From Halobacteriovorax marinus SJ (GTDB taxonomy: Bacteria > Bdellovibrionota > Bacteriovoracia > Bacteriovoracales > Bacteriovoracaceae): a stretch of 64,000 bases of DNA. Positions 1 to 64,000 of the stretch are shown here, in pieces. Within the stretch, counting starts at the first letter, position 1. Every line of letters starts with the position of its first letter. The DNA lies in NCBI RefSeq assembly GCF_000210915.2, contig NC_016620.1, positions 2,046,001-2,110,000 of the forward strand. Direction: 5' to 3'. Position numbers and translations under genes: made by a program. Under the pieces are notes generated by a model. It ran no database searches. It was not told the origin of the DNA and saw only the letters and a list, made by a program, of their open reading frames with translations.

Positions 1-1282
1 AGTTATTGAGGTAATCTGCTATGGCCTCAAACTCTTTTGCCACGAAGAGAATAGATAGAGACTCTTTGGCCTGTGATGAATTGAGAGTGTTTTCCATAAG
101 TGATCTAATAAAGACTTCCATCTCCTTACTAATACGATCAGTAATATCTTCATATTTTTTGATCTTAGCAAGTTGTCTAGGACTTCCCTCTGTATCACTT
201 ATATAGATAGCAATTTGATCAAACATTCGATCGACAATACTCTTTAATTTATACATTTCCTTGTGACCTTGCCACAGTGCTGTCGCAGGAATGAGTTCAT
301 CAGATCTACCAAACGCAATTAATCTCTGAGGGATCTTAATCTCTGGTGTTGGAATCATTTTAAAGACAATCTCTCTTATAAACTTAAAGAAAACGAGCGA
401 TACAATAATATTAAAAGCATTCAGCACTGTATAAAAGAATGGAAGAACAAAGTTAAGTCCAATATAAGACTGAACAAGTGCCAAGCTACTAGAAAAGAAT
501 GTAAGATAAATGAGAGCACTTGGAATTGAGAGAGAATTTAAAATAATATTAAAGAGAGCTGAGCGCTGACCTTCAATATTTCCCTTCTTCGAATTTAGGT
601 ACAACTTAATACACGGCCCTAGCGAAGCTCCCGCCATGACAGCACAAGAGAGTTCCACAGAGATATTGTGAGTATAGAAAAAGGCCATGAAGAGACCTAT
701 TAAAAGAACCGTACTATTTAGAAAGTATGATACTAAAACGCCAAGAATAATTGCGATAAGTAGAGAGAGAAATTCGTGACCTTCTACCAAAGAGGTTGGA
801 ATTCTCAGGGTATCTGAATTAAAGAAGTTAATACAGAGATCTAATCCTAAGTAGAGAAAACCTACTCCTAGAACAACTCTAGAAAATAATTTTACGGCCA
901 ATACTCTAATAAAGAAGTGGCCCACGGCACCTATGAAAAGAAATAAGTAAGACCAATGAGAGAGATCAAAAGTGAAGAGCCACGGAAAGATCGAAGCTCC
1001 TAAGTTAACTCCCATAATAAAGAGCGCCGAGATACTAAATTTAACAATTCCCGAATTAACCAGACCAAGAATCATATTGGTGCAAGAGTAAACACTTAGC
1101 ACACTTGCCCCGCTCAAGAGTCCCATTAAAAATGAATTGCGAGATCGAATAACTGTCTTTGCATTTAATCCACGCAGGACTTCACCAAAGAGCGATTGCA
1201 TGGAGAGCACTAGAAAGTTTATAGAGAAAATAAAGAGGGCAACACCGCCTAAGAGCGGCCAGATACGTTCGATGGGAATCAT
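1..1282 (-). CDS. Na+/phosphate cotransporter family protein (NptA/PhoU-like), C-terminus cut by window edge
   Basis: This reading frame runs from an ATG at 1282-1280 to the left edge without a stop, so only the first 427 codons are present. The protein has two blocks of hydrophobic helices followed, from about residue 320, by a charged helical part resembling the PhoU-like tail of Na/Pi cotransporters. The overall plan is that of the PNaS family, which moves phosphate or similar anions with Na+. The family's QSSSATT-type repeats are poorly kept: the first is replaced by SVYSCTNMI and the second by AGASLGPCI, so substrate and even transport activity are uncertain. It starts 2 bases after the stop of the upstream small membrane protein, so the two are probably cotranscribed. 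Confidence 0.7.
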   Translation of the reverse strand, partial: MIPIERIWPLLGGVALFIFSINFLVLSMQSLFGEVLRGLNAKTVIRSRNSFLMGLLSGASVLSVYSCTNMILGLVNSGIVKFSISALFIMGVNLGASIFPWLFTFDLSHWSYLFLFIGAVGHFFIRVLAVKLFSRVVLGVGFLYLGLDLCINFFNSDTLRIPTSLVEGHEFLSLLIAIILGVLVSYFLNSTVLLIGLFMAFFYTHNISVELSCAVMAGASLGPCIKLYLNSKKGNIEGQRSALFNIILNSLSIPSALIYLTFFSSSLALVQSYIGLNFVLPFFYTVLNAFNIIVSLVFFKFIREIVFKMIPTPEIKIPQRLIAFGRSDELIPATALWQGHKEMYKLKSIVDRMFDQIAIYISDTEGSPRQLAKIKKYEDITDRISKEMEVFIRSLMENTLNSSQAKESLSILFVAKEFEAIADYLNN

Positions 1283-1284
1283 AA

Positions 1285-1632
1285 TTAGCTAGTAGTCATC
1301 TTCGCAAAGAAAATTGGAATGATGATATAGAGAATTGTGTCTCGAACAAGATAGAATAAGAAGAAGTAAATGAAGGCCTTTGGCCCTTTATTCCACAATT
1401 TTTCAATTCCAAGATATTGAACTTTCTTGCTCATTGAAATCATAAATGGAGTTTTCCCCCAATGCTTCACGAAGAAACTAAGGGCACCATCAACGCGCTT
1501 GTCGAATCTAATAAAGGCATTTATAACAAATTGCGGAGTCATTCTAAGAAGAAATGCTTTCATCACTTCTCCCCAACGCTCCCAAAATGGTCTACTATCT
1601 TTATTTTCAATTGTATCTACGGCCTTATTCAT
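1285..1632 (-). CDS. small membrane protein, function unknown
   Basis: A 115-residue protein I do not recognise. The N-terminal 80 residues are basic and amphipathic (WERWGEVMKAFLLR and similar). One strongly hydrophobic segment near residues 86-110 is probably a membrane helix, leaving a short tail. The stop codon lies 2 bases before the transporter start, so the two are likely one transcription unit, and this protein may assist the transporter. The start ATG at 1632 faces the heme operon across a divergent intergenic region. Confidence 0.6.
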   Translation of the reverse strand: MNKAVDTIENKDSRPFWERWGEVMKAFLLRMTPQFVINAFIRFDKRVDGALSFFVKHWGKTPFMISMSKKVQYLGIEKLWNKGPKAFIYFFLFYLVRDTILYIIIPIFFAKMTTS

Positions 1633-1781
1633 GGGGATTTATTATCAAAAAATGTTTGCTATGTGAAACAATTTGAAAAAAAACAGTATTCTACATTTTT
1701 GTGACAATATTCCTTAACTATACAGATATATTGATCTAAGTAATTAAAAAGACACATCACAGCAAATCAAAGACGGATATT
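1633..1781. promoter_or_regulatory. divergent intergenic region upstream of the heme operon
   Basis: This 149-base AT-rich spacer lies between a minus-strand small membrane gene and hemA, so it must hold the operon promoter. A TATACA hexamer at 1719-1724 is a possible -10, but no good -35 is found at normal spacing, so the promoter call is tentative. No clear dyad was seen. Confidence 0.3.
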
Positions 1782-2705
1782 ATGATTACTGGACTTAAAG
1801 TTATAAACCTCCCAGCAGGAACAAAAGTTGCGCCTCCAAAGAATGGAGAGCTCTTTATATTGGAAACTTGCCAAAGAACATTGGTCTTAGGCTATAACTT
1901 CGTACCATTTCACCATATTGACTGCACTGGCCTAGACATGGAGACTTTTGTTTCAGACAAGGCCTATAGCTACCTTCTAGAAACCATTTGTGGTTTAAAG
2001 AGTAAACTCCTTGGTGAGAATGAAATCACGTCTCAATTTAAGAAATCCTATACAAAGTATTTAGAGTACGGTGTCAGAAACTCTCAAATCATGTCCATCC
2101 TCGAAAAATTATTTATGGATGCCAAAAAGATTAGAACATCTTACTTGAGAGAAATCGGGCAACAAACTTACGCTGGAATTGCTAGAAAGCTTCTTAGAAC
2201 TATTTCAGACGAAGGAGATGTTCTCATTCTTGGATCTGGGCAATTGGCTGAAGACTCAATTAAGTTACTGGCAAGAAAGTACCGCCTCTTTTTGAGTGCG
2301 AGAAACTCTCTAAAGGCCTTGGCCCTAAAAGAGAAGTATAGTGATTACAATATACAAATCGTTGAATGGGATGATCAAAAGTCTTGGTCAACATTTTCAA
2401 ATATCATTAATACCATTGGTACGAATAGATACTTTATCAATCATGATTTCTTTTTGAATTGGGCAATTAATCAAAAGAGGTTATTCATTGATTTAGGCTC
2501 TCCTTGTATGTTAAATACGCCTTTTAGCACTACAGAAAGTGTCTACAGACTTGAAGATATCTTTGAGTTTGGAAAAGTACTTAATGAAAGTAAACAGCAG
2601 AAAGTTCAAAGCGCCCAAGCAGCAATAGAAACTCTTGTACAAAAAAGAATTAATTCCTTTGCTCTCAGCCTACCTTTCGGCTGGGAGGAAGTTCAGTTTG
2701 TCTAA
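1782..2705 (+). CDS. hemA: glutamyl-tRNA reductase, unusually short
   Basis: Reduces glutamyl-tRNA(Glu) to glutamate-1-semialdehyde, the first committed step of C5 heme synthesis. The catalytic-Cys motif appears as ETCQRT (Cys about residue 29; family STCNRTE). The substrate-domain signature appears as KLLGENEITSQF (family LGEPQILGQ), and an NADPH-binding LGSGQLAE starts near residue 150. At 307 residues it is about 110 shorter than typical enzymes: the N-terminal GINHK-type region is trimmed and most of the C-terminal dimerization helix is missing. It is first in the heme operon and overlaps the next gene by 8 bases. The context makes the function likely despite the length. Confidence 0.85.
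   Translation: MITGLKVINLPAGTKVAPPKNGELFILETCQRTLVLGYNFVPFHHIDCTGLDMETFVSDKAYSYLLETICGLKSKLLGENEITSQFKKSYTKYLEYGVRNSQIMSILEKLFMDAKKIRTSYLREIGQQTYAGIARKLLRTISDEGDVLILGSGQLAEDSIKLLARKYRLFLSARNSLKALALKEKYSDYNIQIVEWDDQKSWSTFSNIINTIGTNRYFINHDFFLNWAINQKRLFIDLGSPCMLNTPFSTTESVYRLEDIFEFGKVLNESKQQKVQSAQAAIETLVQKRINSFALSLPFGWEEVQFV
2683..2690 (+). promoter_or_regulatory. Shine-Dalgarno site that fixes the hemCD start
   Basis: GGGAGGAA lies inside the last codons of hemA, 7 bases before an in-frame TTG at 2698. This supports the TTG rather than the upstream ATG at 2635, because hydroxymethylbilane synthases begin just before the KIGTRGS motif. Confidence 0.75.
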
Positions 2706-4236
2706 GAAAATTTACAAAATCGGTACCCGCGGAAGTTTATTAGCCGTCACACAGTGTACTCAAGTAAAAGAAGAGCTTGAGAAATTAACTGGCGATCAAT
2801 TTGAATTAGAAATCATTAAGACTCAAGGGGATCTCATAACTGACAAACCTCTATGGCAACTTGATGGTAAAGACTTCTTCACCAAAGAATTAGATGAAGC
2901 GCTCCTTACAAATAAAGTTGATATGGTTGTTCACTCTTATAAAGATCTAGGAAGTGAGAGACCGCAAGGAATTAAGCTCGCGGCCATTACCAAGAGACAC
3001 TTCGCTCACGATATTCTCTTTATTAAGAATGAAACAATTAAAAACCTTTCAAATAAGAAAGAGTTTATTGTTGGAACAAGCTCCCCTAGAAGAATTGTAA
3101 ATATAGAAGCTCAGTTATCAGAGTACTTACCTACGGATAATATTAAAGTCGAAACTAAAATGTTACGCGGTAATGTGAATACAAGAATAGGTAAATTAGT
3201 TGATGGTCAATATGATGCCATTGTCTTAGCTCTACCAGGTATTGAGCGTCTCGCTCATAGTGAGAAATCTTTAGAAGAGCTTAAAGTCCTTTTAAAAGAT
3301 CTCAACTATATGATTCTACCCCAGAGTACATTTCCAAGCGCTGCCTCCCAAGGGGCACTTGCTATCGAATGTAACGAAGAAAACACAGAACTTTATCAAA
3401 AGTTACAACTTATCGAAGACAAAGTTACCGTTAGCGAAGTTTCTAGAGAGAGACAAGCATTCAACGGTTACGGTGGAGGTTGTCACCTAGCAGTGGGTGT
3501 GAACGTTAAAAGAGTCGGAGATAATTATATTCACTCGCACCGAGGAAAGAATGAGGATAAGTCGATCTCAGAACTAAGACTAGAAAGTGTGAGCGAGACT
3601 TTTAAAGGCGATAAGACAAATGCTTTCATTGGTCTGCCTCTAGAGAAAGTAAATGGAGAGAGTCACTATATTTACGATGAGTTCATAAATAAAGAACAGA
3701 GCTCCCCTATTTCTTTAAATGAGAAAGCAGACTTCTTTGCAACTAGTAATTACTGTATCAATCAACTTGAAAATAGTAGAGATTCAATAAATAACCTATG
3801 GGCCGCTGGAACTAAGACAATGAAGCAACTTGCCAAGAAAGGCTTCTGGGTAAATGGGACGAGCGATTCACTAGGACATGACGAATTAGAAATTCTAAGA
3901 CAATCAAAATGTATTCAAGTGATGAATCCTAAGATGTCTCTAAATATTTTAACTCATAGAGATTCTGTATCTGATATTGGAAAAGTGATTGGATGCTACG
4001 AGCGCATTGAAACTCCTATGAGCGATGAGTACCGTAGAAAGCTAGAACAAAGTGAAGTCTTCTTCTGGACTAGCTTTAACCAATACCAGAGGTTCTGTGC
4101 ACAAGTTCCATCTATAAAAGATAAGTTTCATTGCACAGGCTTAGGAAAAACAAAGCAAAAATTTGATGAGAATAATATAGCGGCCAAAGCATTTATAGGG
4201 ATAGAAGACTTTAAAGCTTGGCTTAAGGAAGAGTAA
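2698..4236 (+). CDS. hemCD: hydroxymethylbilane synthase fused to a uroporphyrinogen-III synthase-like domain
   Basis: From the TTG start the protein has 512 residues. Residues 1-285 are HemC: KIGTRGSLLA at the N-terminus, GTSSPRR, LRGNVNTR, and the dipyrromethane-cofactor Cys262 in GGGCHLAVG. HemC joins four porphobilinogens into hydroxymethylbilane. The remaining 220 residues look like HemD, which closes the ring with D-ring inversion: AGTKT near 370, FWTSF near 456 and TGLGKT near 480 match the bilobal UroS pattern, although identity is weak. The fusion puts the unstable intermediate next to its cyclase. It overlaps hemA by 8 bases and shares TAATG with hemL, so translation is probably coupled. 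Confidence 0.85.
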   Translation: MSKKIYKIGTRGSLLAVTQCTQVKEELEKLTGDQFELEIIKTQGDLITDKPLWQLDGKDFFTKELDEALLTNKVDMVVHSYKDLGSERPQGIKLAAITKRHFAHDILFIKNETIKNLSNKKEFIVGTSSPRRIVNIEAQLSEYLPTDNIKVETKMLRGNVNTRIGKLVDGQYDAIVLALPGIERLAHSEKSLEELKVLLKDLNYMILPQSTFPSAASQGALAIECNEENTELYQKLQLIEDKVTVSEVSRERQAFNGYGGGCHLAVGVNVKRVGDNYIHSHRGKNEDKSISELRLESVSETFKGDKTNAFIGLPLEKVNGESHYIYDEFINKEQSSPISLNEKADFFATSNYCINQLENSRDSINNLWAAGTKTMKQLAKKGFWVNGTSDSLGHDELEILRQSKCIQVMNPKMSLNILTHRDSVSDIGKVIGCYERIETPMSDEYRRKLEQSEVFFWTSFNQYQRFCAQVPSIKDKFHCTGLGKTKQKFDENNIAAKAFIGIEDFKAWLKEE

Positions 4237-5504
4237 TGACGACACAGAACGAATTATTTGAAAAATCTAAAGACTTAGTACCTGGTGGAGTACATTCACC
4301 AGTGAGAAGTTTTAAAGGCCTCCATACAACACCAAGATTTATTAAAAAGGCCCACGGTGCATTTATAGAAGATGTTGATGGCAAGGACTATATCGATTTC
4401 TGTATGAGCTTTGGACCACTCGTTCTAGGACATAAAGACAGTGATGTTGAGAAGTCTCTAGTAGACGCTCTCTCTAGGGGTTGGAGTTACGGTACATGTG
4501 AACCCTACTCTCTGGATCTAGCGAGCTTTCTACTTTCAAAGATTGACTTCGTTGATCAAATTCGTTTTGTAAATTCTGGGACAGAAGCAGTAATGACGGC
4601 CCTTAGACTTGCAAGAGGAGCAACGAAGAAAGATAAGATCATTAAATTCAATGGCTGCTATCACGGTCACACTGATAGTATGCTTATTAAAGCAGGATCA
4701 GGTCTAGCTGGAACAAGTGAAGCCTCAAGCGCTGGAGTTCCGGAGGGAATCTCTAAAGATACTCTTATTCTAGAACTAGGAAATACTGAAGAAGTGATTC
4801 AATGCTTTAAAGATCACCCAGGGGAAATTGCAGCGATTATTATTGAGCCTCTACCAGCGAATAATGGTCTGCTAATTCAAGAGAAATCATTCCTAGAATT
4901 TCTAAGAAAAATCACTAAAGATAATGACGCTCTTTTAATCTTTGATGAAGTCATCTCTGGTTTTAGAGTTGCCTTTGGTGGGATGGCCGAGTTAACGGGA
5001 ATAACTCCTGATATCGTGACTTACGGAAAAATTATTGGCGGTGGTCTTCCAGTAGGCGCCATTGCTGCAAAGAAAGAGATCATGGATAACCTGGCTCCAG
5101 TTGGTAGTGTATATCAGGCGGGAACTTTAAGTGCCAATCCTCTCGCGATGGTTGGTGGACTTGAGACATTAAAGAAAATGACTCCTAAGGCCTATGAAGA
5201 GATTAATGCTAATACTACAAAAATTATTAATGTCTTTAACAAGTGGTTAAAAGAATATAATGACGGAGAATTCTCTCATTACTCTTTGACGTCACATAGC
5301 TCACTCTTTTGGATTGTTGCTGCCGAGGGAGTCAATTGTATGGATAAAATTCCAGCAGATATTACAGAGAAATTTAACCCACTCTTTGAAACACTCCTAG
5401 AGAAGGGTATCTACCTCTCACCTAATGCCTACGAAGTTGGTTTTGTTAGTCTCGCCCATAATGATGAAGTTATTGGCGAATTAGAGAAGAGGCTTTGGAA
5501 TTAA
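4236..5504 (+). CDS. hemL: glutamate-1-semialdehyde 2,1-aminomutase
   Basis: PLP-dependent class III aminotransferase-fold enzyme that converts glutamate-1-semialdehyde to 5-aminolevulinate. Visible signatures are PGGVHSPVRSF near the N-terminus, VNSGTEAVMTALRLARG, CYHGHTD, FDEVISGFR, and the PLP lysine Lys265 in GKIIGGGLPVG. The length of 422 residues is normal. The ATG overlaps the hemCD stop by one base. It acts directly after HemA; the next enzyme, HemB, is not encoded in this window. Confidence 0.97.
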   Translation: MTTQNELFEKSKDLVPGGVHSPVRSFKGLHTTPRFIKKAHGAFIEDVDGKDYIDFCMSFGPLVLGHKDSDVEKSLVDALSRGWSYGTCEPYSLDLASFLLSKIDFVDQIRFVNSGTEAVMTALRLARGATKKDKIIKFNGCYHGHTDSMLIKAGSGLAGTSEASSAGVPEGISKDTLILELGNTEEVIQCFKDHPGEIAAIIIEPLPANNGLLIQEKSFLEFLRKITKDNDALLIFDEVISGFRVAFGGMAELTGITPDIVTYGKIIGGGLPVGAIAAKKEIMDNLAPVGSVYQAGTLSANPLAMVGGLETLKKMTPKAYEEINANTTKIINVFNKWLKEYNDGEFSHYSLTSHSSLFWIVAAEGVNCMDKIPADITEKFNPLFETLLEKGIYLSPNAYEVGFVSLAHNDEVIGELEKRLWN

Positions 5505-6398
5505 TTGAAAAAAAATAGAAGCCTCATCATATTAACCACTCTACTTATAGGGACGACTTTGGCCTTGGCCATGTGGTGGACTTATTTACTCTATGTCTTT
5601 GGAGATAAATTAGATCAACTAACTGAGAGTATGCCCAATATAGGTTTAGGTGGTAATATTATACGAATGCTCAAATGGGAGGCCTCAACATTTATTGTTC
5701 TTATTCTCCTCCTCACGATAAGCTTTCTCGTAATCTTCTTTAAAGATCACAGAAAGACCAAAGCTTTACAAAACTTCTTTGCCAGTCTAACTCATGAGCT
5801 AAAGACTCCTCTGGCCAGCATTAGGTTACAGTCTGAAGTCATTACCGATGTGGCCGAGAGCTTAAAAAGTGAACAACTCACTAAGCTTACGAATCGACTG
5901 ATTGAGGACACGGCCAACTTAGAAACACAGATGGATAAAATCCTACAGCTCTCAAGATTAGAAAGAGGAGGAACCCTCAATCTTGTCCCTGTAAATTTAT
6001 CAACCGTCCTAAATAAAGTGATAAAGAACTACCGAGATCAATTTGAGATCACACTAAATAACTCATTAGATTTTGAAATACTCGGTGATGAACTCGCTAT
6101 TGAACTCATCTTCAAAAACTTACTTGAAAACACAAAGAACCATACCAACTCTAAAACTATTGATATCCAAATGACAGAGAGTGAAGAAAATATCACTCTA
6201 AACTATAAGGACTATGGAAAGTTTAATGGAGATAGATCTAGACTTGGAAATATCTTCTACAAGTACGACAGTAAAAAAGGAAGTGGTATTGGACTCTACC
6301 TCATAAAGAAATTCATGCTCCTTATGGAAGGATTATTGATTTTAGGTGGTGATGAGTCCCTAGAAATTTCACTTAAATTTAAGAGAGTTCACTCATGA
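5505..6398 (+). CDS. two-membrane-helix sensor histidine kinase inside the heme operon
   Basis: A 297-residue kinase starting with TTG directly after the hemL stop. Two membrane helices (about 7-30 and 61-79) enclose a periplasmic loop of only about 30 residues, so it probably senses a membrane or redox signal rather than a bulky ligand. The H-box is LTHELKTPLASIR with His97. The N-box is FKNLLENTKNH and the G-box is GSGIGLYLIKKF. The ATP-binding D-box is degenerate (KDYGKF instead of DxGxG). It overlaps its response regulator by 4 bases and sits between hemL and hemE, which suggests a role in tuning heme synthesis; that is an inference from location only. Confidence 0.9.
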   Translation: MKKNRSLIILTTLLIGTTLALAMWWTYLLYVFGDKLDQLTESMPNIGLGGNIIRMLKWEASTFIVLILLLTISFLVIFFKDHRKTKALQNFFASLTHELKTPLASIRLQSEVITDVAESLKSEQLTKLTNRLIEDTANLETQMDKILQLSRLERGGTLNLVPVNLSTVLNKVIKNYRDQFEITLNNSLDFEILGDELAIELIFKNLLENTKNHTNSKTIDIQMTESEENITLNYKDYGKFNGDRSRLGNIFYKYDSKKGSGIGLYLIKKFMLLMEGLLILGGDESLEISLKFKRVHS

Positions 6399-7105
6399 TA
6401 AATGGTAAGATTCTAATAGTAGAAGATGAGAAAAATCTTGGTATTACGCTGCAAGAATATTTGAGTGGACTAGGTCACAACTGTAGACTCGCCACAGATG
6501 TTAAAAGCGCAAAAGAAATCTTTAGTGACTTCTCCCCTAAAATCATACTCATGGACATAGGACTTCCCGATGGGAATGGTCTAGATCTAGCAAGAGAGTT
6601 TCGTGCGAGTAGAAAAGACTTTGTTCTTCTCTTTCTCTCTGCCCAGAACGATCCAGAAACGAGAGTTGAAGGACTAGAGATAGGAGCAGAGGACTACATT
6701 ACAAAACCTTTCGCCCTAAAAGAATTGGTTCTAAGACTAAATAGAATCCTAGAGCATCAAGAAAGCCTAGTGAGCTTTGCAGACGAAATTCAGGTTGGAG
6801 ATCTCAAAATTTGGTTTAAGAAGTTTGAGATTGAAAATGCACTTGGTGAAACAATACCGATGTCACAGAAAGAGTGCTCTATTTTAGAATTACTTATGGC
6901 CAATGAATCAAAGGCAACAACAAGAGAAGAAATAATAGAAAAAATATGGGGAGAAGATAAGTTCCCTTCAAATAGAACAGTTGATAATTATATTGTTTCG
7001 CTAAGAAAGTGGTGTGAGACATCAAAGCAAAATGCAATTGAAATAAAAAGTATTAGAGGAATTGGCTATAAATTAATATGCAATTCTAAAGTTATAGAAC
7101 GATAA
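6395..7105 (+). CDS. OmpR/PhoB-family response regulator inside the heme operon
   Basis: A 236-residue regulator. Receiver domain (1-120): acidic pair in IVEDE, phosphoacceptor Asp54 in LMDIGLPDGNG, and Lys in ITKPF. The C-terminal winged helix ends in the family signature NRTVDNYIVSLRKW followed by IRGIGYKL. Its ATG lies inside the kinase stop (ATGA), so the two are made together. The DNA target is unknown; autoregulation of the heme operon is possible. hemE follows after 9 bases. Confidence 0.93.
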   Translation: MINGKILIVEDEKNLGITLQEYLSGLGHNCRLATDVKSAKEIFSDFSPKIILMDIGLPDGNGLDLAREFRASRKDFVLLFLSAQNDPETRVEGLEIGAEDYITKPFALKELVLRLNRILEHQESLVSFADEIQVGDLKIWFKKFEIENALGETIPMSQKECSILELLMANESKATTREEIIEKIWGEDKFPSNRTVDNYIVSLRKWCETSKQNAIEIKSIRGIGYKLICNSKVIER

Positions 7106-7114
7106 GAGGAAGAA

Positions 7115-8152
7115 ATGGGTTTATTTAACGACAGAACACAAAGAGACGGAAAAACAGGTGTACCTGTATGGTTCATGAGACAAGCTGGGAGATACCACTC
7201 TCATTACCAAAACATAAAGAAGAATTCAGACTTTATGACTATGTGTAAAACTCCCGCATTAGCGAACGAAATCACTCATGGCCCAATCGATGATTTTAAA
7301 TTTGATGCAGCAATTCTCTTCTCAGACCTATTATTCCCTCTAGAGCAAATGGGAATGGGCCTCGTTTATAATCCAGGACCAATCCTTGATAAGAGAATCA
7401 ACACATTGGATGATTTAAAACAACTGGAGCTAAAAGCTAGTGCTAGAGAGTTTTATAACTTTCAAAAAGAAGCATGTACCCTACTGAGAAGCTCACTTGA
7501 TAAGAGTAAAACTCTACTCGGATTTGTAGGTGCACCTTTTACACTTTACTCCTATGCAGTGGAAGGAAGTCATGCAGGTAACTTAACGAGCTCAAAACTA
7601 GGTCTCTATGACGGACGTTTTCATGGATTCTTAGAAAAACTTATTCCGGAATTAGTTGAGAATATGTGTATCCAAGCAGAGGGTGGAGCTGATGCCATGT
7701 GCCTCTTTGATACAGCAGTGGGAGAACTACACTTCAATGATTTTAAGAAATATATAATTCCTGCACTAAAGTCTGTAACAAAGGCCTTTAGAGAAAGACA
7801 TCCTGATAAGAAAGTCATCTATTACTCCAAACTGACTCATATGGAGTATCTAAGAGAGATTCAGGACGACAATATTGATGTTCTAGGAATTGATTGGAGA
7901 ATGAATCTATCAAATGCTCTAAGTGAACTTGGAAATGATTACTATATTCAAGGAAATTTCGACCCAAGTTGGTTACATCTTCCTTGGGAACATGTGGAGT
8001 CTAATCTTAATGAAATGTGGCAGGGCCTACAAGATAAGAACCTACCACTTGATAAGTGGATCTGTGGTCTGGGTCATGGAGTTCTACAACACACACCTGA
8101 GAGTAATGTTAGAAATGCGGTAGAGTATATCCACAATAACTTTCTTTATTAA
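7115..8152 (+). CDS. hemE: uroporphyrinogen decarboxylase
   Basis: Removes the four acetate carboxyls of uroporphyrinogen III to give coproporphyrinogen III. Family signatures are PVWFMRQAGRY near residue 20 with the substrate-binding arginines, the acidic FSDLLFP stretch, and FVGAPFTLYSY. The length of 345 residues is normal. A good ribosome site (GAGGAAG) lies 4 bases before the ATG. Its stop overlaps the hemN start by one base. Confidence 0.97.
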   Translation: MGLFNDRTQRDGKTGVPVWFMRQAGRYHSHYQNIKKNSDFMTMCKTPALANEITHGPIDDFKFDAAILFSDLLFPLEQMGMGLVYNPGPILDKRINTLDDLKQLELKASAREFYNFQKEACTLLRSSLDKSKTLLGFVGAPFTLYSYAVEGSHAGNLTSSKLGLYDGRFHGFLEKLIPELVENMCIQAEGGADAMCLFDTAVGELHFNDFKKYIIPALKSVTKAFRERHPDKKVIYYSKLTHMEYLREIQDDNIDVLGIDWRMNLSNALSELGNDYYIQGNFDPSWLHLPWEHVESNLNEMWQGLQDKNLPLDKWICGLGHGVLQHTPESNVRNAVEYIHNNFLY

Positions 8153-9444
8153 TGTCCAAAGAACTTAAAGATTTACTACTTAATTTACACACCAGAGGAA
8201 GGAGGTATAGTTACTATCCCTCTCTTCCTGACTGGAATGGAGATTATGATAAAGTAGAAATCATTAAGTCTCTAAGCTTAAAAAAAATAAATCTCTATAT
8301 ACACATTCCCTTTTGTGCATCACTCTGCACCTTCTGTGGCTGTAATATAAAAGTCACAAGAAGTAGTGATCAGTTTCAAAGCTATATAGAAAAAATTCTT
8401 GAAGAGTGGAAACTCTATAAAGAAGAGTATCCACAAATTGAATTGGCATCTATTTATCTGGGAGGAGGAACACCAACTTATCTGACTCTAGATAATATCA
8501 AGTATCTTATCGACAATATTCTAGAGGGAACAAAGTGTGATCAAACTTTTTTTGGAACAATAGAGACTGATCCGCGCCTTCTTCAAGTTGAGAAGTTAAA
8601 ATATTTGAGTAGTGTGGGCTTTAATGCACTTAGCATTGGTGTTCAAGACACAAATACAGAGACATTAGCGAATGTGAATAGACACCAGAGTTTTGATCAA
8701 GTTAGAGCACTTGTAAATTGTGCAAGAGAGAATGGTTTTTCAGAGATTAACTTAGACCTTATCTACGGTCTTCCCTTTCAAACACTCAAGAGTTTTGAAA
8801 AGTCATTAAACGATGTTCTAACTTTGAAACCGGAGCGTATCGCTAATTACCCTTTAGCTAAAGTACCTTGGCAAATGGACTTACAGAATGCTCTTGGAAT
8901 ATATCGCCCACTAGGAACTGAGGATATGTATGACCTTTATATTCATAGTGACGAGATTCTAAAAAGTAATGGCCACAGACTTCTGGGAATGGGTCACTAT
9001 AGTAATCAAGAAAAGCATTATAATAGAAATATAACGGGCTATACTAGCGCTCTCAATGCTCCACTTATAGCACTAGGAACTTCATCAATTTCAAATACAG
9101 ATCAATATCTTTTTCAAAATGATAAAATTCTAGAGAAGTATCATCAGTATCCAAATAGAATAGTCACTTCTCACAAAAAGAAAAAAAATGAAGTTATACT
9201 AGAGTCCATCTTTCAAGACATCAATTGTAATGGGACTTTTTCACTCTTAGATCTTCACAATCACCACACTGTAAATAGTAATGAACAAAAGAGTGAAACC
9301 CTAATAAGACATATGAATATGCTCATTGAATATAAGATTCTCGAGCACAAGAACGACGTTTATAAGATTACTGAACTAGGAAAACATTTCAATAAAACTA
9401 TATGTCAGAGCATTGAAAAGGCCCACTCTTCGCCGCAAAATTAA
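8152..9444 (+). CDS. hemN: oxygen-independent coproporphyrinogen III dehydrogenase (radical SAM)
   Basis: Radical SAM enzyme that oxidatively decarboxylates coproporphyrinogen III to protoporphyrinogen IX without oxygen. The cluster motif is HIPFCASLCTFCGCN with Cys55, Cys59 and Cys62 (plus Cys64, typical of true HemN). LGGGTPTYL and the C-terminal HemN helical domain follow. At 430 residues it is slightly short but complete. It starts inside the hemE stop and is the last gene of the heme operon. The last codons overlap an inverted repeat that belongs to the downstream duplicated unit. Confidence 0.93.
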   Translation: MSKELKDLLLNLHTRGRRYSYYPSLPDWNGDYDKVEIIKSLSLKKINLYIHIPFCASLCTFCGCNIKVTRSSDQFQSYIEKILEEWKLYKEEYPQIELASIYLGGGTPTYLTLDNIKYLIDNILEGTKCDQTFFGTIETDPRLLQVEKLKYLSSVGFNALSIGVQDTNTETLANVNRHQSFDQVRALVNCARENGFSEINLDLIYGLPFQTLKSFEKSLNDVLTLKPERIANYPLAKVPWQMDLQNALGIYRPLGTEDMYDLYIHSDEILKSNGHRLLGMGHYSNQEKHYNRNITGYTSALNAPLIALGTSSISNTDQYLFQNDKILEKYHQYPNRIVTSHKKKKNEVILESIFQDINCNGTFSLLDLHNHHTVNSNEQKSETLIRHMNMLIEYKILEHKNDVYKITELGKHFNKTICQSIEKAHSSPQN

Positions 9445-9454
9445 ACTCGGCGAA
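9429..9454. promoter_or_regulatory. inverted repeat A, copy 1
   Basis: TTCGCCG (9429-9435) and CGGCGAA (9448-9454) form a perfect 7-base dyad with a 12-base AT-rich spacer. It covers the last codons and stop of hemN and is centred about 199 bases before the downstream start, the same distance as in copy 2. It has no T-run, so it is not a plain terminator. Confidence 0.7.
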
Positions 9455-9493
9455 CTCCACTATCTTAACTCATGACTTTTTCATCTCCTCTCC

Positions 9494-9516
9494 TCGCCAC
9501 CTAAATCCACTGGCGA
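9494..9516. promoter_or_regulatory. inverted repeat B, copy 1
   Basis: TCGCCA (9494-9499) and TGGCGA (9511-9516) form a 6-base dyad centred 136 bases before the start codon. A TATAAA follows at once (9520-9525), so the dyad could be an operator over a promoter. The pairing register is one base shifted relative to copy 2. Confidence 0.6.
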
Positions 9517-9640
9517 AGTTATAAATCTATAGGCCATTTTTCGATTGAAAGATCATCTCCTCACCCATAAAACAGCCTCACAAAAACAAGAAGACATTTT
9601 TACAAACAATAACAACGTTATCTTTACAGGAGATTAAAAA

Positions 9641-10135
9641 ATGAAAAAATTATCAATGCTAGTACTTTCACTTCTTTCACTTTCTTCATTTGGTTACACT
9701 TATGTTGGAATGAATGTTCCTACAATGCTAATGGAAAACGGATTTGAATTTGAAAGCGTAAAAGTAACAAACATCTGTCAATTAGAAGACGGAAGCTTCA
9801 AGACAATTAAAAAAGCTACTAACAAGTGTGTTAAGTACTCTAGAAACTTCAGAAACGCATTTGAGTACAGAGAAGCTCAAAACGGTTGTTTAAGAACTGG
9901 AAGCCTACACCTTTTCGCAGCTGAGTCTAAGCCAACTTCATGGTGTGCTGAGTTTGGTAGAGATCACGATGGTGAGTACGGATGTATCAGAATTGGACGT
10001 GGATCAGAAGTTAGACCACTTACTTACACTGTTCAAAAAGTTAGATACAATACTAGAGGTGGACTTAACAATGAAACAAGAGTTATCGAAGAAGTTCTTG
10101 AGTCTTACACTCACACAATCCCAGCTTGTAACTAA
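9641..10135 (+). CDS. small Cys-rich secreted protein, copy 1
   Basis: A 164-residue protein of unknown family. Residues 1-18 are a clear signal peptide (MKKLSMLVLSLLSLSSFG). The mature part has six cysteines (NICQ, NKCV, NGCL, SWCA, YGCI, PACN), which could make three disulfides, and a tyrosine/arginine-rich middle. The ribosome site AGGAGA lies 7 bases before the ATG. Codon choice is strongly uniform and a strong terminator follows, both hinting at high expression. It differs from copy 2 by two residues (Asn25 and Glu32 here; Asp and Lys there). It is probably periplasmic or exported; no function can be assigned. Confidence 0.85.
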   Translation: MKKLSMLVLSLLSLSSFGYTYVGMNVPTMLMENGFEFESVKVTNICQLEDGSFKTIKKATNKCVKYSRNFRNAFEYREAQNGCLRTGSLHLFAAESKPTSWCAEFGRDHDGEYGCIRIGRGSEVRPLTYTVQKVRYNTRGGLNNETRVIEEVLESYTHTIPACN

Positions 10136-10165
10136 TTCTTAAGAATACTTACAATCATATAATAG

Positions 10166-10190
10166 GGCCGCAATTATTGCGGCCTTTTTT
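10166..10190 (+). terminator. rho-independent terminator, copy 1
   Basis: GGCCGCAA (10166-10173), a TTA loop, and TTGCGGCC (10177-10184) followed by six T. It lies about 30 bases behind the secreted-protein stop. Confidence 0.95.
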
Positions 10191-10419
10191 ATTTATCATA
10201 ATTTCATCTTCATTAATTCATTTTTTTAGTTTGCCAATTAATACTGCAAAACAACTCTTAAAAAAATTGTAATTCATTTACTTACTCATTCTTTCGAAAG
10301 CTTAAACAGAGCGTCTCTACAAAGTTACAAAAGAAAATAAGAATAAATTGTAATGACATTCTCTTCTTACTTTTAGAAAAAAATAAATTCAGAAGATAAA
10401 TATAAAAAAACCTCTAAGC
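10191..10419. other. AT-rich spacer between duplicated units, no gene seen
   Basis: Together with the regulatory part of copy 2, this makes a 495-base gene-free stretch (10136-10630). This portion is very AT-rich with short A and T runs. I see no reading frame with a ribosome site, no stable hairpin and no similarity to the segment before copy 1. Confidence 0.6.
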
Positions 10420-10444
10420 TTCGCCGCAAATATTTTACGGCGAA
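10420..10444. promoter_or_regulatory. inverted repeat A, copy 2
   Basis: TTCGCCG (10420-10426) and CGGCGAA (10438-10444) form a perfect 7-base dyad with an 11-base spacer, centred about 199 bases before the downstream start. The arms are identical to copy 1, while the flanking sequence is not. Confidence 0.7.
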
Positions 10445-10482
10445 TAAGAAATATGTAAGTAAGCAGTAATATCACATTAGTA

Positions 10483-10507
10483 TTCGCCGCTTAGTTTTAC
10501 TGGCGAA
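10483..10507. promoter_or_regulatory. inverted repeat B, copy 2
   Basis: TTCGCC (10483-10488) and GGCGAA (10502-10507) form a 6-base dyad centred 136 bases before the start. It is immediately followed by TATAAT, a possible -10. The left arm differs from copy 1, yet six paired bases remain. Confidence 0.6.
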
Positions 10508-10630
10508 GTTATAATTTTGTAGCTCATTTTTAGATTGAAAGATCGTCTCCTCACTCATAAAACATGCTCACAAAAACAAGAAGACATTTTTATAAACAAT
10601 AACAACGTTATCTTTACAGGAGATTAAAAA

Positions 10631-11125
10631 ATGAAAAAATTATCAATGCTAGTACTTTCACTTCTTTCACTTTCTTCATTTGGTTACACTTATGTTGGAA
10701 TGGATGTTCCTACAATGCTAATGAAAAACGGATTTGAATTTGAAAGCGTAAAAGTAACAAACATCTGTCAATTAGAAGACGGAAGCTTCAAGACAATTAA
10801 AAAAGCTACTAACAAGTGTGTTAAGTACTCTAGAAACTTCAGAAACGCATTTGAGTACAGAGAAGCTCAAAACGGTTGTTTAAGAACTGGAAGCCTACAC
10901 CTTTTCGCAGCTGAGTCTAAGCCAACTTCATGGTGTGCTGAGTTTGGTAGAGATCACGATGGTGAGTACGGATGTATCAGAATTGGACGTGGATCAGAAG
11001 TTAGACCACTTACTTACACTGTTCAAAAAGTTAGATACAACACTAGAGGTGGACTTAACAATGAAACAAGAGTTATCGAAGAAGTTCTTGAGTCTTACAC
11101 TCACACAATCCCAGCTTGTAACTAA
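10631..11125 (+). CDS. small Cys-rich secreted protein, copy 2
   Basis: Paralogue of the gene at 9641 with 162 of 164 residues identical (Asp25 and Lys32 here). It has the same signal peptide, six cysteines, ribosome site and terminator. About three base differences occur over the gene, far fewer than in the flanks, which suggests recent gene conversion or strong constraint on the coding DNA. It faces a regulator gene whose stop overlaps its terminator. Confidence 0.85.
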   Translation: MKKLSMLVLSLLSLSSFGYTYVGMDVPTMLMKNGFEFESVKVTNICQLEDGSFKTIKKATNKCVKYSRNFRNAFEYREAQNGCLRTGSLHLFAAESKPTSWCAEFGRDHDGEYGCIRIGRGSEVRPLTYTVQKVRYNTRGGLNNETRVIEEVLESYTHTIPACN

Positions 11126-11155
11126 TTCGTAAGAACACTTACAATCATATAATCG

Positions 11156-11181
11156 GGCCGCAATTATTGCGGCCTTTTTTT
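11156..11181 (+). terminator. rho-independent terminator, copy 2
   Basis: Same hairpin as copy 1: GGCCGCAA (11156-11163), a TTA loop, TTGCGGCC (11167-11174), then seven T. The T-run overlaps the stop codon of the convergent regulator gene. Confidence 0.95.
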
Positions 11182-11914
11182 ATTTTAGAGAATCAATTGC
11201 AGAGAGAACAAAGAGAGGAATATCACCACGACTTTGTTCATCATTAAGAATAGAAATTATCTCTTTCAGAGCATTTTTTTGAACTTTATGGATCTTTTTA
11301 GCAGCATCACGATTAACAGATTCAGAAAGATTATAAAATAGATTTGGCACCTCAGTGTTCCCTTCAACTTTAATGAAGTCACTTACCGCCTTAAAGTTTC
11401 TCACAAAGTATTCATTTGAAACTTTAAATGTATTTAAATTAGAAGATATATTATCTCCGTCAACCTTAACTAAGTCATCACGCTTTAAATTTTCAAGAGC
11501 GCTAAGCCCCATCTGCCCAAAGAGTCTCTGAACTTCAGAAATAGTCGTACCACAGCTATTAGATGCCAGTTTAAAGACAAGATAGCTCGTCTGATCCGAT
11601 ACACTTTCATCTATAACTTTAATATCTATCTTCGATGAACCAGATGATAATAAGAACTCATTACTTAGGTATTCACTTAAACTTCCCTCACCTAAAGCCT
11701 CTCTAATCTCATAGAGATCAGTTGTCTTATAGATGTGGGAAAGTACCTTAAGTATGGTCTCATTCTTAGGAAGTCGCTTAAGTTCAGCTTTCTTAATTCT
11801 ACGCAAGCTCGTCTCTGGCACTTTCATATTTTGCGCCAGAGAATTGAGACTTAAGTAAGACTTGCTCTCAAGATAAGTATTAAGAATGTGAGATAGTTCT
11901 TTATTCTCTTCCAT
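11180..11914 (-). CDS. putative HTH transcriptional regulator of the TIGR02147/DUF4423 style
   Basis: A 244-residue soluble protein. The N-terminal 60 residues look like a helix-turn-helix (SLNSLAQNMKVPETSLRRIKKAE). The middle and C-terminal parts resemble the conserved region of the TIGR02147/DUF4423 regulators abundant in Bdellovibrio-like bacteria, ending in a conserved-looking DIPLFVLSAIDSL. Its start overlaps the stop of the upstream secreted-protein gene (TAATG), so it is coupled to it. It converges on copy 2 of the duplicated secreted gene. The family assignment is by pattern only. Confidence 0.6.
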   Translation of the reverse strand: MEENKELSHILNTYLESKSYLSLNSLAQNMKVPETSLRRIKKAELKRLPKNETILKVLSHIYKTTDLYEIREALGEGSLSEYLSNEFLLSSGSSKIDIKVIDESVSDQTSYLVFKLASNSCGTTISEVQRLFGQMGLSALENLKRDDLVKVDGDNISSNLNTFKVSNEYFVRNFKAVSDFIKVEGNTEVPNLFYNLSESVNRDAAKKIHKVQKNALKEIISILNDEQSRGDIPLFVLSAIDSLK

Positions 11915-12690
11915 TACTTCTTTGGTATAGTTACGTAAATACGGCTCTTGGACACTTTCTTATTTTCATAAAGAATCTTAGAGATAAAACTCTCCATCCC
12001 AAGAATGCGCTCTAACACACCTTGCTCAGGCCTAAATCTGCTAATATCACTAGCACTCATATTCATATTAATTCGAACACGACCGGCACCACCGCCACCA
12101 CTTTGCTCTCCTCCAATAACCTTTCCAGATAGATCGGACCAAGAATTAAAATCTGAGATCTCATAATCTCTAGAAATTTTACTAAAGTCAGAAACTAGGC
12201 TAACTCTATCTTTTTCAGCGTTATATCTTAAGAAGCGAGACATATTCTCCCACTTCTTCCAATTTTCAAGAGCTGTATCGTTTACACCGTAGTTCTTTAA
12301 ATTACCGTAGAAAATTGTCTCCACAGAGTTTGCTTCTTTTATGACTTCACTTTCTGGTGACAAACTTAAAAGAAGATTTATCTGACATTTACTGATTTCA
12401 TAATTTTCAAACTTTTGAGAGTGCCTATTATAGAAGTTATGTATACGAGGTATGAAGTCGTTCTTTACGAACTCAGTTCCATTTTCAAACTTAAGAATAG
12501 TCTTAGCATGTACAGGAACAATATTACTCAAATCTCGCGAGTTCTTTTCTCTAATATAGCCATTATCAAAGCAGAGTTTATCAACAGAGACTTGACCGTT
12601 AGGTAACTCAATAATTGGTAAATAAGCAAAACTTGAAGCACTGGTAATAGTTAGTGCGAAAGTGAAAGCTATAGAAAAGAAGCGATTCAT
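11914..12690 (-). CDS. secreted protein with Gly-rich linker, function unknown
   Basis: Start chosen at ATG 12690 (MNRFFS...), because GTAGG lies 5 bases before it and the signal peptide begins there; an in-frame GTG at 12708 would only add six residues. The 258-residue protein has a signal peptide of about 22 residues. It has a charged middle, and near residue 190 a glycine-rich stretch (SGGGGAG) separates a C-terminal 60-residue module. Its start region overlaps the end of the upstream small gene, and it shares TAATG with the regulator, so the three genes form one unit. Confidence 0.65.
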   Translation of the reverse strand: MNRFFSIAFTFALTITSASSFAYLPIIELPNGQVSVDKLCFDNGYIREKNSRDLSNIVPVHAKTILKFENGTEFVKNDFIPRIHNFYNRHSQKFENYEISKCQINLLLSLSPESEVIKEANSVETIFYGNLKNYGVNDTALENWKKWENMSRFLRYNAEKDRVSLVSDFSKISRDYEISDFNSWSDLSGKVIGGEQSGGGGAGRVRINMNMSASDISRFRPEQGVLERILGMESFISKILYENKKVSKSRIYVTIPKK

Positions 12691-12695
12691 AAAAC

Positions 12696-13037
12696 CTACT
12701 TTGTACACTCAAGGATATATGTTTTTCTGGCAGATACAGAAGATAGTCTCATTCTTCCATTTGAATCAAAATCACCCTTAAATAAGTTTCCATTTGTATA
12801 ATCTGGTCCAAGAGTGATCATTGCAATGATAGAGTCATCATGTTGAGTAACTGAATAATAAGCTTCATCTATATCTAAAGTGAGCTTAACTAATCCTGGT
12901 ATATTCTGATGAACTAGAGATTCTTTTGTAACCTTAACTTCAGTGCCGATTAATTCTCTTCTCTCTCCCGTGCACTCAATGGCAAATGAAGAAATAGAAG
13001 TGAGGAGTAAAAGAGAGGTAAGTCCCAGTAATTTCAT
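12696..13037 (-). CDS. small secreted protein, function unknown
   Basis: Start chosen at ATG 13037 with AAGGA upstream, which places a signal peptide (MKLLGLTSLLLLTSISSFA) at the N-terminus; a longer frame exists but its extra 23 residues do not look natural. The mature part is about 94 residues, with Cys in AIECTGE and ILECTK close to both ends, which could form one disulfide. It is the first gene of a three-gene minus-strand unit ending in a putative regulator. Confidence 0.6.
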   Translation of the reverse strand: MKLLGLTSLLLLTSISSFAIECTGERRELIGTEVKVTKESLVHQNIPGLVKLTLDIDEAYYSVTQHDDSIIAMITLGPDYTNGNLFKGDFDSNGRMRLSSVSARKTYILECTK

Positions 13038-13180
13038 ATATTTTCCTTGTTTATTTGATGACTCAACATACCAAAAAACTGAAAAATTCGTAAGTAAGAA
13101 CAGCAAAACAAGAACATTTTACAGCTTTACTAGCAATTAGTGCCACTCTATCATATAATAATTCAAGACAGGAGGTCTTC

Positions 13181-13456
13181 ATGATTGAATACGAAGTCAC
13201 AATAGATATTACTGATACAGACATGGAAGCTTATAAACTATGGCTAGAAGAATACTGCCAACAAGTCTTAGAACTTGAAGGCTTCATAGATATAAGGCCA
13301 TCAATTACCAAGGTTCTAGAGAGATATTATGCTTGTATCCGATATATCGTAAAAGATAAGAAAGTCTTACAAGAGTTTATTAAGAATAAAGAAAAGAACT
13401 TTTCTAAAGTGGAGAAATCTATAAAGAAGAGAATCCTAGAAGAGGGAGACGTTTAG
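13181..13456 (+). CDS. DUF4286-like protein
   Basis: A 91-residue soluble protein. The start MIEYEVTIDI..., the LWLEEYCQQVLELEGF segment and the following strand pattern resemble DUF4286, a family of small ferredoxin-fold proteins of unknown role. A near-perfect ribosome site (AGGAGGT) sits just before the ATG, and a TATAAT at 13154-13159 is a good -10. It is a single-gene unit. Confidence 0.65.
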   Translation: MIEYEVTIDITDTDMEAYKLWLEEYCQQVLELEGFIDIRPSITKVLERYYACIRYIVKDKKVLQEFIKNKEKNFSKVEKSIKKRILEEGDV

Positions 13457-13462
13457 TCTCCC
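13444..13462. terminator. hairpin between convergent genes, possible terminator
   Basis: GGGAGAC (13444-13450) and GTCTCCC (13456-13462) flank a short loop that contains the stop codon of the DUF4286-like gene. No T-run follows on either strand, so termination is plausible but not certain. Confidence 0.45.
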
Positions 13463-13478
13463 CTATATCAAAGCTAGA

Positions 13479-13886
13479 TTATTGATTATCTAACTCAAAC
13501 TTAATTCTTCTAAAATTATCATTAGCACAAGATATGAAGCTGTATGAAAGCTCGTTCTGGTTGTAGTTTCCACAGTGTGGTAAATAAATTGAGCGGTTCA
13601 GCTCTCTGGCCAATCTGCTAAAGTTATTATTGATACAACTTACAAAAGAATAGCTCACAGTGTTTCCAAAGTTAGAGCAATAAGAAATATAGATTGGTGT
13701 ATCAAAATCTCTTCCAAGTGAATTAAAATTTGTATTCACACAGCTAGAGAAAGCATAGCTAACGGCTTGATTGCCATAAGAATAATTTGAACAGTAACTA
13801 ACATAAGACTTTTCACTAGACTCACTTGCTACTGCTGCTTGAGAGAGACCAAAAATAAGTAAAGTCGCTAAAAATAAACTCTTCAT
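13479..13886 (-). CDS. secreted protein made of three Cys-containing repeats
   Basis: A 135-residue protein with a signal peptide (about 1-20). The mature part is almost only three repeats of about 36 residues with the pattern YxSYCSN...VSYSFxSCxNxNFxRLxRE. Each repeat has two cysteines about 15-17 residues apart, so each could carry its own disulfide. I do not know the family. It is probably periplasmic or exported and stands as a single gene. Confidence 0.7.
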   Translation of the reverse strand: MKSLFLATLLIFGLSQAAVASESSEKSYVSYCSNYSYGNQAVSYAFSSCVNTNFNSLGRDFDTPIYISYCSNFGNTVSYSFVSCINNNFSRLARELNRSIYLPHCGNYNQNELSYSFISCANDNFRRIKFELDNQ

Positions 13887-13946
13887 ATAAACTCCTAAAA
13901 AAATTATAGTTATATGAGAGCAAATTCCCTAACAAAAGTCAAAAAA

Positions 13947-15488
13947 TCATAAGTAGCTATAGTGAATTTGGTTTCCTATCTCAATATTTTTACCAATTAG
14001 AAAGGAAGTTAGGAATACAACCCTATGCAACTGTGCATCACTAAGGGAGAAGCGGTATTGAATATCTCTAAGGAAGTCCTCTTCCAAGACCTCTACTTGA
14101 TGATCTAAAAAAGAAACTTTAAGAATCTCGCAAATAAGAATCTCACCATAGGCACCATCAGTTTTACCATGCACAAAATTCTCAATTCTAGAGCTTAGAC
14201 CCAAAGAAACCTCCTCTAGTCCATCTTGACCTAGAATGTGAAAGGCAAGATCAATAAATAGTGAAACTTTTGATCTTTCGTCCAAAGTGCATTTTGAAAA
14301 ACCGAGAGCTTTGGCCACTTGCTCCTCTACTTGATCATTCACTTTAGTCGCCAAGAGTTTTCTAGAAGTTCTCCACTGGGCAAAGAGCTCCCAAGAATTA
14401 TCAGGAAGTATCGAGAGCATTTTTTCAAAGTAAACTATATTCTCTTCAAAGAGAGAGAAATGAGATGAGATAACCTCAAAAAGAATGAGTGCATTGTCTC
14501 TAGAAAGTGTATGACTCTTAGCTAGAGACATAGAAATACTTTCTAACCAAAATATTTCGTTCTTATGGAGGACTCTATCTCTAAGAGAGACTTCAAGACC
14601 AAGAATATAGCAAAGAGCTTTTTCATCTTCCTCCATAGAGGCCACCAATTTATCAATATTCCAAGTCATAAGACTTGAGAGTAGATGATTATCTAGTCCT
14701 CTCAGTTGTTCTTTAAACCACTTCCCTTCTCGCTTATCAACATTACTATCACTACCAATAATTTGGAGAAGTACTGCACCTATTTTATGAATGGAGAGCT
14801 GTGAGTGATGAGAGTTCGTTGAGAGTTTTCCCTCTAAATAGTGAAAGAAATAATTCATATCACTTAAATTTGTTTCTAAGTTTAATCTTGATTTCAAGTT
14901 ATAAAGAAAATCTAACTCTAAAGAGTCGAGAATATCTCCCGAGAGATGGGCCATCTTAACCCCACAAAGAAAGACGTGCTCTTTCTCTATATGATCTAGA
15001 TCTTTCAGTTCAAAGTGTAGATCAAATTCCTCTACGACACACTCTCTAATGATTTGTGTATCACTAGATTCGATGTCCATACAATCAGCTAGCCACTGAA
15101 TAAACTTAACTCTCGTTAGAATGAATTTCTTATCGACAAGACAAAGTAGAGAGAGACAATGATAGAGCTTAAGTTTTTGCTCATAATCATTATGGTTGAT
15201 CTGATCAATGATACTCTCTATTGAGAAATAATGTGAAGACAGAGAAAACTCACGGCTTGGCAAAACAGTCTTTGTATCTAGAAAGCGATTATCTCTTGAG
15301 ACCCAATACTTAAAAGTATCATAGTCAATCCCCTTACCAACTTTGCTCCACTTCTTTGTATCCTCAGACGAAAATTCATAGAACTCACTTAGCCAAATAA
15401 GAAATCTTTCACGAATATTTTTTTCCATGTGAAAGTGGTCCATGGCCAAGTCTATAAGAGTAAAAATTGCTTTGCGCTCAATTTCCAT
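13947..15488 (-). CDS. multi-domain helical protein with TerB-like repeats
   Basis: A 513-residue soluble protein without signal peptide. Several segments resemble TerB/tellurite-resistance-type helical domains (hydrophobic helix, acidic turn, E..W/L helix), for example LYHCLSLLCLVDKKF, AVLLQIIGSDSNVDKREGKWF, CYILGLEVSLRDRVLHKNE and LAFHILGQDG. The acidic turns are variable, so metal binding is not assured. It starts 2 bases behind the YihY gene and is probably cotranscribed with it. The function is unknown; a cytoplasmic partner of that membrane protein is one option. Confidence 0.55.
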   Translation of the reverse strand: MEIERKAIFTLIDLAMDHFHMEKNIRERFLIWLSEFYEFSSEDTKKWSKVGKGIDYDTFKYWVSRDNRFLDTKTVLPSREFSLSSHYFSIESIIDQINHNDYEQKLKLYHCLSLLCLVDKKFILTRVKFIQWLADCMDIESSDTQIIRECVVEEFDLHFELKDLDHIEKEHVFLCGVKMAHLSGDILDSLELDFLYNLKSRLNLETNLSDMNYFFHYLEGKLSTNSHHSQLSIHKIGAVLLQIIGSDSNVDKREGKWFKEQLRGLDNHLLSSLMTWNIDKLVASMEEDEKALCYILGLEVSLRDRVLHKNEIFWLESISMSLAKSHTLSRDNALILFEVISSHFSLFEENIVYFEKMLSILPDNSWELFAQWRTSRKLLATKVNDQVEEQVAKALGFSKCTLDERSKVSLFIDLAFHILGQDGLEEVSLGLSSRIENFVHGKTDGAYGEILICEILKVSFLDHQVEVLEEDFLRDIQYRFSLSDAQLHRVVFLTSFLIGKNIEIGNQIHYSYL

Positions 15489-15490
15489 AA

Positions 15491-16417
15491 TTACCTTTTC
15501 TTCTTCTTTTTGAATTTAGCTTTAATATTAGGTGGAATGATTTTCTCTTTACCAGCATAAGCAACACTGGCGCCATAGTAGAAACAACTCATCAAGAAAT
15601 AGATCCAAATAAGGGCGATCATAAAATTTGTGAACTGCCCATAATCGGCCACAAGATCATCTTTGAAGTACTTTACATAGATCCAATAAGTACTGCGACC
15701 AATCAGAAAGCATAAGACAAATGTTGCCCCACCTCTAAAGGCATCTTTAGTAGCAACTTTAATTGATGGGCAATACTTATAAAATAGACTAAAGAATAAG
15801 AGAGAGAGGATCGAGCTGATGAAACTATTATCAAAGAGAATAACAAAACCTCTCCCCCAACTAAAACTTTGAAGGATCTCTTGAACTGGTCCTTTATGTC
15901 CAACACAGACCAATAAAACCATATAAATAGTTATTCCAATTCCTGTAAAGAACGAACGAAGATCGTCCTCTAAGAGACCTCCGTCAGGATCAACTTTGGA
16001 TAGAATATTAATTCCAAAAACGATGGAAGTCGAAATTCCCATTGATGCAAAAATAAGAAAGGCCACTTTAAGAAAATCTAAGCCACTGTCGTGAAGCTGA
16101 GAATTTACAACGCTCTCAATTCCGTTATAAATCCAAGAGTCGACTTTAGGAAAAGACTCTAACACAACTCTCATTACATAATCTCTCGCCCCAGCATTGT
16201 CTGCGATAATGAGACCAACCATATTTATAAATAGTAAAAGAGCGGGTGCAAAACTTAGAAGAGTAAAGAATGTTGAAGCGCCAGCTATGACCTCTCCTTT
16301 TCGTCTTTTAAAGAGTACAAGGCCCTGAACTAACCTAAGGAGAACAGACTTTGTTAAGTCATAACTTTTCTTCTCTAATTTGAGCGAATAATCGCTTAGA
16401 GACTTTGCTTTTGCCAT
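15491..16417 (-). CDS. YihY/BrkB family inner-membrane protein
   Basis: A 308-residue polytopic protein with about six membrane helices. The family signature GASTFFTLLSFAPALLLFINMVG lies near residues 45-67 and the GGLLEDDL loop near 150. A very basic tail (KAKFKKKKKR) closes the protein. YihY/BrkB proteins are widespread, were once called ribonuclease BN by mistake, and have no settled function. It is upstream of the TerB-like gene in the same unit. Confidence 0.85.
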   Translation of the reverse strand: MAKAKSLSDYSLKLEKKSYDLTKSVLLRLVQGLVLFKRRKGEVIAGASTFFTLLSFAPALLLFINMVGLIIADNAGARDYVMRVVLESFPKVDSWIYNGIESVVNSQLHDSGLDFLKVAFLIFASMGISTSIVFGINILSKVDPDGGLLEDDLRSFFTGIGITIYMVLLVCVGHKGPVQEILQSFSWGRGFVILFDNSFISSILSLLFFSLFYKYCPSIKVATKDAFRGGATFVLCFLIGRSTYWIYVKYFKDDLVADYGQFTNFMIALIWIYFLMSCFYYGASVAYAGKEKIIPPNIKAKFKKKKKR

Positions 16418-16455
16418 GCTTAACTATCGGAAATTTAAGGAGAAAACTTTAGGAA

Positions 16456-16480
16456 CTCGGCCACTATAAAAATGGCCGAG
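16456..16480. terminator. hairpin behind fabI
   Basis: CTCGGCCA (16456-16463) and TGGCCGAG (16473-16480) make a strong 8-base stem 22 bases behind the fabI stop. It has no perfect T-run on the minus strand. It lies between fabI and the start of the YihY gene. Confidence 0.55.
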
Positions 16481-16501
16481 AAATTTTATTTAATTATTTA
16501 T

Positions 16502-17269
16502 TTAGGCACCCATTATATTGAGTCCACTATCGACGTAGAGGATCTCACCAGTCACACCATTACCTAGAGAACTAGATAAGAAGACAGCTGCTCCGCCTAC
16601 ATCTTCAGTTGTAACATTTCTTCTTAGTGGAGCTTTTTCCTCAACATCTTTTAAGAATCCTTTTAGACCAGGAACACCACTCGCGGCAAGAGTTCTGATT
16701 GGCCCAGCAGAAATTGAATTAACTCTAATTCCTTCTGGTCCTAGATCATCTGCCAGGTAGCGAACACTAGATTCAAGGGCCGCTTTTGCAACACCCATAA
16801 CATTATATCCGTTTAGAACTTTTACTGATCCATGGTAAGTTAGGGCAACAACAGACGCTCCTTCATTCATAATTCCTCTTAGACTATTACAAAGTCCAAT
16901 TAGAGAGAATGCTGAAATATCACAGGCCATTTTAAAACCTTCTCTAGAAGTGTCAGAGAATCTCTTCTTAAGATCTTCTTTGTCAGCAAAGGCAAGAGAG
17001 TGGATAAGGATATCAAATTTTCCCCACTCTTTTTCTACAGTCTCTTTTAACTGATCATAGTGAGCGTCAACTGTCACATCTAACTCAGTAAGAAAGTCTG
17101 CACCAATTTCTGTAGCTAGAGGTTCAACTCTTTTCTTGAGTGCATCGTTTAGATAAGTCATTCCAATATCTGCACCTTGTGCTTTAAGGGCCCTAGCAAT
17201 TCCCCACGCAATTGATCTTTCATTGGCCACACCAAGAATGAGGGCCTTCTTTCCTTGTAGTAAATTCAT
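16502..17269 (-). CDS. fabI: enoyl-[acyl-carrier-protein] reductase (NADH)
   Basis: Last reductive step of each fatty-acid elongation cycle. The short-chain dehydrogenase fold begins with ILGVANERSIAWGIA. Catalytic residues follow the FabI pattern: Tyr145, Tyr155 and Lys162 in TYHG...GYNVMGVAKA. RVNSISAGPIRT and a C-terminal DSGLNIMG complete the picture. The 255-residue length is normal. It stands alone between two hairpins. Confidence 0.97.
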   Translation of the reverse strand: MNLLQGKKALILGVANERSIAWGIARALKAQGADIGMTYLNDALKKRVEPLATEIGADFLTELDVTVDAHYDQLKETVEKEWGKFDILIHSLAFADKEDLKKRFSDTSREGFKMACDISAFSLIGLCNSLRGIMNEGASVVALTYHGSVKVLNGYNVMGVAKAALESSVRYLADDLGPEGIRVNSISAGPIRTLAASGVPGLKGFLKDVEEKAPLRRNVTTEDVGGAAVFLSSSLGNGVTGEILYVDSGLNIMGA

Positions 17270-17335
17270 ATCTATTCCTTTGATTAATTAAATTTATTTT
17301 CAGGCGCTCAAGTTTACTAGGCCAAAATCACTCGC

Positions 17336-17360
17336 GCAACGACTAAAATAGTCGCTTTGC
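17336..17360. terminator. hairpin behind the two-component operon
   Basis: CGACTA (17340-17345) and TAGTCG (17349-17354) with an AAA loop; outer GCAA/TTGC pairs extend the stem across a small bulge. It lies 14 bases behind the response-regulator stop on the minus strand, so it is the likely end of that transcript. Confidence 0.5.
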
Positions 17361-17373
17361 ACAACTAAAAGTT

Positions 17374-18090
17374 CTACGGTGAAAAGACATAGCCAACTGA
17401 CCTAAGTGACTTAAATATAACGGGATTTTTTGGATCTTTTTCAAAGTACTTTCTAAAGCGCACGATGAAGTTATCAACAGTTCGAGTAGATGTCTCACCA
17501 TCATAACCCCACGCCTTCTCAAGAAGCTCTTTCCTTGAAAGTGGTATTTCTTGGTGAGCAATGAAGACTTGAAGTAGTTTAACCTCTTGCTCTGTGAGCT
17601 GTATCACTTTTGTCCCTACATTTGCTTGGAGTTTGATGAAATCAATATCTATATTAGAAAAACTAAAACTCTCAGCACAGAAATAATCTTCTTGCTCGTT
17701 GTCTTCTTTGTCAGGATTTGACCAATTTGAACGCAGTAGTAAACGCTCTACTCTTAGAAGTAATTCCTCTAAGTCAAAGGGCTTAGCGAGGTAGTCGTCG
17801 ACTCCTTTTGATAAGGCCTTCACTTTATCACCTGTACCGTCTTTAGCAGAGAGGATGAGAATAGGGATCTTTTGATCTTCCTTTCTGATCTCTTCTAAAA
17901 CGCTAATTCCATCAAGGCCAGGCATCATAATGTCCAAGAGAATAAGATCTGGTGACCACTCTCTCCACTTCTGTAAGGCGAGAATTCCATTGTCTGCATG
18001 CTCTACTGTATAATTTTGCAAAGTGAGGTTAAGTTTTAGTCCCTCTGCTAAGTGTTTTTCATCTTCAACAATTAAAACTTTCTTGCTCAT
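17374..18090 (-). CDS. OmpR/PhoB-family response regulator
   Basis: A 238-residue regulator. Receiver: IVEDEKH, phosphoacceptor Asp53 in LLDIMMPGLDG, Lys in AKPFD. The C-terminal winged helix carries TRTVDNFIVRFRKYF and SLRSVGYVF. The ATG overlaps the kinase stop by 4 bases. The targets are unknown. The pair resembles the one in the heme operon in gene order and domain plan, so the two systems are probably paralogous. Confidence 0.93.
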   Translation of the reverse strand: MSKKVLIVEDEKHLAEGLKLNLTLQNYTVEHADNGILALQKWREWSPDLILLDIMMPGLDGISVLEEIRKEDQKIPILILSAKDGTGDKVKALSKGVDDYLAKPFDLEELLLRVERLLLRSNWSNPDKEDNEQEDYFCAESFSFSNIDIDFIKLQANVGTKVIQLTEQEVKLLQVFIAHQEIPLSRKELLEKAWGYDGETSTRTVDNFIVRFRKYFEKDPKNPVIFKSLRSVGYVFSP

Positions 18091-19040
18091 GATTCAATTT
18101 CTCTCGGTAAAATAATCGTAAATGTGGAACCTTGTCCCTCACCTCTACTTTCAACTTCTATAGATCCTTTTTGTAACTTTAAGATCTGACTTGAAAGATA
18201 GAGACCAAGACCACTTCCCTTTGTCGACTTACCAACTTGATAGAATTTCTTAAAAACATTTCGCTGTTCACTCTTCTTAATACCCATTCCATTGTCAATA
18301 AAACTAATACTCATTTTCTTTCCAAGTGAATTGAATTCGATATTAAGTTGAGGGCGATTGGAATCATTATAGCGAATAGCATTTGTAATAATATTCATAA
18401 ATACCATCTCCATGAGAGCGGTATCAATGAAAGAGAAATACTCTACGTGGTCGATCTTCTTAATATTTATTTCAATACTCTCAAATAAGTGAGGATTCTT
18501 TTCTAGGAATTCACTTGCAAGCTCAAAGAGCTCAACCCTTGAGTTATTCATATTGAAACTGCGATCTTCAATTTTTCCAAGATTAAGGATTTGGCCAACA
18601 TTATCGGCCAGGCGATCGGCATCTCTAATCATAAAGTCGATATACTTTAATTGATCCTCTCTTGAGAGTTCATGTTTTTTAAACGTATCTAAAAAGAGTC
18701 TAATAGAGGCCACAGGAGTTTTAAGCTCATGAGTGAAGCCATTGATGAAGTTTTGCTGCATTCTATAGAGTTGAATAATCTTCTGATAATAAACAAAGAT
18801 GATAATTGTTCCCGCTAAAATAATGGCAACAAGAATTGAAGTAATTAAAATCGTCACCCATGTATCAGTGGCCAAGAACTGCGAGGCATCGACTTTATTC
18901 TTCTCAACAAAGAGTCTTACACTATCACTCACCTGCAGATAAGATCTAATATAGAGAAAAAGCGACGTTATCAGTGCAACTAAAGAGAAGGTAAAAATAA
19001 ATATGGGGTGAAAGTACCACTTAAAAGACTTCATAGGCAT
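18087..19040 (-). CDS. membrane sensor histidine kinase
   Basis: A 317-residue kinase. Membrane helices near 10-31 and 62-84 enclose a periplasmic segment of about 30 residues. The H-box is FTHELKTPVASIRLFLD with His104. An N-box (FMNIITNAIRYND), a full D-box (DNGMGI) and a G-box (GSGLGLYLSSQI) are present, so catalysis should be intact. It is translationally coupled to the downstream regulator. The start could also be the Met at residue 3. Confidence 0.93.
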   Translation of the reverse strand: MPMKSFKWYFHPIFIFTFSLVALITSLFLYIRSYLQVSDSVRLFVEKNKVDASQFLATDTWVTILITSILVAIILAGTIIIFVYYQKIIQLYRMQQNFINGFTHELKTPVASIRLFLDTFKKHELSREDQLKYIDFMIRDADRLADNVGQILNLGKIEDRSFNMNNSRVELFELASEFLEKNPHLFESIEINIKKIDHVEYFSFIDTALMEMVFMNIITNAIRYNDSNRPQLNIEFNSLGKKMSISFIDNGMGIKKSEQRNVFKKFYQVGKSTKGSGLGLYLSSQILKLQKGSIEVESRGEGQGSTFTIILPREIES

Positions 19041-19122
19041 AGCTTACAAAGCACAACACATTAAGACAATTGCAAGTTTTTTGAATCTAAAGTAACGTAT
19101 TAATCTTAGTAAGGAGAATCAC

Positions 19123-19785
19123 TTGAAAGAGCTAAATAGATATATTGATCACACACTACTTAAACCTGATGCCACCAAGCAGCAAATAGAGACCCTCTGC
19201 CAAGAGGCTAGAGACTATAACTTTGCAACTGTTTGTCTAAATCCATGTTGGATCTCATTGGCCCACGAATTACTCAGAGGAAGTGATACTGGCGTATGTA
19301 CAGTGATCGGTTTTCCCCTTGGGGCCATGCAATCTGCGACAAAAGCATTTGAAGCGAAACAGGCCATAGAGTCTGGCGCAAGTGAAATTGATATGGTTCT
19401 AAGTATTGGTGCCCTTAAAGACGGAGATGATGATTACGTCCTAGAAGATATTGCGGGAGTTGTTAGAGCATGCGGTAAAATTCCAGTAAAAGTCATATTT
19501 GAAACTTGCCTCTTAAACAGTGAAGAAATTAAGAGGGCATGCCAATTAAGTGAAAAGGCCGGTGCAAAATTTGTAAAAACTTCTACTGGCTTCTCTACTT
19601 CTGGTGCAACTATTGAAGATGTTAAGTTAATGAGAAGTTCTGTTAGTGAATTAGTACAAGTAAAAGCATCTGGTGGTGTACGCGATATGGAGAGCGCAAA
19701 GGCCATGATAGAAGCAGGGGCCACAAGACTTGGAACAAGCTCCGGAACAAAGATTATGCAGGGAGAGAAAGGAAGTGGCTACTAG
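19123..19785 (+). CDS. deoC: deoxyribose-phosphate aldolase
   Basis: Cleaves 2-deoxyribose-5-phosphate to glyceraldehyde-3-phosphate and acetaldehyde, the last step of deoxynucleoside breakdown. It starts with TTG at 19123 after a good AAGGAG site. The Schiff-base lysine is Lys152 in FVKTSTGF and the second active-site lysine is Lys181 in VKASGGVRD. The IDHTLLKPD start and EIDMVLSIG are typical. The 220-residue length is normal. In a predator this would help use prey DNA, which is an inference from lifestyle only. Confidence 0.96.
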
Positions 19786-19792
19786 CCGCTTC
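19772..19792. terminator. hairpin between convergent deoC and DUF4442 gene
   Basis: GAAGTGGCT (19772-19780) pairs with AGCCGCTTC (19784-19792) across a 3-base loop with one G-T pair. The deoC stop lies in the loop. It may serve both directions. Confidence 0.5.
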
Positions 19793-20295
19793 TACTTTCT
19801 CTTTAACGATAGCAGAAGAGAGAACTCTGCTACGATTTCATCGCCTAATTTGTCAGGACATTTTGCAATTATTTTAACAGGCATATGATGTCTTTCATCA
19901 CTTGCAATAACTTTATCTACAAACGCGCTTATTTCTTCACCTTGCTCACAGATAAAGTGTGTATCGCCTTCAGCTCTCTTATGAAACTTAGCTTCAAATT
20001 CCTTAAATGCAAGAGAGACACGCTTACCAGATTTTTCAATCTGCTTCATGGCCGCTAATCCACCGGCACAGTCTGCACCAGCTGCGAGAACTCCAAAGTA
20101 CATTGAGTTTAAATGATTCTTAGTTCTTCTTGAAAGAGGGATCTTTACCACACAAACTTTGTCAGTCATCTCAATAACTGAAGGCCTAATCCAAAAGAGA
20201 AGAGGAATCTTCATAAGACCAAAAATTCTAATCATGGCCGTATCACGGTATTGGGCAGGAATTCTATTTAAAATATTCTGAGTAAGTGCGCTCAT
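19792..20295 (-). CDS. DUF4442 hotdog-fold protein (thioesterase-like)
   Basis: A 167-residue protein matching the DUF4442 style, a hotdog fold related to PaaI thioesterases: RNHLNSMYFG-like stretch (here TKNHLNSMYFGVLAAGAD) near residues 58-75, followed by the helix and strands. The catalytic role and acyl substrate are unknown. It is 14 bases downstream of proC on the same strand and probably cotranscribed. Confidence 0.7.
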   Translation of the reverse strand: MSALTQNILNRIPAQYRDTAMIRIFGLMKIPLLFWIRPSVIEMTDKVCVVKIPLSRRTKNHLNSMYFGVLAAGADCAGGLAAMKQIEKSGKRVSLAFKEFEAKFHKRAEGDTHFICEQGEEISAFVDKVIASDERHHMPVKIIAKCPDKLGDEIVAEFSLLLSLKRK

Positions 20296-20309
20296 ATTAA
20301 ACCTTTCTT

Positions 20310-21104
20310 TTATTTAGATAATTCTACAGCTCTATTATAGGCCGCATCGATGGCCATATCCACTATTTTCTCAAGCCCCTCACCTTTAAAAACTTCAAGT
20401 GCTTCATAAGTCACACCATTTTTACTAGTAACTTTAATTCTAAGCTCTTCACTAGAGTCACTACTCTCTAATTGAAGTTTACTACTTCCATAGAAAGTCC
20501 ATTTAATCATCTCTGTGGCAATATCTCTAGCAATGCCCATACTCACCATCTTCTCTGTCAAAATTCTTGAGAATTCGAAAATATAAGCGGGGCCAGATCC
20601 ACTAAACCCAGTAATTAAATCAATTTCTTCCTCTTTTTCAAAAGTAAATACTTTTGAGAACCCACTAAAAATATCATTAAGAAAATGCCGCTCTTCACTC
20701 CCTACTTCATCAGTAAAGTAGAAGGCGTTAACTCCAGCTCCTACAAGTGATGGAGTGTTAGGCATAACTCTTAAGACTTTTGATACTCCTAGACTCTTAG
20801 AGATTGTCTCTGTAGTTGTTCCAGCAAGAATAGAGATTATAGTAGCGCTAGGCTTTAACTTACCTTTGATACTCTTTGCGAGTTCTTCAAATTGTTGCGG
20901 CTTACATGAAAGCATATAGAAGTCACATTCAGGAATCTTAGAAAGATCAGCAACATGAGTTCCACTAACAACTTTTGCCAGTTCTATGGCCCTGGTGTTT
21001 GAAGGAGTGTAGAGAAAGTACTCCAGCTCCTTAGAACTCTTATTCATACCCTCGACTATTGCCTGGGCCATATTTCCACAACCGAAACTTAAAAGTGATT
21101 TCAT
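20310..21104 (-). CDS. proC: pyrroline-5-carboxylate reductase
   Basis: Reduces pyrroline-5-carboxylate to proline with NAD(P)H. The N-terminal Rossmann motif is LLSFGCGNMAQAI. The family signatures VMPNTPSLVGAGV, FSGSGPAYIFEF and VTSKNGVTYEAL are present. The length of 264 residues is normal. It overlaps the putA stop by 4 bases, so proline catabolism and synthesis enzymes are translated from one message, which is unusual. Confidence 0.95.
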   Translation of the reverse strand: MKSLLSFGCGNMAQAIVEGMNKSSKELEYFLYTPSNTRAIELAKVVSGTHVADLSKIPECDFYMLSCKPQQFEELAKSIKGKLKPSATIISILAGTTTETISKSLGVSKVLRVMPNTPSLVGAGVNAFYFTDEVGSEERHFLNDIFSGFSKVFTFEKEEEIDLITGFSGSGPAYIFEFSRILTEKMVSMGIARDIATEMIKWTFYGSSKLQLESSDSSEELRIKVTSKNGVTYEALEVFKGEGLEKIVDMAIDAAYNRAVELSK

Positions 21105-24100
21105 AAGACAACATCCATTGGAGCGCCATGTCTCATTGTATTAACTGCAAATGATCTGATATTTACGTATTGTCTACAGATTCTCTTAAAGTCATTAATA
21201 TCTGACATATCATATTTAGAAATAATATTTCTCATGTGTTTATGATCTTTATAATTCTCATAACTCCATTTTGAAATCTCTGCGACGTCCTCAATTGTTC
21301 CATCGATTAAGATATGCTTTAAGTCTGTCTCACCTAGAGACTTCTTTAGGAGTTCTTCACTTACAAAGTAGACGTCGAAATTCTCTTTAGAAATTCCGTA
21401 CTCTACGAGAATATCTCTAAATCCCATCCACCAGTCATAGGCTTCATTGTTTCTACAATTCACAGTGATCCCTGCACCTGAAACCAACGCAAGAATAACT
21501 TCAAAGACAATCTCAAAATCGGGCTGCGTTCTAAAAGCCGCCACAAGAGCCTTATGTGATCCTTGAGTATAATCACAATAACTCAACTGCCCAGGGATTC
21601 TTCTATTCCAATGTTCACGGTTAAGAAAACTTTCATAATTTACATTTAGCCACTTATGAAAAGTACTTAGAGTTTGTTTCTCCTCTGCTCTAATCCCACT
21701 AAAGAGATGTTCAAAGTGTCTGATGACATGAGAGACGACCTTGTCCATTCTCTGAACACGCCCTTCACCACTGAGTCCACTTGGTCTTGAACTCTCGAAA
21801 GTATATTCACTTCCGGACTCTTTCTTTGATTTACAGCTCGTAAACTCTCTTACAGGATTTCGGTGTAGGTAACTTAAATATGATCTACTTCCGGCATTAG
21901 GTCCTGTACCAGACATCTTAAACCCACCAAATGGTTCAATGGCAACACGAGCACCGGTGATACTTCTATTTACATAGATATTTCCCGACTCCATTCTGGC
22001 AGTAAGATAATCTATATCATCTTGGGATTGGCTAAATACTCCGCCAGTAAGAGCGTAGTCTGTACCGTTATAAATACGAAGTGCTTGATCTAGATGATTG
22101 AAACCAATGATATGAACGACTGGACCAAAGAGCTCTCTCATTGCATAACTCTCAGGGTTTAGTGCTCTAGAAATTGGCAGCTCAATAAGAGATGGCCCTA
22201 CACAGTAGCCAGGTAGCTCTTCGCTACTTCTATTGACATGAACCTTTCCACCAAATTCATTGGCCTCTTTCTGAGCTTCATTTACTTGAGCAATTAATCT
22301 CTGCTTATCTTCTTGAGTAATCACAGGATTAACTGTAGTTCTAAAACTATAAGCTTCTCCAACTTCAATATCTAAACAGGCTTCCTTGAGTCTTTCGATT
22401 AGACGATCCTTAACTGCATTATCAACTAAGACTCTCGAAGCAGCGGAGCACTTTTGTCCAGCATGTCCAAAAGAAGAATAAAGAATCCCTGCAACAGTTT
22501 CATCAAGCTCAGCATTGGCCGTAACGATGACAGCATTCTTTCCACCCATCTCAGTAATGACACGAACAGGATATGATGCCTTAGTTAATTTATTTTCATA
22601 TATTCTAGAGTGGGCCTTACTTGCGATAAGCGTTCCCACATTCTTAGATCCAGTGAAGACAATTGTTGAAACTCTTTCATGAGTAACTAGAGCATCTCCT
22701 ACAATTTCGCCAAGACCTGGTAAGTGGATAAGAACATCTTTTGGCACACCAGCTTGATGGAGAATATCGACAAGCTCTTGAGAGATCAGAGGAGTTTGCT
22801 CTGCTGACTTTAAGATAACGGTATTACCTACAACCAGAGAACTTACAACCATCCCACACGGAATTGCCAGAGGGAAGTTCCAAGGAGAGATCACAGCACT
22901 TACACCGCGCGATTCAACTCTATCATTTAAAGATTGAATTCTAGCCTCTTCACGAGCGTAGAAGTTTAAGAAGTCTACGGCTTCATCCACGTCTGCCAAA
23001 GCTTCATTAATGGCCTTTCCTGCTTCATAGACGATGAGCGCCGACAATTCATTTCTTCTTGCTAGCATTAAGTTTGCGGCCCTAAGTAAAGTAGACGCCC
23101 TAATGGCCCAGTCAGCGTTCGCCCATGCTCCAGAGTTATAAGATTCATCACAAACTTCAACAGCTCTTTTGGCATCACTTGCATCGGCAAAAATTATATC
23201 TCCCACCTTAATATCAGGATTAGAAGAAGAGAGAATTGTTTGCTTAACTCCCTCTTTTAGAAAATCATTGGCGTAATGCTTTCCAAGGTTTCCTTTAAAC
23301 TTTTCTAACTCGTCTTCTGTCCACTTTCTCTCACTGTCGAGATAAGTTCTAACTGGTGTTATATTTGTGAAATCACCAAGTAAGTGAGTTTGAGTTTTAT
23401 CTCTTTCTAAGTGACCGTCTCCAATCTTCTGCTTGTGAATTTCCTTAGGAGTAACTAAAGAGATATTCTTCTTATGAGATCTCATAATGGTAAGAACTCC
23501 AACCTGTGAAGAGTTCTCCATAATTCTTCTCACTAAATAGGCCATCCCAACAATGAGTGCTCCAATTGGAACATAATTTCTAACCACCCAACCCATTTTC
23601 GCCATCGCTGTTGATAGCGCCTCATAAGTCATGTGAAGACATTGGTGCTCAATTATTGGTAAGTCTTTATACTTATTTTCTCTTAGGGCCTCAGCAAAGG
23701 CGTGATCAGAGAAGTTATGCGAGGCCAAGCATAGCTGAACGTGAGGATTGAAATCAAAAATCTTTATGATGATTTGTCTAAAATGTAGATCTGTTTCTTC
23801 TTTATTTAAAAACTCAGGCGCATCAAATGAATGGGCGTCGGCCTCAACTGTTTCAGCGTCCCAATAAGCACCCTTCACGAGTCGAATTGGCATGATGATT
23901 CCACGCTCTTTAGCCAGTTCAACAATTTCTAATAAATGTTTATAAGCATCTCTTAAGTATGCCTGGAGAACAATTCCTGTGGCCTTATAGTCTTTGAGTT
24001 CTTCAGTTTCTAAAAGAACTTTTCTATACACCTTGAAAACGATGTCTCTATAGTCGTAGTGTTCAGCATCGATATTTATGAAGACATCTTCTTCCTTAGC

Positions 24101-25264
24101 GATAAGAAGAATCTTCTTTAGTCTTGGTGCCACATGCTCATAAGTGTAATCAAAAGCGTATGGTTTAAAATCAGAGCAAAGAGCAGAGACCTTAATTGAA
24201 ACATGGGCCCTATTAATTCCCGCTGCATTTAACTCCCCTTTCTTAACATGAAGAGAGTATCCCTTGATTAGTTTTATAACTTCATCACAGTAGTGATCAG
24301 CTTCTTTTTCCGACACTACAAGTTCACCAAGTTGATCTAACGTAACATCTCTTCCCGTGCTAGCAAGAGTACTTAGTGCTTGTTCAGCTGTCTCAATTGT
24401 CTCACCAGCGATAAACCTCTTGGCCATAAAACGAACTTTAAAGCGAACGCTAAAAGCAAGAAGTCCAGGAGGGCAGATCTTACAGATATAATAAGCAATA
24501 TTCACCCATACATATAAACTCTTAGGTAGAGCTTTATTTTGGCCTTTTAGTCCAAGCCTCTTGGCCTTCAATGAATCACTTAATAATCTTCTAAGTGCCT
24601 CTAAGAGGATTCTCTTTACTTCCCTTCCCTTGAGATCATGATCTAGTGAAGGCAAGATAGCTAAGAACTTTAAGAGGTGTATTCTCAAGAGAGCAAATTG
24701 AGCTGTTAATCCAAGTCCATAATCAGAAACGCGCTCAAATAAACTCGGCGTATATTTATTAAGGTGAATAAGAAGCTCATCAATGATGGTAGATGACTTC
24801 TGTTCAATCTCATCCATTTCTGTGTCTTCTAATAAATCAGTTAGTTGATATTTCTTTGTTGTTAATTGGAATATAGAAGGAAACTCTCTAGATGAGAGAG
24901 AAGCGGCCATCTCTGTATGAGACTTAAATGCTTCCACTTCATTCTGTTCACAGATTCTCTCCATCTCAGGAATGATAAAGAATTCATAACTAAGCATAGG
25001 TGAGTAAATTCTAATTTCCTTCACATCGTAGAAGAAGCCAACAAGATAAGGAGCACTCTTTAAAATTATCTGCTGTCTAAAGTCACCAAATCTTAACTTA
25101 GTAAAAGGGGCCAGTTCTTCTTTAACTGCACTATCTAATTGAGAATCAACAACTAAAGATTTTTCAAAATCACAATTAAAGATAACCTTCCAGTCATCAA
25201 GGGCAAAAGTTAAGAGATTAGGAATGAGAAATTCCTTAAAATTAAGCTTCTTTTCAGAATTCAT
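21101..25264 (-). CDS. putA: bifunctional proline dehydrogenase / pyrroline-5-carboxylate dehydrogenase, long form with C-terminal domain
   Basis: Oxidises proline to glutamate in two steps. The FAD-dependent proline dehydrogenase barrel covers about residues 300-600, with RLVKGAYWDAE, a KVSALCSDF segment and the YLVRRIMENSS substrate arginines. The aldehyde dehydrogenase part covers about 660-1150, with SPWNFPLAIP, catalytic Glu905 (ITEMGGKN) and Cys939 (GHAGQKCS). About 220 further residues form a third domain ending in RSFAVNTMRHGA, resembling the C-terminal aldehyde-dehydrogenase-like domain of long PutAs. I see no N-terminal ribbon-helix-helix DNA-binding domain, so it should not be an autoregulator. 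The total length is 1387 residues. Confidence 0.93.
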   Translation of the reverse strand: MNSEKKLNFKEFLIPNLLTFALDDWKVIFNCDFEKSLVVDSQLDSAVKEELAPFTKLRFGDFRQQIILKSAPYLVGFFYDVKEIRIYSPMLSYEFFIIPEMERICEQNEVEAFKSHTEMAASLSSREFPSIFQLTTKKYQLTDLLEDTEMDEIEQKSSTIIDELLIHLNKYTPSLFERVSDYGLGLTAQFALLRIHLLKFLAILPSLDHDLKGREVKRILLEALRRLLSDSLKAKRLGLKGQNKALPKSLYVWVNIAYYICKICPPGLLAFSVRFKVRFMAKRFIAGETIETAEQALSTLASTGRDVTLDQLGELVVSEKEADHYCDEVIKLIKGYSLHVKKGELNAAGINRAHVSIKVSALCSDFKPYAFDYTYEHVAPRLKKILLIAKEEDVFINIDAEHYDYRDIVFKVYRKVLLETEELKDYKATGIVLQAYLRDAYKHLLEIVELAKERGIIMPIRLVKGAYWDAETVEADAHSFDAPEFLNKEETDLHFRQIIIKIFDFNPHVQLCLASHNFSDHAFAEALRENKYKDLPIIEHQCLHMTYEALSTAMAKMGWVVRNYVPIGALIVGMAYLVRRIMENSSQVGVLTIMRSHKKNISLVTPKEIHKQKIGDGHLERDKTQTHLLGDFTNITPVRTYLDSERKWTEDELEKFKGNLGKHYANDFLKEGVKQTILSSSNPDIKVGDIIFADASDAKRAVEVCDESYNSGAWANADWAIRASTLLRAANLMLARRNELSALIVYEAGKAINEALADVDEAVDFLNFYAREEARIQSLNDRVESRGVSAVISPWNFPLAIPCGMVVSSLVVGNTVILKSAEQTPLISQELVDILHQAGVPKDVLIHLPGLGEIVGDALVTHERVSTIVFTGSKNVGTLIASKAHSRIYENKLTKASYPVRVITEMGGKNAVIVTANAELDETVAGILYSSFGHAGQKCSAASRVLVDNAVKDRLIERLKEACLDIEVGEAYSFRTTVNPVITQEDKQRLIAQVNEAQKEANEFGGKVHVNRSSEELPGYCVGPSLIELPISRALNPESYAMRELFGPVVHIIGFNHLDQALRIYNGTDYALTGGVFSQSQDDIDYLTARMESGNIYVNRSITGARVAIEPFGGFKMSGTGPNAGSRSYLSYLHRNPVREFTSCKSKKESGSEYTFESSRPSGLSGEGRVQRMDKVVSHVIRHFEHLFSGIRAEEKQTLSTFHKWLNVNYESFLNREHWNRRIPGQLSYCDYTQGSHKALVAAFRTQPDFEIVFEVILALVSGAGITVNCRNNEAYDWWMGFRDILVEYGISKENFDVYFVSEELLKKSLGETDLKHILIDGTIEDVAEISKWSYENYKDHKHMRNIISKYDMSDINDFKRICRQYVNIRSFAVNTMRHGAPMDVVL

Positions 25265-25438
25265 TTTTCACCTATTATTTAAAAATTTTAACCTCTTACC
25301 TTTACCGTATTTGGCTAAACTAGACTAGCTCTGTCTTGAGAAAAAACACGTGTGCGCCCCGCGCAACAGAAGTCTAAAAATTTACCTATTTTCATCCAGA
25401 TAGATTTGCATTAAAATATTAAACACTGGATATTTAAT

Positions 25439-25804
25439 ATGACTAAGAAAATACTTTTAATAGACGATGAAGAAAGTTTACTAGATTTACTAGGTGACTT
25501 TGTTGAAGATATGGGACATGAGGTTGAGCTTCATACAAACCCTATTTCTGCCCTAGAGATTTACAATAATGGTAGTGATAACTTTAAGATGATTATCACT
25601 GACCATACAATGCCTGAGCTCTCTGGTCTTTCGCTCATAAGTAAAGTTCGTGAAAGTGATAAGAATATTCCTTGTATTCTCACTAGCGGTACGGCATTTG
25701 ATGAAATAGAGTCCCTTGTACAGAGTGACCCGAACTTCTTCTATCTTAAAAAGCCATATAAGAAAGCAAACCTAAAAGAGCTCCTGGATCAAATCTATAG
25801 CTAA
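25439..25804 (+). CDS. stand-alone response-regulator receiver (CheY-like)
   Basis: A 121-residue single receiver domain: acidic pair IDDEE, phosphoacceptor Asp55 in ITDHTMPELSG, Thr/Ser switch in LTSGT, Lys in LKKPY. No output domain is present. It stands alone without a neighbouring kinase. It could relay phosphate or bind a partner; no target can be named. Confidence 0.9.
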   Translation: MTKKILLIDDEESLLDLLGDFVEDMGHEVELHTNPISALEIYNNGSDNFKMIITDHTMPELSGLSLISKVRESDKNIPCILTSGTAFDEIESLVQSDPNFFYLKKPYKKANLKELLDQIYS

Positions 25805-25806
25805 AA

Positions 25807-25836
25807 TTGACTCTGCTTACACAAGTGTTTTACAAT
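25807..25836 (+). promoter_or_regulatory. sigma70-type promoter giving a probably leaderless mRNA
   Basis: TTGACT (25807-25812), an 18-base spacer and TACAAT (25831-25836) lie only 5 bases before the ATG at 25842. Transcription should therefore start at or next to the start codon, and no Shine-Dalgarno site is seen. Confidence 0.55.
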
Positions 25837-25841
25837 GAGAT

Positions 25842-26987
25842 ATGATCAAGTTTTTCTCAATCATTTTCTCATTTATCGCTCTAAATCTTCATCCTGTATA
25901 CGCAGCGCTCTACTCTATTGAAGATCTTGAACAGTTACAGATAAGTAAGAATTATACTGAGTTTCTAAACCACGCTCACGATATTCGTCCCTCTAGTAGA
26001 GACAAGCGTTGGAGAGAGATGGTTCAAACCATGGCGGTAGGACAATTAGACTTTCTACTAGAGAAGAGAATCTTCAATCAAAAGTCCTTTAAGCTCATTG
26101 AGAAAATTGCCTTATGGCCGATACTCTTAGAAGATGAGTTTTTTCAGATTAAAAGAAATCGCTTCGCAGAGTTTTACCTAGAGAATTGCTTCTCTAAGCG
26201 CGGGCGCACAGACAGCTGCAAGAATGAATTGCTCAACTTTTGGAATGCCAGTAATCAAAACCCAGATCTTGCCATGTCACTAGTCAATATTCTTAAATCC
26301 TTTACTAAGGAAAAGGATTTCTGGGGCTTCTATCAGAAAGTAACTAAGAGTAGTTCTGCTGAATTCTACTGTCCAAAGATTGCGGTACGAAAATCAATCT
26401 TAGATCACCTGAGAGTGAATTTGAGCCAAGTTGAAGATCCAAAGTACGTAAAGAAGTTTATAGACGATAACCTCGGATCCACATGTTGGCAGAGTGTCCT
26501 AAAGGACTTAAAGGGAATGCTCTTTGACAAGAGCTTTACTCTTAGAAGTTTTGCCTACAAGGCCTTAAATAGCAAAGAAGCTCTTACTCAAGTCGAGCAA
26601 GATTCCTACTTGGCCTTCTATATCTTAACGAACCCTATTAAAGGCGACACATTCAATGTTGCTTGGTCATTGATTGAAAAGGTTGGTGATGACTATTCTA
26701 GAAGAATGAAAGTCTTTAAGGTTCTTAAAAATATCGATCCCCTACCTGGAGATATTTTTAGTAATTATAATAAAGAAAAGAAAGAGGCGATCATAAACCT
26801 CTTTGCCAATAACTTCCCTGAGTATATTGATCACTATGCTAGAACTTGTGTGAATTTTCTAAAAGGAATTGGGGACTTCCCAAGGGGGAATCCAACTCTC
26901 TACTGTAGTGAACTTTATAGCTCTTCCAAGTCTAAGAGATGGATTCGTCAACCTCTACAAATACAATACTCTTCAATTAAGAAGTAA
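25842..26987 (+). CDS. secreted protein of unknown function
   Basis: A 381-residue protein with a signal peptide (about 1-20, ending VYA). The mature part is predicted to be mainly helical and charged, with scattered cysteines (ENCF, TDSCK, STCW and a C-terminal pair) that may form disulfides in the periplasm. I do not recognise a domain. Its stop codon directly abuts the stop of the convergent next gene. Confidence 0.65.
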   Translation: MIKFFSIIFSFIALNLHPVYAALYSIEDLEQLQISKNYTEFLNHAHDIRPSSRDKRWREMVQTMAVGQLDFLLEKRIFNQKSFKLIEKIALWPILLEDEFFQIKRNRFAEFYLENCFSKRGRTDSCKNELLNFWNASNQNPDLAMSLVNILKSFTKEKDFWGFYQKVTKSSSAEFYCPKIAVRKSILDHLRVNLSQVEDPKYVKKFIDDNLGSTCWQSVLKDLKGMLFDKSFTLRSFAYKALNSKEALTQVEQDSYLAFYILTNPIKGDTFNVAWSLIEKVGDDYSRRMKVFKVLKNIDPLPGDIFSNYNKEKKEAIINLFANNFPEYIDHYARTCVNFLKGIGDFPRGNPTLYCSELYSSSKSKRWIRQPLQIQYSSIKK

Positions 26988-27416
26988 TTAATTACAGTAT
27001 TGCTCGTCGCTAAATTGAATTTCGTAAACATTGTCTTCTGTAGAAGGTACATCTTCTAGATCAAAAACTTTATGTCCCCAATCAAAGAGGTAGAGCTTAA
27101 GGTCTACTTTATCTGTAACATTAATTCCAATGGCCCTCATCGTTTCAGTAAAGTGCTCAGCAATTCTACACTTATAGTTCTTACCGTATAAGGCCTTTGC
27201 TTGCTTGATAATATCTTTGTAATCAACACCTTCAACCTCAATTAGAAAGTGTGTCTTATCTTCATCAAAGAACTCTGGATTTTTGACTTGTATATAGTCA
27301 CCTCTAACAGGCATCCAACCAAATTTAATATAAGTAAATGGAGTGGACTCTACTTCAACACTAGAAAAAGCAGGTGCAATAGAGAGAGTCATTAAAAGAG
27401 CTAGTAAAATCTTCAT
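26988..27416 (-). CDS. small secreted protein, function unknown
   Basis: A 142-residue protein with a signal peptide (MKILLALLMTLSIAPAFS). The mature part has two cysteines (YKCRIAE and the C-terminal QYCN), possibly one disulfide, and a mixed strand/helix pattern. It is convergent with the preceding gene with no bases between the two stops. No family was recognised. Confidence 0.6.
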   Translation of the reverse strand: MKILLALLMTLSIAPAFSSVEVESTPFTYIKFGWMPVRGDYIQVKNPEFFDEDKTHFLIEVEGVDYKDIIKQAKALYGKNYKCRIAEHFTETMRAIGINVTDKVDLKLYLFDWGHKVFDLEDVPSTEDNVYEIQFSDEQYCN

Positions 27417-27490
27417 GTTATACTTCCTTTGATATTAGTTATTTTTTCATATCAATTTACGTTTTACCATTTAGATGATAATAGTTTCAT

Positions 27491-29533
27491 ATGTCAAACA
27501 AATGTTCAAATAGTTTATATCTATATAAAAAACTACACGCTATGGCCCTTCTCATGTGTGCCAGCTCGCTATTTGCTAGTGAGACTATTGAAGCGCCATT
27601 AAAGCAAGAAAATCCCGATAACACAGTCTTTATTTATGGAGGACTTAATACCAAGTCCGGATTAATAGATTCTGCCGTGAAAACAGAAGTTTTAAGCTCT
27701 GAGGAAATAGAAGACTCTCACTATCAAAACCTTTCAGAAGCGGTTTCTGATATTGCCGGTGTTTCTGAAATCTCTGTCGATCGTCGTGGAGGAGCTAAGA
27801 CGGCACTCATCCAAGGCTTTGGAGAAAATAGTGTCCTCGTCATGATTGATGGTACACCCGTCTCACAAAATTCTTCATTTGGATTTGATCTCACACAAAT
27901 ATCTACAGAGAATATTGAGAAGATCGAAGTTATCAAGGGAGGGGCATCGGCCCTCTACGGAAGTCAGGCCATTGGTGGTGTCATAAATATAGTTACTAAG
28001 AAGCCAATCAATAAGCGAAAGACTTTTATAGACCTAAGCTCTTCAATGTCTGCTGATTCAAGTGATGCTAGACAAGTAAATGCAAAGGGCCTCTACAGCA
28101 ATAGACTTGGTGGCGTTGGTCACAAGCTCACTCTCTCCTACCGCAATCAGAACGACTATGATTTAAATGAAAATACTTACGCTAAAGACGGTCCAAAATT
28201 CTCTAAGTTCAATGGCTCTCTCTATCTAGATAAGAAAATTCAAAATAATACTCTCTCACTTGGTTATCTCTACTTCAATGACTATGTGAAATCCACATCT
28301 TCAAAACCATATGGTTCCAGTACATTTGGAGAGGTAGACAATGAGACAAAGACGCAAACTCACAATATAAAACTTCAAAATATCTATAAGTCAGGTAGTG
28401 CCTCTGTTAAAACTTATATCAACGCAGAGTTTATAGAAGATGACTTAAATTTAAACGATAACCCAAAGACTTACTTCAAAGAAACTCACAAACTCACTAA
28501 GTACGACTCTTATAGGGCCGAAGTTGTCTATGACGATACTATCTTTGATAATCATGCCATTACAACAGGTCTCCTCTATAAAGAAGATAGAGTTAATCAA
28601 GACACAATTACTCAGCAAACTGAAGATATTATTGTTGAGCATAGTGATATCGACCATAAGAAAGTTTGGTCACTTCAAGGCTATGTCCAAGACAATTACT
28701 TTAAAGAAAATTATGAAATCTCACCTGGCCTTAGACTTCAATACGATAGCAACTTTGGATATAACTTCGCTCCAAAAGTTAGCTTTAGCTTATTTAATGA
28801 GTTAAATGACTCTATTGAATCTAAAACCTGGCTCACGATTGGTACTGGACATAGATCACCATCAATAAAAGAGAGATACTTCACAATGGATCACTCTTCT
28901 GTGGCCAATTATATAGTCCAAGGAAATGAAAATTTAAGGCCAGAGAAATCCGTTAGTGTTCAGCTTGGAAATAAATTAGATATCAGCAGAGCGCACTCCA
29001 TCCATGGAAATATATTCTACAATAGGATCTCAGATTTAATTGAAACTACTGAGTTACCAAGTAGTAATAGCACCAAAATATTCTCTTATGAGAACTTTGA
29101 TAAAGTAGAGTCCTCTGGCATTGAGCTTGGATCTACATTAAAGGCCAATAGCTGGAATACACTTTCACTAAATTACTCATACACGGAAACCATAAATAAA
29201 CAAACGGGACTTCAATTGGCGGGAAGACCTCTTTATACTTGGAAAGCAAAGCATAGCATTTCTCCAACAGAGAATATTCAAGTTATAAATTCCCTACGCT
29301 ATATCGGAAGAAAGTACACGAACGAAGAAAATACAAAAGTATCTAAAGGCTATTCCTCTTTAGATACAAAAATTAATTACGCTTACAATAAGAGTATCAA
29401 TCTATACTTTGGTATTAACAACTTACTCAACACGGTAAAAGATCCTGCCAGCGATACTGTTATTGCAGTAAATGATGATAGACCATCACTTGGGCGACTC
29501 TTTTACACTGGCATACAATTAAAGGATTTCTAA
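27491..29533 (+). CDS. TonB-dependent outer-membrane receptor, probable heme/iron uptake
   Basis: A 680-residue precursor with a signal peptide ending near ASSLFAS. The plug domain is clear near residues 65-170: LSEAVSDIAGV, ALIQGF, VMIDGTPV, ENIEKIEVIKGGASALYGSQAIGGVINIVTK. A 22-strand barrel with alternating hydrophobic strands follows and ends in a C-terminal Phe (IQLKDF), as outer-membrane barrels do. A HmuY-like lipoprotein starts directly after the stop, so heme is the best substrate guess. The start lacks a ribosome site; an internal ATG at 27542 is a less likely alternative. Confidence 0.88.
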   Translation: MSNKCSNSLYLYKKLHAMALLMCASSLFASETIEAPLKQENPDNTVFIYGGLNTKSGLIDSAVKTEVLSSEEIEDSHYQNLSEAVSDIAGVSEISVDRRGGAKTALIQGFGENSVLVMIDGTPVSQNSSFGFDLTQISTENIEKIEVIKGGASALYGSQAIGGVINIVTKKPINKRKTFIDLSSSMSADSSDARQVNAKGLYSNRLGGVGHKLTLSYRNQNDYDLNENTYAKDGPKFSKFNGSLYLDKKIQNNTLSLGYLYFNDYVKSTSSKPYGSSTFGEVDNETKTQTHNIKLQNIYKSGSASVKTYINAEFIEDDLNLNDNPKTYFKETHKLTKYDSYRAEVVYDDTIFDNHAITTGLLYKEDRVNQDTITQQTEDIIVEHSDIDHKKVWSLQGYVQDNYFKENYEISPGLRLQYDSNFGYNFAPKVSFSLFNELNDSIESKTWLTIGTGHRSPSIKERYFTMDHSSVANYIVQGNENLRPEKSVSVQLGNKLDISRAHSIHGNIFYNRISDLIETTELPSSNSTKIFSYENFDKVESSGIELGSTLKANSWNTLSLNYSYTETINKQTGLQLAGRPLYTWKAKHSISPTENIQVINSLRYIGRKYTNEENTKVSKGYSSLDTKINYAYNKSINLYFGINNLLNTVKDPASDTVIAVNDDRPSLGRLFYTGIQLKDF

Positions 29534-30706
29534 GTGAAGATAATATTTCTATGCCTCTTATTTCTTACGCTATCGTGCTCAAAAGTTGAACCCTTAACGG
29601 CACCTGTAAAAGAGCAGAGCTACACAGACTTTATAACTAATAAGTCACAATATATAACAGACCAATCAAGTGATATTTTTGAAGAAACTCCTTGGTATAT
29701 CTACGATGAGAATAACCACATTATCTGGCCAACGTTCTCAGTCTACGCTCTTAGAACTAATTCGAAATATTATAAAGTTCAAATCCTTGATTACTATGAT
29801 AGCAGTGCGAACCCTGGAAATTATACTCTTCGAATCGCCGCTGAAAATGAAAGTGAAAAGATTTATTCTTTCAATGCCGCAGGTTGTGGCAATGTCTATA
29901 CCAATAGAGATTATGAAAGTTGTATGAATAATCCACTCACCAATATTTATAAGTATCTCAATATTGAAACTGGTGAAACTTATGACTATACAAGTGAGCA
30001 GGCTTTAGAGAGTAAGCAGTGGGATCTCGCCTTTAACGGAACGAGCATAAGAATTAATGCTGGAAAGTATGGAAAAAAAGGTGCCAGAATTGGAAGCCTC
30101 TTTATTTATACTGACTTCTTTCCTGGTGGTGTCGTCGATTACCAAAGAATTGCAGAGGTCTCATTCTCAGATAGGGGCTCACGCTTTTTCAATTTAGATA
30201 TGGACCTTAGAAATATCCCCTACGCTCTTCCGCCAGGAGTGGATAGAGTCATAAATGAGCCTGACTGGTTTTCAAGCGACGAGGTAGATCCAGATCTTTT
30301 TAAGGCGAAGAATGACAATTGGTGGCTTATAAGATCAAGTAGTGCTGACAGCTATTTTAAATTTAACGTTGCTGATATAAATGAAGTTAAAGATAGTGAC
30401 GGCAATATTGAAACGACAATAACTATAGAGAGCTACTACCAAGCCCCTGGAGAAAGTGAGTTCTCCCCATCTCTTCGCAGTTGGCAACTTGAATCCTTCT
30501 CTTCAGCTAAGCGATTAGTGCGCTTATGTTTGGACTTAGATCAGCAAGCTCTCGTTCATTGTTCAAAAGATAAGGCCAAGGTTGATTTAACTTTTATGGC
30601 CTTAAACCGAGAGCCAAGACAGTGGAAAATTCAGACTGCTAGTGGGGCCATAGGTCCACTCTCTCTCGAAGATATCTCCAGCAGAAGTACTGGAAAATTA
30701 GAATAA
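29534..30706 (+). CDS. HmuY-like heme-binding lipoprotein
   Basis: A 390-residue lipoprotein (GTG start right after the receptor stop). A signal peptide ends at a near-lipobox Cys15 (LTLSC). The HmuY hallmark is present: KQWDLAFNGTSIRINAGK near residues 161-178. Before it, about 68-103, lies the HmuY-type strand pair (YALRTNSKYYKVQILDYY), and a second such repeat occurs near 270-300. HmuY proteins bind heme at the cell surface and hand it to a TonB receptor. The axial histidines of Porphyromonas HmuY cannot be located by eye, so ligand binding is inferred from fold and neighbour. Confidence 0.75.
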   Translation: MKIIFLCLLFLTLSCSKVEPLTAPVKEQSYTDFITNKSQYITDQSSDIFEETPWYIYDENNHIIWPTFSVYALRTNSKYYKVQILDYYDSSANPGNYTLRIAAENESEKIYSFNAAGCGNVYTNRDYESCMNNPLTNIYKYLNIETGETYDYTSEQALESKQWDLAFNGTSIRINAGKYGKKGARIGSLFIYTDFFPGGVVDYQRIAEVSFSDRGSRFFNLDMDLRNIPYALPPGVDRVINEPDWFSSDEVDPDLFKAKNDNWWLIRSSSADSYFKFNVADINEVKDSDGNIETTITIESYYQAPGESEFSPSLRSWQLESFSSAKRLVRLCLDLDQQALVHCSKDKAKVDLTFMALNREPRQWKIQTASGAIGPLSLEDISSRSTGKLE

Positions 30707-30732
30707 AAAAAGCCTATCCGAGGATAGGCCTT
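30704..30732. terminator. terminator of the SWIB gene, shared with the HmuY-like gene
   Basis: GCCTATC (30712-30718) and GATAGGC (30723-30729) with a CGAG loop. The run of A at 30704-30711 becomes a U-run for minus-strand transcripts from the SWIB gene. The same hairpin sequence occurs at 56841-56862. Confidence 0.85.
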
Positions 30733-30756
30733 CTTATAAACTTGAATTTTATTGAA

Positions 30757-31437
30757 TTAGCTTAAGTGCTTTCCAAGAATCCCAGCAAGTTCGAACATAG
30801 TAACTTCTTTCTTACCAAATACTTTCTTTAATAGATCGTCAGCAAGAATATTTCTCTTGTTCTTTGGGTTTTGAAGATTATTCTTTTTGATATAATCCCA
30901 CATTTTCTTTACAGCTTCAGTTCTAGGAACTGCTTTATCACCAATTACAGCCGCTAGGTCAGCAGATGGAGTCATGGCCTTCATAAATGCTGCATTTGGC
31001 TTTCTCTTAGTTTTTTTCTTAGCCGCTTTCTTAGCTACTTTTTTAGTCGCTTTCTTAGCTACTTTTTTAGTTGCTTTCTTAGCTACTTTCTTAGTTGCTT
31101 TCTTAGCTACTTTCTTAGTCGCTTTCTTTGCTACTTTTTTCTTAGTTGCTTTTTTAGCTACTTTCTTCTTAGTTGCTTTTTTAGCTACTTTCTTCTTAGT
31201 TGCTTTCTTAGCTACTTTCTTCTTAGTCGCTTTCTTAGCAACTTTCTTCTTTGTTGCTTTCTTTGCTACTTTCTTCTTAGTTGCTTTCTTTGCTACTTTC
31301 TTAGTCGCTTTCTTCGCTACTTTTTTCTTAGTTGCTTTCTTCGCTACTTTTTTCTTAGTTGCTTTCTTAGCTACTTTCTTAGTCGCTTTTTTAGCTACTT
31401 TCTTAGTTGCTTTCTTAGCTGTTTTCTTCTTTGCCAT
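30757..31437 (-). CDS. lysine-repeat (histone H1-like) protein with C-terminal SWIB domain
   Basis: Start chosen at ATG 31437, which follows GGAGG at good spacing; a longer frame exists upstream. The 226-residue protein has residues 14-142 made of 15 units of VAKKATKK(K), alternating 8 and 9 residues, like eukaryotic H1 tails and bacterial H1-like proteins that bind DNA through charge. Residues 143-226 are a SWIB/MDM2-type domain (AAVIGDKAVPRTEAVKKMWDY, ILADDLLKKVFGK, MFELAGILGKHL). SWIB domains occur in chromatin remodellers and in chlamydiae. A nucleoid-compacting or gene-regulatory role is likely but inferred. Confidence 0.85.
   Translation of the reverse strand: MAKKKTAKKATKKVAKKATKKVAKKATKKKVAKKATKKKVAKKATKKVAKKATKKKVAKKATKKKVAKKATKKKVAKKATKKKVAKKATKKKVAKKATKKKVAKKATKKVAKKATKKVAKKATKKVAKKATKKVAKKAAKKKTKRKPNAAFMKAMTPSADLAAVIGDKAVPRTEAVKKMWDYIKKNNLQNPKNKRNILADDLLKKVFGKKEVTMFELAGILGKHLS
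31012..31398 (-). repeat. in-gene tandem repeat encoding VAKKATKK(K)
   Basis: Fifteen 24/27-base units inside the SWIB protein gene. Units vary at synonymous sites (for example GTT/GTC partners and lysine codons), so the array is old enough to have diverged yet may still expand or contract. On the opposite strand it creates a long low-complexity frame that is not a gene. Confidence 0.95.
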
Positions 31438-31557
31438 GACATCCTCCAGAATACAAAATGACATTTTTCCAAACTAAATTTAACTTATCTATTAGTCTAA
31501 TCGAAAGAATACAAAAACACTTGAGTTTTTTTCACTTTTTAATGAATTTTTTTTAAG

Positions 31558-31582
31558 AAAAAAAAAGGCCCACATAGGGGCC
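31558..31582 (-). terminator. terminator of the GNAT gene
   Basis: GGCCC (31567-31571) and GGGCC (31578-31582) with a 6-base loop; the A-run at 31558-31566 gives U residues for minus-strand transcription. Confidence 0.75.
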
Positions 31583-31587
31583 AAAAG

Positions 31588-32031
31588 CTATTTCAGATTT
31601 TTTATCCACTCTACAACCTGCCCATTTTCTCCTAGGCGCTTGTCGGTTTTGTGGTAACCGTGACTTTCATTGAGTGAATACATTCTGAAGTTATCAATCG
31701 AGCAGTAATGAATAATCTTATTTACTTTGTGCTCTTTAGCCTCAGTTTCAAAGAAGTCTTTTATCTTATGAGAGAATCCACTTCCTTGGTGAGAGATTTT
31801 AATCGAAGTATTCTTCGAATATAGGGTATTTTCTTTGATTTTATAAAATAAAGCGGCAATGATTTCACCGTTATTCTCTACACCATAGAGATTCCAGCCA
31901 TCCTTAACTTCTTTTTGGATCTCATCGAGGTTCCAGTTAAATCCTGGAGAATCAGAGAAGGCATCTAAGTTATAATCATAGATCATTTTAATATCTTTAG
32001 AGGTATTGGCCTTTACGAAATCTAGACTCAT
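31588..32031 (-). CDS. GNAT-family acetyltransferase-like protein
   Basis: A 147-residue soluble protein with the GNAT fold pattern: an N-terminal strand and helices, a central beta-strand block with GEIIAALFYKI, then QGSGFSHKIKDFFE in place of the acetyl-CoA loop, and a C-terminal NESHGYHKTDK like the family's FYxxxGF. The substrate is unknown. The acetyl-CoA loop is only partly typical. Confidence 0.75.
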   Translation of the reverse strand: MSLDFVKANTSKDIKMIYDYNLDAFSDSPGFNWNLDEIQKEVKDGWNLYGVENNGEIIAALFYKIKENTLYSKNTSIKISHQGSGFSHKIKDFFETEAKEHKVNKIIHYCSIDNFRMYSLNESHGYHKTDKRLGENGQVVEWIKNLK

Positions 32032-32100
32032 AGCAATCCTTTGCTCTTTTGAAAGAAATAGAGGTTATTAATAACCTCTATTATAACTGAAAATGGAAAA

Positions 32101-32406
32101 TTACTTTAGTGTACTAATATATGCCGCAAGATCTTCTATATCAGTATTAGACAAATTCTTGATGAATGGAAGCATCGTTGGATTCTTTCTCTCAACTCCG
32201 GCCTTGAATTGCTGAACAGAGCTAATAATATACCAATCGTGTTGTCCAGCAATACGAGGAGCTTTCATGGCCTCATTACCTTCACCATTAGCACCATGAC
32301 ACTGAATACATGTTTTATATAGAGTTTGACCTCTGGCCGCGTCCGCAGCAAGACTTTGAGCTGAAATTAAAGATGATAGGGCAAACACTGCCAATAATGT
32401 TTTCAT
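32101..32406 (-). CDS. periplasmic class I cytochrome c
   Basis: Start chosen at ATG 32406 (MKTLLAVFALSSL...), which follows GGGAG and begins a signal peptide; an upstream extension only adds unnatural residues. The mature protein is about 80 residues with a heme-attachment motif CIQCH (Cys33, Cys36, His37), a GANGEG loop and a distal methionine candidate in PTMLPF. This is the c553/c4-type monoheme electron carrier. Its heme would be attached by the ResB/CcsA pair at 37047-40255. Confidence 0.9.
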   Translation of the reverse strand: MKTLLAVFALSSLISAQSLAADAARGQTLYKTCIQCHGANGEGNEAMKAPRIAGQHDWYIISSVQQFKAGVERKNPTMLPFIKNLSNTDIEDLAAYISTLK

Positions 32407-32468
32407 TGCACTCCCAAATATAGACTTTGAATTAAGTTGTAATACATTGAATATTAACGATTCTAGAG

Positions 32469-33137
32469 CTACTCGGCAACCAAATTTATCTTTTCGCATT
32501 GAATAACGCTTCGAACTAATTCCTCTAGAGTTCCAAGAAGCTCTTTATTCAATGTATTTGGGGCCAATTTCATATTATTTATCCCAGATTTAAATCCGAT
32601 AACGAGCTCTGTCTCACTTAAGTGAATACACTCTACTTCAATATTCTTCTCGCTTAGATACCCCAATGTATTCACTCTTAAAGTGAAAAAGTCGGAGATA
32701 GCATTGATCTTGTCTACGTAACTAGCTTCTGGTCCAATTTGCCACATTTCAAGACCGTCAGATAGCTCAACAGAAAAAATATGTCCCATCAATTTTGCAC
32801 AAAATAGCTCTATAAATTCACTTGGAAACTCAGATCCTTCCATAGATGAGACGTGGTTTTGATCCCTAAGAAAGCTCTCAACTTCTCTCGCAGACAAAGA
32901 CTCTACTCTCTGCATTTGAGAGTTTTCAAGAAGCGCACACAGAGCATAGCTTACGCTGTCAATGGCGGTATTGTGACAGGGTCTATGGTTAAGCTTCTTA
33001 ACTCTACCTCGTTCGACAACAACACTAAAATCAACACTATGAGACTTTGCAGTTGCAAAAAAGCAAGCTTTGTCATCGTTCATTTTATACTTGTCAGACT
33101 TTGAAAACTCTAAGACTCTCCTAGAATATTGACCCAA
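32469..33137 (-). CDS. protein of unknown function, possible degenerate NifU/IscU-like
   Basis: A 222-residue soluble protein. A TTG at 33137 with AAGGGG upstream is used as start; ATG 33083 is the alternative. The first third (RGRVKKLNHRPCHNTAIDSVSYAL, then SLSAREVESFL) resembles the iron-sulfur scaffold NifU/IscU layout, but only one of its three cysteines is in place. The last part has charged helices and no NFU CxxC. I do not assign a function. It is upstream of a cytochrome c gene on the same strand. Confidence 0.5.
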   Translation of the reverse strand: MGQYSRRVLEFSKSDKYKMNDDKACFFATAKSHSVDFSVVVERGRVKKLNHRPCHNTAIDSVSYALCALLENSQMQRVESLSAREVESFLRDQNHVSSMEGSEFPSEFIELFCAKLMGHIFSVELSDGLEMWQIGPEASYVDKINAISDFFTLRVNTLGYLSEKNIEVECIHLSETELVIGFKSGINNMKLAPNTLNKELLGTLEELVRSVIQCEKINLVAE

Positions 33138-33189
33138 GAAAATACCCCTTATTTAAGTTAACCCACTTAAATTAAAATAAAATGGACTA

Positions 33190-33195
33190 TATAAT
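33190..33195 (+). promoter_or_regulatory. -10 element implying a leaderless ThiN-like mRNA
   Basis: A perfect TATAAT lies 6 bases before the ATG at 33202, leaving no room for a ribosome site. The -35 (near 33167) is weak. The same close placement of a -10 is seen at 36216-36221 (TAGAAT) before the gene at 36228. Confidence 0.45.
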
Positions 33196-33201
33196 AAGAG
33201 T

Positions 33202-33816
33202 ATGACGAAGACAAATAGACTCCCTCAGAGCTTTACCAATGCCCAAGAGATAAATCTCATTGGTCCCCTCGATATCCAAGAGAATATTAAGTCCTCTGAG
33301 CTTCCCACGCTAATTGTAGACGGTGGAATGAATCATGGGCTGAACTTTCCAAATTCAATAAGTATTGGAGATGGAGATAGCTCAAAGTTAAGCCTTGATA
33401 TTGAACTAAGCGCAGAGAAGGATCAAAGTGATTTGGCATGTGCTCTAGAGCTAATCCTAAACCAAGTAGAGAGTTGTAAGAAAGTTAATCTATACGGCTT
33501 TTTGGGACAGAGAAAAGATCACGAGCTGATTGTTATAGGCGAGGCCTATGAGTTTGTAAGAAAGTCCTCTGCTCTACTTATATTTGATAAGAGTTTAAAA
33601 ATTATTCCACCCAAGCCATATACTTTTGAGATTAATGGACTCTTTAGCATCATGTCTCTTCAAGAGTGCTTATTTAGTATTCAAGGAAGTGCTAAGTACC
33701 AAGTATGGCCTGCAAAGAAACTTGGAGTTCTATCGAGCCTAGGTCTTAGTAACGAGGGAAGTGGAGAAGTCACTATCACAAGCGACGCCCCACTTATTCT
33801 TTATAGTGAGGAGTGA
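33202..33816 (+). CDS. thiamine pyrophosphokinase-like protein
   Basis: A 204-residue protein matching the ThiN/TPK plan: VDGGMNHG (family DGG), SIGDGDSSK (family GDFDS), KDQSDLACAL (family EKDQTDLEKAL) and YGFLGQRKDHEL (family GxxGGRxDH), then a C-terminal beta domain ending TITSDAPLILY. TPK makes thiamine diphosphate from thiamine and ATP. Several changes (GDGDSS, QRKDH) mean activity is not certain. It overlaps the convergent acylase gene by about 23 bases. Confidence 0.7.
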   Translation: MTKTNRLPQSFTNAQEINLIGPLDIQENIKSSELPTLIVDGGMNHGLNFPNSISIGDGDSSKLSLDIELSAEKDQSDLACALELILNQVESCKKVNLYGFLGQRKDHELIVIGEAYEFVRKSSALLIFDKSLKIIPPKPYTFEINGLFSIMSLQECLFSIQGSAKYQVWPAKKLGVLSSLGLSNEGSGEVTITSDAPLILYSEE

Positions 33817-36166
33817 TTTCCAACCTAGTGGCCGCACTCCTTTCAATAAGCTCTTTAGAGAGAAGTTGTAGTCGATACTTACCACTTAGAAATCTCTCTC
33901 TTTGGTTTTGAAAAAATGGACTTAAGTAGTGCGCTGAAATACCAAGCGGAAGAATCCCATAAGACTTACCAGGCTCAGAAAAGTCAATAATTCTTCTCGT
34001 ACTCGGCCCACTCTTAACTTGAAAGCCGTCCTTACACCCAACTTGTCTAAAGTTATTCACATTATTATAGCCGCCCATAACAGGGTAAGGTCCTAGGTTT
34101 AAAATTTTATTGAGTGGAAAGCTCTTCCCCAGTGGATGAGCGAACTCTAAAGTATGTAATCTCCCCCATGTCCACTTAGAAATATCGTCACCATATTCAT
34201 TCTTAAGAATAGCGACCGCATCTTTAAAACTCTTAATCAGAATATCTTTTCGTGTCTCAATTTTGTCAGTTGTTTTAGAATAGTCCCACCATTTTGCATT
34301 TTCTCGCTTTAACATTCTTTGCATGGCGTACCAACTGGCCGAAAGACCGCAGTACTTTAGAGCATCGTCCCTTTCTAATTCATCAAATAAATTGAACTTC
34401 AATTGAAAGAGAGTCTGATGATAGAGCGAAGCTCCAACACGATTTGGAAAGGTTTGCATATCCCAGTTTTTTAGCTCGTCTAAAGCGCTCATCTCCAGTG
34501 GAGAAAAGTTAGCGGTATCAATTTCCTCAATGAGTTGTTCTCTGACCCACTCAACTTCGCTATTGAGAACACTTGTTTGCAAGAGCATCGTCTCTTCTAC
34601 AGACCACTTATCTTTGGCCATCAGACGAGAGAGAATAGTTATGAATCGATCCCTTGGCTGCCACATCCCTCTAAATCTCTCATCCGCTGTAAGAGGACGG
34701 TTATTTGCTGAGGCAATAACACCACTTTCAGGGTTTATATTGTGAGGCATTTGCGAAAACTCATAGTAACCCTTGTAAGCATCTTCTTTTGAGCTTCCAT
34801 CCATGACAACACGACTATCAGAGAGCTCACTCCTAATTGGATAACGACCAAGATTAAGTCTAGCTATATTATCATCAGCATCAGCGTAAATAATATTCAA
34901 GCCAGGAGAGCCCACCACCGAGACTCCTCTTTGAAAATCTTCAAAGCTTTGAGCTCGTCCCATCTGGTAGAAGCCTTGAATAGGATGATTATCAGGAAGA
35001 TAATATGTCCACTTTAAAGCAATACCTTTATCTTCAATAATTTCATCTAGAAGAGGTCCATTGCGAGTTACACGAACAGGTAATTGAAAGTCATCCCCTC
35101 CCCTTACCTTAATTACTTCAAGCCTTCTCTCTATAGGTAATTCTCTTCCATCAAAAATAGTCTCATTACCAGAGGCCGAGAATTTCTCTTTATAAAAGTC
35201 CATATCATCTAGATAGGAAATAGTTATCCCCCACGCTTTCTTAAAGTCATGACCCATGACTGCAAAGGGAATATTTGGGAGGAAGTGCCCATAAATTTCG
35301 TAGGGATTACTAGGATCTTCAATTTTTAAATGGGCCTCAAACCATATCCCCGGAAGAGAGAAGCCAATATGGGGATCAGAGGCAAGCATCGCTCTTCCAC
35401 TGCGAGTCTTCTTTGAACTTAAGGCCCAAGCATTGGAACCTTCAAAGCCACCAAAAGAGTTATTCAAATCATTGAACGCCTGAAAAATACTCTTTAATTC
35501 TCCATGAATCTTAGCGGTCATTATAGAGTGACGAGTGGGTTCTACTTGTAAATCATTCCACAATTTCTCATCTAAATCTCTTTGTAACTTATCCATTAAA
35601 AGATCGTGGCGCATAAACGCTGCAAATGAATAGGCCATATAGCCAACGACTGCATATGAGTCGTAGAGGTCGAACTTTCTAGGCGTAATTCCCCCTAGAA
35701 CGAATTCAATAGGAAGTTTCTCATGTTCAATAAAGTAATTAACCCCTTCAAAGAATGACTCCATTTTAGTCTTTATTTCTGTAGGCAAAGGGCGCTCTTT
35801 AAGAGACTTTCTAAAGTGCTCAACGAGCCCAAGAGTTCTAAAAGTCTTATCTATTTCCAACCCTTTTTTACCGATAATTTCACTTAAAGTTCCAGATCCT
35901 ACACGTCTGAGCATCTCCATTTGTAACAATCGCTCACTGGCCATGACATAGCCTAATACACGATAGGCATCTCTATCATTTTTAGCGCTGATGTGTGGAA
36001 TCCCCTCACTGTCTCTAATAACCTGTACTTTTTCTTGCAGAATAGGCATTTCCAAAACACCATCTCCATAGGGGATCACTCTGATGAGTAAGTAGTAGAG
36101 ACACCCAAGAACAAGTGCACCAATAAGAGGTATAACGTAGATAATTTTACCGAGGCATGACTTCAT
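33794..36166 (-). CDS. membrane-anchored penicillin acylase family Ntn-hydrolase
   Basis: A 790-residue protein with one N-terminal membrane helix (about 8-30) and a large periplasmic part. In this family the precursor cuts itself before the catalytic Ser; here Ser244 sits in FEGSNAWALS, followed by MLASDPHIGFSLPGIWFEAHL and later ANNRP. Family members deacylate penicillins, homoserine lactones or other amides; the natural substrate cannot be told. Degrading prey or quorum amides is possible. Confidence 0.88.
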   Translation of the reverse strand: MKSCLGKIIYVIPLIGALVLGCLYYLLIRVIPYGDGVLEMPILQEKVQVIRDSEGIPHISAKNDRDAYRVLGYVMASERLLQMEMLRRVGSGTLSEIIGKKGLEIDKTFRTLGLVEHFRKSLKERPLPTEIKTKMESFFEGVNYFIEHEKLPIEFVLGGITPRKFDLYDSYAVVGYMAYSFAAFMRHDLLMDKLQRDLDEKLWNDLQVEPTRHSIMTAKIHGELKSIFQAFNDLNNSFGGFEGSNAWALSSKKTRSGRAMLASDPHIGFSLPGIWFEAHLKIEDPSNPYEIYGHFLPNIPFAVMGHDFKKAWGITISYLDDMDFYKEKFSASGNETIFDGRELPIERRLEVIKVRGGDDFQLPVRVTRNGPLLDEIIEDKGIALKWTYYLPDNHPIQGFYQMGRAQSFEDFQRGVSVVGSPGLNIIYADADDNIARLNLGRYPIRSELSDSRVVMDGSSKEDAYKGYYEFSQMPHNINPESGVIASANNRPLTADERFRGMWQPRDRFITILSRLMAKDKWSVEETMLLQTSVLNSEVEWVREQLIEEIDTANFSPLEMSALDELKNWDMQTFPNRVGASLYHQTLFQLKFNLFDELERDDALKYCGLSASWYAMQRMLKRENAKWWDYSKTTDKIETRKDILIKSFKDAVAILKNEYGDDISKWTWGRLHTLEFAHPLGKSFPLNKILNLGPYPVMGGYNNVNNFRQVGCKDGFQVKSGPSTRRIIDFSEPGKSYGILPLGISAHYLSPFFQNQRERFLSGKYRLQLLSKELIERSAATRLEITPHYKE

Positions 36167-36227
36167 ATATTCTTCTTTATTTTTTCATTTGCTTTAAATT
36201 CTAAGGAATATCTCGTAGAATTTAAGG

Positions 36228-36902
36228 ATGAGTAAACGATTTCCATTAATTGACCAAATAAGAGGTCTAGCGATTATTTTAATGATCATATTTCATTTTT
36301 TTTATGACTTAAAGATATTTGGCCATAATAATATTAATTTTAATAGAGATTTTTTTTGGTTTGAATTACCGCGCTTAATTGTCTTTCTCTTTCTCATAGC
36401 AATGGGACTCTCTCTCCCATTAGTGCACTCTCCAAAAATTAATTGGAAGAAATTTTGGCCACGCTGGATAAAGATAGCTCTCGGGGCCCTAGTCATTACG
36501 GTCTACACTTACTTTACATTTAAAAACTCGTGGGTCTACTTTGGAACTCTACATTGTATTGCTCTTGCTTCCATCGTCTCTCTTCCCTTCATTCGCATTC
36601 CTAAAATTGCAGGGGCCATAGGAGTCTGCCTACTCGTTCTAAAATTATTCTTTGGAATTTCCATCCCATGGTTTGAACTCTCTCACGCAAGTATGGACTA
36701 TATCCCACTCTTCCCATGGATTGGATGTATCTTCCTTGGCTTCGCCCTTTGGAGCTTCAACTTTCACCAATTAAATCCATTTAATTTTAAATTCATGCGC
36801 CCATTAGAAAAGATGGGACAACACTCACTGCTTATTTATATGATCCATCAGCCCATTCTCTACGGACTTGTTTATAGTTACACCTATTTAACGCAAAGCT
36901 AG
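36228..36902 (+). CDS. DUF1624 / HGSNAT-like membrane protein
   Basis: A 224-residue protein with about six membrane helices. The start LIDQIRGLAIILMIIFHFFYDL is the DUF1624 (heparan-alpha-glucosaminide acetyltransferase catalytic domain) signature, with the conserved His in the second part. PLFPWIGCIFLGFAL and HSLLIYMIHQPILYG near the end are also typical. The acyl acceptor is unknown. The message may be leaderless, with TAGAAT 6 bases before the ATG. Confidence 0.8.
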   Translation: MSKRFPLIDQIRGLAIILMIIFHFFYDLKIFGHNNINFNRDFFWFELPRLIVFLFLIAMGLSLPLVHSPKINWKKFWPRWIKIALGALVITVYTYFTFKNSWVYFGTLHCIALASIVSLPFIRIPKIAGAIGVCLLVLKLFFGISIPWFELSHASMDYIPLFPWIGCIFLGFALWSFNFHQLNPFNFKFMRPLEKMGQHSLLIYMIHQPILYGLVYSYTYLTQS

Positions 36903-37046
36903 AATAGCTTTCAACTTTAAACCTCTCCCATAAAACTAGTTTGCCTACAAAACTTTTGTCGAGCCGTTTGAAATTGCTAGACCCCTCTGTTCGTGATAGT
37001 AAGGGTGAATAAAAATAATAGGTTAATTCATACTAGAAGGTTAGAG

Positions 37047-38687
37047 ATGTCTTTTGATTTTCAAAAGAAATTAGAAAAAACTGAGCGCTTCCTCGGAGGC
37101 CTTAAATTTGCGGTTATTGTTATTATCTTATTTTCAATTTTTATGATCGTGGGCACCTTCTTTGAAAGTTATTACGGTACAGACTTTGTTAATAGAACCA
37201 TCTACAAACGCTTTCCATTTATGGCCGTTCAATTTGGGATCTTTGTCAGTGTCTTCTTCGCAATGCTACTAAGGCTGCCACCAAAGAAGAGACTCTACGG
37301 CTTCTATGCCATCCACACAGGCCTCATTATGATTGGCTGTGGATCATTTATTACTTGGTTCTCAGGAATTGATGGTACGATTTTACTTGAGCCGAATACT
37401 CCTGCTAGAAAAGTTATTCTTACAGATGATATTTTGAGAATAATCTATCACGACGATGGGAAGACCGTGACCAGAAAGCTTCCTTATATCGCTTTTAAAA
37501 CAAATATTGATGATAAATATGAGAATGTCACATTAGAGGACTACTACCCTTTTGCTGAGAAAGAACTCTTTTGGAGATCGGGTAATAATCCATATTCACT
37601 CAATGCAAGTATTCACTCATCTTCCTATATATTGTCTAATCCCAATGTATCACAGGAATTTACCCTCTCACTCCACCCAGAGGCCATTGAATTTGAAGCA
37701 TCAACAGGTCTAGGGCCACTTAATGTAACGTATCTTCCAAAGAACTTGGCCAACTGCTTTGCTGAAAATAACCCAAGTGGATATATTGTTTGGGATAGCA
37801 AAGAGAGTACGTGTTTTACTCCTGAGAGTAGAAAGGTAGAGATTAGAGAGACTAGTGAAAAGAATAAATTCTTTGTTATCAAAGAAGATACTAAAATCTA
37901 TTCATTCTTCCCTGACTTCAACCCATGGCCAGTAGATGAGAAGCTTGAAGTCATCAAAGACTCTCACCTAAGAGTATTCAGTAAAAAGCTATTTGAAGAA
38001 AAGCCTAACCTCTTTCTCTTTGGTAGAAAAGCCGCTTTCTTTGAAGATGAGAAATGGCAACTTAGAAGTCTAGAAAAGAAGTCTGATATTGTTGAACTTC
38101 CTTGGATGGGACTAGAGCTTATTCTAAAGAAACACGACGAGACTAAATTCCCAAGCTATAGACCTGTGGCCACAATGCCAATTCAAAAAAATGGTAGCCT
38201 TATAAAAGGTCAAACTAAGGCCCTAAAGATTAAGGTCTTAGGTAAAGAATATTGGGTATTAGACGACAGGCCAGTAACTCTTAGAATCAATGGAAAGAAA
38301 GTCTCATTTGTTCTAGATAAGGAAATTCTCACTCTCCCATTTGAATTTATTCTTACAAAATTTAAAATGGAAAAAGATCCTGGAACAAATAAGCCGGCCA
38401 GTTACGAGTCATTTGTTAAATTATTTACAGACAAAGGTCCGAGTGACCATCATATTTTCATGAATAACCCTCTTAAGCATGCTGGTTTTACATTTTACCA
38501 AGCAAGTTATTCTCAAGACCCTGAGACAGGTGTCTATAGTTCAACATTGAGTGTGAATGTTGATCAGGGAAGATTTCTTAAGTACCTAGGTTCGCTATTT
38601 CTAGTCTTAGGGGCCATGGCACATTACTTCTTAAATAAGAGAAAGCTTAAGAAGACAGAGAGTTCAGACATTTTAAACCTAGAGTAA
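37047..38687 (+). CDS. resB: cytochrome c biogenesis protein ResB (Ccs1)
   Basis: Start chosen at ATG 37047 after AGAAGG; an upstream GTG adds 18 residues of no clear sense. The 546-residue protein shows the ResB plan: two or three N-terminal membrane helices (FLGGLKFAVIVIILFSIFMIVGT, VFFAMLLRLPP), a long periplasmic domain, and a final helix near the C-terminus (YLGSLFLVLGAMAHYFL). With CcsA it moves heme across the membrane and attaches it to c-type cytochromes (System II). ccsA follows after 20 bases. Confidence 0.9.
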   Translation: MSFDFQKKLEKTERFLGGLKFAVIVIILFSIFMIVGTFFESYYGTDFVNRTIYKRFPFMAVQFGIFVSVFFAMLLRLPPKKRLYGFYAIHTGLIMIGCGSFITWFSGIDGTILLEPNTPARKVILTDDILRIIYHDDGKTVTRKLPYIAFKTNIDDKYENVTLEDYYPFAEKELFWRSGNNPYSLNASIHSSSYILSNPNVSQEFTLSLHPEAIEFEASTGLGPLNVTYLPKNLANCFAENNPSGYIVWDSKESTCFTPESRKVEIRETSEKNKFFVIKEDTKIYSFFPDFNPWPVDEKLEVIKDSHLRVFSKKLFEEKPNLFLFGRKAAFFEDEKWQLRSLEKKSDIVELPWMGLELILKKHDETKFPSYRPVATMPIQKNGSLIKGQTKALKIKVLGKEYWVLDDRPVTLRINGKKVSFVLDKEILTLPFEFILTKFKMEKDPGTNKPASYESFVKLFTDKGPSDHHIFMNNPLKHAGFTFYQASYSQDPETGVYSSTLSVNVDQGRFLKYLGSLFLVLGAMAHYFLNKRKLKKTESSDILNLE

Positions 38688-38707
38688 ATCTAGACGGAGA
38701 ATACATA

Positions 38708-40255
38708 ATGAAGGCGATACTAAGTCTACTTACTATTTTAATTTCACTTAATTCATTTGCAATTGAGCAGCACTTCTGTGACCAATCTTTAGAGTCATTG
38801 CCAATTAGGCAAGATGGTCGTGTAAAACCACTTAAAGTCCACGCTAGCGAGATGCTTAAATACCTAACTGGTAAAACAAAGTATGAAGGACTCTCTTCAA
38901 CAATTACTTTTTGTCTCGTCTCTTTAAAGGGAATGGGAATTCCAACAGAAGTAGATTTAAAGACTAATATTGAACACGTTGATTTAATAAAAACTTTAGA
39001 GCTTAAAGATGGTGAGCATAGAGTTAGCTTCGAAAAGCTAGAAGAAGAAATGGCCATTATCAGAAGCGAGTGGCAAAAAGCAAAAGAGCACAGTAGCTAT
39101 AAGAAGTCGCTCTCTTCAGTTTTAAATAAAATCAATCTCTATAAAGACATTAAAACTGCCAATAATTGGTTAGTTCCTCTAGTGAATTCAAAAGATGATG
39201 TTGCTTGGCTCCCAGTTGGAGCGTACCTAACAGAGGAGAAAGTTCTAGCTGCTAAAGAAACTAGTGACAGACCATTTTTAAAAGTTCTTAAAGACTCCGA
39301 AGAACAATATGAAAAAATTGTCGATAAAGATTTTCTTATTGAGTTAACTTACGTCAATATGCAATTGCCAGTGGTCGCCCTTATTTTAACTTTCTGTGGC
39401 CTGATCACGATGACACTATTTAGAAAGTTTCATATTGCCCTAGTTTTCGCTGTTCTTACTGTTGTAGTTCAAACAGCGATATTGGCCTTTAGAGTTCATA
39501 TCTCAGGAAGGGCCCCTATTACTAATATGTATGAAACAGTTCTCTTCTCTGGTTACGGTGCCCTTATTCTAGCGCTAGTAATTGGACACTTTAAGAAAGA
39601 GAAGATCTACGTCTTCGTAGGTCTTGCTTATAATGTGTGTACACTCTTAATGCTAAACTTTGCAGGAGGAATGCTCTCGAGTTCAATTTCACCACTCGTT
39701 CCTGTACTGAGAGATAATTTTTGGCTCTCAACACACGTAACAACAATTATCCTCTCATATGGAGCACTTGCACTTAGTTGGGTTCTCTCAAATACAGTTC
39801 TTATTCGTAAGAAGTTCTTCTTCATGAGTCCTGCCGATGAGAGATACTATAGTGAACTTGTCTATACTTGCTTAAAGTATGGAACGATTATGTTGGCCGC
39901 AGGTATTATCCTCGGTGGTGTTTGGGCAGATTATTCTTGGGGAAGATTTTGGGGATGGGACCCGAAAGAAACTTGGTCTCTTATTGTTCTTTGTCTCTAT
40001 ATGGCAATTCTCCATGGAAAGTATACGAACTGGATTCCACATAATAGATTCTTCCTATTAGTGGCCGCTGCATTTATGAGTGTTATGATGGCATGGTTTG
40101 GCGTGAATTACATTCTCGCAACAGGTCTACACTCTTATGGTTTCAGTGAAGGTGGAGCTATTTTCTTAGGTTCATTCTTTGCAGTACAGACATTGGTTCT
40201 TCTACTGACATTTTCAAATTTCAATATCAAAAAGGAAGACGGACCAAATGCTTAA
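38708..40255 (+). CDS. ccsA: cytochrome c biogenesis protein CcsA (ResC)
   Basis: A 515-residue protein. It has a signal-like N-terminus, then a periplasmic domain of about 200 residues not present in small CcsA proteins, and then about eight membrane helices. The tryptophan-rich heme-handling WWD motif is WGRFWGWDPKETWSL, and histidines flank it in later helices. It is the partner of ResB in System II. The gene overlaps the ABC-F start by 8 bases, which couples them. Confidence 0.93.
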   Translation: MKAILSLLTILISLNSFAIEQHFCDQSLESLPIRQDGRVKPLKVHASEMLKYLTGKTKYEGLSSTITFCLVSLKGMGIPTEVDLKTNIEHVDLIKTLELKDGEHRVSFEKLEEEMAIIRSEWQKAKEHSSYKKSLSSVLNKINLYKDIKTANNWLVPLVNSKDDVAWLPVGAYLTEEKVLAAKETSDRPFLKVLKDSEEQYEKIVDKDFLIELTYVNMQLPVVALILTFCGLITMTLFRKFHIALVFAVLTVVVQTAILAFRVHISGRAPITNMYETVLFSGYGALILALVIGHFKKEKIYVFVGLAYNVCTLLMLNFAGGMLSSSISPLVPVLRDNFWLSTHVTTIILSYGALALSWVLSNTVLIRKKFFFMSPADERYYSELVYTCLKYGTIMLAAGIILGGVWADYSWGRFWGWDPKETWSLIVLCLYMAILHGKYTNWIPHNRFFLLVAAAFMSVMMAWFGVNYILATGLHSYGFSEGGAIFLGSFFAVQTLVLLLTFSNFNIKKEDGPNA

Positions 40256-41870
40256 TATTGCCAATATTAGTAAAAATCAGGGAGGGGAAACTCTCTACTC
40301 TAAAGTGAACTTCCAAATTAATCCGGGAGAGAAAGTTGGTCTCGTTGGACCAAATGGTGCAGGTAAGTCTACCCTCTTTAGAATGATCATTGGAGAAGAT
40401 CGCCCAGATGAAGGTCAGATCTCAATTCCAGATAAGCTTAGAATTTCATACTTCTCCCAAAGTGTTGGAGAGATGAAGGGACGCACGGCCCTAGAAGAAG
40501 TTGTCGAAGGTGATGAAAGCATCGCTAAGATGAAGGTCAAATTAAGAGAGTTTGAAGAGAAGCTCTGTGATCCAGACTTAGATCCAGACGAGATGAATAA
40601 GATCCTCGATCGAATGGGTGAAGTTCAAACAGACTTTGAAAAAGTCGGTGGATATGATCTTGAAACAAGAGCTGAGGAAATTCTCTCAGGTCTAGGTGTA
40701 CATCCAGAAGATCATCACAAGAAGGTTGAAGACTTTAGTGGTGGTTGGAAAATGAGAATCGCACTGGCAAAAGTTCTGGTGACTAACCCTGATCTCATTA
40801 TCATGGATGAGCCTACCAATTACCTAGATATGGAAACAATTCTTTGGCTAGAAGAATGGCTTAAGAATTATAAAGGCTCTGTCTTTATGACAACTCACGA
40901 TAGAGACTTTATGAATAATGTTGTTAAAAAGATTGTTGAAATTAATCACAAGAGAGTGACAACATATACAGGAAATTATGATTTCTACGTACGTGAAAGT
41001 GCAATTAGACTAGAGCAACTCAAATCAGAGCATAAGAGACAACAAGATATGCTCGCTAAAGAAGAAGAGTTTATCGCAAAATTTAAAGCACGTGCCTCTC
41101 ACGCAGCTCAAGTACAGTCTAGAGTTAAAAAACTAGAAAAAATAGATCGAATCGAACTTCCACCAGAGGAAGAGAATATCAGCTTTGATTTCCCTAAACC
41201 TCCTAGAGGAAGTGATGATGTAGTTATCATTAAAGAATTAGCAAAGAACTGGAATAACTCTAAAGGAGAAGAGATTAATGTCTTCAGTGGTCTAACCACA
41301 ACGATTAATCGTCTTCAAAAAATTGCCGTTGTCGGAGTTAACGGTGCTGGTAAGTCTACTCTATTAAAATGTATTTGCGATCAAACAAAACCATCAAGTG
41401 GCGAAGTGAAGCTAGGACCAAGTATTAATCTTGGATATTTTAGTCAATTCTCACTCGATGTTCTAAAGGCCGAGAATAGTGTTTTAGAGGAAGTTCAATC
41501 AAATTTACCTCAAGCAAGTGATGGCTACCTAAGAAACTTATTAGCTGCCTTCCTCTTTAGAGGTGATGATGTTCACAAGAAAATTAAATATCTCTCAGGT
41601 GGAGAGAAGAGTCGACTTGTACTAGCAGTTATCTTCTCTACTAATAATAATCTTCTCGTCCTAGATGAGCCTACCAACCACTTAGATATTGCTTCAAGAG
41701 AAGTTCTCATGAGTGCACTAAAGAAGTTTGAAGGTACAGTTATCTTTGTTTCTCACGATAGACACTTTCTCCATGAGTTAACAGACGAAGTTTTAGAAGT
41801 TGATAAGGGTGGGATTACAAAGTATCCAGGAAATTATCAATACTACCTAGACAAGAAAGCATCTCTTTAA
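40248..41870 (+). CDS. ABC-F family ATPase (EttA/YbiT/Uup-like)
   Basis: A 540-residue soluble protein with two nucleotide-binding domains. Walker A motifs are GPNGAGKST (near residue 36) and GVNGAGKST. The signature motifs are FSGGW (degenerate) and LSGGE. Walker B appears as IMDEPTNYLD and VLDEPTNHLD. A charged linker of about 80 residues lies between the domains. ABC-F proteins act on ribosomes in translation or antibiotic protection; the subtype cannot be told. It is translationally coupled to ccsA and converges on the next gene with a 4-base overlap. Confidence 0.93.
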   Translation: MLNIANISKNQGGETLYSKVNFQINPGEKVGLVGPNGAGKSTLFRMIIGEDRPDEGQISIPDKLRISYFSQSVGEMKGRTALEEVVEGDESIAKMKVKLREFEEKLCDPDLDPDEMNKILDRMGEVQTDFEKVGGYDLETRAEEILSGLGVHPEDHHKKVEDFSGGWKMRIALAKVLVTNPDLIIMDEPTNYLDMETILWLEEWLKNYKGSVFMTTHDRDFMNNVVKKIVEINHKRVTTYTGNYDFYVRESAIRLEQLKSEHKRQQDMLAKEEEFIAKFKARASHAAQVQSRVKKLEKIDRIELPPEEENISFDFPKPPRGSDDVVIIKELAKNWNNSKGEEINVFSGLTTTINRLQKIAVVGVNGAGKSTLLKCICDQTKPSSGEVKLGPSINLGYFSQFSLDVLKAENSVLEEVQSNLPQASDGYLRNLLAAFLFRGDDVHKKIKYLSGGEKSRLVLAVIFSTNNNLLVLDEPTNHLDIASREVLMSALKKFEGTVIFVSHDRHFLHELTDEVLEVDKGGITKYPGNYQYYLDKKASL

Positions 41871-43108
41871 AAGAGATGCTCTAATTGTTCAACATAGCGA
41901 GTATCTTTCATTCCTACTAAGACATAGTCAATCTGGTAAGAGAGATACTTCTCTATTAGCCTAACCTGTAATGGAGCCTCACCATCTTCGATTAGACCTG
42001 CACTAATGGCCTGAGACTCAAAGTCCTTTGCCATCTCGTTCATATTATTTCTCGCGTAATTGAGAGAGACATCGTAGAGGTCATAGAATGGGCCACTCTC
42101 TTTTGCCGAGAGGTCTCCTCCCCATACTCTAGCAACAAATGGAAAGAAATGAGAGAAATAAACTTGGTCTACCCCATCAGGTGTTCTGGTATTATTCCAA
42201 AGATCATTGAATTGCTTAATCAGTGGAAGATTATATATCGACTCATCAGGCTCTTCCTCTTTAAACTTCTTTTCAAGGATCATCATAGCATTCACGAAGA
42301 CTTTCTGTGCTACAGACTCTTCGATAAGTGGATGAGTTTTATCGTAAGTAGCTAGCCTTACTAAAGACTCTCCCTTAAAGGCATTCAAAGGTCTATTGAC
42401 CATAACTTTTAAATCAAATCCCTTTGCCTTATTTAATAAACTCAGGCCATCATACCAAGCTTCTAGCGCATCAATTTCGATCATATTAAAAGGAAATTGA
42501 ATATGTGTGAAATGATGACTAGAGCTCACTTTCTGAGCACACTCCATCACTCTTTCAATATGAGTTATTTTTGGATCTTCAGGAGAGAGAATAAAATTAT
42601 TTGAACTTATGCCGTAAGATCCAATTAGTCCTTCACTAACGAGGGCCTCTAGTTCAAAGAAGGCCTTCTCTATTCTCTTATAGTAATCATCTTGATTTGC
42701 ACCTTCTTCGTAGAAGTAATACTCAGGATTGTGTAAGAGGTAGACATCAATTTTCTCAACCTCTAGACGAGAGAGACTTAATTGAACTTGGTTCCGAATA
42801 AAATCTGGGTGAATCGAGTGCCAAAGACCATCGTTAACTTTTACTAAATCTTCGCTGGCCTGCCCAATACTATTGAGTTCTTCAACGACTTTAATATTTT
42901 CACCCTGAATATAACCTACTTTAGAAACAATAATTGGTTTATGATCTGCTTTTTTCAATACCTGAGCAATTAACTTCTCACTCTCGCCACCAGTATAATT
43001 TGATGAAGTATCAATTAGAGAACAACCTTTATTCACCGCCGATAAGAGCGCATCAAAGTGATCCGTTGAGTGATGAGTCACTCTATAAGCACCAAAACCT
43101 ACTGGCAT
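41867..43108 (-). CDS. aldo/keto reductase family protein
   Basis: A 413-residue protein with the AKR barrel: GFGAYRVTHHS, the SLIDTSSNYTGGESEKLI segment containing the catalytic Asp and Tyr, VSKVGYIQG with the catalytic Lys, and VYLLHNPEY with the conserved His. It is longer than usual, with an insertion of about 60 residues and a long C-terminal part. The substrate is unknown. Confidence 0.88.
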   Translation of the reverse strand: MPVGFGAYRVTHHSTDHFDALLSAVNKGCSLIDTSSNYTGGESEKLIAQVLKKADHKPIIVSKVGYIQGENIKVVEELNSIGQASEDLVKVNDGLWHSIHPDFIRNQVQLSLSRLEVEKIDVYLLHNPEYYFYEEGANQDDYYKRIEKAFFELEALVSEGLIGSYGISSNNFILSPEDPKITHIERVMECAQKVSSSHHFTHIQFPFNMIEIDALEAWYDGLSLLNKAKGFDLKVMVNRPLNAFKGESLVRLATYDKTHPLIEESVAQKVFVNAMMILEKKFKEEEPDESIYNLPLIKQFNDLWNNTRTPDGVDQVYFSHFFPFVARVWGGDLSAKESGPFYDLYDVSLNYARNNMNEMAKDFESQAISAGLIEDGEAPLQVRLIEKYLSYQIDYVLVGMKDTRYVEQLEHLF

Positions 43109-43180
43109 ATATTTCCTCCGATTATGAAATTATCAATAAAAAATTCTTCAACTTCCGATATACTATTATAGGGAGAAAGA

Positions 43181-43942
43181 ATGAAGATTTTTGTATTATT
43201 GATTTTAGCATCAATTAGTTCAACATTAAATGCTAAACCTTATTGTATTTCGCACAGAGGCGTCACTGAGAACTCTATAGAGAACTCAATGAGTTCAATT
43301 CAAAATGCAATAGATGTCGGTAGCGATGGTGTTGAGTTTGATATTCACCACACTAAAGACGGACACGCTATCCTCATGCATGACGAAGACCTAGTGCGAG
43401 TTGCGAAGTCCAGAGACGGGAGAAAGTGCCCAGTCACTAGTTTAGTAAAAGATCTAAGACTTAGAGAAATTCAAAATAATTGTGTCTTAAAGAATGGTGA
43501 AGAAATAGCTACTCTTAAGGAAGCTCTTCAATATCTAGAAACAAGGGATCTCTATACCTTCTTAGAATTAAAAGATTCACCAAATACAAGAAGTATCCAA
43601 TTAATAGAAGAATATAATCGACAAAAACCTGAACTGCTAAGAGTGATCTCTTTTGAATCCAAGGCGCTTAGGGTGCTTAAGAAACTGAGAAAAATTTCAG
43701 ATTTTTGGAGAGATGTAGAACTTATGAGAGTTTATAAATTTCTTCCTTTTTCATTTTCAGACTACGGTGTAGATATCTATTACAAGACTCGCTTCATGGC
43801 CTGGCTACCTCGCCTCTTTGGTAAAGAACTTGGTGTTTGGACAGTAGATGAAGATAAGGATCTTAGAAGAGTGATAAAGAGAAAAATTAAGTTTATTACG
43901 ACAAATAGAGTTGAAAGATGTATGGAGTTAAAAGAGAACTAA
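43181..43942 (+). CDS. secreted glycerophosphodiester phosphodiesterase
   Basis: Hydrolyses deacylated phospholipid head groups to glycerol-3-phosphate and an alcohol. A signal peptide (about 1-18) precedes the catalytic start ISHRGVTENSIENS (His25). DGVEFDIHHTKDGHAILMHD carries the metal and second catalytic histidine residues. The 253-residue length is typical. The ribosome site GGGAG precedes the ATG. A bidirectional terminator follows. Confidence 0.93.
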   Translation: MKIFVLLILASISSTLNAKPYCISHRGVTENSIENSMSSIQNAIDVGSDGVEFDIHHTKDGHAILMHDEDLVRVAKSRDGRKCPVTSLVKDLRLREIQNNCVLKNGEEIATLKEALQYLETRDLYTFLELKDSPNTRSIQLIEEYNRQKPELLRVISFESKALRVLKKLRKISDFWRDVELMRVYKFLPFSFSDYGVDIYYKTRFMAWLPRLFGKELGVWTVDEDKDLRRVIKRKIKFITTNRVERCMELKEN

Positions 43943-43962
43943 GCGCTAATAGCGCCTAGTTC
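43936..43962. terminator. bidirectional terminator between convergent genes
   Basis: GAACTA/TAGTTC (43936-43941, 43957-43962) and GCGCT/AGCGC form a stem of 11 pairs with one mismatch and an AAT loop. It overlaps the stop of the phosphodiesterase gene and precedes the minus-strand gene's stop. Confidence 0.75.
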
Positions 43963-43972
43963 TTCTCTATAT

Positions 43973-45184
43973 TTATTCAAGGATTAATGTTCTATCAAAT
44001 GGATTTAAGTATTGCTTCTTAAGTTCTAACATCATCTCTCTATCTTCTTGAACTTCAAAGTGAGCAAAGAGAGCACCTTCAGTTATTTTCTGATCTTCAT
44101 AGAATGACTTCATATAACTTGCAGCGATATTCTTAATAAAGTCAGGAAGTGGTAAGAAACTTACACCAAGTCCCGCTAATTGAAGAATCATTCTCTTTCT
44201 TCTTACTTTATGTGGCTCTGACTTGATATAAGCTACTGCTGGCTTAGCGTTAAACATAGAATCATTATTCATTAAGTTAACGATTTGATCTTGTCCATCA
44301 GCTACAACTTCTTGGAAAGCAAAATTAATTCTTTCATCAATTGAAGAGTATCTCATTCTATTGGCCCTTAACTTTGATGTAGCCGCTCTAAAGCTTGTAT
44401 AGAATTTATTTGTTCCGTAAGAATGCCAATTAGCTGCTGCTGCATCAGACTCCCACTTCGCATACCAAGGAATTTGAGACTCATAAATTGAAGAGAAAAT
44501 CTCATCCGCTTCAGCTTTTGTAAAACCTAACTCACCTTCAGGAAATAGCTCTAAGTAGTGAAGTAGCATATTCTGGTGATAGAGTCTTCTCTCTCTTACC
44601 ATTCTTTCAACTTCAACTAGAACGTAGCTGGCAGTGTTAAGGATAGGAATTGAACTCAATCTCTTCTTTGCAAAATTCAAGGCCCAAGTTACAACTTGAT
44701 AAGTCACATGTCTCTTGTAAAAGAATCTACTATTATTTGGCTTAGCTATAATAGATGGATCAATATAAGAAATAGCATCAGATAATTTCTTTTCGTATGC
44801 TGAAATAACATTTTTAAATTCAGGTGAACTGAAAACAGCATCAACATCAATTTGCTCTAGAGCTCTCATTGATCTAACGACGTAGGCAATATTCTCAGAG
44901 TTAGCATCACCCTTCTCCATTGCATCTGGAGCTATTAGCTCTTCAATTTCTAAATCGTAATCACCTTTTTGCTTCATTAAGGCCTGTTCATACTTTAAAT
45001 TTTCTTTAATTTGCTCTAGATAAGGCGCTATAGAAAACGAAATGTTTAGACCTGGTTCTTTAACTGAAACAACTCTTCCTTGATCATCTCTTGTTATTTT
45101 AAATCTCTTCTCAAATGTTGCTGATGCAAAAACTTGAGATGAAAATAATAAGAGAGCTAAAAGACATGAAATCTTTTTCATCAT
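43973..45184 (-). CDS. secreted protein of unknown function
   Basis: A 403-residue protein with a signal peptide (about 1-21, ending VFASA). The mature part is mostly helical, with runs of conserved-looking Tyr/Arg/Lys (VRERRLYHQNMLLHYLELFPEGE; ANRMRYSSIDERINFAFQE). A short hydrophobic stretch lies near residue 355 (GLGVSFLPLPDFI). It has no cysteines in the mature part. I do not recognise it. Confidence 0.6.
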   Translation of the reverse strand: MMKKISCLLALLLFSSQVFASATFEKRFKITRDDQGRVVSVKEPGLNISFSIAPYLEQIKENLKYEQALMKQKGDYDLEIEELIAPDAMEKGDANSENIAYVVRSMRALEQIDVDAVFSSPEFKNVISAYEKKLSDAISYIDPSIIAKPNNSRFFYKRHVTYQVVTWALNFAKKRLSSIPILNTASYVLVEVERMVRERRLYHQNMLLHYLELFPEGELGFTKAEADEIFSSIYESQIPWYAKWESDAAAANWHSYGTNKFYTSFRAATSKLRANRMRYSSIDERINFAFQEVVADGQDQIVNLMNNDSMFNAKPAVAYIKSEPHKVRRKRMILQLAGLGVSFLPLPDFIKNIAASYMKSFYEDQKITEGALFAHFEVQEDREMMLELKKQYLNPFDRTLILE

Positions 45185-45283
45185 TAATCCTCCTGATAAA
45201 ATGAATTTATTCTAGTTTAAGGCCAAGTGCTCTTGGATTCTAGAATTAGATTTCTATGTAAGAAAAGAAAAGATTCTCCGAGT

Positions 45284-45712
45284 TTAAAGATCGACTATAT
45301 AGAGAATAAAAATATAGCGCAAAAATTTTCCAAACCCCATGAATAGACTAAAAGTAAGAATGGAAGATCTCATAAAGCCATAGTACACGGCGAGAGGATC
45401 ACCTATAATAGGAAGCCAACAAAAGAAAGATGGCCAAAGACCAAATCTATCAAGTTTCAACTTATGCGCTTCAATAGACGACTTTTCAATTTTAAAGTAG
45501 CGAGTTAACCAGGACCATTTACCGAGCCTACCTAAAAAGTAGCAGCTCATCCCACCTAGAAAATTTCCCAGTGTCGCCACAAGGATGAAGAGATAAGTTT
45601 CTTGTTCACTTCTATTTTGAAGTAAGAAACCAAGGTGGACTTCTGAACTAATGGGAAGAATAGTTGCAGCTAGAAAACTAGAGAAGAATAGAGATATTAA
45701 CTTAAGGCTAAT
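45284..45712 (-). CDS. YqaA/DedA-family membrane protein with no standard start codon
   Basis: The frame carries a YqaA-like protein: ATILPISSEVHLG, NFLGGMSCYFLGRLG, then CWLPIIGDPLAVYYGFMR and KFLRYIF. The earliest ATG/GTG/TTG is GTG 45580, which would cut off the first membrane helix and the LPISSE motif. The frame is open up to a TGA at 45719-45721. An ATT at 45712 would give 142 residues, the usual length. GAGGA lies 3 bases before the ATT. An ATG at 45722-45720 is out of frame by one. The 5' end overlaps the preceding gene's stop by about 16 bases. Confidence 0.65.
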   Translation of the reverse strand: MSLKLISLFFSSFLAATILPISSEVHLGFLLQNRSEQETYLFILVATLGNFLGGMSCYFLGRLGKWSWLTRYFKIEKSSIEAHKLKLDRFGLWPSFFCWLPIIGDPLAVYYGFMRSSILTFSLFMGFGKFLRYIFILYIVDL

Positions 45713-46446
45713 GAGTCCTCATTTGTGAGCTTCTTTAGAACGCCGTCCCATAGTTTAACTCTTAGCTCTAAAGACTTCTTACCTACTTCGTAGGCCTGAG
45801 CTAATTTCTCTTCATCTCCAGCACATAATTCATCTAGACACTTCTTTGCCAAGATAGAGTGCTCATCGCCATCTAATTCAATATGTCTCTCTATGTAATA
45901 GATTAACTTAGGACAATGAAGTGATTGTTTTTTTAGAAATGAAAGAAGACCATCAAACATATCTGGAATAAGCTTCTCTCTTCCATAGAAGAAGGCCGCA
46001 GCTACTTTATGGGTTTCATCTCCTAGGGCAAGACCAAGGTTGAATGATACGAAATTCTTAATCTCATCAGCTAGTGGAGATAAATCAAAATCAATAAGAA
46101 AAGAGTCTATTTGCTCAGTTGAGCACCCTACTTCGCGCATGGCCTCAAGATAAAGTGTAAAGTGGTCACAGGCCTTACCTTGTAAGTCCACATCACTCTC
46201 TTCTCCTAGGACAATTTCATTGATCATTCTAACTATTTCTTTTGAATAGGGAGATGGACGCCAAGGAAGCTCTACGCAAGTAATTTCTCTTTGGAGAGAC
46301 TTAAGTAAAGACATGAAGTCCCAAACAGCAAAGACATGAAAGCTCATAAATATTCTAAGAGCATCTAAATCATTGATTTCTTGATAAACACGATGTGTCT
46401 CAAGACTTTTATGAAGTGAGTCAATTTCTTCTAGCAGTTTATCCAT
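45697..46446 (-). CDS. DUF3050 family protein (heme-oxygenase-like fold)
   Basis: Start chosen at ATG 46446; a TTG 15 bases earlier is possible, and neither has a clear ribosome site. The 249-residue protein follows DUF3050 closely: HRVYQEINDLDALRIFMSFH, AVWDFMSLLKSLQREITC, INEIVLGEESD, and the late helices GREKLIPDMF and YYIERHIELDGDEHS. The conserved Glu/His spread in the last helices could bind a metal or heme. The function is unknown. It is followed directly by the YqaA-like gene. Confidence 0.75.
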   Translation of the reverse strand: MDKLLEEIDSLHKSLETHRVYQEINDLDALRIFMSFHVFAVWDFMSLLKSLQREITCVELPWRPSPYSKEIVRMINEIVLGEESDVDLQGKACDHFTLYLEAMREVGCSTEQIDSFLIDFDLSPLADEIKNFVSFNLGLALGDETHKVAAAFFYGREKLIPDMFDGLLSFLKKQSLHCPKLIYYIERHIELDGDEHSILAKKCLDELCAGDEEKLAQAYEVGKKSLELRVKLWDGVLKKLTNEDSLALS

Positions 46447-46489
46447 GAGTCTAGATATCAAAAAAATCAGATTAGGTATATGGAAAAGC

Positions 46490-48400
46490 TTAGTCGTCCT
46501 TTAACTTTCTAGAAAAACCAATCGATGAATTATCTTTAGGGCGGGCCTCTTCATCTCTATCGTTATTTATTTCTTCTAGAGTTTCTTCAACAGACTTCTC
46601 TTCCTTGGACTTCTTCTCTTCTAAAATTGAATTATTGAGATTCTTAAACTCTTGCAGCTCTTTATCTCTCTTTTCGTTTAGATCGGCGAAGAAAGTATCA
46701 TTCACATATTTTCTAATTCCTTTTTTATCAATCTCATCAACAGAGTGAATAAAGGCCTTATAGATAAAATCTTGTCCGTCTTTTTGAAAATAATTTCCAT
46801 CAGTAGGAACAATTGTTACTGAACACTTAAGGGGCACATCAAAGCGATAAGTTGAAGGAGATAATTGTCTTTCAGATTTAAAAGTAATTTCTGTTTCAGA
46901 AATTGTTAATACCTCTATATCATGAGTAAGAGAGAGAAAGCTCATGTCATCATTCTTATTCACATAGTAGCGCTTCTCTTCAAAATCAGCTTTAGTAATA
47001 CGTCCATACTTCTTAGGATCTTTCTTTCTAAGGGATGCAATTTTGGCCTCAACCTTAGCGTTATACTTATCTACTTGTTTACGCTCAAAGATCTCGGCCA
47101 TTTTTAAAATATAGTCGAGATCCATTTTACCTTTATGACTTATAATAAGTGGATACTCGTAGGTATCTTGTAGAGACTTTGAAGTAAAATTCAAACAATT
47201 AAAAACAATAATAAAAGGAGTGTAATTCTCAGTGTCCTTTACTCTCTTAACAAGTCTTCCCAAGTGATTGAGAGAATTTGTCTCTCGCTCTTTAAGCTCT
47301 TCTTCTAGTGCTTCTTTTTCAACGAGAGTGAGGTTTGGATTATTAAACTTATCAAGAAAAGTTTTAGAAATAAGATTCATTCCAATGAGGTGAGGAAATA
47401 CTTTTCTTAAGCTCTCTACATCTTCGGTTAAAACCGTTTGCAATCTAATTGTATATGGGAATTGATCTAGAGAGGTCTTCACACTATCTAAGAAATTCAT
47501 CTCTCCATCAAAAATAAGAATTTTAGTTTTCTTAGGGTTAGAAAAAGTTATTTTATCATTAACCCACGCTAGATGCTTCTTCTTGCACACTCTTACTTCA
47601 TTCGCGTGCTCTTCTTGTTTAATCTTAAGATTATTTTGAAGCTCTGTTAAACGATTCTCTTTTGCCTTTGGATCTTCTAAAGCGTTAGCCGTCTCAAGGT
47701 CGGCTTCCGATATGGATGGCTCGCTTACAAATTGAATACCAAGTTCATAAGAGTAATCAAAATCATAATAGAGATCACTATCACTCACACTATTAACAAT
47801 GAACTGCTTAGAGGGAATAGTCTCTTTAGGAAATGATGTAGACAATTCTAAAACATCACCTTTAGATTGATGAAAGTTCCCCTCTGCACGAATATACTCA
47901 GGGGTAATATAACCAACTCTGAAGTCATTAATCAATGAAGCAGATACAGGTGCTTTAAACTTCCCTTTTGCAAAGGTTGGTTTTGCAACTTGCTTTTCAA
48001 ATGCTACGTACATCGGGTGATAGACAACATCATGAATTTCTCCACACTTTACGTGGGTAAAATCAACTCCTGAAGCCGAACATTCTCTCAAATACTTCTT
48101 AGACTCTACTAACCCAACAATGGGAACATGATCTAAAGTAGACAAACGCTTGAGTTGTCTAGAGAGCTTTAAGAAGGACTTAGTATTTACTGAGAAATCT
48201 ATATAGATAATTTTAGGATTAAGCTTAAGAATATCTACCAGAAGTGAAAGATAAGAGGACTCATCTTCTGTAAAGCTAATGACAAAGGAAAAGTTCAAAG
48301 ATTCATATCTCTGCTTAAATCTCTGCTCTAAAGACTGGAAATATCCTTTATCATTTCCGCAATAGACAATAATATTTGAACTTTTATTTATTTCCGCCAT
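46490..48400 (-). CDS. large cytoplasmic protein with degenerate receiver-like domains
   Basis: A 636-residue protein without signal peptide or membrane helix. The first 130 residues look like a receiver domain without phosphorylation residues (IIVYCGNDKGYF, then IIYIDFSVNTKSF and VPIVGLVESKKYL). A second such pattern lies in the middle (KTKILIFDGEMNFLDSVK). A middle part with RVGYITPEYIRAEG and a late part with TYRFDVPLKCSVTIV could be PilZ-like beta domains. The C-terminus is highly charged. The motility/signalling theme is inferred. Confidence 0.5.
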   Translation of the reverse strand: MAEINKSSNIIVYCGNDKGYFQSLEQRFKQRYESLNFSFVISFTEDESSYLSLLVDILKLNPKIIYIDFSVNTKSFLKLSRQLKRLSTLDHVPIVGLVESKKYLRECSASGVDFTHVKCGEIHDVVYHPMYVAFEKQVAKPTFAKGKFKAPVSASLINDFRVGYITPEYIRAEGNFHQSKGDVLELSTSFPKETIPSKQFIVNSVSDSDLYYDFDYSYELGIQFVSEPSISEADLETANALEDPKAKENRLTELQNNLKIKQEEHANEVRVCKKKHLAWVNDKITFSNPKKTKILIFDGEMNFLDSVKTSLDQFPYTIRLQTVLTEDVESLRKVFPHLIGMNLISKTFLDKFNNPNLTLVEKEALEEELKERETNSLNHLGRLVKRVKDTENYTPFIIVFNCLNFTSKSLQDTYEYPLIISHKGKMDLDYILKMAEIFERKQVDKYNAKVEAKIASLRKKDPKKYGRITKADFEEKRYYVNKNDDMSFLSLTHDIEVLTISETEITFKSERQLSPSTYRFDVPLKCSVTIVPTDGNYFQKDGQDFIYKAFIHSVDEIDKKGIRKYVNDTFFADLNEKRDKELQEFKNLNNSILEEKKSKEEKSVEETLEEINNDRDEEARPKDNSSIGFSRKLKDD

Positions 48401-48508
48401 CTTACCTCTTCAATAAAATTATACGAGGTAAAGCAATTCTGTACAAGAATAATGCCTTTAACAAAATATACTTTGTGTTTTCAACGAATTACAGACCTAA
48501 AGAAAACC

Positions 48509-48931
48509 TTAAATTTCAAAGTCATCATAGGTCTGACCAAAATGTTCGTCAAAGTCCTTAGTAAAGTACTTGCGAACGAAGTATTGACCTGAGCGAATGG
48601 TAGAAATGAAATTGTAATCTTCCAGACTTCTAAGCGATTGGTAGATATCTTCTAAATTAATACCTAAATGCTTTGCCATTTCTGTGTGACTCATTAATTG
48701 AGAAATACCATGCTCTTTATAAAGGTTTGGTCTACACCAAACTCTTCTATATAAGTACATGAGAACCATAATCTCAACTCTAGTTAATTTGAAATGAGTA
48801 AGTATTTGATCAAAGAAAATATCAGGGATCTTTGAAATTGTAGGATTGGCATTGTGAGAGTCACTAAGCTTAGCACTCTCATCGGCGCTCTTAGATCTGT
48901 GATCAGCTAATATAGAATGTAAATCAACCAT
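48509..48931 (-). CDS. putative winged-helix DNA-binding protein
   Basis: A 140-residue protein. From about residue 48 the pattern LTRVEIMVLMYLYRRVW, then SHTEMAKHLGINLEDIYQSLRSLEDYNFI, is a winged helix with a clear recognition helix. The first 40 residues are polar and flexible. The targets are unknown. It may form a unit with the large protein downstream (108 bases away). Confidence 0.6.
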   Translation of the reverse strand: MVDLHSILADHRSKSADESAKLSDSHNANPTISKIPDIFFDQILTHFKLTRVEIMVLMYLYRRVWCRPNLYKEHGISQLMSHTEMAKHLGINLEDIYQSLRSLEDYNFISTIRSGQYFVRKYFTKDFDEHFGQTYDDFEI

Positions 48932-49003
48932 AGATATATCCTCTATTAAACCATACCTATAGTTATTGTCACATAGATTTAAATTTGAGGCTACACTATT
49001 TAT

Positions 49004-49540
49004 TTAGGCAATAATTTCCCGTCCCATGAGTAGAAGTTCATGTTTTTTAAAGGGCCTAGAGACTTCGTGTTCAAATCCCAAGGCCCTATAGAAACCAAGA
49101 TTATTCGCATCTGTAGAAGTAATTAAGTGTACACCATCTACTCCAGAGTTATTTAACTCGCTTAAGTAGTGCTCCACTAGTTTTCTACCAATGCCTTTAC
49201 CTTGATGGTTGGGGCTACAATTAATGTGAAAGTGTGCAGGGAACCTTTCAAAACAATCTTCAAATGTTTCAGGTCCAGGAATGATAAACTTCGACAAGGC
49301 CTCTTTAGAGTTCAAATGACCAGAGAGATAGCCAGCGACTCTCTTATCTATTAAACAAAGAAAGAATTCTCTTGAGCTATACTCTAAATAGTCACCACAC
49401 CACTTTTGAAAGAAAGACTCTCTATGATCACTATCTTTAAATGTCTTTATTGAACTGCAAGCGAAGAAGATCTCTTTTATTTGATTTAAATACTCTTTTT
49501 GAATGTCATTGCTTAAGCTTGCGTATGAGACAATTTCCAT
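49004..49540 (-). CDS. GNAT-family acetyltransferase
   Basis: A 178-residue protein with a complete GNAT core. HFHINCSPNHQGKGIGRKLVEHYL contains the acetyl-CoA loop QGKGIG, followed by GVHLITSTDANNLGFYRALGFE, the N-x-x-G-F-Y-x-x-x-G-F motif. The substrate is unknown. It lies next to the CCA-adding enzyme gene (23 bases) on the same strand. Confidence 0.9.
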   Translation of the reverse strand: MEIVSYASLSNDIQKEYLNQIKEIFFACSSIKTFKDSDHRESFFQKWCGDYLEYSSREFFLCLIDKRVAGYLSGHLNSKEALSKFIIPGPETFEDCFERFPAHFHINCSPNHQGKGIGRKLVEHYLSELNNSGVDGVHLITSTDANNLGFYRALGFEHEVSRPFKKHELLLMGREIIA

Positions 49541-49563
49541 ATTCTAATCTTAGCAAGAAAAAA

Positions 49564-50754
49564 CTATTTTTTAAGGAGATGACAATAAATTCCTAGCATT
49601 GAAATTTCACTTCTTTTTATTGTAGGTAAGATTTCTCTGTAAAGGTCACTCTCCACAAAATCTTCAAAGAGAAAAGTCTTTAGTGAAGAACTTAGGTAGA
49701 ACTCAATTAGCTCTGGTGAAATTCGGTTCACTCCCTTCTTAAGCCTTGCTAGTTTTAAAAATAAAGATCTAGCGCAAAACTGATCAAAGCTATCGTTTGC
49801 TATATCTTTTTCAAGTTTCGAAAGTTCGACGAGGTAGAATTCTCTTAGATTTAAAATATCATTTACTGTGGTTTTCTTAATATTAAAATTTGTAGCAAGC
49901 TGTTGTACTTCTTGGTCTGCTATTTCTCTTTGAGTTGAAAAATAAAGGACAAGATCAACTAGATGATAGCATTCTTTAAAAGCTTTAAAGTTAAACTTAC
50001 TAAACTCCTCTGCCCAACTCGGTAATTTAAGAGCGAATTTTCTTCTAGAGAAATCCATTTCATAAGCAAGATTCTCTAAACCAATCTTTCTTCCCTCTTG
50101 AACAAAGTAATGAAGAGATAATTTATTCAAGTTAAAGTAAACCAAGTCATCTTTTATTCTTCTGCTTAAAGTAAGATTATGAGCAACTTTAAATCTCAAT
50201 GTTCTAAGAAGCCTTACTGGATCTTTAAAGAAATCATCTGTAATAAAATCTAATTCTCTCTTTTGCGCGGCCTCTACTCCACCATATGGATCGATGAGAG
50301 AGAACTCCTCAGTAAACTCGACTCCAATTGCATTTAGAGTAAAGTCCCTTCGAGCAAAAGATTCTTCGTAAGTGAAGTTACTAGAGAATTCTGCACGAAA
50401 GTCAGAGTGCCCATAATCACCTATATTAGGTTCATAGACTTCTTTTCGAGGACTTGAGATTTCAAACTCAATTCCTTTAAATGTCACACGGTATATATTA
50501 AATTTTAAACTCTCTACCGCTACACCAAGTGGTTTCATCTCTTTAAAGAGATCTTTTAAAATACTTGGCCAAATTGCATCATCGACAAATTTCTGAGATC
50601 TGATTTCAAAATCTAAGTCATCAGAAAGTTTTGAATAGAGTATAAAATCTCTAACGGCACCGCCAATTAAAGTTAATTTAAATCCGCGATCATTTAATAA
50701 TTTATTAAATTCTAATACTGGAGCAGGCAATGCATTTTTTAATTCAACTAGCAT
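49564..50754 (-). CDS. cca: CCA tRNA nucleotidyltransferase / poly(A) polymerase family
   Basis: Adds or repairs the 3' CCA of tRNA. Head domain motifs are LIGGAVRDF (residues 29-37), DDLDFEI with catalytic acids, and RRDFTLNAI. The neck motif DPYGG...FFKDPVRLLRTLRF is present. The 396-residue C-terminal half is divergent. A poly(A)-polymerase role cannot be ruled out from sequence, but CCA addition is the default in a genome with one such gene. Confidence 0.88.
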   Translation of the reverse strand: MLVELKNALPAPVLEFNKLLNDRGFKLTLIGGAVRDFILYSKLSDDLDFEIRSQKFVDDAIWPSILKDLFKEMKPLGVAVESLKFNIYRVTFKGIEFEISSPRKEVYEPNIGDYGHSDFRAEFSSNFTYEESFARRDFTLNAIGVEFTEEFSLIDPYGGVEAAQKRELDFITDDFFKDPVRLLRTLRFKVAHNLTLSRRIKDDLVYFNLNKLSLHYFVQEGRKIGLENLAYEMDFSRRKFALKLPSWAEEFSKFNFKAFKECYHLVDLVLYFSTQREIADQEVQQLATNFNIKKTTVNDILNLREFYLVELSKLEKDIANDSFDQFCARSLFLKLARLKKGVNRISPELIEFYLSSSLKTFLFEDFVESDLYREILPTIKRSEISMLGIYCHLLKK

Positions 50755-50767
50755 TGGAGTTCACAAC

Positions 50768-51670
50768 TTAGTTTAGAGGGTTCTCGCTATTTGTTAACAT
50801 AGCAAGAGTCGACTGAATTCTAAGTAGCTCCTCACTTCCCTTATGATAGACAATATAAAACTTACCATTAGAGACTTCGAACTTCTCACCAAGCGTGTTT
50901 AATTTATCTTTAAAGAATGAACGATTTAGAACATGCTTTGGAACAACTGCAAGTCCCATCCCCTGCTGAACAGCTTGGAGCATATTCCCATGTGAATTTA
51001 TGATATAGCGTACGTTGAACTTCTTCGGGAACTTCCCAAAGATATCTTTACACCACTTTTGTAGTAGGTGATCTTCTTGTTCAAAAAGAATAGTAGGAAG
51101 TGTCGAGATATCTTCCAAAGTAATATTTTCTGGATCAATATCAAAGTCACAATCTTTTGGATAAACCACTGTTGACATCTCTTCACTTAATAACGTCTTC
51201 TCACCTACTGATGGAAGAGATTCTTCAGGAAGAATTAGGAAGTCTAATTGATAACTTTCAAAGGCCCTTACTAAGTCTTCTTGAAAGCCTAGAGTAATCT
51301 GCACAGTCAAATCATCCCACTTCTTTGCATACTCTAACATCTCGTGAGCGAGCCAAGACTTACCAACACCTGTTAGTGTTCCAATTCTCACTTTACCAGA
51401 CATACTTTCTTTATCGTTTTGAATTTCCTCTAATGTGTCCCCAAGATTTCCAAGAAAACTAGAGGCCAAAGAAAAGAGTTTCTCACCCTCAGGAGTTAGA
51501 ACAACTTTCTTTCCAGATCTTTTAAAGAGCTTAACTTCTATTTTATTCTCTAAATTTTTGATACTTTGTGAAATTGCAGATTGAGTAACATTTAAATCTT
51601 CCGCCGCTTTTGAGAAACTCTTAGCTCTTGCCACAGCAACTAATGTTTGCAATTGAGATGTCTCAATCAT
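50768..51670 (-). CDS. LysR-family transcriptional regulator
   Basis: A 300-residue regulator. The N-terminal winged helix is the standard LysR one: LQTLVAVARAKSFSKAAEDL, then VTQSAISQSIKNLE and LFKRSGKKVVLTPEG. Residues 90-290 are the periplasmic-binding-like effector domain (IGTLTGVGKSWLA, QGMGLAVVPKHVL). The effector and targets are unknown. It lies 13 bases upstream of cca on the same strand. Confidence 0.95.
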   Translation of the reverse strand: MIETSQLQTLVAVARAKSFSKAAEDLNVTQSAISQSIKNLENKIEVKLFKRSGKKVVLTPEGEKLFSLASSFLGNLGDTLEEIQNDKESMSGKVRIGTLTGVGKSWLAHEMLEYAKKWDDLTVQITLGFQEDLVRAFESYQLDFLILPEESLPSVGEKTLLSEEMSTVVYPKDCDFDIDPENITLEDISTLPTILFEQEDHLLQKWCKDIFGKFPKKFNVRYIINSHGNMLQAVQQGMGLAVVPKHVLNRSFFKDKLNTLGEKFEVSNGKFYIVYHKGSEELLRIQSTLAMLTNSENPLN

Positions 51671-51750
51671 AGTAATTCCTTTATCATAGGTTAGAAAAGA
51701 TTAGGTATAACTTATATCAACAATTAGTTCAAGAGAAATTCTTTAATATG

Positions 51751-51779
51751 AAAAAAAAACGGCCCAAAGAACTGGGCCG
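51751..51779 (-). terminator. terminator of trypsin-like protease gene 1
   Basis: CGGCCCA (51760-51766) and TGGGCCG (51773-51779) with a 6-base loop. The A-run at 51751-51759 gives the U tract on the minus strand. Confidence 0.9.
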
Positions 51780-51788
51780 CTAGATTAT

Positions 51789-52658
51789 TTACAATTTACC
51801 TTTTTCGAATAATTCCTGCAACGCTTTTAAGCGAGTAATTTTATAGACAATCTCATTGTGTCCTTGACCAAAATTACTACCTACACAATAGCCTGAGGTA
51901 TCAAAGTCCTGGGCACCTTGAACTAGAATTCCTTCTACTTCACCTGTTTTTTCATTAAAGACTGGTGAGCCAGAATTTCCACCGTATGTATCTAAGTTGG
52001 TCTTAAATGTTTTTCCAAACGATCCCTTAACTGTCGCATTATCTGCAACCTTAAGTGGTAGCCCCATTGGATGACCAATGACAAAGACATCTGCTCCATT
52101 CTTTACTTTACCTTTTGTTCTAAACTTAAGTGGAGCGCGACCCTTTACTTTTCTATCCAATTTAATGATAGCGTAATCAGTTGTTCCAATAATAGGAAGA
52201 CTCACTTCATCTCTAGCGATGATTTCTTTACAGCCGTATACATCCTGATCCTTAATTAATTCATCATCTACAGTGAAATTAAATACCCACTTATTATAAG
52301 TACAGTCGCTAACCTCTCGCACACAATGACCGGCGGTAACAAGAGTATCTTCTCCAACGAGGAAACCAGTACAGCTCATAAGTGTTGGTTGATTTACAAA
52401 TCTCTCACCTGGACACGCATTTATACGCTCACCAAGAGATAGACTAGAGTATGTTGAATATCCATTATATCTTGAAGGAGATAGGTCGTAGAAATTAACC
52501 ATACCAGCGACAGATTGAGAAAGCTTATGAACAGCTCTACTTGAGTGCTCTTTAATCTCTTTTCTATCATCTTTTCCATAAATGACCTTAGGTGTACTGA
52601 TGGCCATTGCATTGCTGGCCATAAGTAATACGCAGAGGGCCTTAGTCACTACTTTCAT
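51789..52658 (-). CDS. secreted trypsin-like serine protease 1
   Basis: A 289-residue precursor with a signal peptide (about 1-19) and a short propeptide. The S1-type triad is His111 (VTAGHC), Asp161 (DYAIIKL) and Ser229 (GGNSGSPVF). Six cysteines suit extracellular disulfides. It is related to the V8/glutamyl-endopeptidase group by the IGHPMGLPLK and GILVQG context. It is a paralogue of the protease at 55925, and the pair flanks two other secreted-protein genes. Confidence 0.93.
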   Translation of the reverse strand: MKVVTKALCVLLMASNAMAISTPKVIYGKDDRKEIKEHSSRAVHKLSQSVAGMVNFYDLSPSRYNGYSTYSSLSLGERINACPGERFVNQPTLMSCTGFLVGEDTLVTAGHCVREVSDCTYNKWVFNFTVDDELIKDQDVYGCKEIIARDEVSLPIIGTTDYAIIKLDRKVKGRAPLKFRTKGKVKNGADVFVIGHPMGLPLKVADNATVKGSFGKTFKTNLDTYGGNSGSPVFNEKTGEVEGILVQGAQDFDTSGYCVGSNFGQGHNEIVYKITRLKALQELFEKGKL

Positions 52659-52762
52659 ATAAACCTCATTTTAAGTGTCTCAACACGGTGCAACATACCA
52701 CTAAAAACGAGGATTCTGTGAAACTTAGTAAAAATTACTCTTAGCTAAGTATCTATAATTAC

Positions 52763-53374
52763 TTACTCTAAATTATATTTTGTCCCAAAGAAGAGAAAAC
52801 TCCCTCCCCTTGAGCTCGTAACTCCTCTACCACTTTGATCTTTAAAGCTAGCATTAATAAAACCTTTATTACTAGCACTAAGCTTAACCAATCTAACTTT
52901 GATGGCCTCACTATCTCCCTTAAGCGGTCGATCAGAGAAATCTATGGTGATTGAATCATCACGAAACTCAGAACTAGAATACATACAACTAAATCCAATT
53001 TGTCCCGACAAAGGATTTTGATGGGCCACTGTTTTCTTACATGAGCGGTAGCGCTCTTTAAATTTAATTGTAACTTTATCAGGAGAATCTTTTGTTCTAA
53101 TAATAGTAAACTCTCCATCGTCTTTCCCTTTTAAAAAGAGAGTTCTATCCATTTTAACTTCTTCTCTATCAAGTTTAACGGCTTTAGAAAGTTCCACCTC
53201 AGAAATACAATCATGGCAATCGTAATTAATACTTGAATTAGGACCACTCTTAGCTTCCTTTAGGATATCAACTTTTTGAACAGTCTCTTTAAGTGATTCG
53301 TAATTCTCTTCATCTTTGCCCGCATAGCTTAAGCTCTGACAAAGGAGAAAGAATAGGATTAACTTAACTTTCAT
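52763..53374 (-). CDS. secreted protein of unknown function in protease cluster
   Basis: A 203-residue protein with a signal peptide (about 1-18). Cys residues occur as a pair (DCHDC) and later (SCKK, FSCM), which suggests disulfide bonding. The middle is strand-rich (EFTIIRTKDSPDKVTIKF). No domain was recognised. It starts 8 bases behind the large gene at 53383, so the two form one unit. Confidence 0.6.
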   Translation of the reverse strand: MKVKLILFFLLCQSLSYAGKDEENYESLKETVQKVDILKEAKSGPNSSINYDCHDCISEVELSKAVKLDREEVKMDRTLFLKGKDDGEFTIIRTKDSPDKVTIKFKERYRSCKKTVAHQNPLSGQIGFSCMYSSSEFRDDSITIDFSDRPLKGDSEAIKVRLVKLSASNKGFINASFKDQSGRGVTSSRGGSFLFFGTKYNLE

Positions 53375-53382
53375 AATATCTC

Positions 53383-55860
53383 CTACATTGATTTTAACTC
53401 TTCTATTAATTCATTATATTTTTCTTTACTCATTGCAATGGTCTCACCGGCTTGATCTACAATAACAATGGTGGACATTGTAGCAACTGCACCAGCAGCT
53501 GGATAAACGGCTCCAACAACTGTAGGGGTTAAGACTAACCAACCAAACTCTGTCACAGCAAAAGTATTCCACTGCTCCTTACTGAAACCACCTGTCGCAT
53601 CCGAAAGACCACCTTCTAAAGCACGAATGGTACTATGCTTGGGAGGTCCATATTTTTCACTGAGATCTTTTGCTAATTTCTTTATCGTTATTTTATCAAA
53701 TGTCTTACTCACACCTTTTGGCATAGAGAGAACACCTGCTTCATCTAGAGCGACTCTTGCGTCGTGTGTACAAGCTTTCGAGAAACCACCCTTCTTAGCA
53801 ACATTGTGAATGGTCTCTAATTGAGCAGGAGTAATATCAATTAAGTAGTGAGATCCTGGAACATAATTGTCCAAACTCTCAAAGCTATCTGCTTTCTTAT
53901 TACTTGCTAGAGTTCTTCCATTCACTCTTCTTGGAAAGAGCCAAGAAGGTCCGTCAAATGAGAAGGCCTTCATAACTTTCTCACCATTCTCTTCAACCTC
54001 TTTAAAGTAGCGAAGAGTAATATGACCTCGTCCCGAATTGAATTCAACAACGACACTCTTTCCTCTAAGTTCTGAGGGAACCATATCTGATAACTTATAA
54101 ACTGAATTATTATTGGCAAATATCTCAACTCCTACACATAGCTCTTTATGACTAGCAAGAATTTTAGGATCAAGACATTTTCTATGTATTCCTTCAATGG
54201 TGCTTGAATGCTCAAGTGAGAAGTCCTTACATTTTTTTGAACTTCTATTTTTGATACAACTCTTAAAGAGCGCACTACTTAAAACCTCTTCCTCTGCACT
54301 CGTGGCCTTAAATGAAGACTTTGGTATATATGGATTATTTATTGCCCTTGCAATTGGTCCACTTAAAGCTGGAAGAAATGGAAGTGCATCTAGTCCACTA
54401 AGAAGCGACGCCGTTACACAGGCCTTCATATTTCTCTTTTTTAAGTAGTGAGGAGAATCATTTAATGACTTACTTGGGCAACTAAAGTTTTGATCGCTTT
54501 CACTTACTTGTTCAAGTTTATTTAACTCTTCGTTACAGGTCTCTATTGAATTATCAATACTATTAACAAAGTAAGCACTATCTGCACCTATAGCAGCTGC
54601 TCTAGATGTCAGTGCGATTCTCCCTAACTGTCCTGCTCTTACCGCAAGAGCTGCACCACCGGTCACTACTGTTAAACCAATATTTAAACTCGTTTGAGCC
54701 GCAAAGGAATTGAAGTCATTTTTCAAATTACGACTTCGATCTAAACACTCTGGAAGTTGATATAACTCCTCTCTCGCCAATTGCCTCATTCTCGATTGTG
54801 GCCCAGCACTTAACTCTTCTCTATTGAATTGGTAGGGAGTACTTTGATAAGGAATTTCTCTAAACTTTTCCTCAAACTCATCACAATTGCCACTGTCTCC
54901 ATAGAGAATACAATTACCAATTGAGATATTGCTCTTTATCTTCTCTCTCAATGCTCTCTTATTACTAATGAGCTGTTCTTTTAGATGACTTCTAAAAGTC
55001 GACGCAGACGTCTCTTCTCCATCTAAGATATTTTCTATATGCTGTGATAATTTATCCCCTTGTAGGAGAGGATACTCACCCTTTAAGAAATGGACACTGG
55101 CCTTTAATTCATTCACTTTCTTCGTTCTTAATGCAACAGCGCCACGACCACGATATTTTGACCTCACTTCTTTTATTTTTTTAGAAATTGCAATAATTGG
55201 CGCAATAGCATCTTCATAGAGATGCTCTGATAACTCACCCAACCCCATTTGAGGCTTACAAGCTTTCTTTTTAAGCTCTTCACATAGATAAGAATTCTTA
55301 GGTAAATTATATTCAGCACATGGAAGATCTAGGTCTAAGTTTCTTCCAAGTATGGAATTAATTTGAATCATTTCATTAGAGAGTTTCTGAGTGTTGTCAC
55401 CGATCTTATGTAGATAGTTATAGCTCATGGCCACTGCAACTTTCTTTTGAGACTCGACTTGTTCATGATTTTTATAATTAGTATCAAAGCACATTGAGAG
55501 TGATTTTTGAAAATAATCCTCTTTAAGCCCTAAGTCTCGAGCAGATCTATTTGCAAGAGAGCGCTCGAGCTCTGCTGACGAAATTGAATTAATTGAAGGA
55601 ACTGTTTTCTTACAACTTTGCCAAGGAGAATCACTGAGCATCCAAAAAAAGAGTCCAGTCTCACTATCATGCTCAAATTGCTTGGCCATATAAGGACAAC
55701 TTCTCTCTTCTAGAACTCGTTGACCGCACTGTACTCGAAATGGCTTATTTAAAGAATTTAGAGAGCTCTCAACTAAACCTATGAGACTAGTATCCTCCAT
55801 AGACCAAGTAGGACTAGCAAATAGAAAAAATAATAGAAATAATCTCTTCACTCTCTTCAT
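53383..55860 (-). CDS. large secreted protein with possible permuted papain-like domain
   Basis: An 825-residue precursor with a signal peptide (1-20). Residues 20-400 are helical, with cysteine pairs. Near 610-710 the order GRGHITLRYF (His613) followed later by GFSKACTHDARVAL (Cys697) matches the His-before-Cys layout of circularly permuted papain-like hydrolases. That assignment is inferred by pattern and needs a structure search. A hydrophobic segment near 772-802 may anchor it in a membrane. The next downstream gene is 8 bases away. Confidence 0.6.
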   Translation of the reverse strand: MKRVKRLFLLFFLFASPTWSMEDTSLIGLVESSLNSLNKPFRVQCGQRVLEERSCPYMAKQFEHDSETGLFFWMLSDSPWQSCKKTVPSINSISSAELERSLANRSARDLGLKEDYFQKSLSMCFDTNYKNHEQVESQKKVAVAMSYNYLHKIGDNTQKLSNEMIQINSILGRNLDLDLPCAEYNLPKNSYLCEELKKKACKPQMGLGELSEHLYEDAIAPIIAISKKIKEVRSKYRGRGAVALRTKKVNELKASVHFLKGEYPLLQGDKLSQHIENILDGEETSASTFRSHLKEQLISNKRALREKIKSNISIGNCILYGDSGNCDEFEEKFREIPYQSTPYQFNREELSAGPQSRMRQLAREELYQLPECLDRSRNLKNDFNSFAAQTSLNIGLTVVTGGAALAVRAGQLGRIALTSRAAAIGADSAYFVNSIDNSIETCNEELNKLEQVSESDQNFSCPSKSLNDSPHYLKKRNMKACVTASLLSGLDALPFLPALSGPIARAINNPYIPKSSFKATSAEEEVLSSALFKSCIKNRSSKKCKDFSLEHSSTIEGIHRKCLDPKILASHKELCVGVEIFANNNSVYKLSDMVPSELRGKSVVVEFNSGRGHITLRYFKEVEENGEKVMKAFSFDGPSWLFPRRVNGRTLASNKKADSFESLDNYVPGSHYLIDITPAQLETIHNVAKKGGFSKACTHDARVALDEAGVLSMPKGVSKTFDKITIKKLAKDLSEKYGPPKHSTIRALEGGLSDATGGFSKEQWNTFAVTEFGWLVLTPTVVGAVYPAAGAVATMSTIVIVDQAGETIAMSKEKYNELIEELKSM

Positions 55861-55924
55861 AATAATACATGAGCGTATCGGTCAATTATACTATATGCTT
55901 TAGTGAAATTGTGATTTCGGGGGT

Positions 55925-56779
55925 TTACTTAAGGTATTCTAGGTTGAAAACGCTCTCGCCCATGCAGTCAGCATTACTTCTGACTCTTTCGCACCTATTG
56001 GCCACAAAGCATCCTCTCGATAGATCTTTTACATAATCTAGGGAGCCACGAACTAGAATTCCAACGACTTCTCTACTCTTTGTTAAAAGTACTGGAGAGC
56101 CAGAGTTTCCAGCAAAAGTGTCTAGATTTGTTTTAAAGCTCTCACCACTAATCTCTTCAACTCTACCATTCATTGCAAATTTTAGAGGAAGATTAGAAGG
56201 ATGTCCGATAGTGAAAAGCTTCTCACCCTTCTTTAAAGACTTCTTAGAAATTCTTAAAGGAGTGACTCCAACTACAGAGCGATCAAGTTCAATGAGTGCA
56301 TAATCTCTCTTTCCAGAAGATCTCTTTATAACTCTCTTGCAAGAGTAGACGCTATCTCTATGGATTTTACCTTCTCGCATCTTTGATTCACTTAGGCCAA
56401 AGCTCCACAAATAATTCGAGCATGCTTTCTTACCAGTGATACAGTGTCCAGCAGTCAAGAGCCTATTGCTTGATACAAGAAAGCCCGAACAAGTAGAAAG
56501 AGTTTGTTGAGAATGAAAGGCTTCATCAGAGCATAGGTACCCATTTCTAAATTGATTTCCCATCATCTCTTCACCCAGAGTTTTAGTAGAGAAATAGTAG
56601 CTTGTTCCTTGAAGACTAAGTTTTGACTTAGCGATCATTGCACCTGTGGCATCGCCCAGCCTCTTGTACTCCAAAGAGACCTCGCTATATTCGAGTCTAT
56701 CATCCTCACCGTAGATGGCCTTCACAGAGGCATGTGAATATGAGGATAAAACTAGTGCAATAAGAAGAATAAATTTCAT
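55925..56779 (-). CDS. secreted trypsin-like serine protease 2
   Basis: A 284-residue precursor with a signal peptide (about 1-17). The triad is His112 (LTAGHC), Asp159 (RDYALIELDR) and Ser216 (GNSGSPVLL). The context IGHPSNLPLK and GILVRGSLDY matches protease 1 at 51789, so the two are paralogues. A strong bidirectional terminator follows the start side of the neighbouring region at 56834. Confidence 0.93.
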   Translation of the reverse strand: MKFILLIALVLSSYSHASVKAIYGEDDRLEYSEVSLEYKRLGDATGAMIAKSKLSLQGTSYYFSTKTLGEEMMGNQFRNGYLCSDEAFHSQQTLSTCSGFLVSSNRLLTAGHCITGKKACSNYLWSFGLSESKMREGKIHRDSVYSCKRVIKRSSGKRDYALIELDRSVVGVTPLRISKKSLKKGEKLFTIGHPSNLPLKFAMNGRVEEISGESFKTNLDTFAGNSGSPVLLTKSREVVGILVRGSLDYVKDLSRGCFVANRCERVRSNADCMGESVFNLEYLK

Positions 56780-56833
56780 GTGCCATTACTAGCACCCTAG
56801 GTAAATACTTTGAATGAGCTTTGAAAAAATGAC

Positions 56834-56870
56834 AAAAAAAAAGCCTATCCGAAGATAGGCTTATTTTTTT
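56834..56870. terminator. bidirectional terminator
   Basis: AAGCCTATC (56841-56849) and GATAGGCTT (56854-56862) with a CGAA loop, preceded by an A-run and followed by a T-run, so it works on both strands. The hairpin repeats the one behind the SWIB gene at 30712-30729. Confidence 0.9.
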
Positions 56871-56888
56871 AAAATTTGCTTCCTTGCT

Positions 56889-57018
56889 CACACGACAGGC
56901 GCTAACGCTTCTGTCATGTGCCAAGGTGCGAGCGCGCAATCCACACTCACAATGCAACACTATCGTGATTGCAATGTGCTATGGCAAACTCAGCGTCATA
57001 GTCCTATCAGGACTATGA
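56889..57018 (-). ncRNA. candidate structured RNA or structured 3' region behind fusA
   Basis: Four consecutive hairpins in about 130 bases, in a stretch that is visibly GC-richer than its surroundings. They are CACACGACAG with CTGTCATGTG (56889-56920, one mismatch); TGCG/CGCA (56927-56938); CACAATGCAA with TTGCAATGTG plus an inner CAC/GTG (56948-56978, one mismatch); and TCATAGTCCT with AGGACTATGA (56996-57018, perfect). It starts 8 bases behind the fusA stop and has no reading frame. It could be an RNA element, a repeat remnant, or part of the fusA 3' UTR. Confidence 0.35.
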
Positions 57019-57025
57019 CCGCAGG

Positions 57026-59188
57026 TTAGTCATCATTCGCAAGTTTTTCAGCTCTCTCTTTCATAACATCAGATTGGATGTTTGAAGGACAGTCATGGTA
57101 TCTTGAGAATTCCATTGTATATGTTGCTTTACCAGCAGACATTGATCTTAGGTCATTTGAGTAACCGAACATCTCAGAAAGAGGTACTTCAGCATTGATG
57201 ATAACTTCTCCACCTGGATCAGTTTCAGAACCTTGGATCATCCCTCTTCTAGAAGAAAGGTCACCAATAACACCACCCTGATACTCATCTGGAGTTGTTA
57301 CTTCAACTTTCATAATTGGCTCCATAAGAACTGGTTGAGCAGCGTTGATCGCTTTTCTCATCGCCTGTCTTGAAGCAATTCTAAAGGCCATATCAGATGA
57401 ATCAACATCGTGATACTTACCGTCTTGTAGGAAGATTTCACAGTCAATAACTGGGAACGCTGCAAGAGGACCTTTATCCATAACGTCTTGGAAACCTTTT
57501 TCACAAGCACCAATGAATTCGTTAGGAATTGAACCACCTTTAATTTCGTTGTTGAATCTAAATACTTGGTCTTCTTTCTCTTTTCTATCAGCTGCAAGTG
57601 GCTTAAGTACACCAACAACTTGACCGAATTGACCAGAACCACCAGTTTGCTTCTTGTGAGTATAATCAAAAGGAGCTTCAACTCTAATAGTTTCTCTATA
57701 GTTAACCTGTGGAGCACCAACAGTAACTTCAGCACCGAATTCACGCTTAAGTCTCTCTACGTAGATCTCAAGGTGAAGCTCACCCATACCAGCAATTCTT
57801 GTTTCACCTGATTCTTCGTCAGTGAAAACGTGGAAAGTTGGATCTTCTTTAAGGAATTTCGCAAGACCTTTAGACATCTTCGCTTGCTCGTTCTTATCTT
57901 TACAAGAAATTGAAAGCTCGATAACTGGAATTGGAACGTGGATACCTTCAAGAGAAAGCCCTACTGAATCAGAGTCACCTACGAACGTATCACCTGAAGC
58001 ACAGTCGATACCAACGATAGCAATGATATCACCAGCGTGTGCTGAATCAATATTCTCTCTATCGTTAGAGTTCATTCTAACCATTCTACCAATTCTAACT
58101 TTCTTACCAGTTCTTGAATTGAATACTGTCTCACCTTTATTAAGTGTTCCTCTATAGATTCTTGTATAAGTTAACTGTCCAAATTGCTCGTCAGTAATCT
58201 TAAACGCCATAGCCAGAAGCTCTTCTGCTGGATCTGGAGAAATCTCAACAGTCTCATCAGAAGATGTCTTAGCAGTTGGCTTAGCACAAGTAAGTGGAGA
58301 AGGAAGGTATCTAGTAACAGCTTCAAGAAGAACTTGAACACCTTTATTTTTGAATGCAGAACCCATGTAAACAGGTGTAAGAGCTAGTGACTGAACACCA
58401 ATCTTAATACACTTGTGAAGTTCTTCTTCAGTTGGCTCGTTACCTTCAAGGTATTTTTCCATAACTTCGTCGTCATACTCAGCAACGGCGTCAATCATAG
58501 TTCCTCTAAGCTCTTCAACTTGATCTGCAAGATCCGCTGGACACTCTTCTTCTCTGATATTCTCACCGTTGTCACCGTCGAAGTAGTAAGCCTTCTTAGT
58601 GATGAGATCAACAACACCGCAGAAACCGTCTTCTGCACCAATTGGATGTTGCATAAGAACTGCGTTGTGATTTAGTTTTTCAATAAGAGCATCTCTACCG
58701 TTAAAAGCATTGGCCCCCATTCTGTCCATCTTGTTTAAGAAAGCAAGTCTTGGAACATTATATCTTTTCATCTGTCTATCAACAGTAATTGACTGAGACT
58801 GAACACCAGAAACAGAACAAAGAACTAGGATAGCACCATCAAGAACTCTTAGTGATCTTTCAACTTCAACTGTAAAGTCAACGTGACCCGGAGTATCGAT
58901 AATATTAATCTTAGTATCTTTTTCGATACCGTCAGCAAAAGTTGTTCCCTTACCAGAGATACCTTTCCAAAATACAGTCGTCGCTGCAGATGTAATTGTA
59001 ATCCCTTTTTCCTTTTCTAGTTCCATGTGGTCCATCTTCGCACCGTCACCACCACCACGAACATCTTCGATTTTGTGGATCATGTCACAGTAAAAAAGGA
59101 TACGTTCAGTAAGAGTTGTCTTACCAGAGTCAATGTGTGCCGAAATACCGATATTTCTCGTTTTCGCCATCAATTTGTTGTTGATCAT
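57026..59188 (-). CDS. fusA: elongation factor G, spdEFG1/mitochondrial-EFG1-like
   Basis: Start chosen at ATG 59188, which follows GGAGAAG; a longer frame upstream is not natural. The 720-residue GTPase moves tRNAs and mRNA during translation. G1 is AHIDSGKTT. The switch I region reads KIEDVRGGGDGAKMDHMELEKEKGITI, with the longer form and Met-Glu-Leu typical of mitochondrial EFG1 and spirochaete/planctomycete spdEFG1 rather than the usual EF-G1 WMEQEQERGITI. It is not in a str operon (no rpsL, rpsG or tuf next to it), which fits a second, specialised EF-G. A companion spdEFG2 for ribosome recycling would be expected elsewhere. Confidence 0.93.
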   Translation of the reverse strand: MINNKLMAKTRNIGISAHIDSGKTTLTERILFYCDMIHKIEDVRGGGDGAKMDHMELEKEKGITITSAATTVFWKGISGKGTTFADGIEKDTKINIIDTPGHVDFTVEVERSLRVLDGAILVLCSVSGVQSQSITVDRQMKRYNVPRLAFLNKMDRMGANAFNGRDALIEKLNHNAVLMQHPIGAEDGFCGVVDLITKKAYYFDGDNGENIREEECPADLADQVEELRGTMIDAVAEYDDEVMEKYLEGNEPTEEELHKCIKIGVQSLALTPVYMGSAFKNKGVQVLLEAVTRYLPSPLTCAKPTAKTSSDETVEISPDPAEELLAMAFKITDEQFGQLTYTRIYRGTLNKGETVFNSRTGKKVRIGRMVRMNSNDRENIDSAHAGDIIAIVGIDCASGDTFVGDSDSVGLSLEGIHVPIPVIELSISCKDKNEQAKMSKGLAKFLKEDPTFHVFTDEESGETRIAGMGELHLEIYVERLKREFGAEVTVGAPQVNYRETIRVEAPFDYTHKKQTGGSGQFGQVVGVLKPLAADRKEKEDQVFRFNNEIKGGSIPNEFIGACEKGFQDVMDKGPLAAFPVIDCEIFLQDGKYHDVDSSDMAFRIASRQAMRKAINAAQPVLMEPIMKVEVTTPDEYQGGVIGDLSSRRGMIQGSETDPGGEVIINAEVPLSEMFGYSNDLRSMSAGKATYTMEFSRYHDCPSNIQSDVMKERAEKLANDD

Positions 59189-59411
59189 GTCTTCTCCAAT
59201 TGAGGTTATATTAGACTTATTTATATTAATAAAATGTATATTTTCAAAGTGGCATCTTAGAGAAATTAAGGGCATGAGTCAATCGGCAAGTTGAATCAAA
59301 ACCAGAAAATTATTGCACTTTGTCCCCGATTTCGTTGACAATATGTTACATAGTCCTTAATTAAGGCAACATATTAATTTAAAAATTCAAAAAGACGGAC
59401 CTAATTTTTTT

Positions 59412-60032
59412 ATGAAAGGCGACATCAGCAAAGAAGATCTCTACGAATCTGTAAAAACCCTCGTTGAATGCGAAATCCCCCACATACACCTAAACCAACA
59501 TAAATTATTCACTCTATTTAGCATTGCGTTCCAATATATACTCTTTCAATCGACTAAAAATCCAGGAGCTTACATCCTGAGAATCGAAGATAGTCAGCTG
59601 GCCGACAAATTGGCAAAGAAGTCCAAGGACCCTTCTACTAGAAAGTTCCTTCAATCACTTCTAGTTCCTAGAAAGTTGAAGTATGGAAAATCAATGTTCT
59701 TTCTAGACTTCTTTCACATTGGTTCATGGAATCTAACAAAGGATATTAAGTCAGAAAAACTAAAAGGTGCCATCATAGTTAAGAATACTTCTTCAAAACC
59801 TATGGAATTTATAGATACCGAAGAGGGAGAAGAAGATATTATGGCAAATCTTCCAAAAGATTACTTTCTTACGACTCTTCAAGAGAATATGCCCAAAACC
59901 ATTACAATCGCTTTTGAGCAAGAATTTGAAAATGTTGAGTCACTCTCATTTCCCTTTATCAAGAAATCAAAACCTCAATCAATTTCAGGGGTAACGATTG
60001 GTAAAGATATTGATTGGGATACCTTCGATTAA
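59412..60032 (+). CDS. cytoplasmic protein of unknown function
   Basis: A 206-residue protein without signal peptide. It begins with a helical part (EDLYESVKTLVECEIPH), has a central strand/helix region and ends in a short acidic patch. No domain was recognised. It is divergent from fusA and has no clear ribosome site at the chosen ATG, so the start is tentative. Confidence 0.55.
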   Translation: MKGDISKEDLYESVKTLVECEIPHIHLNQHKLFTLFSIAFQYILFQSTKNPGAYILRIEDSQLADKLAKKSKDPSTRKFLQSLLVPRKLKYGKSMFFLDFFHIGSWNLTKDIKSEKLKGAIIVKNTSSKPMEFIDTEEGEEDIMANLPKDYFLTTLQENMPKTITIAFEQEFENVESLSFPFIKKSKPQSISGVTIGKDIDWDTFD

Positions 60033-60106
60033 AGTATAATTTTTTTTACCTTTACTAAATAATTTATGGCCATAGTATTGTAAGAAATGCTGATACAGAG
60101 CTATTA

Positions 60107-60805
60107 ATGACTAAGATTTTTACCATATTCTTTTTAACTCTCCTATGCCACAGTCCCGTGGCCAAGATCTATCATTTTGTTGGAGCAAACTTCCCTGGAA
60201 TACTTACTCAAAATGAGAGTGGTAAATTTCACGGCAGCGCAGTTGAGATCATTGAAAAAGCTTCGAAGAAACTTCGCTTTGATTACAAAATCTCTATCGT
60301 CCCTTGGATTAGGGCCATAAGAATGGTTGAAAATAAGAAAGCAGATGTATTGATTGGGCCCTATAAGACTTCTAAGCGCGAAGAGACCATGATATTCACA
60401 GAGAATTACTTTTATAAAGATAGTATTATCCTTGTTACTTTGGCGAAGAATAAATTCAAGTGGAACGGAGACCTATCCTCCATCAAAGAGAAGAAAGTTG
60501 GAGTAGTAAGAGGCTGGGCCCTTGGAAAGAAGTTTGAAAAGGAATCGGATAATTTAGATATAACATACTCAGAATCCACGACGAATTTAGTTAGAATGCT
60601 TAAACGTGGACGTCTCGATCTTGCAATTGTTCACAATCGCAGTTTTCTAGACGATCTTAACTCTCATACTGTTAATAGAGAGGATTATAGAATTCTCACT
60701 CCCCCCCTTTCTAGTCAAAAAGGCTACTTTGCCTTCTCTAAAGAAGAGAAACTAAAGTCATTTATTCAGAAATTTAACTCTGAAATTCCTCTTCCTAAGG
60801 ACTAA
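60107..60805 (+). CDS. periplasmic amino-acid-type solute-binding protein (SBP family 3)
   Basis: A 232-residue protein with a signal peptide (about 1-19). It follows the SBP_bac_3 pattern: VGANFPGILTQNESGKFHGSAVEIIE, then VPWIRAIRMVENKKADVLIGPYKTSKREE, and a late strand VGVVRGWALGKKF. No ABC permease is next to it, so it may act as a sensor-type or scavenging binding protein. The ligand is unknown, perhaps an amino acid. Confidence 0.85.
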   Translation: MTKIFTIFFLTLLCHSPVAKIYHFVGANFPGILTQNESGKFHGSAVEIIEKASKKLRFDYKISIVPWIRAIRMVENKKADVLIGPYKTSKREETMIFTENYFYKDSIILVTLAKNKFKWNGDLSSIKEKKVGVVRGWALGKKFEKESDNLDITYSESTTNLVRMLKRGRLDLAIVHNRSFLDDLNSHTVNREDYRILTPPLSSQKGYFAFSKEEKLKSFIQKFNSEIPLPKD

Positions 60806-60983
60806 GATCCATTCCTTAATTTTTCCTCAATTTCAAAAACTGACCATTAAAAGAGCCAAGTATCCCCATTACACTTACACAAAAACAGTGCCTTAGATAT
60901 TTTTTTATTCTTTTCATAAATAAAGAATATTCTATAAATACCGATGAACTTACTGGTCTATATGGTTAATAAGGAAATCACCC

Positions 60984-63932
60984 ATGAAGAAAATATTATT
61001 TCTAGCACTACTCTTAACGTTAGCTTCTTGCTCTAAGAAAGGAGCGGGAACGCCTGCAAAATTAAGGCTTTTATCTTCTGCAATGACAGCAGGACTCACC
61101 ACTGCAGGTGGAGCAATCATAACTGGAAAGAGTTCTACCGGTGAAGCATTTCAAATGGGATTACAACTAGGGAGTGAAGCGACTGATATAGAGTTAACTC
61201 CAGGAAGTTGGGAATTTGCGGCCATCACTTGGGAAAATGAAAGTGGAAATGGACCAATGACAGGAACGAATAGATGTGCCCTCACAACTGCAAGCATTGA
61301 AGGAGAAGAAGTTGTTGTAGACCTGAACCTCTCTCCTGCTACATGCAGTAATAGCTTCTTTACAAAACCAATAAATGTATCAGGTGATCAATTTAATCCA
61401 CTTGTCCTACATGCCTGCTCTAGCCTCAGCCATGTAAATTCTTTTTCCTCACAATGTGGTCCCGCTCAATTTATGGGAGGAAATAATTTAAGTTATAGAG
61501 TTGTCTTTCAAGGAAGAAATCTTTCTACAGGTAGTGATTTATCGAGCCTAGCTTCAGGATGTATTAACGCTCTTGGTGATCTAACATCGAGTTTCTTCTA
61601 CACGAGCTATAAGCTTCCAATTAATGATGATGGAAATTTTCCATTTGTTATTTTAGCCTACGAAGACCTTAACTGCGAAGCTGATGATCTTGAGGCCACT
61701 TACCTCTTTCAAGGTTCAAAACATCTTCCTACAATTGAGCAGGCAGATTCCCTAACTTACGAAGAAGCTGGAGAGACTCACTTCTTCTTTGCAGATAATT
61801 ATATTGGACATGGTGGTAATACATTTGCCAATAGTGGAATGCTCCCTCCTTATCAAATCCTAACTGATAGATATGATGACCCTACAGAAGGAGGAGGTCC
61901 TGGAGATGCGTACGATAATACGAGAGAGATTTTTACTAATATTTTAGGAACAACAAATTTGACAAGCCCATGGACTCTAGGAAGAAGAGCAAGTGCTCCT
62001 AGTGGCATCTTTGATGGAAATACAACAATCATTGACATAAAAACAATTAACCCAACTAGTGTTTACAATGGAACTCAAATTGACTTCTCGTACGGCGGAT
62101 CTACTTGTGCGACAAGTTCTTCTCACACAACTGCTCCACTAAGTATAACAATTAACTACTGTGATAATATTGACGCTGTTCCAACAATTACAACAACAGA
62201 CGACATCGTTACTGAGCTAAATACTGCTCTAACAAATGCAGGGATAGTTTCAGATTTTGTTGTGACTAATATTACTCCTGGTGCCAATATTGCCTCTCCA
62301 ATTGCAAGTAGTGTGATAGTTGACAATGGCTATGAGCCAGAATCACCTTGGAGAAGAAATACAGGACTCTACGGAGAGATCGCTGGAGCCTATCATGGTC
62401 ACTTAGGAGCCATTCTTCATAGAGCAGGTTTTTTAACTTGTAGTGAAATTCCAACTTCTGGCTCACTTAATTATGACCTAGGTGAAGGTGATATTATTAC
62501 TTTTCAATTCTCAACGGGAAAAATTCCAATGGCAGAGTGGATGAACTCAAGTGGAACTTATCCGGTAAAGACTATCTTTGAAAAGAGAGTCGCTTTTGTT
62601 GAAGAAGGCGTCATGAGAGAATTCTATGAATTCAATTGCTCAGGAAATATTCTCGCGGGATTTTATAGATCTAATTACATCGATGGCGGAGAAGATCATA
62701 GAGTCGAAGTCTACTGGGATGCTCAGGACAATGATAACCTTATCTTTGAATCAATAGTCTATGACAAGAGAAATGAGCCTGGAAATAATTACGAAAGAAA
62801 AGAGTGGAACCTCTTAAAGAATGAAAATACCTCTCCTATTGTTGAGCTTTGGAGTGCTAGAAATTATAACGATATTACAAACTCAAATAATCAAGGTGAT
62901 GTCTACTCTGCAAAGATCCAGTCTGGCTTCATTTATACATCAGCAAAGCATTATACTTCAGCACAACTTACAGTGGAGCCAATCGATTTTGTCACTGATA
63001 TTGATGTGAATACAAAATACGGTCTTGATGGAACAAACGCAGGAGCCACAGGACATCAAATCAATCCACCCTATGACCCGTCAACACTGGCCATTAATAA
63101 ATTACAATTTCCTAAAATCATGAGTGCTATTCCTGGAAACTTAGCACCTATGAGTTTAAATGACCCTAGACTATTTACTGGCTTTGGACCTAACGTAACT
63201 TACCAGGCCTATCAAAGAACTATGGACTTCTTTGACTATTGGAAGAACTTAGACTTTGGTAGTAATCAAGGTTGTATCTTTGATGGAACAGGTCTTAATG
63301 AAATCTTCCTAGAGCCAAGTTACTATATTTTTACAGGTTCTGAAAATTTAGCATATTCTCACTTAGGTCTTTCTATGATCTCTGATATCTCACTCTACTC
63401 TGATGCAGATGGATGTACAGGGATTACATGGGATACAAATTTTAATATGATTACTATTGATCCAGCTAGTATAAGTGATATTGCAGGGGGAGCTCCTATA
63501 TCCAATACTGAGCTACAACCTGGAACAACTTTTGACTTCGCTCTTTCAGGAAATATTTCTGGAACAAATTATCCGAGTTGGGCCAATACTTTAGTTGCAA
63601 CTAATGAAGATTTAACTGTTGTTAATAATGGTGGGATGAGGCTTGTGGGAGACCAGACTTATACACCTACTATGATCGACGGTGGATCAGTCCCAACAGT
63701 TACTGCTGGTCAAACTGCTGACTTCTTTATAAACGTTATTAACGCCTACCCTGGGACAACAGTTACAACGGGCACGACTGGTACAACCCCACCTGCATGT
63801 ATGCTTCATGCAGCTTCTGGACAAATTACCTGTACTCCTGATGGGTCTCAGGCAGCTTCTGATGTATATACCATTACGATTGATAATACTGATCTTGGAT
63901 ATTCAGACACTGTTACAATTACAATTCCATAG
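60984..63932 (+). CDS. very large surface lipoprotein of unknown function
   Basis: A 982-residue protein with a classic lipobox (LASC, Cys16) after a 15-residue signal. The chain is Gly/Ser/Thr/Asn-rich and beta-strand-rich. The last 180 residues contain Ig/cadherin-like repeat features (TVTAGQTADFF, SGQITCTPDGS, DVYTITIDNT). The ribosome site AAGGAA precedes the ATG. It is probably on the outer membrane and may serve adhesion, which is inferred. Confidence 0.75.
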   Translation: MKKILFLALLLTLASCSKKGAGTPAKLRLLSSAMTAGLTTAGGAIITGKSSTGEAFQMGLQLGSEATDIELTPGSWEFAAITWENESGNGPMTGTNRCALTTASIEGEEVVVDLNLSPATCSNSFFTKPINVSGDQFNPLVLHACSSLSHVNSFSSQCGPAQFMGGNNLSYRVVFQGRNLSTGSDLSSLASGCINALGDLTSSFFYTSYKLPINDDGNFPFVILAYEDLNCEADDLEATYLFQGSKHLPTIEQADSLTYEEAGETHFFFADNYIGHGGNTFANSGMLPPYQILTDRYDDPTEGGGPGDAYDNTREIFTNILGTTNLTSPWTLGRRASAPSGIFDGNTTIIDIKTINPTSVYNGTQIDFSYGGSTCATSSSHTTAPLSITINYCDNIDAVPTITTTDDIVTELNTALTNAGIVSDFVVTNITPGANIASPIASSVIVDNGYEPESPWRRNTGLYGEIAGAYHGHLGAILHRAGFLTCSEIPTSGSLNYDLGEGDIITFQFSTGKIPMAEWMNSSGTYPVKTIFEKRVAFVEEGVMREFYEFNCSGNILAGFYRSNYIDGGEDHRVEVYWDAQDNDNLIFESIVYDKRNEPGNNYERKEWNLLKNENTSPIVELWSARNYNDITNSNNQGDVYSAKIQSGFIYTSAKHYTSAQLTVEPIDFVTDIDVNTKYGLDGTNAGATGHQINPPYDPSTLAINKLQFPKIMSAIPGNLAPMSLNDPRLFTGFGPNVTYQAYQRTMDFFDYWKNLDFGSNQGCIFDGTGLNEIFLEPSYYIFTGSENLAYSHLGLSMISDISLYSDADGCTGITWDTNFNMITIDPASISDIAGGAPISNTELQPGTTFDFALSGNISGTNYPSWANTLVATNEDLTVVNNGGMRLVGDQTYTPTMIDGGSVPTVTAGQTADFFINVINAYPGTTVTTGTTGTTPPACMLHAASGQITCTPDGSQAASDVYTITIDNTDLGYSDTVTITIP

Positions 63933-63961
63933 AGTCTTTAATTAAATTTAAAAGAAGAGAG

Positions 63962-63987
63962 AGGCACACTTAAGAGTGTGCCTTTTT
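63962..63987 (+). terminator. terminator of the large lipoprotein gene
   Basis: AGGCACACT (63962-63970), a TAAG loop, AGTGTGCCT (63975-63983) and five T. Confidence 0.95.
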
Positions 63988-64000
63988 GATTTACTTAAGT

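Follow-up and report, generated by a model that had tools for sequence, protein, structure and literature searches.

Class I activators of sigma70 promoters work with a CRP-type geometry, and looping repressors, too, make use of operators that are paired and phased. Among the C proteins of restriction-modification systems, C.Esp1396I is a local regulator with few targets, whose dimers occupy two dyads arranged in tandem ahead of a promoter. That paired palindromic operators can serve a local activator is known in principle, and the locus described here is ordinary in kind; the helix-turn-helix (HTH) regulator family and the operator proposed for it appear to be undescribed. A literature search found no description of a TTCGYCR-type operator and no operator defined for Halobacteriovorax and its relatives, in which gene regulation has been little mapped.

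The locus lies in a 64,000-nucleotide stretch of the genome of Halobacteriovorax marinus SJ, referred to here as the window. It contains two copies of a gene for a secreted protein, each preceded by two inverted repeats, dyads A and B (Table 1). We propose, with a probability of roughly 75%, that the dyads are DNA operators and that the HTH protein encoded nearby binds both of them on one face of the helix and activates the secreted gene.

Table 1. Positions of the features of the locus in the window, and related gene pairs in other loci
Feature	Position	Strand	Remarks
Dyad A, copy 1 (distal, predicted strong operator)	9429-9454	none	TTCGCCG-N12-CGGCGAA (= TTCGCC-N14-GGCGAA); kept before all orthologues
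Dyad B, copy 1 (predicted proximal operator)	9493-9517	none	CTCGCC-N13-GGCGAA
Predicted sigma70-like promoter, copy 1	9545-9573	+	TTGAAA (9545-9550) N17 TAAAAC (9568-9573)
Secreted Cys-containing 164-aa protein, copy 1 (proposed target gene)	9641-10135	+	conserved cysteines
Dyad A, copy 2	10420-10444	none	TTCGCCG-N11-CGGCGAA (= TTCGCC-N13-GGCGAA)
Dyad B, copy 2	10483-10507	none	TTCGCC-N13-GGCGAA
Predicted sigma70-like promoter, copy 2	10535-10563	+	TTGAAA (10535-10540) N17 TAAAAC (10558-10563)
Secreted Cys-containing 164-aa protein, copy 2 (proposed target gene)	10631-11125	+	492/495 bases identical to copy 1
HTH protein (proposed cognate activator)	11180-11914	-	XRE-like N-terminus and likely winged-helix segment 94-170
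Exported partner protein	11914-12708	-	gene overlaps HTH gene; co-conserved in all 7 genomes
HTH and exported-partner pairs	11914-12708 with 11180-11914 (window); L097, L098, L100-L102, L106-L112, L117		

Paired dyads before a duplicated secreted-protein gene

The earlier note on this DNA had placed the two dyads about 199 and 136 bases before both start codons, and the measured centres indeed lie at about -199 and -136 from both ATGs. The interval between A and B, which it had described as diverged beyond alignment, retains 11/38 identities over 38 bp and aligns no better than shuffled sequence. The hemN-like ORF upstream, with its stop at 9444, shares its final codons with copy 1 of dyad A. 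With up to one mismatch allowed, TTCGCC-N13-GGCGAA is matched three times in the window, against a mean of 0.04 in shuffled sequences, none of which (0/100) reached three.

When 9518-10135 is compared with 10508-11125, the coding parts are 99.4% identical and the proximal promoters 91% (11 bases differ in the 123 bp between B and the ATG), and the sequence upstream of B cannot be aligned. This combination suggests gene conversion, or a recent copy that became joined to an older regulatory region. The secreted protein matched no family in Pfam or NCBIfam, and its structure model has a pLDDT of 48. Further along the window, 13479-13886 on the minus strand encodes a predicted secreted protein of 135 aa that carries, in three internal repeats, a motif like YISYCSNF-SYSFxSCxNxNF.

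When a profile of the secreted protein was run against 129 genomes of the family, close orthologues came up in seven genomes of three genera (G000, G001, G003, G004, G013, G094 and G095), together with a handful of matches that are weak and distant. Protein identity to the window copy, computed for six genomes, runs from 99% down to 47%. Dyad A is present in all eight upstream regions of the seven genomes, with 0-1 mismatch and a spacer of 12-14. Dyad B is more degenerate than A; it was assigned in all seven gene-bearing genomes, but one of its arms is poor in G004, G013, G094 and G095, where B was placed partly by position, and the B of G094 overlaps an alternative inverted repeat (GTCACAAA/TTTGTGAC). 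The 32 half-sites give the consensus TTCGCCR, with C5 sometimes replaced by T, and the dyad takes the form TTCG(C/T)C(A/G)-N10-12-mirror, usually 25 bp long. Copy 1 of dyad B had been read as keeping its six pairs in a shifted register. This is literally true, given that TCGCCA and TGGCGA can pair, but the orthologues show a one-sided change of T to C within a fixed 25-bp frame.

The dyads are also restricted to this locus. In the 3.44-Mb host genome, TTCGCCG-N8-16-CGGCGAA occurs twice, both times here, and is not scattered. For the refined motif TTCGYCRN{10,12}YGRCGAA, all eight matches in the seven gene-bearing genomes fall at the locus, and three control genomes that lack the gene (G002, G060 and G015) contain none. 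A genome-wide regulon was considered and rejected: the off-locus one-mismatch matches to TTCGCC-N13-GGCGAA that were inspected in G000-G003 lie within ORFs, the sole exception being an intergenic match in G002, which has no secreted gene. The observation of paired dyads is confirmed, and much strengthened by the genome comparison.

Promoter geometry and the form of the dyads

A predicted sigma70-like promoter of the form TTGNNN-N17-TANNNN is found in 8/8 upstream regions. Measured from the centre of B, the TTG (-35) begins 40 bp away in copy 1, and the eight regions give 40, 40, 40, 40, 40, 49, 40 and 41 bp. With a tolerance of 1 bp, seven of the eight share one offset, where the maximum in 2000 shuffles was three; the sequences are kin, and this amounts to less than seven independent observations, although they span three genera. 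Another candidate promoter, which in copy 2 follows B immediately (GTTATAAT), is not conserved in G001, G003 or G095, and the TTG-N17-TA further down was therefore preferred. Transcription is predicted to start about 7 bp downstream of the -10 element, near 9579-9582 for copy 1, which leaves both dyads outside the predicted transcript. The locus has the palindrome upstream of -35, at a conserved distance, that is typical of a class I upstream operator.

The centres of A and B are separated by 63.5, 63, 64, 63, 43, 55, 40.5 and 42 bp, values near 4, 5 or 6 helical turns; 63-64 bp is found in most of genus g1, and the four shorter spacings elsewhere. On its own this phasing is suggestive but weak (five distinct values, p about 0.07).

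Departures from the consensus over the 16 dyads are all one-sided or pair-breaking. Compensatory double changes were seen in 0/16 dyads, and position 7 of the half-site is a purine in nearly every case, with no dependence between the two sides. Since the dyads precede the predicted transcript and change on one side, never in compensation, they are best taken as DNA operators and not as RNA. Of the alternatives raised in the earlier note, the operator pair is strongly supported, the dyads being kept in all orthologues, confined to the locus genome-wide and held at a constant spacing from a conserved promoter. An intrinsic terminator was also considered and rejected, as the loops of the dyads measure 13 nt and a T run is lacking; the region has its terminator-like site elsewhere, at 10164-10186.

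The neighboring HTH protein and rival readings

The earlier note had not picked out the neighboring HTH gene, whose product is the likely binder of the dyads. Close orthologues of the HTH protein (317-434 bits; next best 217) occur in exactly the 7/129 genomes that carry the secreted gene. The two genes adjoin in 7/7 despite differing gene order, being convergent in G000, G001, G003, G004 and G095 and co-directional in G013 and G094. Residues 1-80 of the HTH protein were modelled at pLDDT 80-91, and residues 1-81 match many XRE structures over about 74 residues at Z 7-8.3, middling values that lend moderate support; on the predicted structure, the N-terminal domain has the XRE fold. The window protein itself gave no HTH-family match above cut-off, while its homologue L098 passes PF01381 (26.7 vs 23) and PF13443 (24.2 vs 22). 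Searched as a profile against PDB sequences, the HTH protein gave nothing significant. HTH genes of this family often overlap or directly adjoin the gene of an exported partner, and such pairs recur across genera of Bacteriovoracaceae.

The half-site recurs beside distant HTH homologues. In their loci, TTCGYCR mirror pairs were matched 10 times against 0.05 expected, all in intergenic sequence; the matches come from overlapping loci, and nine of them, outside the orthogroup, reduce to five distinct sites in four genomes of other genera, the tenth being the G003 site itself. These dyads are 26 bp or 35-36 bp long, lengths that differ by about one helical turn. Moreover, a second module was found in G000 (L091; HTH2 locus at genome position 1470856), G089 (L165) and G090 (L166), where a 25-bp dyad sits between the gene for a divergent 142-aa secreted Cys protein and that for HTH2, a protein 26-30% identical to the window HTH protein. 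The G000 dyad of this module (TTCGCCACATTTTAAAAGTGATGAA) has the top score among 50 listed sites outside the main locus, under a scoring matrix built from relatives only, and the distance from dyad centre to -10 is 63-64 bp, equal to that of the main group. Of the arguments for recognition of the TTCGYCR dyad by the HTH family, and for a functional geometry, this independent recurrence is the strongest.

The link between HTH protein and dyad is not universal among the homologues. All homologues with dyads are among those with the recognition helix [SP]E-x-[ST]-[LM]RRI, while the GATTLRRI group has none, and no TTCGYCR-type dyad was found before the operons of the homologues in G036, G030, G110 and G111. 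Dyads were likewise looked for before the TIGR02147-linked paralogues L114 and L115, and none was found. A one-mismatch G010 match near an HTH gene (TTCGCCGGAACGACAATTTGGTGAA) falls inside the partner gene and was dropped.

Several individual sites were noted in passing. In G059, a 36-bp TTCGTCA dyad precedes a distant secreted Cys paralogue (L102 4505-4540) and a 26-bp one precedes the partner-HTH operon (L102 3809-3834). TTCGTCA dyads also lie upstream of secreted Cys-protein genes in G023 (L177 530-554), beside a divergent HTH-like gene, and in G010 (L174 1494-1517), with TATAAA 63 bp from the dyad centre. In G003, a perfect 25-bp palindrome, TCTGGAGTTAAAGTTTAACTCCAGA (L117 2914-2938), separates an exported-protein gene from the HTH gene that comes next; it has the length of the window dyads and a different sequence.

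In the mechanism that we favor, one dimer of the HTH protein would sit on each dyad, contacting the half-site TTCG(C/T)C(A/G), and the spacing of A and B would bring both dimers onto about one face of the helix. B would be centred about 75 bp, and A about 115-140 bp, before the predicted start. The bound protein would then recruit RNA polymerase to the sigma70-like promoter, whose -10 element is poor, and so turn on the secreted gene. A would be the strong site and B the weaker one, and binding is therefore probably cooperative. For the HTH protein, direct binding, cooperativity and activation rather than repression are what we infer from these patterns.

The main rival is that the same HTH protein represses, for instance through a loop that joins A and B and is released by a signal. 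Dyads placed 40-100 bp before the HTH protein's own operon in G089, G090, G010 and G059 would suit autorepression. At the secreted gene, however, both sites lie upstream of -35 at a fixed distance (B centre 40 bp) and leave the core promoter free, and the -10 elements (TAAAAC, TATATC) are poor, as for an activated promoter; we consider repression unlikely. Slightly less likely again is that an unrelated regulator encoded elsewhere binds the dyads and the HTH gene is a mere neighbor. Adjacent genes can be co-inherited without a regulatory tie, and some HTH homologues have no dyads nearby. The half-site nevertheless turns up next to distant HTH homologues in loci without the secreted gene. Beyond the orthogroup, exact dyads lie 2.5 kb or less from an HTH-family gene in 3 cases against 0.10 expected (two of the three in congeneric genomes), and a regulator dedicated to its own locus would fit the lack of any regulon elsewhere in the genome. 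Finally, the earlier note raised an "RNA switch" as one possibility; that the dyads form hairpins within the RNA of a 5' leader, whether as a stability element, a thermosensor or a riboswitch, is highly improbable: most A dyads could fold as hairpins of 5-9 pairs, but B of G003, G004 and G013 forms no stable hairpin and two more sites fold weakly, position 7 freely breaks pairing, a search of Rfam gave no match at the dyad region, and covarying helices inside the transcript, the mark of a cis-regulatory RNA, are absent from dyads that lie upstream of the conserved promoter.

Activation by the HTH protein, as favored here, gives regulator, half-site, geometry and target as one testable prediction, which extends to a whole uncharacterised HTH family adjoining secreted proteins. 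It also illustrates that a footprint seen in sequence only can lead to the cognate regulator via co-occurrence. A wider reading, which we hold tentatively and at less than even odds, is that Bacteriovoracaceae carry paralogous private modules, each made of an HTH regulator, in many cases an exported partner encoded by an overlapping gene, and a secreted Cys protein, in which every regulator would act on its own neighbor via a TTCGYCR dyad. If so, predatory bacteria would possess a family of self-contained secretion switches, and the exported partner might feed a signal back to the regulator.

Comparison with described systems

Like the RRNPP-type regulator ComR (5JUB), the HTH protein is a predicted cytoplasmic HTH regulator encoded beside the gene of an exported product. 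ComR is among its weak Foldseek matches (E about 0.2-0.3), with a TM of about 0.2 that gives no real structural support, and the exported partner here has 264 aa, in contrast with a short propeptide.

The TIGR02147 / DUF4423 proteins of Bdellovibrionota and Fibrobacter are of similar length and likewise combine an HTH with a following winged-helix-like domain. A true member, L114, also adjoins a distant paralogue of the secreted protein. The window protein, however, has no match to TIGR02147 or DUF4423 (PF14394), and its homologue L106 reaches DUF4423 at E 0.067 only.

The best structural matches of HTH residues 1-81 are C proteins (C.Esp1396I, 3CLC), with Z 7.8-8.3 and an rmsd of 2.7-2.9 over 74 residues, which may reflect only the common XRE fold. 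The proposed arrangement, dimers of a local regulator on two tandem dyads upstream of a promoter, is that of C.Esp1396I. Unlike C proteins, which have about 80 aa and no second domain, the window protein carries a second domain; the dyads are 40-64 bp apart, where C-protein operators are adjacent; and the neighbors of the HTH gene encode exported proteins and not a restriction system.

With class I activators of CRP type, the locus shares a palindrome about 75 bp before the predicted start, a fixed helical phase and a weak core promoter. It differs from them in protein family and half-site, and in the second, distal dyad that is always present at this locus.

Follow-up and report, generated by a model that had tools for sequence, protein, structure and literature searches.

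Hemophores of the HmuY type are known chiefly from Bacteroidota, and here we describe a candidate, probably in a permuted two-domain form, from Halobacteriovorax marinus SJ, a predator of the phylum Bdellovibrionota. HmuY serves a heme auxotroph (PMC6200708) and ligates heme by two histidines, of which His166 is carried by a mobile loop described in the same paper; Tfo uses two methionines. Ligands vary within the HmuY family, the histidines that serve HmuY itself being unconserved in the family at large (PMC6200708), and two histidines are described for the receptor HmuR. PMC3792355 gives FRAP and NPNL boxes with a histidine between them as the hallmark of most heme receptors, PhuR excepted.

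The window (the whole stretch of DNA analysed, 64,000 nucleotides) covers positions 2,046,001 to 2,110,000 of contig NC_016620.1 (assembly GCF_000210915.2), in a genome of 3,437,906 bases in 2 contigs. We consider it likely that the module described below is an iron-responsive heme-import system of the Bacteriovoracaceae, a variant of the HmuY/HmuR kind. The initial annotation had read two of its genes as a HmuY-type heme-uptake pair; uptake of heme by lipoprotein and receptor has support, at the level of sequence, from the family match, the histidine motif, the surrounding genes and a shared palindrome, whereas a conventional HmuY domain is not clear.

Arrangement and distribution of the module

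The features of the locus are as follows (window coordinates).
26988..27416, minus strand: third member of the module, a gene for a 142-aa protein, divergent from the receptor gene and linked to it by profile A5
27456..27484, plus strand: promoter-like element with TTTACG, 17 nt and an extended -10-like box, TGATAATAG
27484..27499, no strand assigned: inverted repeat GTTTCA-TATG-TCAAAC over the receptor start codon, found by intergenic comparison
27491..29533, plus strand: TonB-dependent receptor, 680 aa, ATG at 27491 and stop at 29531-29533, Pfam Plug and barrel
28892..28894, plus strand: codon of receptor H468, the sole fully invariant receptor histidine
29534..30706, plus strand: HmuY-like lipoprotein, 390 aa, GTG at 29534 and stop ending at 30706, Pfam HmuY
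29717..29719, plus strand: codon of lipoprotein H62, in PWYIYDENNHIIWP, the sole invariant lipoprotein histidine and candidate heme ligand
29729..29845, plus strand: residues 66-104 of the lipoprotein, similar to solved HmuY proteins in their C-terminal half
29942..30082, plus strand: residues 137-183 of the lipoprotein, a match to HmuY in its N-terminal half
30245..30703, plus strand: second domain of the lipoprotein (238-390), with invariant C332 and C343 and a C-half-like strand pair at about 263-305

The open reading frames agree with the placement in the initial annotation of an HmuY-like lipoprotein directly behind the receptor at its stop codon: the receptor gene ends at 29533 and the lipoprotein GTG follows with a gap of 0, with AAGGA 7 nt 5' of it. 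Among 16 copies in relatives, the spacing runs from a 4-base overlap to a 3-base gap; one additional named locus (L056) has a gap of 1 base, the 13 other named loci being the same copies as those of the spacing set. The divergent 142-aa gene and the palindrome are additions to the account given by that annotation.

PF14064 (HmuY) was found at E 1e-4 in 18 of 368 genomes of the phylum. The same receptor/lipoprotein pair occurs in 16 of these, in 17 copies (G086 has two), and the remaining two genomes (G113 and G363) hold HmuY proteins of other layout; a further copy, in G082, lies below E 1e-4. A degenerate-pattern scan of 84,980 species, limited by design to proteins that carry the motifs of this family, returned 14 loci, none in a record titled as from outside the group; they lie in Halobacteriovorax, Bacteriovorax and Bacteriovoracaceae records, some of which are labelled Bacteriovoracia or Bacteriovoracales and one only Deltaproteobacteria. 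Identities among relatives are 29-75% and, because of these values and the shared three-gene layout, the sequences speak against a recent transfer of the pair into this genome alone. Literature searches found no paper on HmuY-like proteins with deltaproteobacteria, none on Halobacteriovorax with TonB-dependent and iron, and one paper, unrelated by its title, on HmuY with Bdellovibrio.

The protein encoded by the third gene is probably secreted, judging by eye from its signal-peptide-like N-terminus, and has no credible relative in Pfam, NCBIfam or the PDB. Profile A5, built on this protein, found 18 places in 17 of the 368 genomes, every one of them divergent beside a receptor/HmuY-like pair. 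Since 17 of these places are rows of the profile itself, what it adds is the one distant place (G190) and the lack of a match away from the module, also in G113 and G363. The gene keeps a length of about 140 codons among relatives, and C83, C141 and H115 are kept in 16 of 17 sequences. Among the other neighbours of the module, clusters of at least 3 members join only small groups of loci. Pairwise distances of receptor and lipoprotein correlate with r = 0.96 (17 loci), and those of the third protein correlate with receptor and lipoprotein with r = 0.77 and 0.75 (15 loci), in part because the genes share a species tree.

Conserved residues and the order of halves in the lipoprotein

The lipoprotein matched PF14064 at 3.2e-11 in two stretches, with 44 bits against a gathering cut-off of 27, and a chance match is thereby ruled out. 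When PF14064 was run against all six frames of the genome, this gene alone passed the cut-off; its second match falls within that gene region too. The lipobox cysteine (C15) is kept in 17 of 17 homologues, and the WDLAF...IR.N hallmark that had been proposed for the protein is present as WDLAF...IRIN at residues 163-175. H62 is invariant in all 17 sequences of the lipoprotein alignment, and no methionine is conserved in at least 80% of them; H62 is a candidate heme ligand. We take it to fall a few residues from the place of HmuY His166, an estimate from an extrapolated alignment.

The receptor carries Pfam Plug (5e-26) and barrel (2.4e-33) domains. Its best NCBIfam model is TIGR01785, TonB-hemin (heme/hemoglobin receptor), at 153.9 bits, below the cut-off of 316.85, and its fold matches include PirA, FepA, Cir, PhuR, ChuA and ShuA, among others. 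H468 is invariant in 17 of 17 aligned receptors and is flanked by partly matching boxes, FRAP-like on one side (HRSP at 454-457, YRAP in many relatives) and NPNL-like on the other (NENL at 479-482), the position at which the heme histidine of heme receptors is described. No plug histidine is conserved in at least 80% of the 17 receptor sequences; the second conserved histidine of HmuR is located in the plug. By sequence, the closest solved receptors are Cir, PirA and enterobactin receptors, and Cir and siderophore receptors match the receptor profile better than PhuR does (Cir 3.6e-52, PhuR 8.8e-28). This ranking would fit a module that imports iron in some other chelated form, for example a siderophore or a ferric complex from prey, and whose HmuY-type lipoprotein has changed its ligand; so would the lack of conservation of the HmuY ligand histidines across the family described in PMC6200708. 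Against this stands H468, whose histidine is absent at that place, in the alignments shown, in Cir, PirA, PfeA and FepA, as it is in the heme receptor PhuR.

The AF2 model of the lipoprotein (pLDDT 87.6, pTM 0.80) was compared with solved structures. The four best rows of VIA-align are all HmuY-family proteins (BfrC, Z 6.0; BfrB, 5.3; apo-HmuY, 5.1; holo-HmuY, 4.4), but these Z values are modest, unrelated lectins reaching 4.3 over 44-45 residues, and the alignments cover N-terminal halves only (84-93 residues aligned, confined to residues 104-237). The best Foldseek match to the HmuY family has an E-value of 0.016.

In sequence, the unaltered profile of 17 relatives gave seven matches to solved HmuY proteins, and in four of the four alignments shown the N-half fell at residues 136-195 and the C-half upstream of it, at 66-102; the C-half scores of these four (7.7, 11.4, 4.9 and -0.5 bits) are weak singly. 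The reordered HmuY score exceeded the native-order score in eight of nine homologues tested (reordered/native bits: window lipoprotein 45.0/30.4, L027 47.3/25.6, L040 37.8/26.4, L036 38.7/32.7, L035 38.0/34.1, L034 48.2/34.4, L029 41.3/26.4, L042 39.3/25.2), a test that shows a better C-half match and not a fold, because joining two matching pieces tends to raise the score. The exception is L031, which scored 34.7 bits reordered and 44.1 in native order. That homologue speaks for a conventional HmuY domain at about 137-305, with the upstream strand pair as an extra and no permutation, as do the native-order matches that run past PF14064 profile position 140, into its C-half, in 6 of the 17 module copies (G000, G088, G089, G090, G095 and G107), and Tfo (6eu8, E 0.19), whose one listed stretch with the unaltered profile is in native order. 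We hold this reading to be rather unlikely, as the eight homologues with higher reordered scores, the C-halves of solved relatives placed upstream of the N-half and the structural alignments that end by residue 237 all weigh against it. On this mixed evidence from sequence and model, the HmuY domain is probably circularly permuted, with the C-half before the N-half. A literature search found no paper joining HmuY with circular permutation.

The two HmuY-type strand repeats of the initial annotation were located at about 66-104 and 263-305. From the swapped and the native-order matches together, both strand pairs resemble the HmuY C-half in sequence, which explains why two repeats had been seen, and we favour a lipoprotein of two domains, each with its C-half first. 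Two reordered copies of the second domain (238-390) had no match in Pfam, a second-domain profile of six sequences found no HmuY in the PDB, and relatives of the domain were not found among these Pfam and PDB searches; hhalign of the second domain against the first gave weak probabilities of 10.5% and 16.5%. A nested arrangement, with one HmuY domain inserted in another, is less likely because the structural matches stop by residue 237.

Gene context and the palindrome at the receptor start codon

Three plug domains were found in the genome. Besides the receptor of the module, one receptor has TonB and a B12-type ABC system as neighbours, and another is clustered with IucA/IucC and a lysine/ornithine monooxygenase (siderophore synthesis). 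A four-gene operon at about 819.0-822.4 kb encodes a periplasmic binding protein, a FecCD permease, an ATPase and a PNPOx/DUF2470 protein. All four were below NCBI cut-offs: the ATPase was closest to a heme ABC model (238.8, cut-off 261), the PNPOx/DUF2470 protein was closest to HutZ (57.5, cut-off 225), for the permease the nearest model was that of BtuC, a B12 permease, and for the binding protein a non-heme model ranked first and IsdE second.

In relatives, such genes adjoin the module. The third gene is followed directly in G082 by genes for a binding protein, a FecCD permease, an ABC ATPase and a HutZ/HugZ-like protein, in G086 by the first three importer genes (by Pfam) with a HugZ-like match at the fourth place, and in G036 by a HugZ-like gene alone. 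HugZ-like genes (E 1e-15) occur in 21 of 129 family genomes, namely 7 of 16 with the module and 14 without it; at this threshold none was found in the module-bearing G003 and G004. In the stretches read, a complete importer lies beside the HugZ-like gene in only 4 genomes (G000, G082, G086 and G088); in a set of 13 stretches, the HugZ-like gene stands without an importer in 11 and with one in 2.

Comparison of 16 intergenic regions shows that each has an extended -10-like box, followed by an inverted repeat that spans the receptor start codon. The TTTACG box is exact in 9 of the 16, and in all 16 copies the receptor ATG or GTG begins 6 nt after the -10-like hexamer; a consensus promoter scan did not list the element at 27456..27484. 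A leaderless receptor mRNA is possible from this spacing. By a simple test, Shine-Dalgarno matches of the receptor gene never exceed 4 bases across 17 loci, which is weak evidence for such a start because 4 of 5 other window genes also have no match.

The full palindrome, GTTTGA-N4-TCAAAC, lies at the receptor start in 5 of 16 loci, a count borne out by the genome-wide list of sites, and the window copy has one mismatch. Compared with the reversed pattern, it is enriched 5.1x in 17 module-bearing genomes (76 and 15 sites) and 3.7x in 17 other genomes of the family (48 and 13 sites). We therefore reject a palindrome specific to the module. A role as an RNA hairpin only is disfavoured, since the changes in one arm find no compensating change in the other, which is fixed, and an FNR site is rejected on spacing, which differs from that of the FNR consensus; the element is also unlike the enteric Fur box. 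Among the limited papers listed, no such element was found reported with Bdellovibrio.

Neighbours were read at 40 hand-picked palindrome sites (38 regions, with some preference for the TATG spacer) out of 124 in 34 genomes, at palindromes only, and 20 neighbouring proteins were scanned for family. Iron-type genes start close to 13 of the 40 sites: FeoA (3 sites), Bfd (2), FumC (1), a siderophore synthetase (1), TonB (1), a ChaN-type protein (1) and di-heme peroxidases (4, one also with imelysin); the neighbours at the other 27 have no clear iron link or were unscanned. The importer palindromes of the host genome and of G088 were examined besides these 38 regions. The host's own FumC gene and importer operon carry the palindrome, a perfect copy lying 21 bases before the first GTG of the four-gene operon; in G088 it lies about 214 bases upstream of the importer operon and 92 bases before a divergent gene. 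One Fur-family protein was found in the genome. From these neighbours we infer an iron operator, and its regulator is perhaps the Fur-family protein. The palindrome's neighbours indicate iron and not heme in particular, which would leave room for import of another chelate; contiguity of the module with ABC importer and HutZ/HugZ-like genes and the separate siderophore receptor in the genome argue the other way, and, with the invariant H468, make that reading improbable.

Proposed pathway and comparison with known systems

In the heme-import pathway that we propose, scarcity of iron would make a regulator, perhaps the single Fur-family protein found in the genome, leave sites of the GTTTGA-N4-TCAAAC type, including the one at the receptor start codon. 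The lipoprotein, presumably anchored in the outer membrane, would catch heme by its HmuY-type domain with probably swapped halves and pass it to the receptor, which would hold it via H468 in an outer loop and import it with TonB energy. The third protein would take part in this pathway too; its simplest place would be periplasmic, between the receptor and an ABC importer of the HmuTUV type. The HutZ/HugZ-like protein would free iron from heme in the cytoplasm.

That heme serves as a source of iron, and not as a cofactor, is suggested by the HutZ/HugZ-like gene and by the iron-type neighbours of the palindrome. An alternative that would suit a predatory host is that heme or a porphyrin is taken up while it grows within prey and serves as a cofactor. 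This would also parallel the heme auxotroph that HmuY serves (PMC6200708). We judge it very improbable in view of the same neighbours, the HutZ/HugZ-like partner and a ferrochelatase gene; at this one step examined, the genome also fits the view of the initial annotation that the host makes heme.

In principle the module is ordinary; it stands out by the probable permutation, by a third protein that constantly accompanies it and by a palindrome that overlaps the start codon. It is conceivable, and we put this forward tentatively, that these features mark a distinct class of predator heme acquisition, with a permuted two-domain HmuY-type catcher that has a different heme site (PWYxYDxxNHIIWP), an obligate periplasmic partner of a family absent from the libraries searched and a leaderless receptor start inside an iron operator. 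If so, one repressor site would cover both the promoter and the translation start of the receptor gene. The module offers concrete genes for asking whether predators take iron from prey heme, and the palindrome is a candidate iron operator for the family.

Within the phylum, L039 (G113) and L032 (G363) also have a PF14064 protein (31.2 and 56.9 bits) encoded right after a receptor gene. They differ from the module here in length (199 and 560 aa) and in having the best stretch in native profile order, and the third gene was not found in their genomes. PhuR, ShuA and ChuA share the fold of the receptor, PhuR being distant in sequence, and we know of no HmuY-like partner for the three. The closest solved relatives of the lipoprotein are BfrB (8b6a) and BfrC (8b61) of Bacteroides fragilis, by sequence (profile A1, 1.2e-9 and 6.1e-8) as well as by structure, although their chains have 214 and 238 residues and the N-half before the C-half.

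The hmu operon of Bacteroidota includes a gene for the dechelatase HmuS; in this genome a HutZ/HugZ-like gene forms part of the importer operon. From HmuY/HmuR of the gum-disease bacterium Porphyromonas gingivalis, the module differs in the probably swapped halves and the added second domain, in the length of the lipoprotein (390 aa here, about 200 aa in HmuY chains), in having one invariant histidine per protein and not two, in the divergent third gene, and in gene order, the receptor gene coming first here. It shares with that system an HmuY-family lipoprotein gene adjoining a TonB-dependent receptor gene, FRAP/NPNL-like boxes with a histidine between them in the receptor and, likely, the transfer of heme from lipoprotein to receptor.

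The palindrome GTTTGA-N4-TCAAAC

Bacteriovoracaceae genomes were enriched in the palindrome GTTTGA-N4-TCAAAC, and iron genes were often found near it at the hand-picked sites whose surroundings were read. Judged from these neighbours, it looks like a candidate iron operator of Bacteriovoracaceae. Sites were located as follows (L numbers denote stretches read from this or related genomes).

27484-27499 in the window: site of this type with one mismatch
G000:C1:818964 and 823906: sites in the window's own genome
L128, L129, L138, L139, L146, L149, L150 and L160: sites in other stretches

Genes beside the palindrome

At all three FeoA palindrome sites read, a divergent gene to the right of the palindrome encoded a small secreted-looking protein (L138, 94 aa; L146, 84 aa; L150, 97 aa), and these proteins were mutually related by blastp. 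A gene for a fatty-acid-hydroxylase-type membrane protein, without evident iron role, followed the palindrome at 4 sites in 3 genomes (L127, L147 and L151, with the Pfam check covering L127 only).

Siderophore, HmuY and histone-like genes

The window's own genome also carries a siderophore cluster (L070, G000:C1:540000-549000) comprising a receptor, a lysine/ornithine monooxygenase and an IucA/IucC-type synthetase. In G363, a genome of the same phylum (L032, 5895-10563), two HmuY stretches occur in one protein of 560 aa, whose gene has a receptor gene before it and histidine kinase and sigma-54 response regulator genes after it, a gene order consistent with possible ligand sensing. Close to the receptor-lipoprotein module lies one further gene.

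30757-31464: histone-like protein with KKATKK repeats, 235 aa

Its repeat number seems variable, because homologues measure 252 aa (L045) and 185 aa (L027), against 235 aa in the window.
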